DNA from: Dyella sp. C11
Lineage (GTDB): Bacteria; Pseudomonadota; Gammaproteobacteria; Xanthomonadales; Rhodanobacteraceae
Direction: 5' to 3'
NCBI RefSeq assembly: GCF_003121485.1
Contig: NZ_QAVX01000002.1
Span: forward strand, 1-64,000
DNA length: 64,000 bases
Positions 1 through 64,000 of this stretch are shown piece by piece (position 1 is the stretch's first letter; every line of letters starts with the position of its first letter). The position numbers were made by a program, and so were the translations under genes. Under the pieces are notes generated by a model that worked only from the letters and a program-made list of their open reading frames with translations, made no database searches and was not told the DNA's origin.

Positions 1-153
1 GGGCGGACGAGCAGGCCCCGCAGGGGTGCCTGGCAGGACGCCAGGCACTTTTCGCCCGGGCAGGAGCCCGGTCGAAAAGCCCGGCCGCCCCTCACGGACT
101 GGCTGGGCTGAAAGCCCAGACAGCGCCAAGTGGGGGTGCCTTTTCTTTTGGTT

Positions 154-181
154 ACTTTTCTTTGGGCAAGCAAAGAAAAGT
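154..181. repeat. Long perfect hairpin element
   Basis: The arms ACTTTTCTTTG (154-164) and CAAAGAAAAGT (171-181) are perfectly complementary around a 6-nt loop. The surrounding wording ('ttggttacttttctttgg') is familiar as a dispersed element of Xanthomonadaceae genomes; that is from memory, and no second copy occurs in this window. Confidence 0.6.
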
Positions 182-265
182 GACCCGGACTGCGGCAGCA
201 GTTCGGAAGCCCGCGGCAGGCGAGCCAGGTCGAGGAAAGGACCCAAAAGAGCGAAAAGGCAAAGT

Positions 266-300
266 CACTGGATTCCCGCCTTCGCGGGAATGACGGTGAG
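266..300 (+). repeat. REP-like element, family A
   Basis: A palindrome with core ATTCCCGC..GCGGGAAT, flanked by CACTGG and TGACGG. The same layout recurs as inverted pairs near 8.2, 36.2, 38.3 and 42.1 kb, so this is a dispersed REP/BIME-type repeat. Here it is a single copy. Confidence 0.85.
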
Positions 301-538
301 GGGTAGGGACGTCACCGCAAGAATGGCGGTGGGGGTAGAAACATCATTGCGATGAAAGTGGTGAAGAATAGGGGCGTCATCGCAAAGGCGGCGGCGAGGG
401 ATAGAAACATTCCCGCGAGCACCCGACCTTTATCCCCTTATCGGGACTCACCCCAACCCTCTCCCCCCAAGGGGAGAGTGAGCAAAAGCGGCATGACGGC
501 CGAAGAACGAAGCAAAGCGCCGAGCACCCCAAAAAAAA

Positions 539-2014
539 CTAAAAACACCCTGCCACCTTCCTCACACCCTCATCAATCTGCACCAGACTCGCGCCACCAT
601 ATCCAAGGATGAGCCCAACCCTCCCCGGCTCTCCGATGTAACAAGGCGTCAGCGGCCTCACCGAAACACCCACTTCTGCCGCCCTGCGCGACACCGCCAC
701 ATCATCCACGCCATCGGGCAGCAAACCCGCCAGCTGCATGCCGGCTTCGGTGCCGATCACTTCCAATCGACCACCGAGATAACGCCCAATCGCCTCATGC
801 ACGGCGATGCGTTTCTCCATGTACAGCGTGCGCATGCTGCGAATATGCCGCGCGAAATGGCCTTCGCGAATGAACTCCGTCATCACCGACTGGTAGAGCA
901 TCGACGAGAACGTGTCGATGGCATCGCGACCTGCGTAAAAATCCGTGACCAGGTCCTTCGGCACCACGATGTAGCCGAGACGAAGTGCGGGAAACATCAC
1001 CTTGCTGAAGGTGCCGAGATAGATCACGCGCGCCTGCGTGTCCGTACCTTGCAGCGACGACAAGGGGCGACTGCCGAAGCGGTATTCACTGTCGTAATCG
1101 TCCTCGATGATCCATGCGTCGTTGCGTGTCGCCCAGTGCAATAACTGCATGCGTCGCGACGCACTCATCGCCATGCCTAGCGGAAACTGGTGCGAAGGCG
1201 AGATGTACACCGCACGCGCATCCGCAGCAACGCGCGCGCCATGTGCAACGTCGATGCCTTCGGCATCCACCGGCACCGGCACCAATTCGGCGCCTGCGGT
1301 GCGCAAGGCCTGGTGCGCACCGGGATAGCCCGGGTCTTCCATCCACACGCGTTCACCAGCATCCAGCAGCACATGCGCACAGATCTGCAGCGCCTGTTGC
1401 GAACCAGTGGTGATCAACACCTGCGACGCATCACAACGCACGGCACGCGCAGCACCGAGGTATTCGGCAACAGCCTCGCGCAGCGGCAAATGCCCCATGG
1501 GGTCGCCGTAGCCCATCGATTCCAGCGACAGGTGTCGTGCATGACGGCTCACCAGTTTCGACCACAACGCCGAAGGGAACGCATCCAGCGCAGGCAGGCC
1601 CACGCGGAAAGCCCCCATGTTCGCCAGCCATGTCGCTTCAGGTGATCGCAACAAGGCAGCACGACGGGACGTACGCCGCGAACCACCGGGTGATGCGGCA
1701 GGCGTTGGGCGCACGCGTTTCGTTTGCTCGGTTGTCATATCCGATGGGATGGCACGCGCCACACATGTACCCGCGCCGGTGAAGGTTTCCAGGAAACCCT
1801 CCGCCTGCAGCTGCTCGTACGCACCCAGCACGGGAATGCGCGAAATGCCGAGTTCGGTGGCAAGGCTCCGCGTGGACGGCACGCGCTGTCCCGGCCGCAG
1901 CTGGCCGCTGCTGATGGAGCGGCGAAACCAGTCGGACAGCTGCTGGTACATGGGCGTGTCGCTGCCCGCGTCCATGGCGACGGGCGGCAGGAATCCGGCG
2001 GGAATGCGCTGCAT
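539..2014 (-). CDS. MocR-type (GntR/aminotransferase) transcriptional regulator
   Basis: A 491-aa protein with an N-terminal GntR winged helix (about residues 15-85, containing PSTRSLATELGIS) joined to a class I aminotransferase-fold domain. The pyridoxal-phosphate pocket is visible as DPGYPGAHQ, DDYDSEYRF and the lysine motif GTFSK. Proteins of this family sense PLP or amino compounds and control vitamin B6, GABA or taurine genes. An upstream ATG would give 590 aa, but that extension runs through the divergent promoter and over the neighbouring gene, so I start at MQRIPAG. The gene is divergent from the outer-membrane protein at 2116, with a likely operator between them. The effector cannot be told from sequence. 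Confidence 0.88.
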   Translation of the reverse strand: MQRIPAGFLPPVAMDAGSDTPMYQQLSDWFRRSISSGQLRPGQRVPSTRSLATELGISRIPVLGAYEQLQAEGFLETFTGAGTCVARAIPSDMTTEQTKRVRPTPAASPGGSRRTSRRAALLRSPEATWLANMGAFRVGLPALDAFPSALWSKLVSRHARHLSLESMGYGDPMGHLPLREAVAEYLGAARAVRCDASQVLITTGSQQALQICAHVLLDAGERVWMEDPGYPGAHQALRTAGAELVPVPVDAEGIDVAHGARVAADARAVYISPSHQFPLGMAMSASRRMQLLHWATRNDAWIIEDDYDSEYRFGSRPLSSLQGTDTQARVIYLGTFSKVMFPALRLGYIVVPKDLVTDFYAGRDAIDTFSSMLYQSVMTEFIREGHFARHIRSMRTLYMEKRIAVHEAIGRYLGGRLEVIGTEAGMQLAGLLPDGVDDVAVSRRAAEVGVSVRPLTPCYIGEPGRVGLILGYGGASLVQIDEGVRKVAGCF

Positions 2015-2050
2015 GGCAACGGCTCCAGAGTGGCTATATAAACTCGCGCC

Positions 2051-2077
2051 AAAGTGGTTATTCCAGCCGACCACTTT
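2051..2077. promoter_or_regulatory. Inverted-repeat operator candidate for the MocR-type regulator
   Basis: AAAGTGGT (2051-2058) and ACCACTTT (2070-2077) form a perfect inverted repeat with an 11-nt spacer in the divergent promoter region. From memory, PdxR-type members of the MocR family bind AAAGTGG-like half-sites, which fits. On the minus strand a TATA-rich -10-like stretch follows immediately, so a bound regulator could control its own gene. A second small inverted repeat, GCTCGT/ACGAGC (2092-2107), sits closer to the plus-strand gene. Confidence 0.55.
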
Positions 2078-2115
2078 CGGGCATAGCTTGCGCTCGTCCG
2101 AACGAGCCAGCAACC

Positions 2116-3114
2116 ATGAAGCGATTCCTGCCCACATCGCTGATGCACCCAAGGATTTTCGTGCTCGGCATGGCGTTCCTGCTCTGCTTGCCCGGCACGT
2201 GCCAGCGTGCTCATGCCCAGGACGAGGCATCGTCCACGGAAATACCGCAGACCCGCGACAACGCCTGGTGGACGGGCCCCATGATGGCCAACTCCGCCGA
2301 GACCCTGCCACCCGGCCACATGTTGCTGGAGCCCTATCTCTACGACGTCGCCAGCCGCGGTTCCGACAGTTTCGGTTCGCGCACCTACATCAACTACGGC
2401 GTCGCCGACCGCTTCACCATGGGCGTGATTCCCGTGTTCGGCTACAACCGCGTGAGCAACGCGCCGAACAGCAGTGGCGTGCAGGTGGGCGACATCACGC
2501 TCACCGCGCAATACCGCCTGCGTCAGTTTCATGAGGGCAGCTGGCTACCGACCGTCGCCATCCAGGTGCAGGAAACGTTTCCTTCGGGCAAGTACGACCG
2601 ACTCGGCAATCGCCCCGCCGATGGACTCGGCAGCGGCGCGTACACCACCACCATCGGCATCAATACGCAGACCTATCTATGGATGCCGAACGGCCGCATC
2701 TTGCGCGTACGATTCAACGTGTCCGCATCGTTCTCCTCCAGCACGGATGTGAACGGCGCAAGCGTCTACGGCACCGACGCAAACTTTCGCGGTCGCGCAC
2801 GCCCCGGCGATAACGTGTTCGGCAACGCATCGGCCGAATACAGCCTTACGCGAAACTGGGTACTGGCGCTGGATGTGATCTACAACCACAACAGCTCCAC
2901 GCGCGTGAGTGGCCAGGAATATGCAAACGCCGATCCCTTTCCACCCGATCCTGCGCTCGGCGCCAAGTCGAACCGTTACATCGGCTTCGCACCCGCTGTG
3001 GAATACAACTGGTCGCCCAACCTTGGCCTGCTGGTGGGGATGCGCGTGATTCCTTCGGGCAATCGCACGACGTCGTCCATCACGCCGGCCATCGCTCTCA
3101 ACTATGTGCACTGA
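2116..3114 (+). CDS. Outer-membrane beta-barrel protein (MetA/phenol-degradation transporter-like)
   Basis: A 332-aa protein with a signal peptide (hydrophobic IFVLGMAFLLCLPG, cleavage probably after AHA) and then alternating aromatic/polar strands ending in NYVH, as in an outer-membrane barrel. The general layout resembles the 'putative MetA-pathway of phenol degradation' barrel family, and a second such protein is encoded at 42258. It is the divergent partner of the MocR-type regulator and is followed 9 nt later by an exported methyltransferase, so the two probably form one transcript. The substrate is unknown. M10 is an alternative start. Confidence 0.6.
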   Translation: MKRFLPTSLMHPRIFVLGMAFLLCLPGTCQRAHAQDEASSTEIPQTRDNAWWTGPMMANSAETLPPGHMLLEPYLYDVASRGSDSFGSRTYINYGVADRFTMGVIPVFGYNRVSNAPNSSGVQVGDITLTAQYRLRQFHEGSWLPTVAIQVQETFPSGKYDRLGNRPADGLGSGAYTTTIGINTQTYLWMPNGRILRVRFNVSASFSSSTDVNGASVYGTDANFRGRARPGDNVFGNASAEYSLTRNWVLALDVIYNHNSSTRVSGQEYANADPFPPDPALGAKSNRYIGFAPAVEYNWSPNLGLLVGMRVIPSGNRTTSSITPAIALNYVH

Positions 3115-3123
3115 GGAAGAGAC

Positions 3124-3885
3124 ATGAAACGTGTTGTCCTGTTCGTGCTGTCCACGTTGTTGCTCGCCACCGCCGCGATGTCCACGCCGCCTACGCATCC
3201 ATTGCCAAGTTTCGTGGGCCTGGCCATTGCGGACAAAAACAGGCCTGCCGAGGATCGCGCGCTGGACGACGAACGCCATCCCGCTGCGGTGCTCGGCTTC
3301 ACCGGCATCAAGCCCGGCGACATCGTGGTGGATCTGATGCCCGGCAAGGGCTACTACACGCGCCTGTTCAGCCGCATGGTCGGCCCGAAAGGCAAGGTGT
3401 ATGCGCTGCAACCCTCGGAGATGGACAAGGCTGCGCCGAAGGGGCTGGAAAGCGTGCGCGGCTTTGCTGGCTCAGGCGAATACGCCAACGTCAGCGTGCT
3501 GGTGCAGCCGGTCAACGAACTGAAGCTGCCCGAACCTGTCGACGTGATCTGGACATCGCAGAACTGGCACGACTTGCACGACCCCTTCATGGGGCCGGCG
3601 GACATCGCGAAAGTGAGCAAGGCGCTTTTCGATGCGCTGAAGCCCGGCGGCACGCTGATCGTGCTGGATCACGCCGCCGCCGATGGCACGGGCGTATCGA
3701 AGACGAACGATCTGCACCGCATCGACCCGGCTGCCGTCAAGAGCGAACTGGCTGCCGCGGGTTTCCAGTTCGACAGCGAGAGCGACGCGCTGCGCAATCC
3801 CGATGACGACCACACCAAGGGCATTCGCGATCCGTCGATCAAGGGACACACGGACCGCTTCATCTTGAAGTTCCACAAACCTTAG
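3124..3885 (+). CDS. Exported class I SAM-dependent methyltransferase
   Basis: A 253-aa protein with an N-terminal signal peptide (VVLFVLSTLLLATAAM) followed by a Rossmann methyltransferase. The SAM-binding motif is VDLMPGKGYYTRLFS near residue 72, and later strands include DVIWTSQNWHD and GGTLIVLDH. It matches the 'predicted methyltransferase' family that is often periplasmic. GAGGAAGAG precedes the ATG at good spacing. It lies in the same orientation as, and 9 nt after, the outer-membrane protein. Substrate unknown; a periplasmic SAM enzyme is unusual because SAM is cytosolic, so the signal sequence may act as a membrane anchor. Confidence 0.72.
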   Translation: MKRVVLFVLSTLLLATAAMSTPPTHPLPSFVGLAIADKNRPAEDRALDDERHPAAVLGFTGIKPGDIVVDLMPGKGYYTRLFSRMVGPKGKVYALQPSEMDKAAPKGLESVRGFAGSGEYANVSVLVQPVNELKLPEPVDVIWTSQNWHDLHDPFMGPADIAKVSKALFDALKPGGTLIVLDHAAADGTGVSKTNDLHRIDPAAVKSELAAAGFQFDSESDALRNPDDDHTKGIRDPSIKGHTDRFILKFHKP

Positions 3886-3926
3886 GATGCATCTGATATA
3901 CGCAGTAACGCTTTACTCCTAAGGTC

Positions 3927-3940
3927 AAGGTGGCCACCTT
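3927..3940. promoter_or_regulatory. Perfect 14-bp palindrome upstream of yiaA
   Basis: AAGGTGGCCACCTT is a perfect palindrome 18 nt before the yiaA start codon, inside a larger imperfect repeat (TCCTA..TAGGA). A palindrome at this position could be a repressor site; no regulator is evident nearby. Confidence 0.35.
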
Positions 3941-3958
3941 AATCCTAGGAAAAAGTCC

Positions 3959-4375
3959 ATGGACACCTCCGCCAAGAAACCCTCTGGCCCTTTCATTGCC
4001 TCCTCATGGGCAGCGCTGTTACTCGGCGTTATTGCGTACCTGCTCGGCCTGTGGAATGCAGGCATGCCGCTCAACGAAAAGGGCTACTACTTCACCGTGC
4101 TTATGTTCGGGCTATTTGCAGCCGTTTCCATTCAAAAAAGTGTGCGTGACCGCGCCGAAGGAATACCCGTTACGGGACTCTATTTCGGACTAGCCTGGTT
4201 TTCCATCATTCTGACCATCGTGCTACTTGCGGTTGGCTTATGGAATGCAACTCTGCAGCTGAGTGAGAAAGGCTTCTATGCAATGGCTTTTGCGCTAAGT
4301 CTGTTTGCTGCCATAGCAGTCCAGAAGAACACGCGTGACCTCGCATCGATTCCGATGCAAGAAGTGAACGACTAA
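3959..4375 (+). CDS. yiaA: YiaA/YiaB family inner-membrane protein
   Basis: A 138-aa protein made of two copies of the YiaA/B two-helix domain. Each copy has a pair of membrane helices around a conserved turn: LGLWNAGMPLNEKGYY in the first and VGLWNATLQLSEKGFY in the second. This closely follows my memory of E. coli YiaA, including the basic VRD/TRD loops after each repeat. Four membrane segments are expected. The function of the family is not established. The gene stands alone, with a palindrome 18 nt upstream. Confidence 0.85.
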   Translation: MDTSAKKPSGPFIASSWAALLLGVIAYLLGLWNAGMPLNEKGYYFTVLMFGLFAAVSIQKSVRDRAEGIPVTGLYFGLAWFSIILTIVLLAVGLWNATLQLSEKGFYAMAFALSLFAAIAVQKNTRDLASIPMQEVND

Positions 4376-4421
4376 GCCTCTTATTGGTGGGTTAACCCTG
4401 CCCTCGCCTCACAGCTACGCT

Positions 4422-5351
4422 TCACTTTGTCCGGCGCACTTCACCGTCCCCTCGCTGCGCACCTTCGTTCTTGATGAAATCGACGAAGGCGCGCAGCGGC
4501 GCCGGCATGTGCGTGCGGCTTGGGTAATACAGCAGCGGGCCGCTGAAGCGCTGGCACCACTCATCCAGCACGGGCACCAGCGCACCGCTCGCCAGCGACG
4601 GCTGCAGGAATTCCTCGAAGGTGTGGATGATGCCGAGCCCACTCACCGCCGCTTGCACCTGCATCTCGGTGGTGGATGAAAGCAACGGTCCTTCCGGGCG
4701 GATGCGCACCACTTTTCCGCGACGTTCGAACTCCCATACCGCAATGACGCCACTGGGAAAGCGATGGCGGATGCAGGCATGGCTCACCAGATCCTGCGGC
4801 TTCGAAGGACGACCGCGTTCCGCCAGATACGCCGGCGACGCCGCCGCCACGAAACGCTGCATGCGCGGGCCGATGGGCATGGCGATCATGTCGCGCTCCA
4901 CACGCTCCTCGTAGCGAATGCCGGCATCGCAGCCGGCGGCCAGCATGTCGACAAAGGCATCGTCCGTCACCACGTCCAGCATGATGCCTGGATGAGCGCG
5001 CAGGAATCGCGCCGCGATCTGCGGCAAGACGTAGCGCGCCACGATGGAGGGCACGTTGAGGCGCAAGGTGCCGGTGGGGCTGTCGCGGTACGCGTTGATG
5101 CTGTCGAGCGCACCGCCGATTTCACCGACCAGCGGCGTCAGGCGCTCGATCAACCGCTGGCCGGCTTCGGTCGGCGTCACGCTGCGCGTGGTGCGATTGA
5201 GCAGGCGCACGCCCAGGCGCGATTCCAGGCGCCGCAATGCGGCACTCAACGCCGATGCGGAAACATTCCCCTGCAGCGCCGCACCACGAAATCCGCGGGC
5301 GCGCGCCACGGCCAGAAAAGCTTCGATATCGGAAAGGCCAAGTTCTTCCAT
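4422..5351 (-). CDS. LysR-family transcriptional regulator
   Basis: A 309-aa protein of standard LysR length, with a helix-turn-helix at about residues 4-62 (SDIEAFLAVARARGF, ALRRLESRLGVRLLNRTTR) and a substrate-binding domain from about 90 to 295. It is divergent from the aldo-keto reductase at 5461 with a 109-bp gap, the usual layout for a LysR regulator and its target. The subgroup resembles regulators of oxidoreductase genes; the inducer is unknown. Confidence 0.88.
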   Translation of the reverse strand: MEELGLSDIEAFLAVARARGFRGAALQGNVSASALSAALRRLESRLGVRLLNRTTRSVTPTEAGQRLIERLTPLVGEIGGALDSINAYRDSPTGTLRLNVPSIVARYVLPQIAARFLRAHPGIMLDVVTDDAFVDMLAAGCDAGIRYEERVERDMIAMPIGPRMQRFVAAASPAYLAERGRPSKPQDLVSHACIRHRFPSGVIAVWEFERRGKVVRIRPEGPLLSSTTEMQVQAAVSGLGIIHTFEEFLQPSLASGALVPVLDEWCQRFSGPLLYYPSRTHMPAPLRAFVDFIKNEGAQRGDGEVRRTK

Positions 5352-5460
5352 TGTGCGGATTCCGGCACGGGTCGTGTGGATAGGCCCGGATTATCGTACA
5401 CCCGCTTCCACCCCATACTTCGCTGCGAATCGATCCTCCCTACCCTTCGGAGATGCGCAC

Positions 5461-6459
5461 ATGCAACACCGTCAACTTGGTTCCACGGGTCCCAGCGTTT
5501 CCGCCCTCGGCCTCGGCTGCATGGGCATGTCGGGCATGTATGGCCCGTCCGATCGTGCCGAGAGCATCGCCACCATCCACGCGGCACTCGATGCCGGCAT
5601 CAACCTGCTCGATACCGGCGACTTCTATGGCATGGGCCACAACGAGATGCTCATCGGCGAAGCGTTGAAGAACGTGCCGCGCGAAAACACCATCATCAGC
5701 GTGAAGTTCGGTGCGCTGCGCGATCCCGCCAATGGCTGGGGTGGCAACGACACGCGCCCGGTCGCGTTGAAGAATTTCCTCGCTTACACCTTGCAGCGTC
5801 TGGGTGTGGATTACATCGATGTCTATCGTCCCGCACGCCTGGACCCCAACGTGCCGATCGAAGACACCATCGGCGCCATCGCGGACATGGTGAAGGCCGG
5901 TTACGTGCGTCACATCGGCCTCTCGGAAGTGGGCTCGGAAACGATTCGCCGCGCCGCCGCCGTGCACCCCATCGCCGACCTTCAGATCGAGTATTCGCTG
6001 ATCTCGCGCGGCATCGAAGACGGCATTCTCGACACCTGTCGCCAGCTGGGCATCGGCATCACCGCCTACGGCGTGCTATCCCGCGGCCTGATCAGCGGGC
6101 ACTGGGATAAGAACAACGCGGGCAAAGGTGATTTCCGCGCGATGAGTCCGCGATTCCAGGCGGGGAATGTCGACCAGAATCTCGCACTGGTCGATGCGCT
6201 GCGCACGATTGCCCAGGCGAAGAACGTGTCGGTGGCGCAGCTTGCCATCGCGTGGGTGGCTGCACAGGGCAAGGACATCGTGCCTCTGGTTGGTGCACGT
6301 CGTCGTGACCGGCTGCAGGAAGCGCTGGGCGCTCTCGACGTGTCGCTGAGCGCGGAGGATCTCGCCACCATCGAGGCGGCCGTGCCCAGGGGCGCGGCAG
6401 CCGGTGATCGTTACGCAGCGGCACAGATGGCGCACCTGGACAGCGAGCGAGCGCACTGA
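5461..6459 (+). CDS. Aldo/keto reductase with altered catalytic histidine position
   Basis: A 332-aa TIM-barrel oxidoreductase starting MQHRQLGSTGPSVSALGLG. The family Asp and Tyr are visible in LLDTGDFYG, the Lys in ISVKFG, and the NADP-binding end in VPLVGAR. The segment that normally reads QHRVDP is PARLDP here, so the usual tetrad histidine is alanine. I recall a subset of proteobacterial homologues with the same change, so it is probably not a sequencing error. An open frame extends upstream, but the start at 5461 has GGAG before it and aligns with the family. Likely target of the divergent LysR regulator. Confidence 0.88.
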   Translation: MQHRQLGSTGPSVSALGLGCMGMSGMYGPSDRAESIATIHAALDAGINLLDTGDFYGMGHNEMLIGEALKNVPRENTIISVKFGALRDPANGWGGNDTRPVALKNFLAYTLQRLGVDYIDVYRPARLDPNVPIEDTIGAIADMVKAGYVRHIGLSEVGSETIRRAAAVHPIADLQIEYSLISRGIEDGILDTCRQLGIGITAYGVLSRGLISGHWDKNNAGKGDFRAMSPRFQAGNVDQNLALVDALRTIAQAKNVSVAQLAIAWVAAQGKDIVPLVGARRRDRLQEALGALDVSLSAEDLATIEAAVPRGAAAGDRYAAAQMAHLDSERAH

Positions 6460-6467
6460 AGCCTTTC

Positions 6468-6499
6468 ACGGTCACGCCGGCCCGCGTCGGCGTGACCGT
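6468..6499 (+). terminator. Strong hairpin after the aldo/keto reductase
   Basis: A perfect 12-bp stem ACGGTCACGCCG / CGGCGTGACCGT with an 8-nt loop, 9 nt past the stop codon. No T-run follows, so it may be a weak terminator or an RNA-stabilising hairpin. Confidence 0.45.
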
Positions 6500-6555
6500 C
6501 CCTCTGCGTCACCGGCGCCCTATACTCGACGGTACCGGTCCGCCGAGAGTCGCTC

Positions 6556-8202
6556 ATGGGATTCCTGCAAGATCCGCCGCAACTCGCCCACCCGTATCGC
6601 GAAGACCCGCTCCTGCGCGCCACCCTGCGCCGCGCACTTCCACCAGCGCGTCTTGCCGCCATCGAGCCGGACCTGCAGGCACTCGGCGATTACGCGGTGA
6701 TGGAATGGAAGCGCGCCAATCACAGCACCCGCCGCAAGCCCGTGCTCACGCAATGGGATGCCTGGGGCAATCGCGTCGACCGCATCGAACTCACCGAGGC
6801 GTGGCAGGAAGGTCCGCATATCACCACGCAGCATGCGGTGCTGGCTGCCGGTCACGAAGCGCATGAACACGCGCGACTGGAAGAGTTTGCACGCGTGTAT
6901 CTCTATCACGTCGCCAGCGAATTCTATTCGTGTCCGCTGGCGATGACCGACGGTGCCGCCACGGCGCTGAAAGCATCCGGCAACAAGGCGTTGATGGAAC
7001 GCGCGCTGCCGCATCTGCTCAGTCGCGATGCTTCCACGTTCTGGCTCAGCGGACAGTGGATGACGGAGAACGCCGGCGGTTCGGATGTCGGCAACACGGA
7101 AACCGTGGCGCGACAGGATGCCTCCGGTCAGTGGCGCCTGTACGGGCGCAAGTGGTTCAGTTCCGCCGTGGTCGGTGAAATGGCGCTCGGGCTGGCGCGC
7201 CCGGAAGGCGCTGGCAGCGGTCCCGGTGCGTTGGCGCTGTTCTACGTCGAAACCATGGATGGTGAGCGTCGCAAACCCGAACTGATCATCGATCGCCTGA
7301 AAGACAAGCTCGGCACGCACGAGCTTCCCACGGCGGAAATTCACCTGGATGGCCTGCCCGCATGGCCGTTGGGTGAACTCGCCAACGGCGTCCGCCAGGT
7401 GGCGCCGATGCTTAATATCACGCGCACATGGAATGCGATGGGCGCCACCGCCAGCATGGCGCGCGCGCTTTCGCTGGCCCGCGATTACGCCACGCGACGC
7501 AGCGCTTTCGGCAAGCGATTGATCGACCAACCGCTGCACGCGCAGACGCTGGCCGACATGCAGGCGGAATTCGAAGGCGCGTTTGCGCTGAGTTTTGAAG
7601 TGGCGCATTTGCTTGGGCGCGTCGAACACGGTTCGGCGCAACCGCATGAGGCCGCCCTGCTCCGCCTGCTGACACCGCTGGCGAAACTGTGGACGGGCAA
7701 GATGGCCGTGAAGCTGTGCGCCGAAACGCTGGAATGCTTCGGCGGTGCGGGCTACATCGAAGACACGGGCCTGCCCCAGCTGCTGCGCGATGCGCAGGTA
7801 TATGCCATCTGGGAAGGCACCACAAATGTGCTTTCGCTCGACACCCTGCGTGCATTGGCCGGCGACAATTTCAACGCCCTGTGCATCGCCATCGAGGGTT
7901 GGCTGGCCGACAGCATCGATGCGCAGGCACGCCAGGCCATCCACAAGGCACTGCACGATGCGGCGGCCTATCTGCAGACGCATGCCAACCAGCGCGACAC
8001 TCTCGAAGCCGGTGCCCGGGGCCTGGCTCTCACCCTTGCCCGCACCACCGCCGCCGCCCTGCTGGCGAGGCACAACGCCTGGGGTGCGCAGCACGGCCAC
8101 GCGCGTGCCGGGGCGGCATTGCGCCGGTTCGTGGCGCATGGGCTTTCGCGGTTTTCCACTTCGGATGCCACCGATACGGCGCTGTTGCTCGGGCCGCATT
8201 GA
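6556..8202 (+). CDS. Acyl-CoA dehydrogenase family protein (AidB-like)
   Basis: A 548-aa flavoprotein of the acyl-CoA dehydrogenase superfamily. FAD and substrate regions are visible as WLSGQWMTENAGGSDVGNTET, the middle beta domain, and the C-terminal helical domain with YAIWEGTTNVLSLDTLRAL. The length of about 550 and the IWEGTTNV context match the AidB branch rather than the 380-aa fatty-acid oxidation enzymes. E. coli AidB takes part in the adaptive response to alkylation; whether this copy does is unknown. It stands alone, followed by a REP pair. Confidence 0.85.
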   Translation: MGFLQDPPQLAHPYREDPLLRATLRRALPPARLAAIEPDLQALGDYAVMEWKRANHSTRRKPVLTQWDAWGNRVDRIELTEAWQEGPHITTQHAVLAAGHEAHEHARLEEFARVYLYHVASEFYSCPLAMTDGAATALKASGNKALMERALPHLLSRDASTFWLSGQWMTENAGGSDVGNTETVARQDASGQWRLYGRKWFSSAVVGEMALGLARPEGAGSGPGALALFYVETMDGERRKPELIIDRLKDKLGTHELPTAEIHLDGLPAWPLGELANGVRQVAPMLNITRTWNAMGATASMARALSLARDYATRRSAFGKRLIDQPLHAQTLADMQAEFEGAFALSFEVAHLLGRVEHGSAQPHEAALLRLLTPLAKLWTGKMAVKLCAETLECFGGAGYIEDTGLPQLLRDAQVYAIWEGTTNVLSLDTLRALAGDNFNALCIAIEGWLADSIDAQARQAIHKALHDAAAYLQTHANQRDTLEAGARGLALTLARTTAAALLARHNAWGAQHGHARAGAALRRFVAHGLSRFSTSDATDTALLLGPH

Positions 8203-8240
8203 GGCAGCACCCGCCAGCCAGGCGCCAGGCCCGAAGATTC

Positions 8241-8345
8241 CTCACCGTCATTCCCGCGAAAGCGGGAATCCAGTGCCTTTACACGTCGCGGAAACCTCTA
8301 GGGAGAGCAACGACACTGGATTCCCGCTTTCGCGGGAATGACGGG
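8241..8345. repeat. Inverted pair of family A REP elements
   Basis: Two copies of the ATTCCCGC..GCGGGAAT element face each other at 8241-8275 (minus orientation) and 8314-8345 (plus orientation), with about 38 nt between them. Together they can fold into a long cruciform or hairpin, a BIME-like arrangement, in the gap after the acyl-CoA dehydrogenase gene. Confidence 0.85.
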
Positions 8346-8461
8346 CAAAAAGCCAAAGCAGCGAGCAAAAGCGCGAAGCATGGAAGGCTGGACAACCCGA
8401 GGGTGCTCCAACCCGCCCCACCCGCTAAAATGTCCGCCTCCCCATCCTGGCGACCCCGACC

Positions 8462-8953
8462 ATGCAGCACCTGACCATCGTCACCACCGGCGGCACCATC
8501 GACAAGATCTACTTCGACGACAAGTCGGACTACAAGATCGGCTCGCCGCAGATCGGCGACATCCTCAGCCAGCTCGGCGTCGCCTTCCAGTTCGACGTGA
8601 TCCCCATCCTGCGCAAGGACAGCCTGCACATGAACGATGAGGACCGCGCGCTGGTGCGTTCCACCATCGAGGCGCAGCCGCATCGCCACGTGCTGGTGAC
8701 GCACGGCACCGACACCATGGTGGAAACCGCGCGTGAACTGGCCAACATCAAGGGCAAGGTGATCGTGCTTACCGGCGCGCTCAATCCCGCGCGCTTCCAG
8801 GGTTCGGATGCCGTGTTCAACATCGGTTGCGCCGTGGCCGCCGTGCAGACGCTGCCCGATGGCGTGTACATCACCATGAATGGCCGCGTGTGGGACCCGT
8901 CGAAGGTGCGCAAGAACCGCGACGCCAACCGCTTCGAAGAAAGCAACGGCTGA
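8462..8953 (+). CDS. Single-domain asparaginase-like protein
   Basis: A 163-aa protein that looks like the N-terminal domain alone of an L-asparaginase. The two active-site threonine motifs are present, TTGGTID near the start and HGTDTM near residue 80, as is the TGALNP loop. Full asparaginases are about 330 aa and complete the active site with a C-terminal domain, absent here. Short homologues of this size are common in proteobacteria, so this is probably a real family rather than a truncation. Enzyme activity is uncertain. A strong bidirectional terminator follows. Confidence 0.8.
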   Translation: MQHLTIVTTGGTIDKIYFDDKSDYKIGSPQIGDILSQLGVAFQFDVIPILRKDSLHMNDEDRALVRSTIEAQPHRHVLVTHGTDTMVETARELANIKGKVIVLTGALNPARFQGSDAVFNIGCAVAAVQTLPDGVYITMNGRVWDPSKVRKNRDANRFEESNG

Positions 8954-8974
8954 TCTTTCGCCCGGACGAATGAC

Positions 8975-9005
8975 AAAAGGCCCGGTCACCCTGACCGGGC
9001 CTTTT
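8975..9005. terminator. Bidirectional rho-independent terminator
   Basis: A perfect 14-bp stem AAAAGGCCCGGTCA / TGACCGGGCCTTTT with a 3-nt loop. It has T-runs in both directions and sits between the convergent asparaginase-like and S53 protease genes. Confidence 0.92.
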
Positions 9006-9030
9006 GCGTTTTACGCCACGCGGATGGCGC

Positions 9031-11688
9031 TTACTGCACGTTGAGGTTCACGTCGTCGAGCACGAACGAGGTCTGCGCGGACGAATCTTCCGTGCCGGTG
9101 AACTTGATCGTCACCGTCTGGCCGATGTACGCACTCACGTCGTAGGTGGCCAGCGAGTAGCCCGATGCAGCGTTGAGGTTGGAGTACGTCGCCAGCGTCT
9201 TCAACACGGTGCCCGAGCTGTTGAGCACCTGCACGGTGAGCTTGTCGTAGGCGGTGGATTTGGTGGTTTCCGCCGTGTCGATGTGCAGGTAGAACGTGAG
9301 CTTGGCCGAGGTCTTGCCGCTGGGAATGGCCACCTTCTGCGACACTGTGTCGGTGTGCGTGGAACCGTAGCCATCCAGCCACGCGAACCAGGTGCCGCTG
9401 TGTGCCGTCTCACCGCTGCACGTGCTGTTGCTGCACAGCGCGCCCGAGCTGATCGACCATGGGCTGGCCGTGCCGGTCTCGAAGCCCGGATTCACGATCA
9501 GCTGCGTGGGCGTGCTGCCGCCCGACACCGTCACCGACGACGTCTTGCTCGACGTCTTGCCGCTGGCACCGTCGGTCACCGTCTCCGTCACGCTGTACGT
9601 GCCGGCCGCCGCATAGGTGTGGCTCGGGCTGGCCGTGGTCGCGGTGCCACCGTCGCCGAAGGTCCACGAATACGAGGTAATGCTGCCGCCCGAGTCGGTG
9701 GAGCTGTCGGTGAAGTTGGCCGTCAGGCCATTGGTGACGAAACTGAAGTTCGCCGTCGGCGTGCCGCCCGTGGTGCCGCCACCACCGCCGCCCCAGTACT
9801 GCGTCACGTAGCTGTTGAACTTGGCGATGTCGAGCGAGCCCCAGCCGGTGGTGTTGTCGTAGCCGGCCTTCGCCGTGTAGCCGTAACCGTTGTAGCCGTT
9901 GTTGCCCGAGGTGACGTCATGCAGCGGTGAGGCATCGGTCGGGAAATGCGCGTACATGTTCTGCGTCGGCAAACCCAGCGTGTTGTTGTTTGCCGAGAGG
10001 ATGCGCGCCCAGATGCCGACAAAGATCGGTGAAGCCAGGCTCGTGCCGCCGATCTGATAGCTCTGGCCCTGGATGATGATGTTGGCGCCGGTCGATTCGG
10101 CCGCATCGAACGCAAGGTCAGGCACCTGACGCATCGTTGCGGAGGAACCCAGCGCGGTGGTCTGCCAGCTCGGTGCTGCTTCGAACAAGCTCACGCCGCC
10201 ACCGGTGGCCCACAGGCGCTTGTTGTTGTCGCCGCTGTTCGGATCGACGGCCTGCAAGCCTTCGTTCCACACCGTCTCGCCACTCCACGTGGTGCCACTG
10301 GTGCTGAGCGTAGTGCCACCCACCGCCACCACATTCGGCGAACTCGCCGGCTCGCTCACGGAGTAGTGGCTGAGCGTGATCTTCACCGTGCCCGACGAAT
10401 TGGCGACGTAGCCCGGTGCACCTTCCGTCGGATCGCTCGACCACTGGTACACGCCCGCATCACCCGATGCGATGGAGAACGTCTGACCTTGCGCCACGGC
10501 CTGCGCGAAGATCTTGTCGTCCGCCGCCTGCGTACCGGAGCTGTTCGCTGCCGACTCGTCTTCGCCCAGCGAGACGTTAATCACCTTGGCGATGTTGTCG
10601 GTCACTGCGCGGTTGTACGAAGCAGTGATGGCGGCATCAGTCAGGCAGCTGTCGTTCGCGTCGCAGTTCGGCGCGGTGTAGAAGATCAGCGTGTTCACGC
10701 CGCCCGACATACCGGTGATGGTCTGGCTGTCCAGGTTCCATTCGCCGTCGCCGTTGGGATCGTCCGCGTACGCGCTGGTGCCGGTCTTCACCACCTGCGT
10801 GTTCACCGTGCTCATGCCGGCGCCGGTGGTGAAGGTCTTGAGGTCGGTGATGGTCTGGGTCATGTCACCCCAGGTGATGATGCCGACCTTGGTGCTCGAC
10901 GCCGTCGGCGTGCTGCCCACGTCGTAGATTGCCGGGAAATCCTTGGGACTGTGCGAGGTCTGCGCAGCCGCCGCCTGGATGCCCACGCTGTTCGCATTCG
11001 CGTGCGACGGACCCGCGATGTGATGCATGGTGTGCGGCACGTTGAGGTTCTGCAGGCCCAGCACCGAATCCACGATGCCACCGAGCGCCGCCGGCACCTG
11101 CACCGCCGAATCGTTGGCGATGCGCTGCTTGCCGCCGAATGCGAAGGTGCGCATGTTGGTGCGGAAAGCGGTGCTCACCGTGTTCGCGTTGCCGTCCGCC
11201 TCGACCAGCATGTTGTTGGGCGATACATGCACGTTGCTGAAACCGGACTGGCTCAGGTGCGCCATGACTTGCGCCACCTGGGCATCCGTCGGTGCGTAAC
11301 GCGCCTTGAATTGCGCCGGCGTCAGAAACTGATGGAACTGCGCACTGGCCGGGTCGTTCACCGCGTGCAGGAACGCTTCCAGCTCATTCACGTTGCGCAG
11401 GTTGAGGCTCAGCGCCACGTGCACCGGCTTGCTGGCTTCCAGCGGCGACACCGTGGCGGCATCCACCGTCGGCGAGCCATGCATGGCCAGTGTCCACGTG
11501 CCGTTGCCTGTGGCTGCGGTGGTTGCCGCCGTGCCGGGTGCCGACGAGCGGCTCATCGCCGCCTGGGTGCGAACACCCACCCAACCGCTATCGGCCGCAT
11601 GCAGCGACCCTGCCATGGCGAAGGACATCGCCATCGGCAGCAACGCTTTCCGGAACGCCTTTCCCCGCAAATCGATACGAACAGTCAT
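9031..11688 (-). CDS. Secreted S53 (sedolisin/kumamolisin) protease with PKD and C-terminal jelly-roll-like domain
   Basis: An 885-aa secreted serine-carboxyl peptidase: signal peptide ([16 protein letters not shown]), pro-domain (about 75-225), S53 catalytic domain (about 240-630), PKD domain (about 640-725) and a C-terminal beta domain (about 730-885). The catalytic Glu and Asp are in EWNLD (near 316 and 320), the oxyanion Asp in SGDAG (near 410), and the nucleophile in GGTSLASP (Ser near 550). The calcium-site region [16 protein letters not shown] is present. I start at MTVRID because AAGGAG stands 6 nt before it; an upstream ATG would add 20 residues. Such enzymes act at acid pH. It ends at a strong terminator and has a long upstream region. 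Confidence 0.92.
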
Positions 11689-11945
11689 TCTTGTCTCCTT
11701 GACGTTTTTTGAGGACGAACCGACCCGATGCGGTGCCTGCGGCACCACATGAACTCACCGCCGCATTCGGCGGCTTCAGGCCTCGTGACTGTGTTGCGAT
11801 CCGATAGGCGCCCGGACTTGCTTTCCCCCTGCCATTCCATGGAACGGCATGCCCACGCGCAGACTCGCTAGACGACGCACACCTGGCGAATGCCGGTGCC
11901 CGCGCCGCCAAAGGACCATCCGTCAACCCTCCCGCTCACGGATTA

Positions 11946-11979
11946 ATTGACGCTAATCAAGAAAATTCGAAGCGTCAAT
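11946..11979. promoter_or_regulatory. 9-bp inverted repeat in the protease promoter region
   Basis: ATTGACGCT (11946-11954) and AGCGTCAAT (11971-11979) are perfect inverted arms with a 16-nt AT-rich spacer, about 260 nt upstream of the protease start. TTGACG in each arm also resembles a -35 box, so this may be a promoter/operator or a dimer-binding site. No cognate regulator is identified. Confidence 0.35.
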
Positions 11980-12481
11980 GAAAACGACTCGGCGTATAAA
12001 ACGCCTCCTCGAGGATAAGTTAATGCGAAATCGAGCCTGAAAACGCCTTTTCTTGCGATGCCTTTCGCGAACCATACAACCCAGAGGACTATGCATTTAT
12101 CGTCCACTATTCAATATGTTGAACGAAGTGGTGACGTCCGTCTCAATATCGAAAATCAGCAGACAGATCGTTATATGGCGCGAGTTATATCGATCTTGGT
12201 TTTAGCGCGTCGCGGCAACGCCGTTTCGCGATGCCCAGAGATAATGCGAAAGATATTGCGCAAAACATCTTGACGAATGTGTACGCCATCCGCACAAAAA
12301 TGAATTGCCGCTAAATTTCGTCGTATTGTCCAGCGGTGGACAACAACCGCCATCCCGCCGAAAAAAAGCCGGCGAGGCTCAAGCGCATCTCGAAGAGGCT
12401 ATGACGCGGGGAAGGAACACGAGTTGCCGAACTGCCAGGAAGGTGGGTGCCCGGCGCAAGCGAGCCCTATGCGTCGGCCAC

Positions 12482-12507
12482 AAAAAAGGCCGCCCTTCGG
12501 CAGCCTT
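12482..12507 (-). terminator. Rho-independent terminator of sufT
   Basis: Read on the minus strand, AAGGCTGCC pairs with GGCGGCCTT (one mismatch pair) around GAAG and is followed by a run of Ts. It lies 52 nt past the sufT stop codon. Confidence 0.75.
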
Positions 12508-12558
12508 CGCTTCATTCCACGTGATGTTCGATCACCAAGGCGGCCGTCGGCTTCGCCT

Positions 12559-13116
12559 TCAAAGCATGCCGGTTTCGAGCTTCGCCGCATCCGACATCAT
12601 CGAGTGGTTCCACGGCGGATCGAACACCAGGTCCACGTCGGCTTCGGCGACGGTCGGGATCAGCTCAAGCTTGGTACGCACGTCATCCACCAGGATGTCG
12701 CCCATCCCGCAGCCAGGCGCGGTCAGGGTCATCTTCACGTAGACCTTGCGCTGGTCCTCGATGAGATGCTCCATGCTCACGTCGTAGACCAGGCCCAGCT
12801 CCACCACGTTGATCGGGATTTCCGGATCGAACACGGTACGCAGCTGCTGCCACACCAGGGCTTCCACATCGGCATCAGTGGCGTCGCTGGCCAGCTCGAT
12901 CGGCGGCGGCGGTTCCTTGCCCAGTGCATCGGCGTCGTTGCCGGCAATGCGGAACAGGTTGCCTTCCACGTAGACGGTGAAGCTGCCGCCCAGCGCCTGC
13001 GTGATGTAGCCGATCTGCCCGGCCGGCAGGCTCACCGTCTCGCCCTGGGGCACCATGACTGCCTGGCAGTCGCGCTCCAGGGTGAAAGGTTCGCTGCTAA
13101 GACTGAAACCGCTCAT
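12559..13116 (-). CDS. sufT: SufT-like iron-sulfur cluster assembly protein
   Basis: A 185-aa protein whose second half is an MIP18/DUF59 domain: FDPEIPINVVELGLVYDV, then LTAPGCGMGD with the conserved cysteine, then the VDLVFDPPW end. An N-terminal beta-rich extension of about 75 residues (QGETVSLPAGQIGYITQALGGSF) is typical of the SufT form, as opposed to plain PaaD-like proteins. SufT helps Fe-S cluster maturation in the cytosol. It is not next to a suf operon here. It is divergent from a small membrane protein and has its own terminator. Confidence 0.88.
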   Translation of the reverse strand: MSGFSLSSEPFTLERDCQAVMVPQGETVSLPAGQIGYITQALGGSFTVYVEGNLFRIAGNDADALGKEPPPPIELASDATDADVEALVWQQLRTVFDPEIPINVVELGLVYDVSMEHLIEDQRKVYVKMTLTAPGCGMGDILVDDVRTKLELIPTVAEADVDLVFDPPWNHSMMSDAAKLETGML

Positions 13117-13353
13117 GCCGATCCTGCTTGAATCTCATCGATGGGCGCGGCGATGCGCCACGCAAGCTGTCTATTATGCCGGTTGACGACCGGCCATGCC
13201 CGTCCAGATCAGGTCGAAAGCGGCCAAACTCAAGGGCGTGCCTGCCCTGCCGGGGCTTAAGGTTCGGGACAGCGGACTCGCCCAGCGCGTTATGATGGTC
13301 ATTTTACGCCCGGGAAGAACCGTGTCCGCAGTCCAGCCTGTCGCTTGCCTCTC

Positions 13354-13791
13354 ATGACCATCCGGGCCGTGCTTTCCCTGCTTTTCGCGTTGGTGAGTGC
13401 CTTGGTGCTGGGCATGGCCGCCGGCGCGGTGTGGATGGTGCCCACGCTTTATTCGCAACATCCGTTGCCCTGGCTGGCATTGCCGCTGGGCTGGTTGCTG
13501 GGCAAGGCCGTCCGCCACTGGATTCGCCCGGCCGGTGGCAACGCCGCCGTGTTGGCCGCGCTGGCCATGTTCATCGCCGCGCTTTACGTGAACATGCTGG
13601 CGGCCGCGGCCCGCATCGCCGGCCTGATGGGCATGGGATTGGTTGATGCCATCAAGACGGCCGGCCTCGGCTTGCTGCTCGAACTTTCGCGGTTGGCCGG
13701 CTCCACCACGGACGACATCTGGTTCGTTGCCGGCATGGGCGTTGCCGCCTTCGTGGCCTTTCGCCACGCGGCGCCAGCCAGGCAGCACTGA
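13354..13791 (+). CDS. Small integral membrane protein, unknown function
   Basis: A 145-aa very hydrophobic protein with about four membrane segments (LLFALVSALVLGMAAGAVWMV, LALPLGWLLGKAV, AAVLAALAMFIAALYV, IWFVAGMGVAAFVAF). I take the ATG at 13354; an in-frame TTG three codons earlier is an alternative. No family recognised. It is convergent with pntB, with a hairpin between them. Confidence 0.65.
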   Translation: MTIRAVLSLLFALVSALVLGMAAGAVWMVPTLYSQHPLPWLALPLGWLLGKAVRHWIRPAGGNAAVLAALAMFIAALYVNMLAAAARIAGLMGMGLVDAIKTAGLGLLLELSRLAGSTTDDIWFVAGMGVAAFVAFRHAAPARQH

Positions 13792-13796
13792 CAGCA

Positions 13797-13822
13797 CGAA
13801 CGGCCTCGATGAAGGCCGTTCG
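13797..13822. terminator. Bidirectional hairpin between convergent genes
   Basis: Perfect 10-bp arms CGAACGGCCT / AGGCCGTTCG around a 6-nt loop, placed between the stops of the small membrane protein gene and pntB. There is no clear T-run on either side. Confidence 0.6.
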
Positions 13823-13827
13823 CCAAC

Positions 13828-15258
13828 TCAGCCGTCCAGCGCCTTCAGCGCCGCGACCAGTTCGCTGGCCGCCGCCTGGCCATCGCCATAAAGCATGCGT
13901 GCGTTGTCCGCATAGAACAGCGCGTTTTCGATGCCGGCGAAACCCGTGCCCTTGCCGCGCTTGACCACGATGACCTGGCGCGCGTCGGCCACATCCAGGA
14001 TGGGCATGCCGTAGATCGGCGACGACGGATCGGTCTTGGCCAGCGGATTCACCACGTCGTTGGCGCCGATGACCAGCGCCACATCGGTCTGCGGAAATTC
14101 CGGATTGATGTCGTCCATGTCGGCAATCAGGTCGTAGGGCACGCCTGCCTCCGCCAGCAAGACATTCATATGGCCGGGCATGCGGCCCGCGACGGGATGG
14201 ATGGCGAATTTCACCTTCACGCCGCGCGCGATCAGCAGCTTGGCGAATTCCCACACCTTGTGCTGCGCCTGGGCCACGGCCATGCCGTAGCCAGGGACGA
14301 TTACCACCCGCTCGGCGTAGGCCATCATCACTGCCGCGTCGCTCGCCTCGATCGGCTTCTGGCTACCGGCAATGGCCTGCCCCGTTCCACCAGCGGCGCC
14401 GAAATTGCCGAACAGCACGTTGCCGATCGAACGGTTCATGGCCTTGGCCATCAGCTGCGTCAGCAGCGTACCGGCGGCGCCCACCACCGTGCCGGCAATA
14501 ATCATCGCCTCGTTCTGCAGCACGAAACCTTCAAACGCCACTGCCAGGCCGGTAAAGGCGTTGTAGAGCGAAATCACCACCGGCATGTCCGCGCCGCCGC
14601 TGGGCAGCGTCATCATCAGGCCGAACAGCAGCGCCAGCACGAAGAACGCCGAGATCACCGGAACGGTGAGCTGTCCGCTGACCATCATGCCGCCCAGCAC
14701 CACGGCCGCGGCCAGCACCAGCATGTTCACCACGCGCTGGCCGGGGAAGACGAAACGCCGATCCAGCCAGCCCTGCAGCTTGGCGAAGGCGATCAGCGAT
14801 CCGGAAAAACTCACCGAACCGATCAGCGCACCCAGCACGGCCAGCGCCAGCCGGGCGATGCCGGGCGAATTCGCGCCATTGGCGGTGAACTGGCCACCAT
14901 CCAGCAAGGTCACGGATGCCCCCGCGTAGCTGAACAGCTCTGCCGCGCCAATGGCGGCAGCCGCACCACCACCCATGCCGTTGTAGAGCGCCACCATCTG
15001 CGGCATGGCCGTCATGGCCACCCGGCGCCCCGACCACCAGGCCGCCGCCACACCAATCAGTACGGCTGCCAGGATCAGCCCCCGGTTGTGCATGTCCGGC
15101 AGGGCAAAGGTGGCAAGCACCGCCACCAGCATGCCCACGCCCGCCCACACGATGCCGCCCCGGGCGGACCGGGGTGAACTCATGCGCTTGAGACCGAGAA
15201 TGAAGAGGAGAGCAGCGAGGAAGTAACAGGCCTTGATCACGTCCGGAAGCAGGCCCAT
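13828..15258 (-). CDS. pntB: NAD(P) transhydrogenase beta subunit
   Basis: A 476-aa inner-membrane protein. The first about 280 residues contain roughly nine membrane helices. The rest is the soluble NADP(H)-binding domain III, with VIVPGYGMAVAQAQ, GRMPGHMNVLLAEA and VALVIGANDVVNP. With PntAA and PntAB it makes the proton-translocating transhydrogenase that moves hydride from NADH to NADP+. Its start codon overlaps the pntAB stop by one base (TAATG), so the two are translationally coupled. Confidence 0.95.
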   Translation of the reverse strand: MGLLPDVIKACYFLAALLFILGLKRMSSPRSARGGIVWAGVGMLVAVLATFALPDMHNRGLILAAVLIGVAAAWWSGRRVAMTAMPQMVALYNGMGGGAAAAIGAAELFSYAGASVTLLDGGQFTANGANSPGIARLALAVLGALIGSVSFSGSLIAFAKLQGWLDRRFVFPGQRVVNMLVLAAAVVLGGMMVSGQLTVPVISAFFVLALLFGLMMTLPSGGADMPVVISLYNAFTGLAVAFEGFVLQNEAMIIAGTVVGAAGTLLTQLMAKAMNRSIGNVLFGNFGAAGGTGQAIAGSQKPIEASDAAVMMAYAERVVIVPGYGMAVAQAQHKVWEFAKLLIARGVKVKFAIHPVAGRMPGHMNVLLAEAGVPYDLIADMDDINPEFPQTDVALVIGANDVVNPLAKTDPSSPIYGMPILDVADARQVIVVKRGKGTGFAGIENALFYADNARMLYGDGQAAASELVAALKALDG

Positions 15259-15563
15259 TACTTGGCCTCCTTGCCGGCGTCGGGCTTGCTGGCCTTGAAC
15301 ATCTCCAGCATGCGTTCGGTCACCACGTAGCCGCCGGCGGCATTGCCCGCACCCAGCAGCACGCCGATGAAACCAATGCCCACCTCGAACGGGGTCTGGG
15401 CGTGCCCTAGCGCTATCATGGCCCCCACCAGCACAATGCCGTGGATGAAGTTGGAGCCGGACATCAGCGGCGTATGGAGAATCACCGGTACCCGGGCGAT
15501 GATCTCGTAACCCGTGAAAGCGGCCAGCATGAAGATATAAAGCGCCAGGAAACCGTCGATCAT
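15258..15563 (-). CDS. pntAB: NAD(P) transhydrogenase alpha subunit, membrane part
   Basis: A 101-aa protein with three membrane helices, including the family block HTPLMSGSNFIHGIVLVGA. It corresponds to the alpha-2 polypeptide of the R. rubrum-type three-subunit enzyme. A much longer open frame runs upstream, but the start MIDGFLALYIF has a strong GGGGAGGGG site immediately before it and fits the family length. It is coupled to pntB, but separated from pntAA by about 1.8 kb of genes on the other strand. Confidence 0.92.
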   Translation of the reverse strand: MIDGFLALYIFMLAAFTGYEIIARVPVILHTPLMSGSNFIHGIVLVGAMIALGHAQTPFEVGIGFIGVLLGAGNAAGGYVVTERMLEMFKASKPDAGKEAK

Positions 15564-15656
15564 GACCCCTCCCCGCCAGAACATCGGTGAAGCCGCACTA
15601 TACGGTTGCGGGTCAACGCGTGCGAGCGTCGGACGTTGATTACAAAGGACGTACCG

Positions 15657-16286
15657 ATGGAGTCTCAGGATGGCCGAGCCGACGAACCGGATGAGGACGG
15701 CATGAACAGTGCTGTCTCCACGCTGGATAGCGAGCTGCTGGCCGAAGACGTTCGGGTAGCCCCGGCTTCCATGAATGCCTTCCTGGCCCAGGTCGAGCGC
15801 CGGGCTTTCCGCATGGCCGAGCTGAACCTGGGCCACCGCGAAGACGCCCTGGATGCCGTCCAGGACGCCATGTTGAGGCTGGTCAAGCATTACAGCGACA
15901 AACCTGCCCAGGAATGGACGCCCCTGTTCTGGGGCATCCTGCGCCGGCGCATCGTGGATCTGCAGCGTCGCCGCAAGGTGCGCTCGATCATGGTGGGCTG
16001 GCTGGGTGGTCGTGACGAAGACGGCGAGGATCTCCCCGCCTGGGAACCGGCCGATACATCGCCGGGACCGCTGGAACGGTTGAACGATGCACAGTCGTAC
16101 GCGGATATGGCAGCGGCCGTGAAACTGCTGCCCCAGCGCCAGCGTGAAGCATTCATGCTGCGCGTGCTGGAAGGCCTGGACGTGGCGGAAACCGCGCAGG
16201 CCATGGGATGTTCGGAAGGGAGTGTGAAAACTCATCTGTCGCGCGCGCTGCAACGTCTGCGCGACCAACTGGAGGAATGGCGATGA
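15657..16286 (+). CDS. ECF-type RNA polymerase sigma factor
   Basis: A 209-aa sigma-70 family protein with region 2 (HREDALDAVQDAMLRLVKHY, LFWGILRRRIVDLQRRR) and a C-terminal region 4 helix-turn-helix (LPQRQREAFMLRVLEGLDVAETAQAMGCSEGSVKTH, split across two helices). AAAGGA stands 6 nt before the chosen ATG; an in-frame start further upstream has none. It begins a three-gene operon with a DUF3619-like and a DUF3106 protein, a set I recall from other proteobacteria. It overlaps the next gene by ATGA. Confidence 0.88.
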   Translation: MESQDGRADEPDEDGMNSAVSTLDSELLAEDVRVAPASMNAFLAQVERRAFRMAELNLGHREDALDAVQDAMLRLVKHYSDKPAQEWTPLFWGILRRRIVDLQRRRKVRSIMVGWLGGRDEDGEDLPAWEPADTSPGPLERLNDAQSYADMAAAVKLLPQRQREAFMLRVLEGLDVAETAQAMGCSEGSVKTHLSRALQRLRDQLEEWR

Positions 16287-16663
16287 ACGCGCCTGTAAAC
16301 CACCTCGAACGTCGTGCCCGCGAGCTTTACCGCGAGTCGGCGCGCCAACTCGACCCGGCCATCGCCGCGCGTCTGCGCGCGGCTCGAAACCAGGCCATCG
16401 CCAATGGCAAGGGATCGTCATTGGCCCATCGACTGCTGGAGCTGCTGCTCCCGGCAGGTGCGTTCGCGGCCATTGCCCTCGTCGCCCTTTTCCTTTCCTC
16501 GCCGGTGCAACGCACGCCCACGGCTGCTCCCACCACGGCCACGCAGGCCGCCGACGTTGAAGAACTGCCGCCGGACGCCGCCGCCGCCGATCCGACGCTG
16601 TACCAGAACATGGACTTCTACGGCTGGCTGGCCAAGAACGGCGACAGCGAGGCGAGCAGGTAA
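16283..16663 (+). CDS. DUF3619-like single-pass membrane protein, possible anti-sigma factor
   Basis: A 126-aa protein: a soluble N-terminal part (residues 1-48) with LDPAIAARLRAARNQAI, one membrane helix (LLPAGAFAAIALVALFLSS, about 53-73), and a short periplasmic tail ending FYGWLAKNGDSEASR. The shape and position fit the DUF3619 family. The start overlaps the sigma factor stop (ATGA), so the pair is translationally coupled, as sigma/anti-sigma pairs often are. Anti-sigma function is inferred from position only. Confidence 0.7.
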   Translation: MNAPVNHLERRARELYRESARQLDPAIAARLRAARNQAIANGKGSSLAHRLLELLLPAGAFAAIALVALFLSSPVQRTPTAAPTTATQAADVEELPPDAAAADPTLYQNMDFYGWLAKNGDSEASR

Positions 16664-16665
16664 CC

Positions 16666-17262
16666 ATGCGTCGATGCCGTGTTTTCGTGTCGCTGCTTTT
16701 GGTCCTCGGACTCAGCGGCATCGCCCACAGCGCCCTGGCCCAGCAAAGTCTCCCGCCGGGTCCGCCGCCGGGAGATTTCCCGCACGGCCCGCCTCCGCCC
16801 GGGGCATTTCCGCCGCCTCCTGGCGCGTTCCCTCCGGGGCCGCCGCCAGGACCGCTGCCGGCCGCGCGTTCGTGGCAAAACCTGTCACCCGATGAGCGCA
16901 GCATGCTTGCGCCGCTGGCGGACAAGTGGAATTCGTTCACGCCCGAACATCAGTCGCGCATGCTTCAGCGAGTGCAGCAGTGGAAAAGCCTGCCGCCGGA
17001 ACAGCGCGCGGAAATCCGCCAGCGCATCGACCAGTGGCAAAAAATGACACCGCAGCAGCGCGAGCAGGCCCGCGAAAACAGCAAGCGCTTCCAGGAACTG
17101 CCGCCTGAGGAACGCGCACAGCTGCACGCCGCGTTTCAGCGCTTCCAGCAGCTGTCACCGGATCAGCGCGACCAATTGATGCGCCAGTGGCATCAGGAAA
17201 TGCGCGACGGACCCGGGATGGGACCGCCCATGGGACCGCCAGGTGGCAAGCCGCGACACTGA
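16666..17262 (+). CDS. DUF3106 exported protein
   Basis: A 198-aa exported protein with a signal peptide (VFVSLLLVLGLSGIAHSALAQ), a Pro/Gly-rich linker (residues 27-65), and then repeated helices of the form 'W..LSPDER', 'W..LPPEQR', 'W..MTPQQR', 'F.ELPPEER', 'F.QLSPDQR', the DUF3106 pattern. It probably works in the periplasm. Function of the family is unknown; its operon with a sigma factor suggests an envelope-stress role. It starts 3 nt after the previous gene and ends at a strong terminator. Confidence 0.85.
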   Translation: MRRCRVFVSLLLVLGLSGIAHSALAQQSLPPGPPPGDFPHGPPPPGAFPPPPGAFPPGPPPGPLPAARSWQNLSPDERSMLAPLADKWNSFTPEHQSRMLQRVQQWKSLPPEQRAEIRQRIDQWQKMTPQQREQARENSKRFQELPPEERAQLHAAFQRFQQLSPDQRDQLMRQWHQEMRDGPGMGPPMGPPGGKPRH

Positions 17263-17267
17263 ACAAG

Positions 17268-17293
17268 AAGCCCCGCTTATGCGGGGCTTTTTT
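17268..17293 (+). terminator. Rho-independent terminator
   Basis: Stem AAGCCCCGC / GCGGGGCTT with loop TTAT followed by a T-run, 6 nt after the DUF3106 stop and ahead of the convergent pntAA gene. Confidence 0.93.
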
Positions 17294-17326
17294 CATTGCG
17301 CGTGCAGCACCAACCGATCAACGCCT

Positions 17327-18998
<1,672 letters not shown>

Positions 18999-19110
18999 AG
19001 GCAGGCAGCGAGTGGGAAGCAAAGGCTGGCACGACGCCCCTCACTTCCCACTCATCTTTGCACGCGCTTCCTTGGGTTAGCATCGCGGTCTTTCCACCCC
19101 GGACTTCCCC

Positions 19111-19680
19111 ATGTCCCACCCTCTTTCCCTGCTCGAACAGCGCCACTCCGTGCCGTCCCGCCAACTGGGCGCACCCGGTCCCGACGCGGCCACGCTGAAA
19201 GCGATGCTGGAAGCATCGATTCGCGTACCGGACCACGGCAAGCTCGAACCGTTTCGCCTGCTGTTGATCCAGGGCGACGACAAGCTCGCCTTCGGCCAGA
19301 AACTCGCGGAACTCTCGCTGCGGGTGAATCCGCACATGACCGATTCCAAGCGCGAGAAAGACCGAACCCGCTACGACTTCGCACCGCTTGTCGTGGTGGT
19401 GATTGCGCGCACCGACGACGAAAGCAAAGTGCCGGTGATCGAGCAGCAACTCACCGCCGGATGCGTCGCCTATAACCTGCTGCTCGCCGCGGAAGCGATG
19501 GGTTTTGGCGCGCAATGGCTTACCGGCTGGGCCGCCTATGATCGCGAGGCCGCTGCCATCATGGGCTTGAAGGACAACGAGCAGGTCATCGGCTTCGTGC
19601 ACATCGGCACGTCGCAGATCGACGTACCCGATCGCGAGCGCCCGCGGCTCGCCGACGTGGTCAGCACATGGACTCCGTGA
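19111..19680 (+). CDS. Nitroreductase family protein (YdjA-like)
   Basis: A 189-aa flavin-dependent oxidoreductase. The FMN contact RHSVPSRQL is near the start, followed by the helix EASIRVPDHGKLEPFRLLLI and the FGAQWLTGWA segment of the small YdjA-type nitroreductases. It should bind FMN as a dimer and use NAD(P)H. The last 13 nt overlap the start of the exonuclease gene, so the two are probably co-transcribed. Confidence 0.85.
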   Translation: MSHPLSLLEQRHSVPSRQLGAPGPDAATLKAMLEASIRVPDHGKLEPFRLLLIQGDDKLAFGQKLAELSLRVNPHMTDSKREKDRTRYDFAPLVVVVIARTDDESKVPVIEQQLTAGCVAYNLLLAAEAMGFGAQWLTGWAAYDREAAAIMGLKDNEQVIGFVHIGTSQIDVPDRERPRLADVVSTWTP

Positions 19681-20567
19681 GCCGACCGGCCGCCCATCTC
19701 GTCGATGGCAGCCTCTATGTATTCCGCGCCTGGCATTCCATGCCGGACGAGTTTCACGATGTGGACGGCCATCCGGTCAACGCCGTGCATGGCTTCACGC
19801 GCTTTCTTTGCGAACTGCTTGAACGCGTGAAGCCCGAACACGTGGCCGTGGCGTTCGACGCTTCGCTGACCACCTCGTTTCGCAACGCGATCTACCCGGC
19901 GTACAAGGCCAACCGCGAGCTACCGCCGCCGGATCTGGAACGCCAGTTCGTGCTGTGTCGCGAAGTGACGCTGGCGCTGGGCATACCGGTACTGATCGAC
20001 CACACCTTCGAGGCCGACGACCTGATCGGCAGCGCGCTGTGGAGCCTGCGCGGGCACGGCTTCCGCAGCGTCATCGTGTCGGCAGACAAGGACTTCGGCC
20101 AGTTGCTCGGCGAACACGACGAGCAGTGGGATTACGCGCGCAACCTGCGCTGGGGTCCGGCCGGCGTGCACGAGAAAATGGGCGTGCATCCGCATCAAGT
20201 GGCGGATTTTCTCGCCCTGTGCGGCGACGCCGTGGACAACATTCCCGGCGTGCCCGGTGTGGGCGCGAAAACCGCGGCGGCATTGTTGGCGCATTTCGGC
20301 AGTCTGGACGCATTGCTGGAACGTGTGGACGAAGTGCCGTTCCTGCGCATCCGTGGCGCAGCCAGTTGCGCAGTGAAGCTGCGCGAGCATGCGGAAGCGG
20401 CACGGCTTTATCGTCGTCTCACGCGCATTGCACTGGATGCACCAGTGCCACCGGAAGCGGACGCGCTGCGACGGCTGCGTGGCGAGCAGGACGCGATGGA
20501 CGCGCTGTGCGAACGGTTGCGATTTGGGCCGCTGACGCGCACGCGGTTGAAGGCACTGCTAGGCTGA
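19668..20567 (+). CDS. 5'-3' exonuclease (flap endonuclease type, no polymerase domain)
   Basis: A 299-aa protein of the PolI N-terminal exonuclease family. Metal-binding acidic residues are visible in HLVDGSLYVFRAWH, VAFDAS, FEADDLIG and SADKDFGQL. The DNA-binding helix-three-turn-helix is GDAVDNIPGVPGVGAKTAAAL. The Klenow part is absent, as in E. coli ExoIX and similar stand-alone enzymes; the longer length and complete acidic set make activity likely. The start overlaps the nitroreductase gene. A REP hairpin follows. Confidence 0.88.
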   Translation: MDSVSRPAAHLVDGSLYVFRAWHSMPDEFHDVDGHPVNAVHGFTRFLCELLERVKPEHVAVAFDASLTTSFRNAIYPAYKANRELPPPDLERQFVLCREVTLALGIPVLIDHTFEADDLIGSALWSLRGHGFRSVIVSADKDFGQLLGEHDEQWDYARNLRWGPAGVHEKMGVHPHQVADFLALCGDAVDNIPGVPGVGAKTAAALLAHFGSLDALLERVDEVPFLRIRGAASCAVKLREHAEAARLYRRLTRIALDAPVPPEADALRRLRGEQDAMDALCERLRFGPLTRTRLKALLG

Positions 20568-20583
20568 TTTCACGACGTTTTTT

Positions 20584-20665
20584 TGTAGGAGCGCACTTGT
20601 GCGCGACCAGCTAGCGACACGATACGCCTGTCGCGCAACGGTCGCGCACAAGTGCGCTCCTACAG
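20584..20665. repeat. REP-like inverted repeat, family B
   Basis: TGTAGGAGCGCACTTGTGCG at one end and its inverted copy at the other (ending GCGCTCCTACA at 20665) enclose about 30 nt. The same family recurs at 21539-21614, 32241-32320 and 34191-34304, and as a half-copy near 23873. It lies between the exonuclease and AraC genes and may also act as a transcript end. Confidence 0.88.
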
Positions 20666-20686
20666 AGACCGGCTTTCCGCAGTAGC

Positions 20687-21520
20687 ATGGGCCCCATGCA
20701 AGGCGTCCCCTCCACCTTCCCATCGCAACGCGATGCCGCCGAATTCCGCCTGGCGGCGCACAGGCCGGGCGTGGAGCTTTATCGCGCGCACATCGTGCGG
20801 CATGCGTTCGAGCCGCATACGCATGACGGCTTCGGCCTGGGTGCGATTGAATCGGGCGTGGAGCGCTTCCGCTATCGCGGCGCCGATCATCTCGCACCGG
20901 CTGATTCGGTGGTGATGATGAACCCCGATGAGTTGCATACCGGGCGCGCCGAAACCGAAGGTGGCTGGCACTACCGCATGGCTTACATCGAGCCGGATGT
21001 CGTCGCGGATGTCACCGGCGAACCAGGCTGGTGGTTCAGTGACGTGGTTCGGGAAGACCTGCCCAGCGCGCGTCGCATTACCGCGCTGCTCGATGCGTTG
21101 TGGCAGACACGTGAGCCGCTGGCGTTCGACAGCCTGCTGCACGAATTGCTGAGTCTTTATCGGCGCCATGCGAAGGTGCCGCGCAAGGCCTCCGACGGTG
21201 CGCCGTCGCGCTTCGCGCCGGTGGTGGATTACCTCCACGCGCATCTCTCGCAGCGCCTGACACTCGATGAACTGGCAGCCGTCGCCGGCCTGAGCCCGTT
21301 CCATTTCCTGCGTCAGTTCCAGGCGCAGCACCACGCCACGCCACAGCAGATGTTGATGGCGTTCCGGCTTGCGGAGGCGAAGCGCCAGCTCTCACGAGGT
21401 GAGGCGCCCGCGCAGGTGGCTGCTGCCGTGGGACTGGCGGATCAGGCGCATTTGACGCGCGCCTTCGCGCGTCGCTATGGCGTGACGCCTGCGCGATATC
21501 AGCGCGCGTTGCGTCTCTAG
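20687..21520 (+). CDS. AraC-family transcriptional regulator
   Basis: A 277-aa protein with an N-terminal cupin sensor (HTHDGFGLGAIESGVERFRYRG, split over strands; about residues 20-110) and a C-terminal double helix-turn-helix (LTLDELAAVAGLSPFHFLRQF; ARRYGVTPARYQR). The first half resembles the AraC_binding domain of regulators of small-molecule exporters, and a DMT exporter-type gene lies next downstream in the same direction. M4 is an equally good start. The inducer is unknown. Confidence 0.88.
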   Translation: MGPMQGVPSTFPSQRDAAEFRLAAHRPGVELYRAHIVRHAFEPHTHDGFGLGAIESGVERFRYRGADHLAPADSVVMMNPDELHTGRAETEGGWHYRMAYIEPDVVADVTGEPGWWFSDVVREDLPSARRITALLDALWQTREPLAFDSLLHELLSLYRRHAKVPRKASDGAPSRFAPVVDYLHAHLSQRLTLDELAAVAGLSPFHFLRQFQAQHHATPQQMLMAFRLAEAKRQLSRGEAPAQVAAAVGLADQAHLTRAFARRYGVTPARYQRALRL

Positions 21521-21538
21521 CGACGCATCCCTCCACCT

Positions 21539-21614
21539 GTGGGAGCGCACCCTGTGCGCGACGAATCTCGCGGTGAGTTGAGGGGGGCCGTCGCGCACAG
21601 GGTGCGCTCCCACA
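21539..21614. repeat. REP-like inverted repeat, family B
   Basis: TGTGGGAGCGCACCCTGTGC and its inverted copy (ending GCGCTCCCACA) face each other around about 26 nt, just after the AraC-family gene. Confidence 0.88.
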
Positions 21615-21723
21615 AAGGTAGCTGCCTGTCGAGATGGTTATCGGCATAGAGCCACCAGGACAGCGGCGACACGACCGCAATCTCGTACAAGACGACACCG
21701 CCTCCACTCATCACGCTGCACCC

Positions 21724-22686
21724 ATGTGGACAGGCATTCTCTACGCACTTACCGCCGGACTGATGTGGGGGCTGGTCTTCGTCAGCCCGCTGCTGCTGCC
21801 GGACTATCCCGCGGCGCTGCAATCCGTGGGTCGTTATCTCGCCTTTGGCGTGATCGCGCTGCCGCTGGCATGGATGGACAGGCGCGCGCTGCAACAACTC
21901 GCGCGCGCCGACTGGATGGAGGCGCTCAAGCTCGCCGCCGTGGGCAACCTGCTTTATTACCTGTGCCTGGCCAGTGCCATCCAACTGGCGGGCGCGCCGC
22001 TGCCCACCATGATCATCGGCACGCTGCCGGTGGTCATCGCCATCAGCGCCAACCTGCGCGATGCCCATCGTGATGGTCGCCTGCCGTGGCTGGCCCTGTT
22101 GCCGTCCTTGGTGCTTATCGCCGGTGGCATTGCGTGCGTGAATCGCGCGGAGCTCGCCGCGCTGGATCAGCCATCGACGGCTGATCTCTGGCGCTATGCG
22201 CGAGGTGGCCTGCTCGCGCTGGGCGCCGTGGTCTGCTGGACGTGGTATCCGCTGCGCAACGCCGACTGGTTGCGGCGGCATCCCGACCGTAACCCACGCA
22301 CATGGGCCACCGCCCAGGGCCTGGCTACGTTGCCGCTCGCGTTGGGCGGCTATGCGTTGCTGTGGTCGTTGATGAAGGTCGCCAACCATCCGTTTGCGAT
22401 GCCGTTCGGTCCGCATCCGTGGCGTTTCGTCGGACTGATGGCCGCCATTGGCCTGTTTGCCTCATGGCTGGGCACGCTGTGCTGGAACGCTGCCAGCCAA
22501 CGCCTGCCGACGGCGCTGGCGGGACAGTTGATCGTGTTCGAGACGCTGGCTGCGCTGGCTTATGCCTTCGTGTTGCGCGGCCATCCACCCGGTGCACTCA
22601 CGTTGGCCGGCGTGGCGCTGCTGATCGCGGGCGTGGCATGGGCCGTGCGCATCAAGCCACGGCCGGTGGAGCTGGCGGTGGAATAA
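21724..22686 (+). CDS. EamA/DMT-family membrane transporter
   Basis: A 320-aa protein with about ten membrane helices arranged as two EamA halves. It begins MWTGILYALTAGLMWGLVFV and has GAVVCWTWYPLRNADW at the middle and LAGVALLIAGVAWAV at the end. Family members export amino acids, purines or other metabolites. An upstream ATG would add 30 polar residues that overlap the repeat region, so I use MWTGIL. The nearby AraC-type regulator is the likely controller. Confidence 0.85.
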   Translation: MWTGILYALTAGLMWGLVFVSPLLLPDYPAALQSVGRYLAFGVIALPLAWMDRRALQQLARADWMEALKLAAVGNLLYYLCLASAIQLAGAPLPTMIIGTLPVVIAISANLRDAHRDGRLPWLALLPSLVLIAGGIACVNRAELAALDQPSTADLWRYARGGLLALGAVVCWTWYPLRNADWLRRHPDRNPRTWATAQGLATLPLALGGYALLWSLMKVANHPFAMPFGPHPWRFVGLMAAIGLFASWLGTLCWNAASQRLPTALAGQLIVFETLAALAYAFVLRGHPPGALTLAGVALLIAGVAWAVRIKPRPVELAVE

Positions 22687-22726
22687 AGCGGCGTGCAGGT
22701 TGTGGCTGACATGAGGGAGGGGCAAC

Positions 22727-23335
22727 ATGCAGCCCTTCCCCTGCTGCATGGCCTCCTCGATGACCGCTCCGGAAAGCCGCATTCCCGCCGACGCCAACGC
22801 GCCCGTCGAAACCCTTTACGTCGGCAAATGGCTGAGCCTGCGCAAGCGCGGTCGCTGGGAATATGCCGAGCGCAACAACCCGGGTGGCGCGGTGATCATT
22901 CTGGCCGTCACGCCGGATGACCATGTGCTGTTCGTCGAGCAGTACCGCGTCTCCATTCTCAAGAACACCATCGAAATGCCCGCAGGCCTCGTTGGTGACC
23001 TGCACGACCATGGCGATGAAGACGCCTTGCTGGCGGCGGGTCGCGAACTGGAAGAGGAAACCGGGTATCGCTGCGGCCGGCTGGAATTCGTGCACGAAGG
23101 CCCGTCGTCGTCCGGCATGAGCACCGAGATGATCGCCTTCGTGCGTGCCTGGGATCTGGAAAAGGTCGGCCCGGGTGGCGGTGACGAGAGCGAAAACATC
23201 ATCGTGCACGAAGTGCCACGCGCGAAGGCCGGCCAGTGGCTGTTCGAGCGCGCCGCCGAGGGCTATTCCATCGACCCCAAGCTGTTTGCGGGCCTTTGGT
23301 TCATCGAGCACACGGAGCTGAAATCCATACGCTGA
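22727..23335 (+). CDS. Nudix hydrolase (ADP-ribose pyrophosphatase-like)
   Basis: A 202-aa Nudix protein. The Nudix helix is AGRELEEETGY (near residue 103), preceded by AGLVGDLHDHGDEDALLA; the box glycine is displaced by two residues through a small insertion. VEQYRVSILKNTIEMPAGL before it resembles ADP-ribose and GDP-mannose pyrophosphatases. The start with GGGAGGGG before it is preferred over the later ATG at 22760. Substrate inferred from family only. Confidence 0.83.
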   Translation: MQPFPCCMASSMTAPESRIPADANAPVETLYVGKWLSLRKRGRWEYAERNNPGGAVIILAVTPDDHVLFVEQYRVSILKNTIEMPAGLVGDLHDHGDEDALLAAGRELEEETGYRCGRLEFVHEGPSSSGMSTEMIAFVRAWDLEKVGPGGGDESENIIVHEVPRAKAGQWLFERAAEGYSIDPKLFAGLWFIEHTELKSIR

Positions 23336-23427
23336 ACGCTTCGTGCATCGCGCGCTAAAGAATCCGGGGTTTGTGCCGATCAGTGTCATGTCGACCCTTT
23401 GACCTGACTCTCATCACGGACCCCCTT

Positions 23428-23793
23428 ATGAAGAAGACCCTGATCGCTGCCGCCCTGCTCCTGATGGCCCCGCTGGCCTCGCACGCTGCCTGCGCCCCGA
23501 CCGATTTCGCCGTGCAGGATTTCAAGATGAAGCTGGTCGGCGCCGGCGCCGCTGCACGTCTCAGCCTGACCGGCCAGCTGGTGAACCATTGCGCTGAAGC
23601 TGCCGCTGCGCAGATCACCATCGATGCGAAGGACCCGTCGGGCAAGGTCATCCAGAGCAAGAAGGGCTGGCCGGCCGGTACCACCAACATTGGCCCGGGC
23701 CAGTCGGTGGACTTCGATCTGGGCCGCCTGTTCCGCTTCGATCCCGAAATGCAGTCGTACACCGTCGGCGTGGCCGACGTGCGTACCTGGTAA
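23428..23793 (+). CDS. Small exported protein, unknown function
   Basis: A 121-aa protein with a clear signal peptide (MKKTLIAAALLLMAPLASHA) and a mature beta-rich domain with two cysteines (CAPTDF, NHCAE) that could form a disulfide. The LTGQLVNHCAEAA..ITIDAKDPSGKV pattern resembles immunoglobulin-like periplasmic domains. No family assigned. It is a single gene with its own terminator. Confidence 0.75.
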   Translation: MKKTLIAAALLLMAPLASHAACAPTDFAVQDFKMKLVGAGAAARLSLTGQLVNHCAEAAAAQITIDAKDPSGKVIQSKKGWPAGTTNIGPGQSVDFDLGRLFRFDPEMQSYTVGVADVRTW

Positions 23794-23844
23794 CGAGTCC
23801 TTTGATACAAGCCCTGTACGCAGGCTCTGTTTTGGTTTTACTTG

Positions 23845-23869
23845 AGGCCCCTGACGGGGCCTTTTTTTT
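23845..23869 (+). terminator. Rho-independent terminator
   Basis: Stem AGGCCCC / GGGGCCT with loop TGAC and an eight-T run, 51 nt after the small exported protein gene. A family B REP half-copy follows directly. Confidence 0.93.
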
Positions 23870-24005
23870 GGGGAGCGCACCCTGTAAATGTGACGTGGTT
23901 CAAGTTTTCGGGGCTTTGTCCGATATGCTTGGATGACCACCCACCGCCTCGTCGAGGCCCGGGGTTCCCCGCGATCACGAGGGCGCCCTGGCAGCAGGGA
24001 GCGCC

Positions 24006-25181
24006 ATGCAGTTAGATATTCCAACTCTGACGATAGTCAGCCTGCTGATGAGCATCGGCGCGGCGATTGGATTCACGTCGCTGATGGCCGTGCTGAACAC
24101 GCAAAGGGTGCTGCGCATCTGGGTAACCAGCATCTGGATCAACACGCTGGGCATCATCCTGATCGGCCTGCGCAACCATATTCCCGACGTCATTTCGATC
24201 GTGATCGGCAACGGCCTGCTGGTGATCGGCAACGTGCTGGTGCTCAAAGGCATCGTCCAACACCTGGGGCTGGCTTTGCGCTGGCGTTGGCCCGGCGTGC
24301 TTGCGGTGGTGTATACCGGCGCCATCGCGTGGTTTGCCCTGGTCACGCCCAATCTGGGCGCTCGCCTGCTCGCCGGCAGCCTGCAGGCCATGGCGTTCAA
24401 CTTTGCCTACGCTTACCTGCTGCTGCGCTACAGCGAATTGGACATACGCAAGAGTTGCCGCATCGCCGGCGCGTTGCTCACCATCAACGGCCTGTTTTAT
24501 CTCGGGCGGGCCTTTGTGCCACTCAACCCGGGCGCCAACCAGAACCTGATGCATGCCGGCCTGCCAGTGGCGGCTACCTACGTGATCGGCATCCTCACCA
24601 CGCTGGCGTCGTATTTCGCGCTGCTGCAGTTGATTACCGAGCGATTGATGGTGGACCTGCGCCGCGCCGCACGCACCGACGGCCTGACCGGCCTGCTCAA
24701 CCGCAGCGCCATCGTCGCCGAAGGGCGCGCATCGCTGGAGCACTGCCTGGAGCGCGGGCAATCGTTCGCGCTGATGATCTTCGACCTCGATCACTTCAAG
24801 CAGATCAACGACAGTTGGGGGCATGACGCCGGTGATGCCGTGCTGCGCCACGTCACGCAGATGCTGCGCAAGTCGATCCAGTGGCCGGGTTACCTCGCCA
24901 GCCGCTATGGCGGCGAGGAATTCGTGGTGGCACTGCCAGGCGCCACGCTCGCGCAGGGATTGCAGGCGGCGGAGCGTTTGCGCCACGCGCTGGCCGAATC
25001 GCAGGCACGCGTGGGGGAACACACCATTCCCGTCACCGCCAGCATTGGCGTGGCCATTGCCAGGCATGGAACACGCTTCGAGCACCTGGTGCGCCAGGCC
25101 GATCAGGCGATGTATCGCACCAAGTTCGATGGCCGCAATGGCGTGAGCTCCGCCGAAGAACAGGACGCATCCTTCGCCTGA
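24006..25181 (+). CDS. Membrane diguanylate cyclase (GGDEF)
   Basis: A 391-aa protein: about six or seven membrane helices (residues 1-210), then a C-terminal GGDEF domain (about 225-385). The catalytic motif is RYGGEEFVVALPG, with DGLTGLLNR and the metal-binding FDLDHFKQINDSWGHDAGD, so it should make cyclic di-GMP from GTP. The inhibitory RxxD site is absent: the equivalent position reads WPGY. Its proximity to the chemotaxis cluster fits a motility role, but it is a separate transcription unit. Confidence 0.9.
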   Translation: MQLDIPTLTIVSLLMSIGAAIGFTSLMAVLNTQRVLRIWVTSIWINTLGIILIGLRNHIPDVISIVIGNGLLVIGNVLVLKGIVQHLGLALRWRWPGVLAVVYTGAIAWFALVTPNLGARLLAGSLQAMAFNFAYAYLLLRYSELDIRKSCRIAGALLTINGLFYLGRAFVPLNPGANQNLMHAGLPVAATYVIGILTTLASYFALLQLITERLMVDLRRAARTDGLTGLLNRSAIVAEGRASLEHCLERGQSFALMIFDLDHFKQINDSWGHDAGDAVLRHVTQMLRKSIQWPGYLASRYGGEEFVVALPGATLAQGLQAAERLRHALAESQARVGEHTIPVTASIGVAIARHGTRFEHLVRQADQAMYRTKFDGRNGVSSAEEQDASFA

Positions 25182-25278
25182 GCAACCCGTTCACGCAGTG
25201 TCATATCGACCATCGGCTGCGACGCCAGGCCGGCGTCACTTCGTCGTCTGCGTGAGAAAACCTCGGCGTGGAAGCTGC

Positions 25279-25315
25279 GCCGGAACCACGTTCACTGATG
25301 CATCGTGGTTCCGGC
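25279..25315. terminator. 12-bp hairpin between convergent genes
   Basis: Perfect arms GCCGGAACCACG / CGTGGTTCCGGC around a 13-nt loop, in the 292-bp gap between the diguanylate cyclase and the convergent STAS gene. Two smaller CCGG-based hairpins follow up to about 25420; nothing else is evident in this gap. No T-run. Confidence 0.5.
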
Positions 25316-25473
25316 AAAGACCGGGTTCGTTGCCTGCCACATGTCGTCGATCAGGTCTCATGGCAGTGGGCCGGAAACAACATCATGGTCTTACCGGCAA
25401 CGACACCCGGTCTTCACCGGTGGCACATGGTACCGCGACCAGCGTCAAGAAGGCATCGTTGTCGTGATGTCGT

Positions 25474-25776
25474 TCAGTGCAGCACGAACAGCTTGTCGAA
25501 TCCCGCCACGCGCAACGTGCCACGCAGGCTGGTATCGGCGTTGACGATGCGGATCTCCGAACGGTCCGCACCCGCGTGTTCGCGCAGCAGAAGCAGCATG
25601 CCGAGCGCGGAGCTGTCCATGCTGGACACTTCGCCCAGATCGATGACGTAGCTGCGCGCGGCACGGCCGCCGAGACAGGCATCGTGGAAATCGCGATGCA
25701 CGGTGAAATCGAAACGCTCGCCCAGCTGCAGCGTGACGCAATCGAGGTCGGGATCGTGGTGGACGGTCAGGCTCAT
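25474..25776 (-). CDS. STAS-domain protein (anti-sigma antagonist-like)
   Basis: A 100-aa single STAS domain (VTLQLGERFDFTVHRDFHDA; YVIDLGEVSSMDSSALGMLLLL). The phosphorylatable serine of anti-anti-sigma factors is present in SMDSSALG. It is the last gene of the minus-strand chemosensory operon, after the 394-aa MCP-like gene. A second STAS gene opens the other half of this cluster at 38767. The start at MSLTVHH has AGGAA upstream. The partner kinase or phosphatase is not in the window. Confidence 0.85.
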   Translation of the reverse strand: MSLTVHHDPDLDCVTLQLGERFDFTVHRDFHDACLGGRAARSYVIDLGEVSSMDSSALGMLLLLREHAGADRSEIRIVNADTSLRGTLRVAGFDKLFVLH

Positions 25777-25920
25777 CGTGGTATTTCCTGTGGCAGTGCG
25801 ATCCGCCGGGACCGCTCGCAAACCTGGCACGGCGTGCCCGATTTGTTGAAGCCAAACCCGACCAGAAGTCAGGCTTGAGCAAGCCGGCGGCGCGCCTTGG
25901 CACGCTGCCGGCCGTCGGAA

Positions 25921-27105
25921 TCAGAACAGTTCGATCTCGCCCGCATCCATCGAATTCTGCAGCGCCGGGCCGCGCGAACGGATGCGTGCCTTCTCGCGCT
26001 GAATGGCCAGGCGGCTGCGCACGCGCTCGGCACGCTGCGCCAGCGCTTCGGCATCGATGGGATTGCAGGCGAGTTCCTGGATGTCGCGCGTGCATTCGGT
26101 GGTGATGTCCTGCAGCTCCACCAGGCGCTGGCGCGTCTGGTTGATCAGCTGGCTCAGGATGTCCTCGAACTGCAGCGAGCGAACCGTGGTGGCCACGTCG
26201 GTACCCAGGCCGCGGTTGATCTCCACCACCTGGTCGGCCACCTTGCTGGTACGTGCGTCGCTTTCGGTCACGTGCGCCATCATGGCGTCAATGCCGCCCT
26301 TGGCCGACAGCGCCACGTTCAGATCCTGCGACGCCATGGTGCCGACCAGGCCACGCAGCTGCTCCATCGCGGTACGCGCACGCTCCACGTGGCTGCCGAT
26401 CTGCTCGTTGAACTGGTTGGAATGGCTGGCGAGGTTGCGGATCTCGCCGGCCACCACCGCGAAACCGCGGCCGGATTCACCCGCACGCGCTGCCTCGATG
26501 GCCGCGTTGAGGGCCAGCAGGTTGGTTTCCTCGGCGATGGTGTTCACGTTCTTCAGCAGGCCGAACACGGCATCCATTTCCTTGGCCATGCCGTCGATGC
26601 GGTAGACGATGCGCAGGCTTTCGCGCGACATCTGCACCACCATGTCCACGAAATGCTCCAGCAGGTCGCTGGTGCGCGCCGCGAAATCCTGCACGGACAC
26701 GCCTTCGCCCTGCCCGTCGATGATCTGGCGCAGCAGCGACTGCTGCATGCCCGTCTTGCGCGACAGGCCGTCGAAGCCGCCACCCAGCTCGGTCACCGCG
26801 TCGCGCAACAGGTCCATCGCCTGGTGCAGTTCGCGCGTGGCGTGACCGAGTTCGTCGACCAGCGAGCTGCGCACTTCTTCCAGTGCTTCGCGTACCGGTT
26901 CGTGGTGCTCAAGCGACGCCTGGATGACGGGCTCGACGACCGGCACGGCGCGGCGCGTCTCGACGATCCACGCGGCCGTGAGCAGCACGATCAGCACGGG
27001 GCCAAGCCACGCGGACGGCCAGGCCATGGTCAACACCAGCGCGATGGCGCTGGTGCCCAGACCGATTACCGGGCGTTTTTGCAGGAAGGAAAGAAGAGCG
27101 TCCAT
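25921..27105 (-). CDS. MCP-like signalling protein without periplasmic domain
   Basis: A 394-aa protein with two adjacent membrane helices near the start (about residues 13-50) and almost no periplasmic loop. The methyl-accepting signalling tip follows: [20 protein letters not shown] and [16 protein letters not shown] (around residues 190-230). There is no HAMP or ligand domain, so it probably senses a membrane or cytoplasmic cue. It follows cheB by 15 nt in the same operon. Its C-terminal GEIELF closely matches the end of CheD (GEVELF). Confidence 0.88.
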
Positions 27106-27120
27106 AGGGATATCCGCAGA

Positions 27121-28218
27121 TCAGTTGGCCGCCACAGCGGCGCGGGAAACAGGTTGTTGCGCCATCGCGAGCAGACGCGCGGCAATGTGGTCGAGCGGCA
27201 GCTTTTCGCTGGCGGCACCGAGCTTCCACGCAGCGCCGGGCATGCCCCACACCACGGACGACTCTTCGTCCTGCACCAGCGTGCGGGCACCGCCCTGCTG
27301 GAGTTCCAGCAGGCCGCGTGCGCCGTCGTCGCCCATGCCGGTGAGCAGCGCCGCGATGGCGGACTTGCCCACGCTGGCGGCCATCGAGCGGAACAGAACA
27401 TCCACGCTCGGCTTGTGACGGTTCACCGGCGGCCCGTTGTGCAGGCGGCATACGTACTTGGCGCCGTCCCACATCACCAGCAGATGTTCGCCACCCGGTG
27501 CGATGTAGGCATGGCCCGCCTGGATCGGCTGACCGTCGCGCGCTTCGCACACGCGCATGGCCGAACAGGTGTCCATGCGCTGCGCGAACGGGCCACTGAA
27601 GGCAGCGGGAATGTGTTGCGTGATGACGATGGGCGGCGCATCCGGCGGCATCGCCTCCAGCACCACGCGAATGGCTTCGGTGCCGCCGGTGGATGCACCG
27701 ATGGCGATGATGGGCATGCCACCGCGCGTGCCGGCGCTCTGCGCGCGAGGCAGCACGGCATCGGCGGTGAGGCGCGGCGGTACGTCGAGCTTGCGCACAG
27801 CGGTGCGCTGGCGCGGGCGCGCGAGCGCGGCCAGCTTTACCTTGGCGCAGATCTCCTGCGCGCCTTCGGCAAAGGTGGCGGCCAGATCGTTGCTCGGCTT
27901 GGTGAAGAAATCCACGGCGCCCAGTTCCAGCGCGCGCAGCGTGACTTCGGCGCCTTCCTGCGTCAGCGAGGACACCATCACCACCGGCATCGGCCGCAGG
28001 CGCATCAGGTTCTCGAGGAACGTGATGCCGTCCATGCGCGGCATTTCGACGTCGAGCGTGAGCACGTCCGGATTGAGCTGCTTGATCTTTTCGCGCGCGA
28101 TCAACGGATCGGCGGCGGTACCCACCACCTCGATGCCCGGATCGCACGAGAGCATGGTCGACAGCAGCTTCCGCACCAGTGCGGAGTCATCGACCACCAG
28201 GACACGTACTCTTTCCAT
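27121..28218 (-). CDS. cheB: Chemotaxis protein-glutamate methylesterase CheB
   Basis: A 365-aa response regulator. Receiver domain (1-125) with the phosphoacceptor Asp in [10 protein letters not shown] and Lys in FTKPS; C-terminal esterase domain with catalytic Ser in IGASTGG, His in TQHIPAAFS and Asp in [10 protein letters not shown]. It removes methyl groups from and deamidates chemoreceptors, opposing CheR. It sits between cheD and the MCP-like gene and is the only cheB in the window, although two cheA genes are present. Confidence 0.95.
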
Positions 28219-28326
28219 CGTGATTTCATCTCGCCTTCGTCGTGCGGCGTGGCGCGTTCGTCCACATCCGCCGGCCCGTGTCGGCGCCTGATGCCAAGGG
28301 GAAAACCGTAAAAACGCGCGGCGGCG

Positions 28327-28986
28327 TCAGAACAGTTCCACCTCTCCCTTTATCGGATCGTTTGCCAAACGCTTGAGATACTGGCGCTCGCCATCCACCA
28401 GCACCGTGTCGGTGCGTCCCCGCAGCTGGCGCACGCGCGCCTTGCCGGTGGCGGGGAAGAACTGCACGTGGCGCGGATGCACGTCGCCCAGGTCCTCGGC
28501 CGCCACTTCCAGCCTTTCGGCTTCCAGGTAACGGCGCACGAAGGCGATATTGCGCTGGCCGATGTCGGTCATCGTGGCCAGCACGCGGCCGCCGCCGAAC
28601 ACCTTCACGATCAGGTTGGCGCGCTGGCCGCCCGCCTTGAGGATGGCGTTGATCAACTGCTCCATCGCGTCGTTGCCGTAGCGCGCCGCGCGGCCCACCG
28701 TATCGGCCCAGCCACCGCGTTCACCACCGATGGGCTCGGGCAACATGAAGTGGTTCATGCCGCCGATGTGGCGCACGCGATCGTAGATGCAGGCGGAGAC
28801 GCAGGAGCCGAGCACGGTGGATACCATCTCCGGCTGCGAGCTGACGTAGTACTCGCCCGGCAACACCTTCACCGTCATGCACGACTGCGTGGGATCCCAG
28901 AAACGGCGCAGATGTTCGAACCCCGGGATGACCCGCGCGGGGTCATACCCTGCGCCTGCGGGGATATTGGCAACGGCGACGTTCAT
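28327..28986 (-). CDS. cheD: Chemoreceptor glutamine deamidase CheD
   Basis: A 219-aa CheD. The catalytic Cys and Thr lie in STVLGSCVSACIYD and the His in GGMNHFMLP; the VKVFGGGRV and IGQRNI motifs are intact. It deamidates receptor glutamines. Its first codon overlaps the cheR stop, indicating coupling. The C-terminal GEVELF is shared in form with the MCP-like protein two genes downstream (GEIELF), which may mark a common binding partner. Confidence 0.95.
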   Translation of the reverse strand: MNVAVANIPAGAGYDPARVIPGFEHLRRFWDPTQSCMTVKVLPGEYYVSSQPEMVSTVLGSCVSACIYDRVRHIGGMNHFMLPEPIGGERGGWADTVGRAARYGNDAMEQLINAILKAGGQRANLIVKVFGGGRVLATMTDIGQRNIAFVRRYLEAERLEVAAEDLGDVHPRHVQFFPATGKARVRQLRGRTDTVLVDGERQYLKRLANDPIKGEVELF

Positions 28987-29864
28987 GCACTGCGCTTCCG
29001 GTAGACCGTCCGTCCGATCAGGTCAAAACTGTCGTTGAGTCCGTACATGGACTCCGAATGGCCAAGGAACAGATAGCCGCCGTCGGGCAGCAATCCAGCG
29101 TAGCGCTGGAACAGTTTCTGCTTGGTGGGCTTGTCGAAATAAATGACCACGTTGCGGCAGAAAATGGCGTCGAACGGGCCCTGCATCGGCCAATCGTGCA
29201 ACAGGTTCAGCGGCAGGATGCTCACCAGTTCGCGCAGGCGCGGGTTCACGCAGACATAATCGGCGTAGTCGCCTTCGCCGCGCAGGAACCAGCGGCGCCG
29301 ACGTTCCACGCTCACGCCTTCGAGGCGCTCAAGCGCGTAGACACCCTTGCGTGCGGTTTCCAGCGCCTGTGGCGACAGATCGGTCGCGAGGATCTTCGCG
29401 TCCATCTGCTGCGCGCCGTGTTTTTCCAGCGCCTCGGCCAGCACCATCGCCAGCGTGTACGGCTCTTCGCCCGTGGCGCAGCCGGCGGACCAGATGCGCA
29501 AACGGCCGCCGTTCTTCTTTTCATTGATCCAGCGCGGCAGCAGTTCGTCCGTAAGCAGGTCGAAGTGATGCGACTCGCGGAAGAACGCCGTGACGTTGGT
29601 GCTGATCGCGCTGGCCAGCTCGCCCAGCTCCTGCTGCGGATCGCGTCGCAACAGGTCGCAGTAAGCCTGGAAGTCACGCAGCTTCAGTGCACGCAGGCGA
29701 CGCAGCAAACGGCCTTGCACCAGCTGGCGCTTGTGTTCGCCCAGCGAGATGCCGCACTGCTCGTAGACGAAGGCGCGGAGAAACTCGAACTCGGTGTTGC
29801 CGAGTGACGGGCCGCCGGTGGCCGCCACGCCCATGTTGTTGTCGATCGTGGCAGCCGTGCTCAT
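28983..29864 (-). CDS. cheR: Chemotaxis protein methyltransferase CheR
   Basis: A 293-aa CheR with an N-terminal helical domain, then the SAM-binding core IWSAGCATGEEPYTLAMVL, the beta-subdomain insertion, and FDAIFCRNVVIYFD. It methylates glutamates on chemoreceptors. All three full-length MCPs of this cluster end in an xWxxF peptide (SWKEF, GWSEF, GWSEF), the kind of tail that tethers CheR to receptors. It follows the MCP at 29867 with a 2-nt gap. Confidence 0.95.
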   Translation of the reverse strand: MSTAATIDNNMGVAATGGPSLGNTEFEFLRAFVYEQCGISLGEHKRQLVQGRLLRRLRALKLRDFQAYCDLLRRDPQQELGELASAISTNVTAFFRESHHFDLLTDELLPRWINEKKNGGRLRIWSAGCATGEEPYTLAMVLAEALEKHGAQQMDAKILATDLSPQALETARKGVYALERLEGVSVERRRRWFLRGEGDYADYVCVNPRLRELVSILPLNLLHDWPMQGPFDAIFCRNVVIYFDKPTKQKLFQRYAGLLPDGGYLFLGHSESMYGLNDSFDLIGRTVYRKRSA

Positions 29865-29866
29865 GC

Positions 29867-31579
29867 TTAGAACTCCTTCCAGGAGCCAGCGTCAGACGCT
29901 TCGGCGCGTGGCGCACGGGACGCCGGTGCAGCCGAGTTGCGCACCGCGGCGAACACGGCTTCGGCCTCCGCCATCACCGACTGCGAGCGCGCCTTTTCGG
30001 TGGCGACCTCGCCATGGCCTTCGCCCATCTGGAAGAAGCCGACATGGCGGGCGAGTTCGCCGGCCTGCTCGTGCATGGCACGGGCAGCGGCGGCCGCCTC
30101 TTCCACCAGCGCGGCGTTCTGCTGGGTCATTTCGTCCATCTGCAGCACGGCGTGGTTCACCTGGTCGATGCCGGCGGACTGTTCCTGCGACGCAGCGGCG
30201 ATCTCGGCGACGATGTCCGTCACCTTCTTCACGCTGTCCACGATGTCGGCCAGCGCCTTGCCGGACTGGTCCACCAGCGACGAACCCACGCGCACCTTCT
30301 CCGCGCTGTCGTTGATGAGGCCCTTGATCTCCTTCGCCGCACCCGCGCTGCGCTGCGCGAGGTTGCGCACTTCGGTGGCCACCACGGCGAAGCCGCGGCC
30401 CTGTTCGCCCGCACGGGCCGCTTCCACGGCGGCCTTGAGCGCCAGCAGGTTGGTCTGGAAGGCGATCTCGTCGATCAGGCTGACGATTTCGGAGATCTTG
30501 CGGCTGGAAGCGTTGATGTCGCGCATCGCGGAACTGGCCTGCGCGGCCACTTCGCCGCCGTGCTCGGCCTGACGGCGCGTGGCGCTGGCAAGCTGGTTGG
30601 CGTGGCTGGCGTTCTCGGCGTGCTGCTTCACGGTGGAGGTCATTTCCTCCATCGACGAGGCGGTTTCCTCCAGGCTCGACGCCTGTTCCTGCGTGCGCTG
30701 GCTCAGGTCATCGTTGCCGCGAGCGATCTGCTGCGCGGCCGAGCTGACGGAGCCTGCGCCGTGGCGCACTTCGCCCACGATGGTGACGAGGCGTTCGTCC
30801 ATCGTGCGCAACGCGTCCAGCAGTTCGCCCAGTTCGTCCTTGCGGGTGGTGGTGATCTTGTGGCCGAGCCTGCCGCCGGCAATGGCATGGGCCACCTTCA
30901 CGGCAACGCCCAGCGTGCTCAGGATCGAGCGCATCAGCAGCAGCGCCATCACCGAGGCAATGGCCAGGCCCACCAGCAGCGCGCCGATGCTGATCGTGCG
31001 CACCACGTGGTAGCGCGCGACCTGTGCATCGTAGATTTCCTTGGCGTCGGCGCGTTGCGCGTCAACCATCTTGCTCAACGCCTCCTGGCGCTGCATCAGC
31101 AGCGGACGCACCTGCATTTCCAGCAGTTCGCTGGCACCGGTGTCGCCCTGGTTCAGCGCATCGACCATCGAATCCTTCGCGTCCTTGTAGTCCGCGTCGG
31201 TGGAGTGCCAATCGTCGTAATGCTTCTTGACGGCGGGGCCCATCGGGATGGCGGCCAGCTGCTTCTTCAGGCCTTCCATTTCGGTCTGAAGCTTGGTGTA
31301 TTCGGTGAGCTTGGCCTTCACCTGGTCGGGCTTGCCCACCAGCGAGCCCGACTCGCCCAGCAGGATGAACGACATCAGCTGGTGCGCAGTGATCTGCGAG
31401 ACGAGCTGGGTCGGCACGATCTCTTCTTCATAGATCTTGCCCATGCCGTCGTTCTGTTCCTGCATGCCGCCGATGCCGATCACGGCGCCGGCGATCAGCA
31501 TCAGGCCCAGCAGGCCAAGCACCGCACGCAGGCGGTTTCGAACGGAGAGTTCCGGGGCTTTCAGTGCGAACTTCTTCAT
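29867..31579 (-). CDS. Methyl-accepting chemotaxis protein (four-helix-bundle sensor)
   Basis: A 570-aa receptor: membrane helix 1 (about 17-40), a periplasmic four-helix-bundle domain of about 150 residues, membrane helix 2 (about 195-215, IGALLVGLAIASVMALLLM), HAMP, and a cytoplasmic methylation/signalling domain with the tip [20 protein letters not shown]. Note Lys where Asn is usual in LALNAA. It ends SWKEF, a CheR/CheB docking pentapeptide. It is co-transcribed with cheW (27 nt upstream) and cheR. Ligand unknown. Confidence 0.93.
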   Translation of the reverse strand: MKKFALKAPELSVRNRLRAVLGLLGLMLIAGAVIGIGGMQEQNDGMGKIYEEEIVPTQLVSQITAHQLMSFILLGESGSLVGKPDQVKAKLTEYTKLQTEMEGLKKQLAAIPMGPAVKKHYDDWHSTDADYKDAKDSMVDALNQGDTGASELLEMQVRPLLMQRQEALSKMVDAQRADAKEIYDAQVARYHVVRTISIGALLVGLAIASVMALLLMRSILSTLGVAVKVAHAIAGGRLGHKITTTRKDELGELLDALRTMDERLVTIVGEVRHGAGSVSSAAQQIARGNDDLSQRTQEQASSLEETASSMEEMTSTVKQHAENASHANQLASATRRQAEHGGEVAAQASSAMRDINASSRKISEIVSLIDEIAFQTNLLALKAAVEAARAGEQGRGFAVVATEVRNLAQRSAGAAKEIKGLINDSAEKVRVGSSLVDQSGKALADIVDSVKKVTDIVAEIAAASQEQSAGIDQVNHAVLQMDEMTQQNAALVEEAAAAARAMHEQAGELARHVGFFQMGEGHGEVATEKARSQSVMAEAEAVFAAVRNSAAPASRAPRAEASDAGSWKEF

Positions 31580-31606
31580 GATGATTCCACTTCCTGCGTA
31601 TGTCGT

Positions 31607-32113
31607 TCAGGCCACGGCTTTCACATCGGAGGCAGCTGGCAGCGCCGCCTCAAGCATTTGTGCGTCCTGGGGCTGCAGCAGCTTGTCCACGTCCAGCAGC
31701 AACACCATGCGGTCGCCGGCGGAGGTCAGCCCCTTGAGGTATTCGGTATCCACGGTGGTGCCCATGTCGGGCACGGGGCGGATGGCGCCCGCTTCCACGT
31801 CCAGCACGTCGGAGACGGCATCCACCACCACACCGAAATTGCGACCGGCCACGGTGATGATCACGGTGACCGTGGTGACGCCATACGCCTCGCGTTCCAG
31901 GCCGAAGCGCAAGCGCATGTCGATCACCGGCACGATCGCGCCGCGCAGATTGAGCACGCCCAGCACGTACGACGGTGCCTGCGGAATGCGCGTCACCGGC
32001 GTCCATCCGCGAATTTCGCGGACCGCCAGAATGTCGATGCCGTATTCCTCGTGGGCGAGGTTGACGGTGAGGTACTGCGACTGGAGCGCCTCGCTCCGGG
32101 TGTTATCGGACAT
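31607..32113 (-). CDS. cheW: Chemotaxis coupling protein CheW
   Basis: A 168-aa CheW with the SH3-like double barrel: QYLTVNLAHEEYGIDILAVREI, VLNLRGAIVPVIDMRLRFGL, and GVVVDAVSDVLDV. It couples CheA to receptors at the membrane. It is the first gene of the run cheW-mcp-cheR-cheD-cheB-mcp-like-STAS and is preceded by a well-matched sigma-28 promoter. An open frame continues upstream, but the chosen ATG has GAGG before it and aligns with the family. Confidence 0.94.
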   Translation of the reverse strand: MSDNTRSEALQSQYLTVNLAHEEYGIDILAVREIRGWTPVTRIPQAPSYVLGVLNLRGAIVPVIDMRLRFGLEREAYGVTTVTVIITVAGRNFGVVVDAVSDVLDVEAGAIRPVPDMGTTVDTEYLKGLTSAGDRMVLLLDVDKLLQPQDAQMLEAALPAASDVKAVA

Positions 32114-32160
32114 GTTCGCCTCGTGGACAGGGCCGCATGAGAGGCCCCCTATCAGGATCT

Positions 32161-32187
32161 GGATCGGCGGTGCGGGGGGAAACTTGA
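32161..32187 (-). promoter_or_regulatory. Sigma-28 (FliA) promoter of the cheW operon
   Basis: On the minus strand TCAAGTTT, 11 nt, then GCCGATCC matches the flagellar sigma consensus (TAAAGTTT-N11-GCCGATAA) with exact spacing, 48 nt before the cheW start. It closely resembles the plus-strand promoter at 39202-39228. Confidence 0.75.
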
Positions 32188-32240
32188 GCGAAATGCACGT
32201 TTTCGGCAGATGGTTTTTTGGGCGCTGCGGAAGCGACACT

Positions 32241-32320
32241 TGTGGGAGCTCACCCTGTGAGCGACGAGCCTTTGGAGCCTCAAGGCGACCGGTTGTCGCG
32301 CACAGGGTGCGCTCCCACAA
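32241..32320. repeat. REP-like inverted repeat, family B
   Basis: TGTGGGAGCTCACCCTGTGA faces an inverted copy ending GCGCTCCCACA around about 30 nt. It separates the MCP gene ending at 32340 from the cheW promoter, so it may also end the upstream transcript. Confidence 0.87.
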
Positions 32321-32339
32321 CGAAGCGGAGCTCTGCGAT

Positions 32340-34022
32340 TCAGAACTCGCTCCAGCCTCCCGCCATGACGACGGCCGGCTTGGGGGCCTGAACGACGGCG
32401 CGTGGCACCGGGGCAGCCGCTGGCGACGACGCCCGCCTGGCCACAGCCCCTTCCTGCAACCGGAAGAACCGCACCTGCGCCTCCAGCTCGTCGGCCTGCT
32501 CCTGCATGGCCCGCGCTGCCGCGGCCGCCTCTTCCACCAGCGCCGCGTTCTGCTGGGTCACCTCGTCCATCTGCATCACGGCACGGTTCACCTGGTCGAT
32601 GCCCGACGACTGCTCCTGCGCCGCGGCCGCGATTTCCGCCACGATGTCAGTCACGCGCTTCACGCTGTCGGCAATGCCGGCCAGCACGTTGCCCGACTCT
32701 TCCACCAGCGCAGAGCCGGCCTGCACCTTGTCGACGGTGTCGCCGATCAACGCCTTGATCTCCTTCGCCGCCGTGGCACTTCGCTGCGCAAGGTTGCGCA
32801 CTTCGCCGGCTACCACCGCAAAGCCGCGGCCTTGTTCGCCCGCGCGCGCCGCTTCCACCGCCGCATTGAGTGCGAGCAGGTTGGTCTGGAACGCGATCTC
32901 ATCGATCAGCTGCACGATGTCGGTGATCTGGCGACTCGCGCCTTCGATCTCGCGCATGGCGTGGCTGGTGCGCGAGGCGACGTCGCCACCACGCTCGGCC
33001 TGTGCGCGGGCACTGCGCGCCAGCTGGTCCGCATGGCCGGCGTTGTCCGCGCTCTGGCGCACGATGGAGGTCATTTCTTCCATCGACGCGGCGGTTTCTT
33101 CCAGGCTGGACGCCTGTTCCTGCGTGCGATGCGACAGATCGTCGTTGCCGCGCGAAATCTGCTGCGCCGCCGTCGAGACCACCTGCGAGCCTTGCTGCAC
33201 CTCGCGCACGATCTCCACCAGCTTGGTGCGCATGCGCTGCAAGGCATCGAGCATGCTGCCCGGGGCAAAGGTGTGACCGCCATCACCGGTCGCCAGGTCA
33301 CCGTCGGCGATGCGTGCCGCCATGGCCAGCGCGAACGCCGGTTCACCGCCGATGCTCCGGCGAATGCTGCGCATGGACAGCCACACCACGCCGATGACCA
33401 GCAAGCCGACCAGCCCCGCCTCCAGCAGGCTTACCAGCAAGGCATGGCGGAACTGCTCGTTGATGTCCACGAAGTAGGCACCCGTGCCCATGTGCAGATC
33501 CCACGGCTTGAACCAGGCGCTGTAGGTGATCTTCGGCTCGATCTTCTTGTCCGGCGGCATGGGCCACTGGTATTCGGTGACGCCCGCGCCCTGCGCGCGG
33601 TCGACCTGCGCCATCAACTGCCAGATCGGCTTGCCCGTCGGGTCCTGGTCGTCGTGCACGTTCTTTCCTTCCTTCTCGGGAAGAAAGGGGTGCATGCGCA
33701 TGATGAAGTTGGAATCGAACGCGAACACGTAGCCGGAGCCGTTGCCCCAGCGCATGGTGCGGATGACGGCGAAGGCACGGTGCTGCGCTTCTTCCTCGCT
33801 GAACTCGCCGGCTTGCGCGCGATCATGGAAATTCTGCGCAACGGCCATCGCAGTGGCGACCTGGTCGCGTAGCGCATGCACGCGCGCCTCCATCTGCAGC
33901 CGTCGGCTGTCGAACGCCGACACGACGGTCAACGTCACGAGGCCGGCGATGACGAACGCGATGACCAGCCACACCTTGGCCGCAAGGCTCAGGCGATCGA
34001 TGAATGTGAGGGGAGACGTCAT
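32340..34022 (-). CDS. Methyl-accepting chemotaxis protein (single Cache sensor)
   Basis: A 560-aa receptor with membrane helix 1 (about 12-36) and a periplasmic single-Cache domain. The domain shows [23 protein letters not shown] and [17 protein letters not shown], the signature of sCache_2 sensors. Helix 2 (about 190-212), HAMP-like linker and the cytoplasmic tip [16 protein letters not shown] follow. It ends GWSEF, a CheR-binding pentapeptide. A close paralogue lies immediately upstream at 34320; their cytoplasmic halves are nearly identical and even the 5' leaders match. sCache_2 receptors often sense small carboxylates; the ligand here is unknown. Confidence 0.93.
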
Positions 34023-34159
34023 GAAAAACCTTCAGAATGAAAGGGGGCGTTTTCTGCGATTGCCCGGATTCATTCCCTGCACTGCCCTGCGCCGACATCC
34101 TGCCGGCGGCCGCGGCTTCCTGTCGCGGCTTGTTCGCGTGGCGAACGGTGTTTCTTCAG

Positions 34160-34183
34160 GAACCGCGAATTCGCGGTTCTTTT
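34160..34183 (+). terminator. Perfect 20-bp palindrome with T-run
   Basis: GAACCGCGAATTCGCGGTTC followed by TTTT. The T-run is in the plus direction, while both flanking receptor genes are on the minus strand, so its role is unclear. It could block antisense transcription or act as a weak terminator on the minus strand. Confidence 0.5.
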
Positions 34184-34190
34184 CGCTTGT

Positions 34191-34304
34191 TGTGGGAGCA
34201 CACCCTGTGGGCGACAGCCTCAGTGCATGAAGGCGCAGGTGCGCCTGCACTCGCCTGACCCACAATCCCAACTCGCCTGTCGCTCACAGGGTGAGCTCCC
34301 ACAA
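34191..34304. repeat. REP-like inverted repeat, family B
   Basis: TGTGGGAGCACACCCTGTGG faces an inverted copy ending GAGCTCCCACA, with about 64 nt between, longer than in other copies. The centre has its own small palindrome (GGCGCAGGTGCGCC). It lies between the two tandem Cache receptor genes. Confidence 0.85.
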
Positions 34305-34319
34305 GGCATCGCCAGTCCG

Positions 34320-35981
34320 TCAGAACTCGCTCCAACCACCGGCGGTAGCCACCTGCGGCGTGGACGCCACGGTGCGGGTGACTGTGGGGCGCGGCTTCGC
34401 CAGCGGCTCACCACCCTGCACCCGGAAATAACGAATCTGCCGCTCCAGTTCGTCCGCCTGTTCCTGCATGGCACGCGCTGCGGCAGCAGCTTCTTCGACC
34501 AGGGCCGCGTTCTGCTGGGTCACTTCGTCCATCTGCATCACCGCGCGATTCACCTGGTCGATGCCCGATGACTGCTCCTGCGCCGCCGCGGCGATTTCCG
34601 CCACGATGTCGGTCACGCGCTTCACGCTGCCCACGATGTCTGCCAGCACCAGGCCTGATTCGTCCACCAGTGCCGAGCCCACCTGCACTTTCTCGACGGT
34701 GTTGCCGATCAGCGCCTTGATCTCCTTCGCCGCCGTGGCGCTGCGTTGCGCGAGGTTACGCACCTCACCGGCCACCACGGCAAAGCCGCGCCCCTGTTCG
34801 CCCGCGCGCGCTGCTTCCACCGCCGCATTGAGTGCGAGCAGGTTGGTCTGGAAGGCGATCTCGTCGATCAGCTGCACGATGTCGGTGATCTGGCGACTCG
34901 CGCCTTCGATCTCACGCATGGCGTGGCTGGTGCGCGTGGCCACCTCACCGCCGCGTTCGGCCTGCGTGCGCGTGCTGCGCGCCAGCTGATCGGCATGACT
35001 GGCGTTGTCGGCGCTCTGGCGCACGATGGAGGTCATTTCTTCCATCGACGCGGCGGTTTCTTCCAGGCTGGAGGCTTGTTCCTGCGTGCGATGCGACAGA
35101 TCGTCGTTGCCGCGTGAGATCTGCTGCGCCGCCGTCGACACCACCTGCGAACCCTGTTGCACTTCACGCACGATGCCAACGAGTTTGTTGCGCATGCGTT
35201 CGAGTGCTTCGAGCATGCTGTCCGGCGAGAACTGGGTGTCACCCTGTGCCACCAGGTCGCCATCGGCGATGCGCGCCGCCATGGCCAGCGCAAATGCCGG
35301 TTCGCCGCCGATGCTCTTGCGGATGCTGCGCATGGATTGCCACACCACGCCGATCACCAGCAGACCCACGATGCCGGCTTCCAGCAGGCTCACCAGCAGC
35401 GCATGGCGGAACTGCGCGTTGATGTCCACGAAGTACGCGCCCGACGCCACGTGCAGGTCCCACGGCTTGTACCAGCGGGTGTAGGTGATCTTGTGTTCGT
35501 CCTGCTTGCCGCCCGGCATGGGCCACATGTATTCGGTGGCGCCGAAGCCGTCGCGCTGGTCGGCTTCCATCATCTGGCGATACATCGGCGTGCCCTGGCT
35601 ATCCGCCTCGTCGCGGATGCTCATGCCCACGCGCTGGGGCATGATCGGGTGCATGCGCATCACGAAGTTCGAGTCGAACGCGAACACGTAGCCGGCACCG
35701 TTGTTCCAACGAAGTGCAGCGACCGCGGCGAGCGCCTGCTTCTTCGCCTCCTCGTCGGTGAGCTGACCGGCGACAGCGCGCGCGTGGTAGCTGTCCAGCA
35801 ACGAGATGGCCGTAGCCACCTCATCGCCCAGCGCGCTCACGCGCGAAGCCATCTGCAGGCGGCGGCTATCCATCGCCGACACGAAGGTCATCGTGGCGAG
35901 CCCCGCGACCACGAAGGCAATCACCAGCCACACCTTGGCGGCCAGGCTCAGTCGGTCGATGGTGGCGAGTGGAGACTTCAT
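34320..35981 (-). CDS. Methyl-accepting chemotaxis protein (single Cache sensor), paralogue
   Basis: A 553-aa receptor built like its downstream neighbour: helix 1, sCache_2 domain ([40 protein letters not shown]), helix 2, a HAMP-like region, and a signalling tip identical to the neighbour's. It ends GWSEF. The sensor halves have diverged more than the signalling halves, suggesting a tandem duplication that gained a different ligand. It lies downstream of cheA in the same direction, 273 nt away across a repeat-filled gap. Confidence 0.93.
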
Positions 35982-36119
35982 GGAATAAACACCTTCAGAA
36001 TGAAATGGGCGGTTTGCCGTTGCCCGGATTCATTCCCTGCACTGCTCTGACGCCAGGCCGCAGCCCGGCGCGCCGCGGCTTCCTGTCGCGGCTTTTCGTT
36101 TTCCTTTCTGGTGTTTGCT

Positions 36120-36229
36120 TGTCATCCCAGCGAGGAGCTCCACGACAGCGAAGCTGGTCAAGCTGGGATCCAGCGCCTTAGGCAGCCTGGCGAAAAGTCA
36201 CTGGATCCCAGCTTTCGCTGGGATGACGA
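36120..36229. repeat. Family A REP pair with an interrupted left copy
   Basis: The right copy (36199-36229) is intact, with core ATCCCAGC..GCTGGGAT. The left copy starts as expected (GTCATCCCAGCGA) but continues to AGCTGGGATCCAG only after about 26 extra bases (GGAGCTCC...CTGGTC). This looks like an insertion or duplication within the element. It lies between cheA and the receptor gene at 34320. Confidence 0.7.
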
Positions 36230-36254
36230 GCTTGTGCTCTCCGACGCGGCGAAT

Positions 36255-38246
36255 TCACGCCGCCTTCTTACGCCCCTGCATGCGCACCAGCCCCGCGATA
36301 TCGACGATCAGCGCCACCGAGCCATCCGCAAGAATGGTCGCGCCCGAAACGCCCTGCACGCGCCGATAGTTGGCTTCCAGCGACTTCACCACGGCCTGCT
36401 GCTGGCCGATCAATCCATCCACGAACAAGCCGACACGCGCGCCGTCGCCTTCCACCACCACCATCAGGCCATCGTCGATGGCGTGGATCGCCCCGTCGCA
36501 ACCAAACGCATCGTGCAGGCGGATCACCGGCAGGTATTCGCCACGGAAGCGGAACAGTTCACCGCCGCCCGCCACGCTGCGCACCGCATCGGCCTTCAGC
36601 TGCACCGATTCCACAATGGATACCAGCGGCACGATGTAACGCTCTTCGCCCACCGCGGCGGTGAGGCCGTCGATGATCGCCAGCGTCAGCGGCAAGGTGA
36701 TGGTGAACACGCTGCCCTTGCCCTGCGTACTGCGGATGGTGACCGTGCCGCCCAGATCGGACACGTTGCGGCGAACCACGTCCATGCCCACGCCACGACC
36801 CGAAAGGTCGGTGGTAACGGCAGCGGTGGAGAAACCCGGCTGGAAGATGAGTTCCGCCACGGCGTCGTCGCTCATGCCTTCGGCGCTGGTGATGATGCCG
36901 CGCTGGATCGCCTTGGCCACGATGGCGTCGCGGTTGAGGCCGGCGCCGTCATCGGAGACTTCCACCACCACGTTGCCGCCGCGATGGGACGCATGCAGCG
37001 TGAGCGTGCCGGTGTCGCCCTTGCCTGCCGCGCGACGCTTGTCCGGTGTTTCCAGGCCGTGGTCGATGGCGTTGCGCACCAGGTGCACCATCGGGTCGCC
37101 GATCTTTTCCAGCACGGTCTTGTCGAGTTCGGTCTGCTCGCCGATCAGCTCCAGCTTCACCTGCTTGCCGAGCTTCTGGCTGATGTCGCGCACCATGCGC
37201 GGGAATCGGTTGAATACGGAAGCGATGGGCAGCAGGCGAATGCCCATCACGCTTTCCTGCAACTCACGCGTGTGACGCGCCAGTTGCGCCAGGCCCTGTT
37301 CGAGCACGGCGATGCGCGAGGCGTCGAGTTCGCCTTCGCGGAAGGTGTCGAGCATGGACTGGGTAATCACCAGCTCGCCCACCAGGTTGATCAGTCCATC
37401 GATCTTGTCGATGGATACGCGGACGGAGCTCGATTCGGCATTCGCTTCGCGCTGCGCGCGTGCGGTGCCGGCATCGGCAACGTTCGGTGCCGGTGCCGCG
37501 GCAGGTGCCGCGACGGGCGCCGCTGCCGGTGCGATGTCGGCGACAACGTGCTTCGCCTCGATCTCCAGATCGCACTCGCCTTCCACCCAATCGAATACGC
37601 CGGCAATGTCGGCGCGCTTCACTGGACCTTTCAGCTCAATAGTCCAACCGATGTGGCACTCGGTGGGTTCCAGCGCGGCGAAGGCAGGCAATGCATCAAG
37701 CGATGGCGCAACGGCCAGCTCGCCCAGGTCCGCGAGCTCGCGGATCAGGCGCAGCGGTTCGTTGCCACCGGCCAACATGCCGGCATGCGGACGAAAGCGG
37801 ATGGTCCAGGCATCGGCTTGGTCCACGTTGCGTCGCGCCGTCGTGGCGACCGGCGTACCACGCCCCATGGCGGCGGCCAGTTCGTTGCGCAAGCCTTCGG
37901 CCACGGCATCGTTCAACGGCTCGCCGGCTTGCGCGCGGGCAAACATGCCGCGCAGGCAGTCCACCGTGCGCAGCATGAGCTCGATGATGGATGCATCGAT
38001 GGGCCGCTTGCCGCTGCGTACCTCATCAAGCAGGGACTCGGCCTCGTGGGTGAACGAGGACATCTCCGGAAAACCGAAGGTGGCCGCGCCGCCCTTGATC
38101 GAGTGAGCAGCGCGGAAAATGGTGTGCACCAATTCCGCGTCGCCGCCGTCGTCCAGCGCAAGCAGTGACGACTCCATCGTGTCGAGGCCTTCAAGGCTCT
38201 CTTCGATGAACACCTGTTGGAATTGCGCCAGACCGGCCTTGCTCAT
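36255..38246 (-). CDS. cheA: Chemotaxis histidine kinase CheA (middle cluster)
   Basis: A 663-aa CheA. P1 phosphotransfer domain with His48 in AAHSIKGGAATFGF, a CheY-binding region (about 155-250), an Ala/Pro-rich linker, dimerisation domain, ATPase (LVRNAIDHGLE, VSDDGAGLN, GRGVGMDVV) and a C-terminal CheW-like domain. It autophosphorylates and passes phosphate to CheY and CheB. I start at MSKAGL. The open frame extends upstream, but that part translates the REP element (SLDPCFRRDDG) and is not believable. The cheY at 38390 lies upstream in the same operon. Confidence 0.94.
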   Translation of the reverse strand: MSKAGLAQFQQVFIEESLEGLDTMESSLLALDDGGDAELVHTIFRAAHSIKGGAATFGFPEMSSFTHEAESLLDEVRSGKRPIDASIIELMLRTVDCLRGMFARAQAGEPLNDAVAEGLRNELAAAMGRGTPVATTARRNVDQADAWTIRFRPHAGMLAGGNEPLRLIRELADLGELAVAPSLDALPAFAALEPTECHIGWTIELKGPVKRADIAGVFDWVEGECDLEIEAKHVVADIAPAAAPVAAPAAAPAPNVADAGTARAQREANAESSSVRVSIDKIDGLINLVGELVITQSMLDTFREGELDASRIAVLEQGLAQLARHTRELQESVMGIRLLPIASVFNRFPRMVRDISQKLGKQVKLELIGEQTELDKTVLEKIGDPMVHLVRNAIDHGLETPDKRRAAGKGDTGTLTLHASHRGGNVVVEVSDDGAGLNRDAIVAKAIQRGIITSAEGMSDDAVAELIFQPGFSTAAVTTDLSGRGVGMDVVRRNVSDLGGTVTIRSTQGKGSVFTITLPLTLAIIDGLTAAVGEERYIVPLVSIVESVQLKADAVRSVAGGGELFRFRGEYLPVIRLHDAFGCDGAIHAIDDGLMVVVEGDGARVGLFVDGLIGQQQAVVKSLEANYRRVQGVSGATILADGSVALIVDIAGLVRMQGRKKAA

Positions 38247-38290
38247 GGGGATCTCTACTCTTCGGGGTACGTCGCGAACTCGCCTTTGAC

Positions 38291-38373
38291 CGTCATCCCT
38301 GCGAAAGCAGGGATCCAGTGACTTCTTCGCGGCGTTGAAAGACACTGGATCCCAGCTTTCGCTGGGATGACGA
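38291..38373. repeat. Inverted pair of family A REP elements
   Basis: Copies at 38291-38320 (minus orientation) and 38342-38373 (plus orientation) face each other in the gap between cheY and cheA. Inside an operon, such a pair can alter mRNA stability and change relative amounts of the two products. Confidence 0.83.
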
Positions 38374-38389
38374 GCCAAAGGCCTCGCGT

Positions 38390-38752
38390 TTAACCCAGCA
38401 CGCGCTTCACAGTCGCCAGCAGCTGCTCGGGATCGAACGGCTTCACCAGCCAGCCGGTGGCACCGGCGGCCTTGCCTTCCATCTTCTTGTCCGTGTGGGA
38501 CTCGGTGGTCAGCATGAGGATGGGCACGCCCTTGTAGGCCGGCAGCGTGCGCAGTTCGCGCACCATGCTGATGCCGTCCATTACCGGCATGTTCACGTCC
38601 CCCAGCACGAGGTCGCAGCTGCCGCCCTTGGCAGCGTCCAGCGCCAGCTGGCCGTTTTCCGCCTCGCTCACATCGTGGCCGGCGTTGCGCAGGGTGAAGG
38701 CCACCATGCCGCGCATCGAAGCCGAATCGTCAACCGCAAGAATCTTTGCCAT
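38390..38752 (-). CDS. cheY: Response regulator CheY (middle cluster)
   Basis: A 120-aa single receiver domain: acidic pocket VDDSASM, phosphoacceptor Asp in LGDVNMPVMDG, Thr in MLTTESH and Lys in VKPFDPEQL. It should be phosphorylated by the adjacent CheA. Stop and start spacing to the STAS gene upstream is 14 nt, with GAGGTGG before the ATG. The other CheY, at 56409, belongs to the flagellar operon, so this one may act as a phosphate sink or on a different output. Confidence 0.93.
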   Translation of the reverse strand: MAKILAVDDSASMRGMVAFTLRNAGHDVSEAENGQLALDAAKGGSCDLVLGDVNMPVMDGISMVRELRTLPAYKGVPILMLTTESHTDKKMEGKAAGATGWLVKPFDPEQLLATVKRVLG

Positions 38753-38766
38753 CTTCCACCTCAGTT

Positions 38767-39084
38767 TCAGGCCGGCATGGGTGCCGGCAATTCCAGAGCC
38801 TGTGCGAGGCCGAGCACGCCGGCCGCATCACGTATCACATCGCTTATGCCCAGCCACGAGGGCGACTGGCCGCGTGCCGTCGCCTCGCGACGAAACGCCA
38901 CCAGCAGTTGCAGCGCGGCGGTGTCCACACGCTCCACCCCCGCGCCGTCCAGCTGCGTGGCGGGCGCGTCGAAGGCATCGATCAGCTCAGCCTTCACGTC
39001 GGCCACGCTGCCTAGCCGGAAATCGGCCGGCAACGCGATCACCCGCGCGCCGCCCTTGTCTCCACCCGTGGTTTTGCTGCCCAT
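38767..39084 (-). CDS. STAS-domain protein
   Basis: A 105-aa single STAS domain: RVIALPADFRLGSVADVKAEL and GAGVERVDTAALQLLVAF, with Thr in place of the usual phosphoacceptor Ser. It is the first gene of the STAS-cheY-cheA operon and sits behind a near-perfect sigma-28 promoter. STAS proteins are a known accessory of this kind of chemosensory cluster. Partner unknown. Confidence 0.82.
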   Translation of the reverse strand: MGSKTTGGDKGGARVIALPADFRLGSVADVKAELIDAFDAPATQLDGAGVERVDTAALQLLVAFRREATARGQSPSWLGISDVIRDAAGVLGLAQALELPAPMPA

Positions 39085-39126
39085 CGCGCTGATCCTCTGC
39101 CCACCCGATGGGCGTCTACGGGTGGT

Positions 39127-39153
39127 TTATCGGCCATGCCGCGGTCGGCTTTA
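39127..39153 (-). promoter_or_regulatory. Sigma-28 (FliA) promoter of the STAS-cheY-cheA operon
   Basis: On the minus strand TAAA (39153-39150), 15 nt, then GCCGATAA (39134-39127): an exact match to the TAAA-N15-GCCGATAA consensus, 43 nt ahead of the STAS start codon. It is divergent from the promoter at 39202. Confidence 0.88.
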
Positions 39154-39201
39154 GGAATTTCGCGGTGTTGGTGGCCGGTCACAGAACCGGAAAAAGAGCC
39201 C

Positions 39202-39228
39202 TCAAGTTTTTCCGAAACCCGCCGATGA
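39202..39228 (+). promoter_or_regulatory. Sigma-28 (FliA) promoter of the fliK-like operon
   Basis: TCAAGTTT (39202-39209), 11 nt, GCCGATGA (39221-39228) fits the flagellar sigma consensus, about 50 nt before the fliK-like start codon. Confidence 0.78.
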
Positions 39229-39278
39229 TCAGGGCACGGACGGGCGCGCACACTCGCTCTGTGCGCAAGGAGCCTTGA

Positions 39279-40424
39279 TTGATCATTCAACCCACCAGCC
39301 TCGCAGCCCTCGCCTGGGCCGGCGCTGCTTCCGGCAGTGCCGCCGAGAGCTGGCGCATCGGTACCGTGCTGTCCGCGCGCCCGCTGGGGATCAATCCCGA
39401 CGGGATGATGGTGCTGCAGATCGGCGCCGTCACCGTGGAAATGGAAGCGCCTGCCGGCCAGCAGCTGCCCGCCCAGTTCCAGGTGCGCGTGCTCACCCTG
39501 GGCGCCCAGCCGCAGCTTGAATTCGTGATGCCGCAGACCGTTGCCGAGCCCGCCACGCAGCTGGCCATGCGCGAACGCCTGCCCCAGCAGAACGGTTACG
39601 CCCCGCTGCTCGCCACGCTCGATGCGCTCGCGCAACGCCCGGCCCTGCGCCAGCTGCCGGCCTATCTGCGTCCCGCGCTCGCCTTGCTGGAACATGGCGT
39701 GCGTACGCCCGCCGAAATCACCCGCGGCGAAGGGCTGGAAGAAGCCATCAAGCGCAGCGGCCTGTTCCTCGAATCGCAACTGGCCCAGCCGAACCTCGAC
39801 ATGGCCGGCCTGAGCCAGGAAGACTGGAAAGCCGCGTTGCTGCGCCTGGCCAGCCTGCTCGACGACTACCTGCCAGCGCGGCGTGCGCCGTCCTCTTCCA
39901 GCGAAACGCCGCCGCCGCTCCAACAGCGAGGGCTGCAGGCGCAACCACGCGCCCTGCTGCCGACCTCGCTGCTCGATGACGATGTCGACGCGCTGCTCGC
40001 GCGCCTGCATGGTGAGGTGCACGCGGCACTGGCGCGCGTGGAAGTGGCGCAGCTGGAGGCCACCACTACCTCGGCGTGGATGATCGAAATCCCGCTGCAG
40101 GGCGAAGAGGGACGCGACATCCTGCAGGTGCAGATGCAGCGCCATGGCGATGCCCAGTCGGGTTCGGCGTGGACCTTCGGTTTCGCCATCGACCTTCCCT
40201 CGCTGGGCGCCATCCAGGGCGAACTGCAACTGCGCGACCTGCGGCTGTCGGTGCGCTTGTGGGCCGAGCGCATCGAGACGGTGCATCGCCTGGAACAACA
40301 GTTCGGCGCGCTGCGCCAGGCGCTGTCCGCGGCTGGATTGATTCTTGACCAGCTCTCCTGCCAGCAAGGCCTGCCGCAGTCGAACCATCCGCACAGCGCC
40401 ATCCTGTTGAGGACCACCGCATGA
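39279..40424 (+). CDS. FliK-like flagellar hook-length control domain protein
   Basis: A 381-aa protein. The C-terminal part (about 255-365: WMIEIPLQGEEGRDILQVQM, LGAIQGELQLRDLRLSVRLWAE) resembles the Flg_hook domain of FliK. The N-terminal half is Ala/Gln/Leu-rich. The start is TTG with AAGGAG 6 nt before it. It overlaps the next gene, a free-standing FlhB C-terminal domain; this pairing resembles B. subtilis ylqG-ylqH. Hook-length control in type III export depends on a FliK-FlhB contact, so the pair may tune export. It is probably an extra copy, since a main fliK is expected in the hook cluster outside this window. Confidence 0.72.
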   Translation: MIIQPTSLAALAWAGAASGSAAESWRIGTVLSARPLGINPDGMMVLQIGAVTVEMEAPAGQQLPAQFQVRVLTLGAQPQLEFVMPQTVAEPATQLAMRERLPQQNGYAPLLATLDALAQRPALRQLPAYLRPALALLEHGVRTPAEITRGEGLEEAIKRSGLFLESQLAQPNLDMAGLSQEDWKAALLRLASLLDDYLPARRAPSSSSETPPPLQQRGLQAQPRALLPTSLLDDDVDALLARLHGEVHAALARVEVAQLEATTTSAWMIEIPLQGEEGRDILQVQMQRHGDAQSGSAWTFGFAIDLPSLGAIQGELQLRDLRLSVRLWAERIETVHRLEQQFGALRQALSAAGLILDQLSCQQGLPQSNHPHSAILLRTTA

Positions 40425-40696
40425 GCCAGTCGCTGCCTCCCGCACGTCGACGCGTCACGCTGCGCCTGTCGGGCGGTCCCGTCGATGCGCCGGCCAACAC
40501 GGTGAACCTGCCGCCCGAATCGCTGGAAACCTTGCTCGCGCGTGCGCGTGCACTCGGCATTCCGTTGCACCACGATCCGCAAATGGCTGCGCTGCTCGCC
40601 TCGCTGCGCCTGCGCCAGGAAGTGCCCGCCACACTATACGCGGCAGCGGCCGCCGTGATGGCCTGCATCTACGACGCGGCCGACGCGCACCACTGA
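40421..40696 (+). CDS. FlhB cytoplasmic-domain homologue (FlhX/YlqH-like)
   Basis: A 91-aa protein resembling only the far C-terminal part of FlhB: ARALGIPLHHDPQMAALLASLRLRQEVPATLYAAAAAVMACIY aligns in pattern with the FlhB segment after the autocleavage site (RIPTVEAPPLARALYATTQIDREIPSALY in this genome's FlhB, both quoted in full only in outline). The NPTH cleavage motif and membrane helices are absent. It overlaps the fliK-like stop by ATGA. Probable modulator of flagellar export. Confidence 0.78.
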   Translation: MSQSLPPARRRVTLRLSGGPVDAPANTVNLPPESLETLLARARALGIPLHHDPQMAALLASLRLRQEVPATLYAAAAAVMACIYDAADAHH

Positions 40697-40798
40697 ACGC
40701 ATATTCCTGCGATTGCACGCACTGCGCGCACGCGCGAAAACATGACGCCTCCTTCATGACCGGTCCGCAACAGTGCGCCGGCACAGACAGGATCGCCC

Positions 40799-42007
40799 AT
40801 GGCACGCACCAGACAGCTCGCCGTTCCACCGGCCAAACGACAGCAGGCGCTCACCGAGCGCCGTAACACCAAGATGGCTCGCTCAGCGCATGCTTACGTG
40901 CGCGGCAACACGGCGCAGTTCTACGAATGGCTCGCGTCACGCGCTGCGCCGCGTCTCCCTGTCGGGCCTTCCATCTGGATCTGCGGCGATTGCCACATCG
41001 GCAACATCGGCCCGGTAGCCGACGACAAGGGCCGCGTGCACATCCAGATCCGCGATTTCGACCAGAGCGTGATCGGCAATCCCGCGTATGACCTGGTGCG
41101 CCTCGCACTCTCGTTGGCCATGGCAGCGCGCGGTTCCGACCTGCCCGGCATCACCACCGCCAATATGATGGAAGCCATGCTGGATGGTTACGAAGCCGCG
41201 TTTCCCGAGGTGGACGATCCCGAACCCAAGATGCCCAGCACCATCAAGCTGGTGATGAAACAGGCGCTGCAACGCAACTGGAAATCGCTGGCTTATGAAC
41301 GCCTCACGGGCACGGGCCTGGAATTTCCGCTGGGCAAGGAATTCTGGCCGCTGGCGGCGAAAGAGCAGAAAGCCATCCAGTCACTCTTCAAGGAAACGGC
41401 GCTGGACGAACTGGCCACGCAACTGCGCCATCGCGAACCGCAAGGCAAGGTGAAAGTGCTCGATGCCGCGTACTGGCGCAAGGGATGCAGCTCGCTCGGC
41501 AAGCTCCGTTATGCGGTGTTACTGGATGTGGACGGCAACGTGGTCGAAGGCGATGACCTGTGCCTCATCGACATCAAGGAAGCACACCCCTCCATCGCAC
41601 CGCGAGCCAAGGATGTGCGCATGCCACGCGATCCGGCGCAGCGCGTCGTCATGGCTGCGCAGCATCTGTCACCGGCGCTGGGCAATCGCATGCGCGCTGC
41701 ACACCTGCTCGACAAGCCGGTGTTCGTGCGCGAGTTGCTGCCGCAGGATCTGAAGATCGACATCGCTCGCCTGCGCCGTAAACAGGCACGTCGTGTTGCG
41801 GCATTCCTCGCGCATGTCGTGGGCCATGCGCATGCACGGCAGATGGATGCACCGACCCGCAAGGCATGGGTCGCCGAACTCAAGCGCAATCATTCGCGCA
41901 CGCTGGATGCACCGTCGTGGTTGTGGACGGCAGTGACCGGATTGCTGGCGATGCATGAGCGCGACTATCTCGATCATTGTCGGCGCTATGTGGGTGGTAG
42001 TGCGTAA
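40799..42007 (+). CDS. DUF2252 family protein
   Basis: A 402-aa protein of the DUF2252 family, which has a kinase-like fold: WICGDCHIGNIGPV and IQIRDFDQSVIGNPAYDLVRLA resemble the catalytic HGDxHxxN and metal-binding D of aminoglycoside phosphotransferases. The later part includes LCLIDIKEAHPSIAP and VFVRELLPQDLKID. The function of the family is unknown; a phosphotransfer role is suggested by the motifs. It is a single gene followed by a REP pair. Confidence 0.82.
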   Translation: MARTRQLAVPPAKRQQALTERRNTKMARSAHAYVRGNTAQFYEWLASRAAPRLPVGPSIWICGDCHIGNIGPVADDKGRVHIQIRDFDQSVIGNPAYDLVRLALSLAMAARGSDLPGITTANMMEAMLDGYEAAFPEVDDPEPKMPSTIKLVMKQALQRNWKSLAYERLTGTGLEFPLGKEFWPLAAKEQKAIQSLFKETALDELATQLRHREPQGKVKVLDAAYWRKGCSSLGKLRYAVLLDVDGNVVEGDDLCLIDIKEAHPSIAPRAKDVRMPRDPAQRVVMAAQHLSPALGNRMRAAHLLDKPVFVRELLPQDLKIDIARLRRKQARRVAAFLAHVVGHAHARQMDAPTRKAWVAELKRNHSRTLDAPSWLWTAVTGLLAMHERDYLDHCRRYVGGSA

Positions 42008-42068
42008 TTGGCTGGTATTCGCCGGAGAGCGGCGAGTACCGAAATCTTGCTTCACCCGTTGTACGTCC

Positions 42069-42172
42069 TCACCGTCATTCCGGCGAAGGCCGGAATCCAG
42101 GGCCTTTGCCCTTTGGGCCTGATGCAAGAGCAAAGGCGCTGGATTCCGGCCTTCGCCGGAATGACGGTGAGG
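42069..42172. repeat. Inverted pair of family A REP elements
   Basis: Copies at 42069-42101 and 42136-42172 with core ATTCCGGC..GCCGGAAT face each other. They lie between the convergent DUF2252 and outer-membrane protein genes, where they can serve as a transcript end for both. Confidence 0.85.
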
Positions 42173-42257
42173 GAAATTAAACTATCTCGCGAGCTGCAGA
42201 CGCTTCGTTTCATAACGAAGCAGCCGCCCCGTTCCACACCGAAACAGACACCTCACA

Positions 42258-43202
42258 TCACAGCGAAATCGTCGCCGACAACATCGCCGGATTGCCCTTC
42301 AGGCGATTGGTGACGTCGAATTCGTGCAGCCAGCGCAGCGAGAATTCCGCCTGCCCGCCCTGCCACTTCTTCAGGTAGTTCACCATGGGGCCAACGCCAA
42401 TCGAGTGGCCCTTGAAGCCACCCAGCAGGTCCGCCGTGGGACCGGTGTCGTTTTCCAGCTGGTAGATCCAGCCACCTACCGCACCGATGCCCCATCCCGT
42501 GGGAAAGCGCTTCACCAGCAGGGTATCCAATCGATACACCGCGCCGTTCTGGTAGTTGGTTGCCTTGTCCCTGGTGTAGAAGTCCACCGCCGTGGTGGCG
42601 CTCCACTCCAGCGAACCCTTGTCGAACAATCCGGTGTAGCCCACCGTGGGCGAGAACGTCCACATGTTGAGGCTTGCATTGGCCAGGCGGCCGTCCTTGT
42701 AGTCGCCGGTGGGGGCGTAGACGTAAAGCGAGAACGAGACGTGCTGCGTCTGGCTGAAATGATGGCTGGCAATCACCGGCGCGAAGAACATGTCGTACGG
42801 CCCGAGCACGTGTGACGAGCGGCTCGCGCTGAAAGGCCCGATGCGTGCGTTGACGTTGGCATCCACGTACGCGAACGGCAGCGTCATCATCGAGGCAAAG
42901 TTCCATGACGACGGCTTGGTATTCCAGATGTACAGGCCCGTGATGGTGGCCAGCTGGAATTCCGCCTTGAGGCCCAGCGACGTGCCGCCACCGGCGATAG
43001 GCACCTGCCTGGAAGCGCTGATCGAACCATCGTAGTACGCGTAGCCGTATTGCCAGGTAAGCCCGGGCGTGGGCGGGATCAGGCCGGAATACGAGGTGGC
43101 TTGCAGACCCGTGATGGAACGCCCCACACCGGTCTCCGTGGCATGCAGCGGCAACGCGACCAAGACGACCAGCAAGGCTGCCCATAGCGCGACTCGTTTC
43201 AT
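42258..43202 (-). CDS. Outer-membrane protein, MetA/SphA-like transporter family
   Basis: A 314-aa protein with a signal peptide (VALWAALLVVLVALPLHA) and a beta-barrel pattern ending in an aromatic/hydrophobic strand (PAMLSATISL). Blocks such as GLYIWNTKPSSWNFASMMTLPF, YDMFFAPVIASHHFSQTQH and VYAPTGDYKDGRLAN are characteristic of the 'phenol MetA degradation' outer-membrane family, which may carry hydrophobic compounds. It lies on its own; distantly similar in type to the barrel at 2116. Confidence 0.8.
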   Translation of the reverse strand: MKRVALWAALLVVLVALPLHATETGVGRSITGLQATSYSGLIPPTPGLTWQYGYAYYDGSISASRQVPIAGGGTSLGLKAEFQLATITGLYIWNTKPSSWNFASMMTLPFAYVDANVNARIGPFSASRSSHVLGPYDMFFAPVIASHHFSQTQHVSFSLYVYAPTGDYKDGRLANASLNMWTFSPTVGYTGLFDKGSLEWSATTAVDFYTRDKATNYQNGAVYRLDTLLVKRFPTGWGIGAVGGWIYQLENDTGPTADLLGGFKGHSIGVGPMVNYLKKWQGGQAEFSLRWLHEFDVTNRLKGNPAMLSATISL

Positions 43203-43436
43203 GACAGCTCCGAACCCTCAGCGATGCGGCGGCTTGCACGTCACGTGAAGCAAAAAAGCGCCGTCAGGTGGTCGCAGCGTCTCCGGATCACCGGGTTCAA
43301 ACAAGCGAAAATCCACCTATGCCGACTAGGTAGAACTACGGAAACCGACGCCCTTCCAACGCGGCAAGAACGTCGTTCCCGCAACATCGCTCGATCATGC
43401 AAAGGAATCGCCGTACAACGCCTTCCACGCGCGCTT

Positions 43437-45392
43437 TCAGATGGCTGCGCTGGAAGGCACCGCTGCGTTGCCGCCTTCCGGAAAGCGGGCAATGGCTTGC
43501 TGGGCGGCCTGCTCCAGCGACGTCACGAACTCGTTGACGTTTTCGTTGAGCGGCGGCGCCACTTCTGCCGCGGCGAGCGGTTCGGGGAACATCACGCCGA
43601 CGATGCAGGCGTGCGACATGCGGGCATGGACGAGAGCCACGGCATCGTCGAAGGCATCGCGCTCCTTCACCGGGCTGGTGCTGACCACGTAAGCCATCGA
43701 CACGGCCTTGGGCGTCAGGTCCGGGTGCGCCTGCGCGTCGAACGATTCGAAATCCGCGATGGAAATGTGGCGGGCATCGATATGCAGGTCCCGCAGGATG
43801 CGCGTGAGCAGTTCGGTGGAAAGATCGTCCGCCATCGAGCCCAGGCCCATGCACAGCACGATCGATCCCGGCGCCACCGCCAACGGACCCTGGAACTGGC
43901 CCATGGCGTCCTCGCGATGCTGACGCAGGCTCTGGCCGATGGTCATGCTTTCAAGCACCGACGTGCGGCGACGCCAGCGCAGCCAGCGGCTTTCATGGCT
44001 GTCGAGCGACTCGACCACGGTGACGATGGCCTGCTTCACCGACAGTTGCTGCGCCGTGCTGATGGCGCCATTGGCCAGGTCGATGCGTGCCAGCTGCAAC
44101 GCGGGCAACAGCACGGCATCGCAATAGGCGGCGAAGCTTTTGCGCTTCAGGAAGTCGCGCGCCTCGCTGATGATCTCGCTCGAATCACCCGACAGCGCGC
44201 GCTGGTACACGCGTTGCGGCATGGTAAGTGCCGGCGTGTCGCCCAGCAGGATGTTGAGCAGGTCCAGCGCCTGCACATGGCGTCCTGCGACAACCAGGCA
44301 CAAGGTCAACGGGGTCGACATCAACAGTCCCACCGGCCCCCACAGCCAGCTCCAGAAAATCGCCGCCACGACGACGGCCAGCGGCGACAGGCCGGTGGTG
44401 TGGCCATAGAGGAACGGCTCGATCAGCTGCGACACCACGATCTCCACCACCAGGTAGAGCACCAGCGTCATCCACAGCAACGACCAGCCCGGCGCCACCG
44501 CCGCGGCGAACACGCTGACCAGCGCCGCCACCAGCCACACGCCGATATAGGGCACGAAGCGCATGGCCGCGGTAAGCAATCCCCACAGCAAGGCATTGGG
44601 AACGCCGATCAGCAGCAGCCCCAGCCAGCTCGCCACGCCTACGCCAAAATTCACCGAAAAGGTGGAAAGAAAAAAGCGCGACAGTCGTTCGCCGGCGTCG
44701 ATGATCGCCGCCGTGGTGGCGCGAAGGTCCGAACCGCCCGCCAGGCGGATGAAGCGATCACGCAAGGATTCGTGCTCCAGCAACACGAAGATCAATACCA
44801 CCAGCACGATGCCCGCCGTCTCCACCGGCACCCACGCGGTGGAAAGCACGCGCGTGAGAATGCCCACGGGCGTTGACGGTGTCTTGGTCGCCTGCGTCGA
44901 GGGCTTCGGCGTTGCCGGTGCGTTGGTGAGATAAGGCGGCGCAAGGAACGGCTGCGCCGCCGTTGCACTGGGCGCGGGCGTGCCGTCCTGGCCCGAATCA
45001 TCAATCACCTTGCCCAACTCGCCGCGCACCACGTCCAGCCGCCCCAGCGTTTCCTCGCGCAACGACTGCGCCTTGGCACGGATGGTCACTTCGTACTGCG
45101 GCAGGCTGCGCGCCACGTGCACCACCTGGGTGCCCATCATGGTCGTCACGCCGGTGACGATGACCACCAGGGCCACTACGGCGATCAACACCGACGCGGT
45201 GTGACCAAAGCCGATGCGTCGATAGATGCGCACCCACGGCGCCATCAACAGGCTGAGAAACAGTGCCAGGATGATCGGCACCAGCACTTCCCTGCCGAAG
45301 TACAGCAGCGCGAGCACGCACGCCAACGCAACAATGACGACGGCACGTTGACTCGCCGTCGCGGCGGTCTGTGCTGGGGGTTGCGACGACAT
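43437..45392 (-). CDS. AI-2E/PerM-family membrane protein with C-terminal soluble domain
   Basis: A 651-aa protein. Residues about 20-370 are an AI-2E exporter-family membrane region with about eight helices (VIVALACVLALLYFGREVLVPIILALFLSLL, then RFVPYIGVWLVAALVS and GLLMSTPLTLCLVVAGRH). An additional 270-280 residue soluble part follows, with a Rossmann-like stretch (GSIVLCMGLGSMADDLSTELLTRIL, about residue 530). Typical family members are about 350 aa. I start at MSSQPPAQ, with GGAG upstream; the open frame continues 53 residues earlier. Transport substrate unknown. The end is not marked by a terminator. Confidence 0.8.
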   Translation of the reverse strand: MSSQPPAQTAATASQRAVVIVALACVLALLYFGREVLVPIILALFLSLLMAPWVRIYRRIGFGHTASVLIAVVALVVIVTGVTTMMGTQVVHVARSLPQYEVTIRAKAQSLREETLGRLDVVRGELGKVIDDSGQDGTPAPSATAAQPFLAPPYLTNAPATPKPSTQATKTPSTPVGILTRVLSTAWVPVETAGIVLVVLIFVLLEHESLRDRFIRLAGGSDLRATTAAIIDAGERLSRFFLSTFSVNFGVGVASWLGLLLIGVPNALLWGLLTAAMRFVPYIGVWLVAALVSVFAAAVAPGWSLLWMTLVLYLVVEIVVSQLIEPFLYGHTTGLSPLAVVVAAIFWSWLWGPVGLLMSTPLTLCLVVAGRHVQALDLLNILLGDTPALTMPQRVYQRALSGDSSEIISEARDFLKRKSFAAYCDAVLLPALQLARIDLANGAISTAQQLSVKQAIVTVVESLDSHESRWLRWRRRTSVLESMTIGQSLRQHREDAMGQFQGPLAVAPGSIVLCMGLGSMADDLSTELLTRILRDLHIDARHISIADFESFDAQAHPDLTPKAVSMAYVVSTSPVKERDAFDDAVALVHARMSHACIVGVMFPEPLAAAEVAPPLNENVNEFVTSLEQAAQQAIARFPEGGNAAVPSSAAI

Positions 45393-45989
45393 GGGCTCTC
45401 TCCTCTCCACCACGGTATCGCCGGGATCTGCGCCCCGGCGTGCCGCAAGGATAGCCGCGCCTCGGGCATTGGAGATGTCAACCTGCTCGAAACCGCCCAG
45501 CGATACAGCTTTACACGCCATTGTGCCGCCGAAAGCCGCGCCGGGCGTCACAGCAGCCCCCAGGCCACAAGGTCATACAGGGCTTGCAACAGCCACTAAT
45601 AGTGCGAGCTGGTACCCAGCATAGCGGCCTGCCGCACCGCCTGTGCGGCACAGATGGGACGCAGCTCCCAAAAGAACCCACGCAAATGCATGCGTGAGAT
45701 ACGGGTACACAGCGCCAACTGAGAATTGCCCATGTAATGGGGCTGCATATAGTCCCTCCAGAGCACCGCGCAGGGCTGGCGAGCCGGCCGCGTCTGGACG
45801 ATCTGGAGTGGTGGGTGAACAGGCAAGCGAAGCATGGGTGTGGATGTTCTGTAGGGCGCTGGCGACGCAGCCCCAGCACGCGCACTTCAGTGTGTGGGCT
45901 TATTCCGAAAGAGCCTGTCCGTTCTCGCCTAGGTGTGGCGCAACAGCCCAAGAGCCGTCGCGCCACGGGGAACGATCACAAGGACGGGG

Positions 45990-46319
45990 TCAAGCGTTCA
46001 CGGTGGGCACGTGGCCGTGCCCAAACGCTGCCCGCTCCAGACAGTGAATGGCTATCGAGAGCGCAGCCGTTACCTCCGCCGACAGCGGATACTGCAAAGG
46101 TTTGACCGGGAAACCCCACACCCGCGCCTTGCGATACCGGTCGCTGTTGCGGCGCAAGCGCACTAGCGTCAACACCGCGAGCGCCGTGTCGACCGGATCG
46201 TAGGGAAGGAGTGCTTCTACAGGTAAACCCGGTGAAAACGGGCTGCCGGGAGGTTCCGTGAGGGTGTCGTCGTCGGGAAACGACGGGCGTGCGCGTGCCG
46301 TATGATCGCGGATAGCCAT
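45990..46319 (-). CDS. Possible small protein, unknown function
   Basis: A 109-aa open frame beginning MAIRDHTARARPSFPDDD, with a Pro-rich first third (PPGSPFSPGLPVEALLP) and a more hydrophobic remainder (VDTALAVLTLVRL; LSAEVTAALSIAIHCLERAAF). A weak GAAGAG site precedes the ATG. It starts 31 nt after a stack of three hairpins. No family recognised. Layout, not sequence, recalls small phage-type genes downstream of structured leader RNAs. It may not be a real gene. Confidence 0.35.
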   Translation of the reverse strand: MAIRDHTARARPSFPDDDTLTEPPGSPFSPGLPVEALLPYDPVDTALAVLTLVRLRRNSDRYRKARVWGFPVKPLQYPLSAEVTAALSIAIHCLERAAFGHGHVPTVNA

Positions 46320-46349
46320 GATCAACTCTTCTCTAGTTGGTGATGGTTA

Positions 46350-46489
46350 GCGGGTCGCAGGTGTTTCAGCACCTGCGGCCCGCGTCTGATGGCATCGCTG
46401 CCACCGTCACTCGCGCAGGCCGGTAAAAGACGGCGCGAGTGACGTGCCGAAAGTAGCAAAGCCCCACCACGCTGACTGTCGGGCTTTGC
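46350..46489. ncRNA. Stack of three strong hairpins, candidate structured RNA or leader
   Basis: Hairpin 1: 46350-46383, 14 bp with one G-U-type pair (GCGGGTCGCAGGTG / CACCTGCGGCCCGC). Hairpin 2: 46406-46443, 11 perfect bp (GTCACTCGCGC / GCGCGAGTGAC). Hairpin 3: 46456-46489, 9 perfect bp (GCAAAGCCC / GGGCTTTGC). Three tight helices in 140 nt exceed what neighbouring gaps show. The strand is unknown: it leads either into the small minus-strand frame or towards vgrG. Confidence 0.45.
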
Positions 46490-46718
46490 CGATAGTTCGG
46501 TTCGCACACGGACCATTCGGCGCACGGCTGGGCGCAACCGTTCCTTGTGCATCGCCTGTTGCACCGCCCATGCCGAGCGCGCAAGCGACCAAGGCCGGGA
46601 TATCGCCGACATTATGGACGGCCAAACCTGTCGCTGGTATCGGCTTTACCTGATTGGCGACTCGCATTCATGCGCCTCACGCTGCGCAGCTTCCATCGTT
46701 TGTGCCAAGGAAACGCTT

Positions 46719-49700
46719 GTGCCACGCCACAGTGATATTCGCTTCACCTTCGAATCCGCCAGCAGCGTGGCTTTTGACGTGGCCGGCTTTCGGCTGGAGG
46801 AGTCCCTCAGCCAGCCGTTTGTGCTGAATGTGGACCTAAGTAGCTGCAACCCTTCGGTAGATTTCGGGCAGGTGCTGGATCAACCCGCCTGCCTGACCAT
46901 CTGGCGCGGCGAGCAGCCCATTCGATACGTCCACGGTGTGGTGTCGACCGTGGAGCAAGGCACCACCGGTTTCCGCCGCACCCGGTATAGCGTTGTAGTG
47001 GAACCGCGAATGGCCCGTGCGGGCCTCCGCAGCAACTGGCGTATCTCGCAGCAGCAAACCGTGCCAGAGATTCTACAAACCGTACTCAAACGCTCGGGCG
47101 TTATCGATGTCGAGCAGCGATTGAGCAAAGAGCATCTGCCGCGCGAATACTGCGTGCAACCAGGCGAGAGCGATTTGGATTTCTTTCAACGCCTGAGCGC
47201 CGAAGAGGGTCTTTATTACGCGTTCGAACACAGCGCCCACGGCCATCGCCTGATTCAGGGCGATGTGCTTTACACCCACGGCGTGATTCCCGGTGGACCG
47301 GTCACCTACAACCCCATGCCCGCCGGCGATTCGGACGAACCGTGCCTGCACACGTTCCGTTACACCGAAAACGTACGCACCGCGCGTCAAGTGCAGCGCG
47401 ATTACACCTTCAAACACCCGCGCTACAACCAGCAACACGCCAGCGATGGCAACAACCTTACCAACCAGGCGCGGGACTACGAACGCTACGACTATCCCGG
47501 CCGCTACAAGCAGGACGAGGCCGGCAAGCCGTTCACCAAAACGCGCCTGCTCTCGCTACGCCGCGATGCGCAAGTGGCCACTGTCGAAGGCGACGATGCG
47601 CGCCTGCAACCGGGCTTGGCGTTCGATCTGCAGGGGCACCCCCGTGAGGCGTGGAATACCGGCTGGCGCGCTATCGCCATCGTGCATACCGGCGTCCAGA
47701 ACATTAGCCAGGAAGAAGACAGCAGCGATGCCACCACCGGCACCCACTACAGCTATACAGCAGAGATCATCCCGGACCAGGTGGAATGGAAAGCACCGCT
47801 ATGTCCCAAGCCCCGCATTGACGGCCCGCAGATCGCCACCGTGGTGGGTCCCCAAGGGGAGGAGATTTTCTGTGATGAGTTTGGCCGGGTAAAAGTCCAG
47901 TTTCCCTGGGACCGTGAGGGCAATCACGACGAGCACAGTAGTTGCTGGATACGCGTAAGCCAGAACTGGGCTGGAGCCGCGTGGGGTCACATGGCCCTTC
48001 CGCGCATCGGGCAAGAGGTGATCATTGGCCACCTGGATGGCGACTGTGATCAGCCGATTCTTATAGGGCGCACGTACCCGGCCACCCACCCCACGCCCTA
48101 CGAACTGCCGCGCCACAAAACGCGCATGACCATCAAGAGCCAAACCCACAAGGGCAACGGCTCGAATGAACTGCGTTTTGAGGACGAGAAAGACCAGGAA
48201 GAAATCTACGTCCACGCCCAGAAAGACCAGAACATCATCGTCAACAACGACGAGACCACCCGTATTGGTCATGACCGCCAAGAGAATGTCGAGAACGACG
48301 AAACCATCCGCATCGGCCACGACCGCACCGAGAGTGTGGGCAACGATGAACAGGTGACCATCGGCAGAAATCGCACGCATCAGATCGGCCAGGACGCGTT
48401 TCTCAGCATCGAACGCAATCACGCCATCAACATTGGCAAGGATCGCCATGAAACGGTGGGCAATAACCGTCACGACAAAACCACAGCCAATCACGTCATC
48501 GATATCGGCGGTCATGTCGAGCAGACCGTGCAGGGCCATCACAAGCTCAGCGCCGGTCAAAGCATCGAGCGACAGACGCAGCGCTATCAGCTACACGCCG
48601 GTGAGAGCATCGAAATCAAGGTCCAGGCCGGAAGCATCACGATCGATAGCAACGGTATCGTCATCGACGCGCTGAAAATCCTGATCAAGGGCCCCGTGCA
48701 GCAATCTTCTGGTGCTTATACCGGCGCTGCCTGGCACGGCGCGGCGTTCGCAGAATCCCTGCTAGCCCCCTTTATCACCGCCCCCATCGCACTTACATGC
48801 GCAGCATGGTCCGAGGGCGGAACCACCGGAACGCAGGGCTACGATACGCACACAGCATCAATGGCGCCCCAGGCAACTGATCAACCAGCAGCGTCCGAAA
48901 ATAACGCCACCAAGGACACTGCAACGCCTCCATCCGTGCCCCATACGCCAGCGCCTATGACGTGCGACTGGAAGCTGAAGTCGTTCAAGGAAACCCACTG
49001 CAGCATGCCGATGGAAACGGCGACTTACTACCAGTTGGACGAAAACAAGCGACATGTTTTGGACCGAGATGGCAAGCCCACGCTTTGCAGCGGGCCAGCG
49101 ACCATGCCTTTTGAGCTGGCGTTCGATGGTGACGCGAAAGTGCTTACCGCCGCGGTGCGAATAGCGGTGAAGCTCAAGGACATGTACGAACTCGATGCCG
49201 TAACAGGCAAGCCAAAAGCCGACACGGAGGGGCGTCCCATTGGAGTGCCCTACGACAGCACTGGTAATGGCAGTAACGCCCCTCCAGAAGTGCGTGCCAA
49301 ATTTCTCGTGGCAAACCGTTCAGTGGCCACCTTGGACTTCACTGGTCTCAAGCAGCGCATTGAGCGTGTCCTCAACCAGAACAACTACCGGCTGACGCTT
49401 AGTGATTGTGCACAGGGCGCCGCGTGTGGCTGCATCGTACCCGTGCAATTCGTGGTTCATTTCTTGGATCCGGGAGTCAAAGGACAGGGCAAGCCTCACG
49501 ATTCGATTGATCTTTTCCCGAGAGCGGTGAGAGCTGATGCCGGCAGCTGGAGCGAATTGACCGTGAGCTTTGACAAATTTCGCAATGAATTTGTAACTAC
49601 GGCGGTCGAATGCATTAGCGCTCATGAAGCAGGTCATTTATTCAGCTGGCCAGACGAGTATTGGTCCAACGGTGGATCAATTCATCAGCAATACGTCAAA

Positions 49701-49889
49701 CAACAAGAAATCGATTTCACCAAGGGCGATGAACTCAAAGGCCAATTGGTTTGGCAATTGAATACCGATGATACCTTGATGGGCTACGGCGCCTATAAGA
49801 ACTCCGTGCAAACCCCTGAGTACTACCTTTATCGCATCCGCGATTGGTTCACGCGTAAGACGGGCAAGCGATGGAAGTTAACGACATGA
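46719..49889 (+). CDS. vgrG: VgrG spike protein with C-terminal HExxH metallopeptidase-like extension
   Basis: A 1056-aa type VI secretion spike. Gp27-like base (about 1-360), gp5 OB-fold (about 370-470: GEEIFCDEFGRVKVQFPWDR, split over strands; PRIGQEVIIGHLDGD), needle of repeated 'G.DR.E.VGNDE.IRIG' units (about 505-625), then a linker and a C-terminal extension of about 300 residues. HEAGHLFSWPDEY (about 969-981) has the zinc-protease HExxH motif, suggesting an enzymatic effector fused to the spike. The start is GTG with AAGGAA 6 nt before it; longer in-frame starts have no such site. No other type VI genes are in the window. Base composition is visibly lower in G+C near the end. Confidence 0.9.
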   Translation: MPRHSDIRFTFESASSVAFDVAGFRLEESLSQPFVLNVDLSSCNPSVDFGQVLDQPACLTIWRGEQPIRYVHGVVSTVEQGTTGFRRTRYSVVVEPRMARAGLRSNWRISQQQTVPEILQTVLKRSGVIDVEQRLSKEHLPREYCVQPGESDLDFFQRLSAEEGLYYAFEHSAHGHRLIQGDVLYTHGVIPGGPVTYNPMPAGDSDEPCLHTFRYTENVRTARQVQRDYTFKHPRYNQQHASDGNNLTNQARDYERYDYPGRYKQDEAGKPFTKTRLLSLRRDAQVATVEGDDARLQPGLAFDLQGHPREAWNTGWRAIAIVHTGVQNISQEEDSSDATTGTHYSYTAEIIPDQVEWKAPLCPKPRIDGPQIATVVGPQGEEIFCDEFGRVKVQFPWDREGNHDEHSSCWIRVSQNWAGAAWGHMALPRIGQEVIIGHLDGDCDQPILIGRTYPATHPTPYELPRHKTRMTIKSQTHKGNGSNELRFEDEKDQEEIYVHAQKDQNIIVNNDETTRIGHDRQENVENDETIRIGHDRTESVGNDEQVTIGRNRTHQIGQDAFLSIERNHAINIGKDRHETVGNNRHDKTTANHVIDIGGHVEQTVQGHHKLSAGQSIERQTQRYQLHAGESIEIKVQAGSITIDSNGIVIDALKILIKGPVQQSSGAYTGAAWHGAAFAESLLAPFITAPIALTCAAWSEGGTTGTQGYDTHTASMAPQATDQPAASENNATKDTATPPSVPHTPAPMTCDWKLKSFKETHCSMPMETATYYQLDENKRHVLDRDGKPTLCSGPATMPFELAFDGDAKVLTAAVRIAVKLKDMYELDAVTGKPKADTEGRPIGVPYDSTGNGSNAPPEVRAKFLVANRSVATLDFTGLKQRIERVLNQNNYRLTLSDCAQGAACGCIVPVQFVVHFLDPGVKGQGKPHDSIDLFPRAVRADAGSWSELTVSFDKFRNEFVTTAVECISAHEAGHLFSWPDEYWSNGGSIHQQYVKQQEIDFTKGDELKGQLVWQLNTDDTLMGYGAYKNSVQTPEYYLYRIRDWFTRKTGKRWKLTT

Positions 49890-51298
49890 ACAAGGCATGG
49901 ACTAGGGGATTGATGATGGTGATGGCGATACTCGGCAGTGCGGTGACATCGGTAAAAGACACGGTCGCAGAACATTCGAACGAATCGGTGTCGATATCCT
50001 TCGACATAGGCGGCGGCATGGGTTACGGCGTGCGGCGACTCAGTGCCACTACCCGCGATGGCACTTTTCGCCTTCTGCTCACTGACACGGAAAATCTCGA
50101 GGACTTCGTGGGCGTTGGGGTCTTTGATGGCGAGTTAAGCGACGAGGATCGCGCCCATGTCCAAGAGGCAGCACTTTTGTTGTGTCGCTCACAAAGCCAG
50201 CTACAAAACAGCCCCTCGGACATGGGGCGTGGCCAAATGAACAACATGCCCATGGCGGGCTACAGCGCAACTTGCGGTGGAACCGCAGTACAAGGTTCGC
50301 TTTACACGTGCCCCAAAGAGATCGGAGATCGGGTACGAGACATCGAATATCGACTAGCGAAATCGTTCTACTCGCATGGCCGAAAGGTGGTGAAACTGGA
50401 TGTGGAGGCAAAGGTCGAGTCGCAGCCGTACAACTTTCTGGTCACGGTACGCTTTGTTAATTCTGGAGATCGGTCGATCACATTCAAAAGTCCGGCGCTT
50501 TGGTCTGGAATACTCCCTCTAGCGCAGCTACGAGCAGGTGGTAGAAATCCACAGAGCCGTCACATCGGCGATAACGAGAACTCCGGCGGCTTTATCTTCG
50601 ACCTATCTGGACTAACTCCCATCAACGCATCTGCTTTTCCAGATGACGTCATTGTTATCCCCCCACACGAAACTAGCGAAATTACGTTCCTCGCGGCACC
50701 GGACGGCAAATATACGCACGGCACTTATGACTTTGGGGCGACCGTGTATGCCGACATCCATGTCGATGGGCCGGAATGGTCGGGTGGTCATGTCGATTTT
50801 TGGACGGGCATTCAAAACGTCAAACGCATCACCATTCCCCGTGACTATCCCGCCACCCCACAGGAATGGGACGACTACGAGGCCAAGCACCGCAAAGATA
50901 TGTTGGCCGAGCCAGTGAAAGCAGGCGGCATCGTCAAGGAGGATGGCTACTACCGCCCCAACGCCGGCGAGCAGCAAGGGCGTTTCGTCACCCGCCTACT
51001 CAAGGGCGATTTCACGCCCGGCAGCGGTGAACAGCAAGACAGCAACGGCACATTGTTCACACCTACACAGTGGGTATGGGATTCCGATATCGCCAGCACA
51101 GTGGAAGCGCGTTCCAAAACGCCCTGCCCCAAGAGCGGCCGCTGGCTCGCCAACATTCCCACCGACGTACCCAACGCCGGCTACTACCTGCAGCGCGTCA
51201 CGGTGGTGCAAATGAAAGCTGGCGATACGTTGCCAGCGGTTGGATTGGGCAGCGGCGTCGATGAGGAACGCGTGCGCTGGGTGTGGATCGGCCCTTGA
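49886..51298 (+). CDS. Exported protein coupled to vgrG, candidate immunity protein
   Basis: A 470-aa protein with an N-terminal signal peptide (MNKAWTRGLMMVMAILGSAVTS), so it should be periplasmic or membrane-anchored. The ATG overlaps the vgrG stop (ATGA), giving strict coupling. The C-terminal segment (SGRWLANI..AGYYLQRVTVVQMKAGDTLPAVGL..VRWVWIG) is the most patterned part and loosely recalls small beta domains of type VI immunity proteins. An export signal fits protection against a toxin delivered to the periplasm. It could instead be an accessory that helps the toxin act. No family is recognised with confidence. Confidence 0.7.
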   Translation: MNKAWTRGLMMVMAILGSAVTSVKDTVAEHSNESVSISFDIGGGMGYGVRRLSATTRDGTFRLLLTDTENLEDFVGVGVFDGELSDEDRAHVQEAALLLCRSQSQLQNSPSDMGRGQMNNMPMAGYSATCGGTAVQGSLYTCPKEIGDRVRDIEYRLAKSFYSHGRKVVKLDVEAKVESQPYNFLVTVRFVNSGDRSITFKSPALWSGILPLAQLRAGGRNPQSRHIGDNENSGGFIFDLSGLTPINASAFPDDVIVIPPHETSEITFLAAPDGKYTHGTYDFGATVYADIHVDGPEWSGGHVDFWTGIQNVKRITIPRDYPATPQEWDDYEAKHRKDMLAEPVKAGGIVKEDGYYRPNAGEQQGRFVTRLLKGDFTPGSGEQQDSNGTLFTPTQWVWDSDIASTVEARSKTPCPKSGRWLANIPTDVPNAGYYLQRVTVVQMKAGDTLPAVGLGSGVDEERVRWVWIGP

Positions 51299-51406
51299 AA
51301 GAATAAACGACGCTCAGCCACGATGCCTCTTGCGTATCCAACCGTGCCTGGTGTGGCGTAGCGCCAAGTCTCCTCGCGCGATCGTCAGTCCCCTGCAGCC
51401 AAGGAA

Positions 51407-51868
51407 TCAGGCCGCTTCGCTTTCCAGCGGCAGGCGGCAGAGGCGACGCACGTCCAGCAGCGCCACGAAGCCGCCCTTGGTCGGCAGCACGCCGTGCACG
51501 GGATCGTCGTCGCGAGCGGCGCCGCCAGGCAGCGGCGGAGCGATGTCGGCGGGACGGGCTTCAAGCAGGTCGCCAATGGCATCCACGCGGATGCCGACCA
51601 GGTGCGTGCCGTGCGACAGCATCACCAGGCGCACCTGGAACGGGTCCACACGGCCTTCCTCGGGCAAGCCAAGACGACGCCGTCCGTCCATCACCGGCAC
51701 GATGCGTCCGCGCAGGTGGCGAATGCCGAGCAGGTCGGAAGCCGAACCGGGCACGGGCGTCAGTTCGCCATCGCGAAGCACTTCGCTCACCTGCGTCAGC
51801 GGTGCGGCGTACAGCTGCGCGCCGATGCGGAAGGAAAGCCAGTGATCGGCGTTCGATGCGTAGTTCAT
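51407..51868 (-). CDS. cheW: CheW-like coupling protein (flagellar operon)
   Basis: A 153-aa CheW-domain protein (HWLSFRIGAQLYAAPLTQVSEVL; IRHLRGRIVPVMDGRRRLGL; GGFVALLDVRRL). It is the last gene of the flagellar chemotaxis operon, 52 nt after motD. The start MNYASN has GGAG 8 nt upstream. In Pseudomonas this position has two CheW-type proteins and a ParA-type ATPase; here only this one is present. The next segment downstream is the vgrG island. Confidence 0.88.
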   Translation of the reverse strand: MNYASNADHWLSFRIGAQLYAAPLTQVSEVLRDGELTPVPGSASDLLGIRHLRGRIVPVMDGRRRLGLPEEGRVDPFQVRLVMLSHGTHLVGIRVDAIGDLLEARPADIAPPLPGGAARDDDPVHGVLPTKGGFVALLDVRRLCRLPLESEAA

Positions 51869-51920
51869 GGCGTCGACTCCGTTGCGGTGGCCGTGGTGGC
51901 CGGTATCACGTTCATGCAAT

Positions 51921-53054
51921 TCATGGGCCATGCTCAGGCGACGCGAGACGCGTCGAACCCGCCGTGATGGTGCCGGCGGCCACGTCGGGCAACGCGGGGG
52001 CCTGAATCGGCTCTGCCTGCTGCTGCGCGGTGCGCTCGGGCCTGGCCAGGATCACCTTGTTCACCGGCACATCGGCGGTGGGTCGCGGTGCGACCACCTC
52101 CACCGTGGGTGCCGGTGCCTGCCCCGCTGCGTCATGTGCTGCCGCGATGGCGGCAGTCGCTGCCGGTGCGGAAGACGCGGCGGGTGCCGGCGTGGCGTCC
52201 GACCCGGCGGTGAGCGTGTTGTCGTTGAAGAAGCGCTTGGGCGCGTCGTCTTCGCTCAGCACCACGATCAGCACGCGGCGATTGTGGTTGCGGCCGTCTT
52301 CGGTGGCGTTGTCGGCGCTGGGTTTGTATTCGCCCCAACCCATGATGCCCAGGCGCGAGGGTTCCACGCCCTGCTCGGAAAACAGGCGCGCCACGCTGGC
52401 GGCACGGGCGGCGGACAGCTCCCAGTTCGAGGGATACAGCGCCGTATTGATCGGGCGATCGTCCGTATAGCCTTCGATGCGCACGGCATTGGGGAACGGC
52501 TTGAGGATCGACGCCATGTTATCGAGCACATCGTTCGCCTGGGGCGACAGCTTGGCTACGCCGCTGGCGAACAGGATGTCGGTGCGCAGTTCGATCTCCA
52601 GCCACGAGGTGGTCTTGCGCACGATCACCATCTGCTTGTCGATCAGCGGCTGCATGGCGCGCACCACCTGGTCGCGAATCACTTCCAGGTTGCGCTTCTC
52701 GGGCGTGTCCGACGGTGCACGCGTATCCACCGCGCGCACCAGTTGCGGACGGGCCGGAATCGGCACGCTGACGGGAATGCTCGCAGCGCCCGGCTGGCTC
52801 GCGGGCGCCGCAATGGCCGGGTCGATGTTGTGCGGCTGCACGCGCGTCTGCGGCATCGGCGCGATCACGTGGCTGGAGCCGTTGAACGCCTCGATGATGG
52901 AGTTGGACATCACACGGTATTTGCCTTCGTTCACCACCGACACCGCGTACATCACCACGAAGAAGGCGAGCAGCAACGTCATCAGGTCGGCATAGGGAAT
53001 GGCCCATGCCTCGTGATTCACGTGGTCTTCGTGGTGTTTTTTCTTCCTGGCCAC
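51921..53054 (-). CDS. motD: Flagellar motor stator protein MotD
   Basis: A 377-aa MotB-type stator. The essential proton-carrying Asp is in IPYADLMTLLLAFFVVMYA (about residue 23), followed by a plug/linker and an OmpA-like peptidoglycan-binding domain (about 145-265: GYTDDRPINT, LSAARAASVARLF, GWGEYKPSADN, NRRVLIVV). A Pro/Ala-rich tail of about 110 residues follows. With MotC it forms the second-type stator known from Pseudomonas and Xanthomonas. It starts 12 nt after motC. Confidence 0.94.
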   Translation of the reverse strand: MARKKKHHEDHVNHEAWAIPYADLMTLLLAFFVVMYAVSVVNEGKYRVMSNSIIEAFNGSSHVIAPMPQTRVQPHNIDPAIAAPASQPGAASIPVSVPIPARPQLVRAVDTRAPSDTPEKRNLEVIRDQVVRAMQPLIDKQMVIVRKTTSWLEIELRTDILFASGVAKLSPQANDVLDNMASILKPFPNAVRIEGYTDDRPINTALYPSNWELSAARAASVARLFSEQGVEPSRLGIMGWGEYKPSADNATEDGRNHNRRVLIVVLSEDDAPKRFFNDNTLTAGSDATPAPAASSAPAATAAIAAAHDAAGQAPAPTVEVVAPRPTADVPVNKVILARPERTAQQQAEPIQAPALPDVAAGTITAGSTRLASPEHGP

Positions 53055-53066
53055 TGCGCGCTCCCG

Positions 53067-53807
53067 TTAGGCCAGGTAGCCCTGAAGCTTGGCTTCGATC
53101 TGGCGCGGGTTCGCACCCTCGGCGATCGACACCAGGCCTTCAATCAGGATTTCGCGCATCTGCGTCTGCTTGTGGATCAGCGCCTTCAACCGCGCGGCCA
53201 TCGGGATCATCAACAGGTTGGCCAGCGCCACGCCGTAGATGGTGGCGACGAAGGCGGCCGCAATGCCGTGGCCGAGCTTGCTCGGGTCGGCAAGGTTCTG
53301 CATCACCGCCATCAGGCCCATCACGGCACCGATGATGCCCATGGTGGGCGAGAAGATGCCTGCGTTTTCGAACACTTTCGCAGCGGCAAGATCGTGATGC
53401 TCGCGCGCGCCCACTTCCACTTCCAGCACGCCGCGAATCGCTTCGGGCTCGCTGCCGTCCACCAGCAATTGCAGGCCCTTGCGTACGAAGTTGTCGCTTT
53501 CCGAATCGATCTGCGGTTCCAGGCTAAGCAGGCCCTGGCGACGCGAGATTTCACTCCAACCCACGATGCGGCTGATGAGATCCGACGGTTGATGCTGGGG
53601 TGGCTTGTACACCAGCGGGAACATCGACATGGCGTGCTTGAGCACCTTGCCGGAGTTCTGCACCAGCAACGCGGCGATGGTGCCGAGGAACACGATGACG
53701 AACGCAGCCGGATTCCACAGCGCTTCCACGCTGGAACCCTTGAGAATCGTGCCGACGATGATGACGATGAACGCCAGGATCGTGCCGATGAGACTTACCA
53801 GATCCAT
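53067..53807 (-). CDS. motC: Flagellar motor stator protein MotC
   Basis: A 246-aa MotA/ExbB-family protein with four membrane helices: two at the start (VSLIGTILAFIVIIVGTIL; AAFVIVFLGTIAALLV) and two near 150-200 (SPTMGIIGAVMGLMAVM; GIAAAFVATIYGVALANLLM). The cytoplasmic loop carries the charged region used for FliG contact. It pairs with MotD and begins 1 nt after cheA ends. Confidence 0.94.
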   Translation of the reverse strand: MDLVSLIGTILAFIVIIVGTILKGSSVEALWNPAAFVIVFLGTIAALLVQNSGKVLKHAMSMFPLVYKPPQHQPSDLISRIVGWSEISRRQGLLSLEPQIDSESDNFVRKGLQLLVDGSEPEAIRGVLEVEVGAREHHDLAAAKVFENAGIFSPTMGIIGAVMGLMAVMQNLADPSKLGHGIAAAFVATIYGVALANLLMIPMAARLKALIHKQTQMREILIEGLVSIAEGANPRQIEAKLQGYLA

Positions 53808-53808
53808 G

Positions 53809-55767
53809 TCAGCCGCTCACCGTCAAAGAAGAAAGTAGTTGGCCATCACTGCCTGAAAGGCCAGCCAGATCCATCACCAGTGCGAGGCGACCGTCGCCAG
53901 TAACCGTGGCGCCGGCAACCGCAGGCACCCCCTGGAACAGCGGGCCCAGCGGCTTCACCATCACGTCTTCGCGTCCCAGCACTTCGTGCACCAGGCAGCC
54001 CAGGCGCATGTGGCCGATGTGCAGCACCACCACGTGACGACCGGCAGGGCCTTCCACGCCCACCCAGCCGCCGAGGTCGGCCAGCGCCAGCGCTCGGCCG
54101 CGATGCGACGCCACGGCGCGACCATCCAGCTGTTGCTGCTGTCCCGCGGCGAGTTCGAACACTTCGTCCACGTTCGACAACGGCAGTGCAAGCAGACGCG
54201 CACCCACGCGCACCATCAACACGCGCTGGATCGCCAGGGTCAGCGGTACCGCCAGTTCCAGCGTGCTGCCCTTGCCCAGCTGCGAGCGCACCGACAAGGT
54301 GCCGCCCAGCTCCACCACGCGCGTCTTCACCACGTCCATGCCCACGCCGCGACCGGAGATGTCGGAGACGGTGGCCGCCGTGCTGAAGCCGGGGCGGAAG
54401 ATGATTTCGTAGCATTCGTTTTCGGTGAGGCGCGAGGCCTGCGCCTCGTCCATCAAACCCTTCTCCACCGCCTTGCGGCGAAGCACTTCCGGGTTCATGC
54501 CGCGTCCGTCGTCGGACACGGTGATGATGATGCGTTCCCCGCGCTGGCTGGCCGCGAGGGTCACCTTGCCCTTGCGCGGCTTGCCGGCGCGATCGCGTTC
54601 TTCCGGCATTTCCAGGCCGTGATCCAGCGCATTGCGGATCAGGTGCACCATGGGATCGGCGAGCGCTTCGACCAGGCTGCGGTCGAGATCGGTGTCCTCG
54701 CCTTCCTGCAGCAGCTCCACTTCCTTGCCGAGCTGGCGCGACAGATCGCGCACGATGCGCGGAAAGCGCTGGAACAGACGGCCCACCGGCTGCATACGCA
54801 TGCCGAGCACGGCGTTCTGCAGCGCATCGGCCACGCGGTCGAGTTCGGTGGCGGCGAGTTCCAGCGTTTCGTCGCCCGTCCTGGCGGCGAGGGTCAACAG
54901 GCGATTGCGCACCAGCACCAGTTCACCCGCGCGGTGCACCAGCGCATCGAGGCGCGCGGTGTCCACGCGCACGGTGTTTTCCGGTGCGGGCGCGGCCTGC
55001 TTGGCGGCAGGTGCTGACGGCGCGGGCGCTGCCACCGGTGCAGGTGCCGGCGCGATGGCACCTGGCGGGGCGCCCTTGCCGTGAAGATTGTCGAGCAGCG
55101 ACTCGAATTCGTCGTCCGAGATTGAGCCCGACGCAGAGGACGCTGCAGGCGCGCTGGTCGTGGCGACGGGTGCGCCACCTTTGCCGTGCAGGTTGTCCAG
55201 CAAGGCTTCGAATTCATCGTCGCTGATGCTGCCGGAAGCAGCCGGCGCCGCAGCAGGTGCGCCCGGCGAACCGCCCGTGCCATAGAGGCTGTCGAGCAGT
55301 GCCTCGAATTCCGAATCGTCGATGGTGCCGTCACTCGGCGGCGGTGCCACCGGGGGCGCCACGGGTTTGGGCGGTGGCGTGGCCGCCGCACCGGGCATGA
55401 GGCGCGCCAGCAGGCTCGGCGGCGGCATTGCCATGGGGCTGCCGCCAGCCAGTGCCGCCAGCATGTCGTTGAGCAGGTCCAGCGCTTCGAGCAGCGCATC
55501 CATGCGGTTCGCATCGAGCACAAGCTGCCCGTTGCGCGCCACGTTGAGCAGGTCTTCGGCGTGATGGCACAACTGCACCATCGGTTCGATGGCAAGAAAA
55601 CCCGCGCCGCCCTTCACCGTGTGGAACGCACGAAACACGGCGTTCAACAGGTCGGCGTCGCGCGGCGAGGTTTCCAGCCCGATCAGCTGCTCGCCCAGGC
55701 GCTGCATCAACTCTCCGGCTTCCACCAGAAAATCGTTGCGCAGCTCGCTGTCCAACGTGGGGTCCAT
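53809..55767 (-). CDS. cheA: Chemotaxis histidine kinase CheA (flagellar operon) with three repeated acidic peptides
   Basis: A 652-aa CheA: P1 domain with His49 in FHTVKGGAGFL, then a linker of about 150 residues instead of a clear P2 domain, then dimerisation, ATPase (LIRNALDHGLE, VSDDGRGMN, GRGVGMDVV) and CheW-like domains. The linker has three copies of a 'S/D-EFEALLDNLHGKG' peptide (encoded at 55272-55329, 55174-55233 and 55072-55128), spaced by Ala/Pro stretches. They resemble the CheY-binding tail of CheZ and may dock CheY. It starts 15 nt after cheZ ends. Confidence 0.94.
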   Translation of the reverse strand: MDPTLDSELRNDFLVEAGELMQRLGEQLIGLETSPRDADLLNAVFRAFHTVKGGAGFLAIEPMVQLCHHAEDLLNVARNGQLVLDANRMDALLEALDLLNDMLAALAGGSPMAMPPPSLLARLMPGAAATPPPKPVAPPVAPPPSDGTIDDSEFEALLDSLYGTGGSPGAPAAAPAASGSISDDEFEALLDNLHGKGGAPVATTSAPAASSASGSISDDEFESLLDNLHGKGAPPGAIAPAPAPVAAPAPSAPAAKQAAPAPENTVRVDTARLDALVHRAGELVLVRNRLLTLAARTGDETLELAATELDRVADALQNAVLGMRMQPVGRLFQRFPRIVRDLSRQLGKEVELLQEGEDTDLDRSLVEALADPMVHLIRNALDHGLEMPEERDRAGKPRKGKVTLAASQRGERIIITVSDDGRGMNPEVLRRKAVEKGLMDEAQASRLTENECYEIIFRPGFSTAATVSDISGRGVGMDVVKTRVVELGGTLSVRSQLGKGSTLELAVPLTLAIQRVLMVRVGARLLALPLSNVDEVFELAAGQQQQLDGRAVASHRGRALALADLGGWVGVEGPAGRHVVVLHIGHMRLGCLVHEVLGREDVMVKPLGPLFQGVPAVAGATVTGDGRLALVMDLAGLSGSDGQLLSSLTVSG

Positions 55768-55782
55768 TCGGCTCGCTACCTT

Positions 55783-56412
55783 TTAGAAACCGAATTCGCT
55801 CAACAGGCGATCCGCCTCGTCCTGGCTGGTGACCTTCACCGGGCCGGCCGCGGCTTCGCCCGATGCCAGTGCACCGGTCAGGCTCACCAGTTCGAGCAGC
55901 GAGTTCTCCACGCTGCCGATGAAGTTCACGACCTTCTTGATGCGCTGGCCGGACAGGTCCTGCCACGACTGCGCCACCACGAAATCGGCGAGGCCATCAC
56001 GGCATTCGGTGGCGAAGGTCTGCGCCTGCGTGGCGAGTGCGACGTCGGCAGCGTTGGCTTCGATGGCAGTCTTGGCGTTGGCCGCGAGTGCTTCGGCCTG
56101 CGGGCGCATGCGCTCGGCGAAATCGAGCGTGCGGTGCGCAGCCTGCGAACTCATTTCCAGTACGTCCTGCAGATGCTGGCGCGCATCGGCCACGCTGCCC
56201 GGCACACCTTCCTGCGCCAGGTCACCACCCAGGCGGCGCACGGCGTCGTGCAGTTCGCGGGCCAGCAGACCCAGCGCGCGGAACATGCGCTGCTCACGCT
56301 GGCGCACCAGCGAATCGAGCGCCTGCTCGAACGCGGCGCCATCGGGGCTGTTGAGCAGGTCGTGCAATTCCTGCGGCATGGCCTCCGCGACCATCGCGAC
56401 TTGTGCGTTCAT
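55783..56412 (-). CDS. cheZ: Chemotaxis phosphatase CheZ
   Basis: A 209-aa all-helical CheZ. The catalytic Gln segment is [17 protein letters not shown] (about residue 140) and the C-terminal CheY-binding peptide ends [12 protein letters not shown], like E. coli CheZ. It dephosphorylates CheY-P at the receptor or motor. Its start overlaps the cheY stop by 4 nt, so the two are coupled. Confidence 0.93.
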
Positions 56413-56804
56413 GCGGCGGCTCCCGATGCGGCCAGGCGTTCGAAGATCTTGGCGAGCTTTTCCTGCAGCGTGACGGCGGTGAACGGCTTGACGATGTAGC
56501 CGTTCACGCCGGCCTGCGCGGCAGCGATGATCTGGTCGCGGTTGTTTTCCGCGGTGACCATCAGCACGGGGAGGCCTTTCAGCGAGGGCTCGGCGCGGAT
56601 GGCGCGCAGCAGGTCGATGCCCGTCATGTTGGGCATGTTCCAGTCGGTCACCACCATGTCGAAGCTGTTGTTGCGCAACATGGTCAGCGCGTTCTCGCCG
56701 TCATCGGCCTCCTGGATCAGCGTGTTGCTGAAACCCAGCTCGACCAGCAGGTTGCGAACGATGCGCCGCATGGTGGAAAAGTCGTCCACCACGAGGATCT
56801 TCAT
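56409..56804 (-). CDS. cheY: Response regulator CheY (flagellar operon)
   Basis: A 131-aa receiver domain: [10 protein letters not shown], phosphoacceptor Asp in [11 protein letters not shown], Thr in VTAENN and Lys in VKPFTAVTL, the pattern of motor-binding CheY of polar flagellates. It is adjacent to cheZ, supporting its role as the regulator that switches flagellar rotation. I start at MKILVVDD, since the longer frame upstream lies in the fliA-cheY gap. Confidence 0.94.
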
Positions 56805-56911
56805 ATTCTTGTCCAAACGCTTTCTCCGCTGCGCATGTGTAGGGGTAAATCGGGGGCGACGGATGAGAGACGAGCACGGCGCAGCGACCGTCGAGAGTCG
56901 CGCCCTCGCTA

Positions 56912-57676
56912 CTAACCCCTCGCCCCTTTCTTTCTCTGCTGCTCCTGCCCCTCGTGCCAGCCGGTCATGCGCGCGCGCAAGCGCACGATGGCCTGGCCGT
57001 GGATCTGGCACACGCGCGACTCCGTCACGCCGAGCACTGCACCGATCTCCTTGAGGTTCAGTTCTTCCTCGTAGTACAGGGACATCACCAGCTGCTCGCG
57101 TTCCGGCAGGCCGCCAATGGCCTCCACCAACGCCTCGCGCATGCCTTCGTGCTCGACGCTGTCGGCGGGGCTCAGGCTGTCGCCGTCGGCCACGTCGAAC
57201 GCCGCGCCACCATCCGCGTCATCCGGCGCGGAGAGGCTGAGCAGGCGCGCACTCGCCGCGTCGGCCAGCACCTGGTGATATTCCTCGGCACCCATGCCCA
57301 GACGCTTCATCACTTCGGCGTCGTCGGCATCGGAGCCGGTTTCAATTTCGATTTGCCGAACGACCTCCGCCATTTCGCGCACTTTTCGATGCACCGACCG
57401 TGGGGTCCAGTCGGTACGCCGCAATTCGTCGAGCATCGCGCCACGAATGCGGATACCCGCAAACGTTTCGAAACTCGCGTTCTTGCCGGTGGTGAAATTG
57501 CGCGCGGCCTCCAGCAAACCGATCATGCCGGCCTGGATCAGGTCGCTCACATCCACGCTGGGCGGCAGGCGGCCCATCAAGTGATAGGCGATCCTTCGCA
57601 CCAGGGGAGCATGCTGGCGAACCAGTTCGTCGGCACTCTGCCGCTGCAGCTGCAGATATTCGGAAGCCACACTCAT
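56912..57676 (-). CDS. fliA: Flagellar sigma factor FliA (sigma-28)
   Basis: A 254-aa sigma factor with region 2 ([35 protein letters not shown]), region 3, and region 4 helix-turn-helix ([24 protein letters not shown]). It directs RNA polymerase to late flagellar and chemotaxis promoters. Three sites matching its consensus were found in this window at 32161, 39127 and 39202. The ATG lies 2 nt past the flhG stop, inside a GGGGTGGTG stretch; a GTG start three codons earlier is possible. Confidence 0.96.
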
Positions 57677-57678
57677 TT

Positions 57679-58620
57679 TCACCACCCCGTCGCCACTGCG
57701 GCCTGCCTGCTGAAAAAGGCGATGCGATCCAGGCCCAGTCGCTCGGGTTCACCCCATGTATCGACCGCACCTGCCAATTGCTTGAATGCCAATCCCGAAC
57801 GACTGGATGGCCACAGATCCACCACCGCGCTCTGGCGGCGAATGGCCTGCTTGAGCCGTTCATCGCTCGGCACGTGCCCCATGAATTCCAGCGCCACGTC
57901 GAGGAAGCGGTCGCAAACTCGTGCGAGCTTCTGATGCAGCTGCCTGGCCTCGCCCACGTTGCGCACCATGTTCGCCACCATGCGGAAGCGGCGTACGCCA
58001 AAGTCGCGGCTCAACACCTTGAGCAAGGCATACGCATCGGTGAGCGATGCCGGCTCGTCACACACCACCACCACCACGTCGTCCGCCGCGGCGGCGAACA
58101 TCGCCACGTTGTCGGAGAGACCGGCGGCGGTATCCACCACCAGGTAATCGGGCGGGTTCGTCAAATCGTCGAACGCGCGGATCACCGCGGCATGCTCGCC
58201 GGAGCCCAGCTGTGCCAGGCGGCGAGTACCCGAGCCGGCCGGGACCACTTTCAGGCCGTGCGGAGCGTGCATCAGCAGGTCTTCGATGGAACAGCTGCCG
58301 TCGAGCAGGTGGCCGATGTGACGCGTGGGCGACAGGCCCAGCAGCACATCGATGTTGGCCAGGCTCATGTCGGCGTCCAGCAGGATCACCTGGCGACCTT
58401 CCATGGCCAGCGCCATGCCTAGGTTCACCGACACGGTGGTCTTGCCCACGCCGCCCTTGCCTCCCGCCACCGCAATGGCGCGACAACGCTTGCGCGGTGC
58501 GCTGCCACTGAGCCCGTAAGCCTGGTCTTGCACCGGCGCTTGCCGGGTATGACGTTCGGTCAGCGCACGCAACATGCTCTCCAACCCCATCGCCTGGTTC
58601 ATTGCGAATACACCGCTCAT
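57679..58620 (-). CDS. flhG: Flagellar number regulator FlhG (FleN)
   Basis: A 313-aa MinD/ParA-type ATPase with the deviant Walker A GGKGGVGKTTVSVNLG near residue 53, DADMSLANIDVLLGL, and DYLVVDTAAGLSDN. It limits the number of polar flagella, acting with FlhF, and in pseudomonads represses the master regulator FleQ. The N-terminal peptide MNQAMGLESMLRAL resembles the activation helix that stimulates FlhF. The start overlaps the flhF stop by ATGA. Confidence 0.95.
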   Translation of the reverse strand: MSGVFAMNQAMGLESMLRALTERHTRQAPVQDQAYGLSGSAPRKRCRAIAVAGGKGGVGKTTVSVNLGMALAMEGRQVILLDADMSLANIDVLLGLSPTRHIGHLLDGSCSIEDLLMHAPHGLKVVPAGSGTRRLAQLGSGEHAAVIRAFDDLTNPPDYLVVDTAAGLSDNVAMFAAAADDVVVVVCDEPASLTDAYALLKVLSRDFGVRRFRMVANMVRNVGEARQLHQKLARVCDRFLDVALEFMGHVPSDERLKQAIRRQSAVVDLWPSSRSGLAFKQLAGAVDTWGEPERLGLDRIAFFSRQAAVATGW

Positions 58621-60053
58621 GCGTTCGCCACCGCTAGTCCGAATCGATCCGCCATCACTACGTCATCCGTCGGCGCCGTGCCCTTGAGCACCTGCGCGGC
58701 ACGGCACACCAGCACGCGGGCATCCGCGGTGGCGATGTCTTCCGGCACGCGCTGGCCGTCGGTGACGTAGTCGAGCGCGAGTCGGTGACGGATCAACACC
58801 GACAGCGCGCCGCCGAGGCTGGGTGCCTCGTCGAGTTTGGTAAGAATGCAGGCGTGCGGCTTCACCGGCAGGTAGGCGCGCACGGCTTCATCAAGCGATG
58901 CCGCGTTGGCGTTCGCCGCCAGCGCCAGGCAGGCGCGCAGGTCGCCGCCATGGCGCAGCACATCCAGCTGTTCGGCCAGTCGCGGATCGCCACCCGCCAG
59001 GCCGGCGGTATCCACCAGCACGGTGTGATAGCCGCGTAGCAGTTCCAGCACCTGGCGCAGGCTGTCCGCGTCATAGGCGGGATACACACGCACGCCGAGC
59101 AGGCGGCCGTAGTGTTCCAGCTGCGCGGCGGCGCCGATGCGGTAGTGATCGGTGCTCACCAGCGCCACCTGCGATGCGCCGTGGCGCATCACCGCGCGTG
59201 CGGCGAGCTTGGCGATGGTGGTGGTCTTGCCCACACCGGTGGAACCGACGAGGGCAATCACGCCGCGACGATCGGAATGATCACGCGGGCTGATCGACAG
59301 GCTGCGGCTCAACACGCCCAGCGGCAGATAGCGCGCCTGTTCGGCATTGATGTTGGCCGGCAGCTCGTCCACCAGCTGGCGCGCGACATCGGGTTCGATG
59401 CCCAGGCGCGTCATCTCGCGCAGCACGCGGGCGCGCATCGGCTGGCGGCGTTCCATGTCGTTCCAGATCAGGCTCGACAGCTGCGTTTCCAGAAGATCGC
59501 GCAGGCTGCCCAGTTCGGCGCGAACGCGCGCGGTGTCCTGCATGGCACGCTCAAGCATGGGATGGATGGATGCGGTGACTTCTGCCGCGCTGGCTTCCAC
59601 CGGCGCCGGCTTCTCTTCGACGCGCTTCTCGTCGATCGCCTTGACCGGCGCCACCGGCGCTTCAACCGTTCTGGCGACGGGTGCCTCCACGACGGGTTCC
59701 ACGCGTGGCGCGGCAGCGTGACGCGAGAGCGATACCGTCACGCCCTCGTCGTCACGACGGTTCGCCGTCGGCAGCGGCGGCGGAACAGCGTCAGAGCGAC
59801 GCGCGACGATGGGTTTTACTTCCGCGGCGGCAGCCGGTGCGGACTTGGGCGCTGCACGGTTCTCCACTTCCAGCGGCGCGCCGTGACGCGCGGCTTCGCG
59901 CACCAGGGCTTCGTCGTAGTCCACGGCGGCGATGATCTCGATGCCGTCATCCATGCGGCGCGTGGAAAGGATCACCGCATCCGGCCCCTGGTCCTCGCGC
60001 ACTTCGCGCATGGCCTGGCGCATGTCCGGTGCCACGAAACGCTTGATCTTCAT
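58617..60053 (-). CDS. flhF: Flagellar biosynthesis GTPase FlhF
   Basis: A 478-aa SRP-type GTPase. N-terminal B domain (MKIKRFVAPDMRQAMREVRED), a Pro/Val/Glu-rich linker (about 75-165), and the NG domain with P-loop VGSTGVGKTTTIAKLAARA, DTAGLAGGDPRL and TKLDEAPSLGG. It places the flagellum at the cell pole. Its ATG overlaps the stop of the 41-aa frame just upstream. Confidence 0.95.
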   Translation of the reverse strand: MKIKRFVAPDMRQAMREVREDQGPDAVILSTRRMDDGIEIIAAVDYDEALVREAARHGAPLEVENRAAPKSAPAAAAEVKPIVARRSDAVPPPLPTANRRDDEGVTVSLSRHAAAPRVEPVVEAPVARTVEAPVAPVKAIDEKRVEEKPAPVEASAAEVTASIHPMLERAMQDTARVRAELGSLRDLLETQLSSLIWNDMERRQPMRARVLREMTRLGIEPDVARQLVDELPANINAEQARYLPLGVLSRSLSISPRDHSDRRGVIALVGSTGVGKTTTIAKLAARAVMRHGASQVALVSTDHYRIGAAAQLEHYGRLLGVRVYPAYDADSLRQVLELLRGYHTVLVDTAGLAGGDPRLAEQLDVLRHGGDLRACLALAANANAASLDEAVRAYLPVKPHACILTKLDEAPSLGGALSVLIRHRLALDYVTDGQRVPEDIATADARVLVCRAAQVLKGTAPTDDVVMADRFGLAVANA

Positions 60054-60175
60054 GCCTGCTTGCCCTCGTGACGACGAAGGGACGACACGGATGCCTGGCG
60101 AGTCATGCGCAACATGTCGGCTTGCCGGCGCGTTGCCGGCTTCGACGTTCCGTTGGTCACGCTTTCCATCCTCAT
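60050..60175 (-). CDS. Possible 41-aa basic small protein between flhA and flhF
   Basis: A short frame, MRMESVTNGTSKPATRRQAD and on to a basic Arg/Ser-rich end, ending HEGKQA. AAGGA lies 8 nt before the ATG and the TGA overlaps the flhF ATG (ATGA), the same coupling used by flhF-flhG and cheY-cheZ. It carries many Arg and Lys residues and no membrane helix. It may be a real small protein or a translational leader that feeds ribosomes into flhF. No homologue known to me. Confidence 0.5.
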   Translation of the reverse strand: MRMESVTNGTSKPATRRQADMLRMTRQASVSSLRRHEGKQA

Positions 60176-60209
60176 GTCCCGTCCTTTACTCGTTGCCTGC
60201 GCTGCTTTT

Positions 60210-62306
60210 TCAGCGACCCAGCGCCTGGACCAAACGCACTCTGCGGTTGTCCGGCACCTCGTTGTAGGCCAGTACGTGCAGGTTCTGTGCCACATGACGA
60301 GTGAAGCGCGCGAGCCACGGACGCAGCTGCGGCGCGACCAGCAAAACCGCGGGTTCGCCGCTCATTTCCTGCTTGCGCGACGCCTCGGCAACACCCTGCT
60401 GCAAGCGGTCGGCGAGGCCCGGTTCCACCGCAGCGCCCGCCACACCGCCATTTGCGAGGGAACCAAGCAGGATCTGCTCCAGTTCCGGTGCGAGCGTGAT
60501 GACGGGGATCTCCGTGCCCAGCCCCGAGATCTCCTGCACGATCTGGCGACCCAGTGCCACGCGCACGGCGGCGGTAAGCGCGCCGGGATCCTGACTCTGG
60601 CTTGCGTGCTCCGCCAAGGATTCGACGATGGATCGCATGTTGCGGATCGGCACCCGCTCGGCCAGCAGGTTCTGCATGACCTTGACCACCACGCCCAGTG
60701 AAAGGCGCTTGGGCACCAGGTCTTCGACCAGCTTGGGTGCGCTCTCGGCGAGACGATCCAGCAGCTGCTGTACGTCCTGGTGGCTGAGCAGTTCGTGCGC
60801 GTGGCTCTGCAGGATGTGCGACAGATGCGTGGCGATGACCGTGGCCGGATCGACCACCGTGTAACCCAGGCTCTGTGCGTTCTCGCGCTGGCCGGGTTCG
60901 ATCCACATGGCTTCGAGGCCGAACGCCGGATCGCGCGTGGGAATGCCTTGCAGGCCGTCCTGCACGCGGCCCGGGTTGATCGCCATCAGGCGATCGTTGT
61001 GCACTTCCGCCTCGCCCATGGGTACGCCCATCAGCGTGATGCGATACGTGTTGGGACCCAGATCCAGGTTGTCGCGGATGTGCACCGCCGGCACCAGGAA
61101 GCCCAGTTCCTGCGACAGCTTGCGACGCACGGATTTGATGCGACCCATCAATTCGCCGCCCTGATGCGTGTCCACCAGCGGGATGAGCCGGTAACCCACT
61201 TCCAGGCCCAGCGGATCGACGCTGGCCACGTCTTCCCAACCCAGCTCCAGGCGCTCCGTGGGCGCCGCTGCGGGCGCGGGTACTTCGGCGGCGGCCTTGG
61301 CCACGCGCTCCTGCGTTTCGCGTTCGCGCTTGATCATCAGCCACGCCGCGCCACCGCACGTGCCACCCAGCAACAGGAACGCAATATTGGGCATGCCCGG
61401 GAGCAGACCCATCACGCCCAGCACCACACCGGCCACACCGAGTGCGCGCGGCTGGCCGAACAACTGGCCCACGAGCTGCTTACCCATGTCGGTGGACTTG
61501 GACACGCGCGTCACGATCACGGCGGTCGCAATCGACAGCATCAGCGACGGCACCTGCGCCACCAGGCCGTCACCGATGGTGAGCAGCGTGTACGTCTTCG
61601 CCGCTTCGCCGGCGGAAAGGCCGTGCTGCAGGATACCGACGAAGAAACCGCCGACGATGTTGATGATCAGGATCAGGATGCCGGCCGTGGCGTCGCCGCG
61701 CACGAACTTGGAGGCACCGTCCATCGAGCCGTAGAAGTCGGCTTCCTCGCGCACTTCCTGGCGACGCTCGCGCGCCTGTTCCTGGTTGAGCAGGCCGGCG
61801 TTCAAATCCGCGTCGATGGCCATCTGCTTGCCGGGCATGGCATCCAGGGTGAAGCGCGCGGTCACTTCGGACACGCGTGTCGCACCCTTGGTGACCACCA
61901 CGAAGTTGATGATGGTGAGGATGGCGAACACCACCAGGCCGACCGCGAAGTTGCCACCGATGACGAACTCGCCGAACGCCTCGATCACCTTGCCTGCCGC
62001 GCCGGGGCCGTCGTGGCCGTGCAGCAGCACCACGCGCGTGGAGGCGATGTTCAGCGCCAGGCGCAGCAAGGTGGCCATCAGCACCACGGTGGGAAACGCG
62101 GCGAACTCCAGCGGACGCATCACGTAGATCACCGCCAGCAGGATCACCAGCGACAACGCGATGTTGAAGCTGAAGAGCATGTCGAGGATGAAGGGCGGCA
62201 GCGGCAACATCATCATCGCCAATGCGGCGAGCATGATGACCGGCGCGCCGAGCCCACGGCGGCCGAGCGTCTTCAGGGTGCCTAGCGTGCTTGCGTTAGC
62301 CATCAC
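60210..62306 (-). CDS. flhA: Flagellar type III export protein FlhA
   Basis: A 698-aa export gate protein. Eight membrane helices in the first about 320 residues, with the conserved FHIPEP-family segments GAMKQMAI-like (MPGKQMAIDADLNAGLL) and GGFFVGILQHGL, then the cytoplasmic domain with LVPAVHIRDNLDLGPNTYRI and LSHQDVQQLLDRL. It forms the nonameric ring that receives chaperone-substrate complexes. It starts 5 nt after the flhB stop. A second ATG follows the first directly. Confidence 0.96.
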   Translation of the reverse strand: MMANASTLGTLKTLGRRGLGAPVIMLAALAMMMLPLPPFILDMLFSFNIALSLVILLAVIYVMRPLEFAAFPTVVLMATLLRLALNIASTRVVLLHGHDGPGAAGKVIEAFGEFVIGGNFAVGLVVFAILTIINFVVVTKGATRVSEVTARFTLDAMPGKQMAIDADLNAGLLNQEQARERRQEVREEADFYGSMDGASKFVRGDATAGILILIINIVGGFFVGILQHGLSAGEAAKTYTLLTIGDGLVAQVPSLMLSIATAVIVTRVSKSTDMGKQLVGQLFGQPRALGVAGVVLGVMGLLPGMPNIAFLLLGGTCGGAAWLMIKRERETQERVAKAAAEVPAPAAAPTERLELGWEDVASVDPLGLEVGYRLIPLVDTHQGGELMGRIKSVRRKLSQELGFLVPAVHIRDNLDLGPNTYRITLMGVPMGEAEVHNDRLMAINPGRVQDGLQGIPTRDPAFGLEAMWIEPGQRENAQSLGYTVVDPATVIATHLSHILQSHAHELLSHQDVQQLLDRLAESAPKLVEDLVPKRLSLGVVVKVMQNLLAERVPIRNMRSIVESLAEHASQSQDPGALTAAVRVALGRQIVQEISGLGTEIPVITLAPELEQILLGSLANGGVAGAAVEPGLADRLQQGVAEASRKQEMSGEPAVLLVAPQLRPWLARFTRHVAQNLHVLAYNEVPDNRRVRLVQALGR

Positions 62307-62311
62307 TTATC

Positions 62312-63448
62312 TCAGAGCTTGTAGGGACCCATCAGGTCCGGATCGACATCGGGTTGCGGTGCCTTCGGCGGCGTGTCGCCGCGCGAAACCGCCTGCTTGA
62401 GCTGGAATACGTACGCGAGCACCTGCGCCACGGCCACGTACAGCGCCGAGGGAATCTCGCGATCAATCTGGGTGGTGGCGTACAGCGCGCGCGCGAGCGG
62501 CGGTGCTTCCACCGTGGGAATGCGATGACTGGATGCAACCAGGCGTATCTGCAAGGCCAGTTCATCCATGCCCTTGGCGATCACGCGCGGCGCACCCATG
62601 CGGCCTTCGTCGTAGCGCAACGCCACGGCGAAATGCGTGGGGTTGGTGATCAGCACGTCGGCCTTGGGCAGCTCCTGCATCATGCGCTTGCGCGCCATCT
62701 GGAACTGCATCTGGCGGATGCGGCCCTTGAGTTCCGGGTTGCCGTCGCTTTCCTTCGATTCGTCCTTCAGTTCCTGGCGCGTCATGCGCAGGCGCTTGGT
62801 GTGATCGAACTTCTGGTACAGCGCGTCGGCGCCGCCGATCAGCGCGAGAATGGAACCGAACAGCAAGGCGCCATGACCCAGCAGGCTCATCGCACGCACC
62901 GTGCCGGCGCCGACTTCGCCCACACCCGTCGCCATCAGGTCGGTCTGCCAGCTGCGAAGCACCATCACCAGCACGGAACCGATCAGCAACAGCTTCAGCA
63001 ACGACTTGCCCAGCTCCACCAGACCACGCATGGCGAAGATGCGACCCAAGCCCGCAATGGGATCGAGCCGCTCGAACTTCGGCTGCAACGCTTCGCCACT
63101 GAAATTCAGGCCGCCCAGCAACAGCGGCGCCGCCAGTGCAGCCAGCACCGTGGCCAAGGCTACCGGCGCGAACAACCCGAACGCCTCGTGCATGGCCATG
63201 GACAGCACGCGTCCGGGCAGCTGATCGGAAAACAGCGCATCACGCCCGTAACTCAAACCCAACCCATAGATGCGCCGCACATGATCCATCGCGGCTTCGC
63301 CGCCGCTCATCAACGCGGACACACCGGCAAGCACCACCACCGCACCCGACAGGTCGCGGGATCGGGGAACATCGCCTTTCTCGCGCGATTCGCGCAGGCG
63401 TTTTTCCGAAGGTTGTTCGGTGCGTTCCTGATCGTCGTTCTCGGCCAT
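62312..63448 (-). CDS. flhB: Flagellar export switch protein FlhB
   Basis: A 378-aa protein with an N-terminal charged stretch (ERTEQPSEKRLRESREKGDVPRS in outline), four membrane helices (about 33-210) and a cytoplasmic domain with the autocleavage motif NPTH at 269-272. Cleavage switches export from rod/hook to filament proteins. The C-terminal part gives the template for the free-standing homologue at 40421. It starts 10 nt after fliR. Confidence 0.96.
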   Translation of the reverse strand: MAENDDQERTEQPSEKRLRESREKGDVPRSRDLSGAVVVLAGVSALMSGGEAAMDHVRRIYGLGLSYGRDALFSDQLPGRVLSMAMHEAFGLFAPVALATVLAALAAPLLLGGLNFSGEALQPKFERLDPIAGLGRIFAMRGLVELGKSLLKLLLIGSVLVMVLRSWQTDLMATGVGEVGAGTVRAMSLLGHGALLFGSILALIGGADALYQKFDHTKRLRMTRQELKDESKESDGNPELKGRIRQMQFQMARKRMMQELPKADVLITNPTHFAVALRYDEGRMGAPRVIAKGMDELALQIRLVASSHRIPTVEAPPLARALYATTQIDREIPSALYVAVAQVLAYVFQLKQAVSRGDTPPKAPQPDVDPDLMGPYKL

Positions 63449-63458
63449 GGCGCTGTCC

Positions 63459-64000
63459 TCAACCGCCGGCCAGTTCGTGCATCAGCGACCAGGCGCTGTT
63501 CTGCAACGATTCGAACGCACCCGGTACGCTGCGCAGCGACAGCCACAGCGCGACGAAACCCAGGGTCACCGTGATGGGAAAACCCACCGCGAAAAGATTC
63601 ATGGAAGGCGCCGCGCGACTGATCGCGGCAAAGCCGATGTTCACCATCAGCAACGACGTCATGGCCGGCAACGCCACGCGCACCGCACCACCAAACAAAT
63701 GCGTGGCGAACGTCACCACGGCGTACAGGCTCTTGGTGTCGATCACCGGCTGGCCGGGCGGCAAGGCACGAAAGCTGTCGGCCAGCAGCGAGATCAATTG
63801 CAGGTGGCCATTCATGGCCAGGAACAGCAGCGTCACCATCAGCAGGTAGAACTGGCTGAGCACTGGCGAGCTGCCGCCACCGCGCGGGTCCACCGTTTCG
63901 GCGAAGCCCAGGCTCATGCTCTGCCCAACCAGCTGGCCGCCCAATGACACGGCTTCGAACGCGAGCTTCAACACAAAGCCGATCGACGCGCCCATCAGCA
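63459..64000 (-). CDS. fliR: Flagellar export protein FliR, partial
   Basis: The C-terminal about 180 residues of FliR; the beginning lies beyond the right end of the window (full length about 260 aa). Several membrane helices are visible (LSQFYLLMVTLLFLAMNG; LFGGAVRVALPAMTSLLMVNIGFAAISRAAP in outline; FPITVTLGFVALWLSL). It is part of the FliP-FliQ-FliR export gate, upstream of flhB in the same operon. Confidence 0.93.
   Translation of the reverse strand, partial: LMGASIGFVLKLAFEAVSLGGQLVGQSMSLGFAETVDPRGGGSSPVLSQFYLLMVTLLFLAMNGHLQLISLLADSFRALPPGQPVIDTKSLYAVVTFATHLFGGAVRVALPAMTSLLMVNIGFAAISRAAPSMNLFAVGFPITVTLGFVALWLSLRSVPGAFESLQNSAWSLMHELAGG

Follow-up and report, generated by a model that had tools for sequence, protein, structure and literature searches.

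The window, that is, the whole stretch of 64,000 nucleotides of Dyella sp. C11 that was analysed (assembly GCF_003121485.1, contig NZ_QAVX01000002.1, positions 1 to 64,000), carries a vgrG gene with a long C-terminal extension, overlapped at its stop codon by a gene for a putative exported protein. The features discussed here are the following.

45458..51406, no strand: insertion with the vgrG-partner pair; its flanks adjoin in five of six sibling genomes, and the alignment with sibling G052 stops at 45457 and restarts at 51407
46719..49889, + strand: vgrG with predicted C-terminal effector extension, 1056 aa, GTG start; TIGR03361, Phage_GPD, Phage_base_V and Gp5_trimer_C
46719..48713, + strand: canonical VgrG core, residues 1-665
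48714..48959, + strand: linker, residues 666-747, boundaries approximate; three tail-less VgrG frames stop aligning at residue 666-701
48960..49886, + strand: metzincin-like effector domain (predicted), residues 748-1056; metzincins first among PDB folds; 15-row alignment
49623..49661, + strand: HEAGHLFSWPDEY, residues 969-981; proposed zinc ligands H969, H973 and D979, proposed general base E970
49779..49790, + strand: MGYG, proposed Met-turn (M1021)
49886..51298, + strand: partner gene, predicted immunity protein, 470 aa; beside the tail in 15 of 15 aligned loci, with homologous partners
49886..49960, + strand: signal-peptide-like N-terminus, partner residues 1-25
49886..50917, + strand: partner N-domain, residues 1-344, a boundary that we set ourselves; co-inherited with the tail
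50918..51295, + strand: partner C-module with CPKSGRW, residues 345-470; apparently exchanged, with stand-alone copies in genomes G088 and G089

Gene organization

The vgrG frame is intact, running from the GTG at 46719 to a TGA at 49887-49889. Both Pfam and NCBIfam strongly recognized its VgrG part, and TIGR03361 (E 2.9e-179, 596.9 bits, cut-off 186.35) identified a full VgrG domain above the curated cut-off. A tail-less sibling VgrG, encoded by a 740-aa open frame, is 73% identical to the window core over 700 aligned residues, and this identity collapses past about residue 665-700. The C-terminal domain is absent from the canonical VgrGs of the genus, whose tail-less frames (731-740 aa, in G052 and G056) align only up to residue 666-701. 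An initial sequence-only reading of the DNA had counted about 300 extra residues past the needle; the extension stands but is larger, at about 350-390 residues beyond the similarity to tail-less VgrGs, of which residues 748-1056 were modelled as one domain.

The same reading correctly placed the start of the next gene at the vgrG stop, where the ATG at 49886 overlaps the stop as ATGA and opens a frame of 470 codons that ends at 51298; a start at the in-frame ATG farther upstream, at 49871, would lengthen the protein by five codons. Its N-terminus is signal-peptide-like, as had been proposed, by hydropathy and not by SignalP: the best N-terminal 12-mer (from residue 9) reaches +2.38 vs a maximum of +1.34 past residue 60, and a hydrophobic N-terminal segment recurs, again by hydropathy only, in 14 of 14 aligned partners. 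The reported drop in G+C near the toxin end was reproduced exactly (45.0% at 49561-49620 and 40.0% at 49681-49740), the content being 53.1% for the tail, 56.5% for the partner, 59.5% for the VgrG core and 64.1% for the window.

Insertion site and host secretion system

The pair is neighboured by genes for an AI-2E transporter, CheW, MotB, MotA and a CheA-like kinase. CheW was found in all 20 genomes of the genus, and the region beside it was examined in six siblings (G047, G048, G050, G052, G061 and G062). Five of them have the AI-2E transporter gene next to cheW, the stretches alignable to the window flanks lying 18-105 bases apart; in these five the site is unoccupied, and the pair in the window is an insertion. 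About 1.2 kb of the insertion (45458-46718) lies 5' of vgrG, and the four short ORFs scanned there (in 45514-46612) gave no Pfam match. Repeats at the insertion borders are nowhere longer than 11 bases. A tRNA-targeted insertion was rejected, as no tRNA gene was found at 43000-54000.

The sixth sibling, G061, differs in that the 3' end of cheW is duplicated. Between the intact cheW and a second copy of its 3' end (91% over 122 bases) lies a partner-like gene (L066:8400-10464) of 425 codons, 23% identical to the window partner over 372 residues and about 40 residues shorter at its end than the family. The AI-2E gene was not found in the stretch examined beside this cheW; the genome gave no tail match and no VipB match, and its only VgrG-like sequence is a remnant with three stops. 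The gene looks like an orphaned immunity gene that was retained in the absence of both toxin and machine, decay being the alternative, and the arrangement suggests an insertion that used the cheW end.

The flagellar/chemotaxis neighbourhood given by the sequence-only reading was borne out. Its description of an orphan VgrG with no other type VI genes nearby holds locally, since all VipB, Hcp and PAAR matches of the genome, the latter at four places, lie off the window's contig, but fails genome-wide: contig C3 of the same draft encodes TssB, C, F, G, H, J, K, L and Hcp, all above cut-offs (nine core components were scanned). The vgrG beside hcp in this T6SS cluster is cut to 151 codons (G000 C3:136565-136957; L024:4647-5102). 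A VgrG search of the 46-contig draft, with the PF05954 profile and the core protein, returned this fragment and the window gene only. The window VgrG is therefore the only intact VgrG seen in the draft and probably serves as the T6SS spike, if the T6SS works; since its C3 counterpart is truncated, the machine may depend on it.

The C-terminal domain

The HExxH motif had been read correctly near residue 969: HEAGHLFSWPDEY starts with His969 and Glu970 as claimed, and 11 of the 14 columns at and around it are invariant in a 15-row tail alignment. All 15 tails carry Asp at position 11 of the metzincin signature HExxHxxGxx(H/D), and all 15 replace the Gly at position 8 by Asn, Ser or Ala, for which reason we call the domain metzincin-like and not metzincin. 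A Met-Gly pair is likewise invariant (15 of 15 rows), 48 residues past the second His in the window tail, a distance that describes sequence position and not geometry. The AlphaFold2 (AF2) model of residues 748-1056 reached a pLDDT of 86.4 and a pTM of 0.84, and metzincins were listed first when the predicted tail was compared with PDB folds, 33 of the 39 matches listed being metzincin proteases, a class that we presumed from the entry titles.

Profile searches gave for the tail only a sub-threshold 21-residue match to M6 metalloproteases. All 15 tails weakly match the M6 model TIGR03296 (best E 5.1e-6), the window's at 19.9 bits over tail residues 219-239 only, and M6 membership was rejected at the model's cut-off of 110.8 bits. 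The earlier suggestion of an M64-like (IgA-peptidase) enzyme is not favoured, PF09471 matching a single member of 15 at E 0.15 and leaving the window's own tail unmatched. Seven Pfam families were matched by the 15 tails at E 1 or better, none of the polymorphic-toxin metallopeptidase kind.

The same biology might be carried out by a zincin of another class, either a diverged gluzincin resembling VgrG2b or Tpe1 or an unassigned zincin, the metzincin likeness then being superficial. The HEXXH at residues 969-973 would suit the VgrG2b/Tpe1 family, but its third ligand, a Glu, is missing: tail residues 240-300 hold no invariant Glu in the 15 rows, the best column reaching 13 of 15 with Tyr in the window. 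DUF4157 is missing too, with no match in the window protein (E up to 10) or in the 15 members (E up to 1), and membership of the VgrG2b family was rejected on these two grounds. Together with the invariant Met-Gly and the fold matches, this makes another zincin class unlikely. The VgrG2b structure, 6H56, was absent among the matches listed in the tail structure comparisons, an absence that is not evidence. A protease-like effector domain carried on VgrG is supported, and this appears to be a zinc-protease domain of another type than the needle-borne proteases with which we compared it.

Distribution of the pair

A profile scan of contigs found nothing with a single sequence and 14 loci with a three-row query. 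As the tail domain recurs in these 14 further loci, each with an adjoining partner gene, the pair is more than a chance arrangement. The partner start lies, in all 15 loci, from 43 bases ahead of the effector end to 14 bases past it; L015 also has an open, overlapping ATG farther upstream. The relatives' tails are 32-39% identical in the 15-row alignment. Ten of their cores were compared with the window core by BLAST: eight (that of D. monticola and seven from Burkholderiaceae) show 22-24% identity, that of L009 is 57% identical over 128 comparable residues, and that of L022 gave no hit, with 22% in the core alignment. It is the tail module, more than the spike, that the relatives have in common. 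Two species hold two loci each, Paraburkholderia solisilvae (L017 and L018, tails 73% identical) and P. hiiakae (L015 and L022).

In wider samples the tail was found in the host genome alone (one of 369 genomes of the class, and one of 398 of the phylum, where in many genomes a part of the candidates was scored). Carriage by phage or plasmid was rejected, no tail relative being found in viral contigs, phages or plasmids and no relative of the L015 partner in plasmids.

Some relatives are broken: the vgrG frame is disrupted in L011, the partner is frame-broken in L012 (recognized by eye) and stops early in L020, and the partners of L009 and L010 reach the contig end. With activity predicted only, the damage in L011, L012 and L020 would be compatible with a tail that is no longer an active protease, being either a degenerate module or an extension of the spike with a structural role. 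The intact window frame, the invariant motif and the close similarity of its core to the sibling VgrG speak against this, and we regard loss of activity as very improbable in comparison with a working zinc endopeptidase.

The partner gene

No credible match to the window partner was found in Pfam, NCBIfam, PADLOC or the PDB sequences, and an anti-phage defence role was rejected, PADLOC matching neither tail nor partner. Pairwise identities of tail and partner N-domain are tightly correlated (Mantel r 0.92, 12 of the 14 aligned pairs). In a core-controlled subset of eight loci the correlation was 0.89 for tail and N-domain (p 0.0004), 0.64 for tail and core (p 0.018) and 0.52 for core and N-domain (p 0.038); leaving out the window (seven loci) gave 0.90, 0.50 and 0.47, respectively. 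The C-module follows the tail less closely (r 0.48, p 0.002; 0.21, p 0.06 without the two Dyella rows). Between L011 and L016 the tails are 42% and the N-domains 39% identical, vs 92% for the C-modules, an apparent case of recombination within immunity genes; L017 and L018 show the same trend. The two halves of this conserved protein thus follow different evolutionary courses, and the simplest account is a predicted immunity protein made of a toxin-specific N-domain and a generic C-module.

A partner profile retrieved seven of 233 genomes of the family: three with tails, G061, G088, G089 and G232. In G088 and G089 (L074 and L075), both without a tail match, the C-module occurs by itself in a small protein whose N-terminus resembles a signal peptide; in G232 the N-domain lies in a 375-codon frame. 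A second partner homologue, for which no tail was found, lies at a contig edge in G059 (C306:1-1181, L068) and is the closest to the window partner seen in the genus (39-40% identity).

The partner modules of G088, G089 and G232, which stand separate from the tail, could point to an exported chaperone or co-secreted factor, the tail then being an anti-eukaryotic or trans-kingdom protease. Fragilysin, which acts on animal cells, is among the listed fold matches. VgrG2b has itself been proposed, in passages of PMC6899460, to act across kingdoms. A divergent exported partner, strictly paired and tightly co-inherited with the tail, shows instead the pattern of an effector and its immunity protein, and a T6SS chaperone would fail to explain the partner-like gene kept in G061, where no VipB was found. 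We hold this account to be improbable, slightly more so than a different zincin class; the partner is exported by prediction and, as the sequence-only reading proposed, probably confers immunity.

Discussion

We consider it likely, at roughly 70%, that the window encodes a specialised (class III) VgrG carrying a metzincin-like zinc endopeptidase, delivered by a T6SS to the prey periplasm, with the exported partner as its immunity protein; the toxicity of the C-terminal domain is a prediction from sequence within this explanation. A canonical spike would be followed by a linker and the endopeptidase, and the T6SS encoded elsewhere in the genome would inject it into the periplasm of a Gram-negative neighbour. 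The zinc ligands would be His969, His973 and probably Asp979, Glu970 would act as the general base, and the tail would cleave an envelope protein in that periplasm. The product of the overlapping gene would act in the periplasm of the producer and its kin to shield them; its N-domain would recognize this particular toxin, whereas its C-module would be shared and exchangeable.

For secretion, zinc binding, cleavage at a periplasmic site and neutralization we reason by analogy with VgrG2b/PA0261 and SARI_02727/02726, pairs tested by others. As described in parts of PMC6899460, VgrG2b belongs to the gluzincins, its third ligand being Glu983; its orthologues frequently carry a DUF4157 annotation, and vgrG2b lies outside the T6SS core clusters and is followed by PA0261, which encodes an envelope-exported immunity protein. 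Tpe1-Tpi1 (SARI_02727/02726) likewise joins a T6SS-delivered HExxH domain to an adjoining envelope-exported immunity gene (passages of PMC12992299). The window pair resembles Pseudomonas aeruginosa VgrG2b-PA0261 and Tpe1-Tpi1 in its HExxH domain and exported next gene, and vgrG2b also in its place outside the core clusters. It differs, by descriptions and not by direct sequence comparison, in a tail with neither invariant Glu nor DUF4157, with Asp at the metzincin position and Met-Gly, and in its partner, which is large (470 codons) and goes unrecognized by Pfam, NCBIfam and PADLOC. The putative VgrG2 of Enterobacter bugandensis is also an evolved VgrG with a metallopeptidase tail, but by description a gluzincin, predicted in silico (parts of PMC10763514).

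The motif itself recalls snapalysin (M7) and M6 peptidases such as InhA, which share AHExGHxxxxPDxY with Asp at the third-ligand position, whereas the match covers about 22 residues, the window falls far under the M6 cut-off and the Gly is replaced. Snapalysin and M6 peptidases are secreted enzymes and are not known to be fused to spikes. Polymorphic-toxin metallopeptidases similarly place an HExxH domain at the C-terminus of a secreted toxin (Tox-MPTase1-5, HopH1-like and PVC-metallopeptidase), in one Burkholderia case as a fusion with a T6SS base-plate protein; PVC-metallopeptidase differs by its HExxHxxQ and a Glu on a later helix (passages of PMC3482391).

VgrG-borne metallopeptidase toxins with exported immunity are already known as a kind, those classed in the relevant parts of PMC6899460 and PMC10763514 being gluzincins. 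The tail and partner families are recognized by neither Pfam, NCBIfam nor PADLOC, and among open-licence PMC papers, some of them judged unrelated by title, we found no report of a metzincin T6SS effector or of a VgrG joined to a metzincin, though the supplementary data of a structural survey of specialised T6SS effectors may hold members (PMC11148199, main-text passages). A 2019 survey of Xanthomonadales T6SSs states, in the portion cited here, that no bona fide specialised VgrG was present in the genomes analysed (PMC6653060), and the window would therefore add one to the order. Tentatively, and at somewhat less than even odds, this may be the first metzincin-like, as opposed to gluzincin, T6SS effector family, VgrG-fused in Dyella and Burkholderiaceae, with modular immunity in which the N-domain is co-inherited and the C-module exchanged, and with the immunity-like gene at the cheW site of a toxin-less sibling as an acquired defence.

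The authors of the VgrG2b study state, in the part cited here, that the cleaved substrate was not identified (PMC6899460). If our reading is true, a second, unrelated type of protease acting in the same compartment would give an independent handle on vulnerable envelope proteins, and the partner would make it possible to test directly how immunity stays specific while one module of the protein is swapped.
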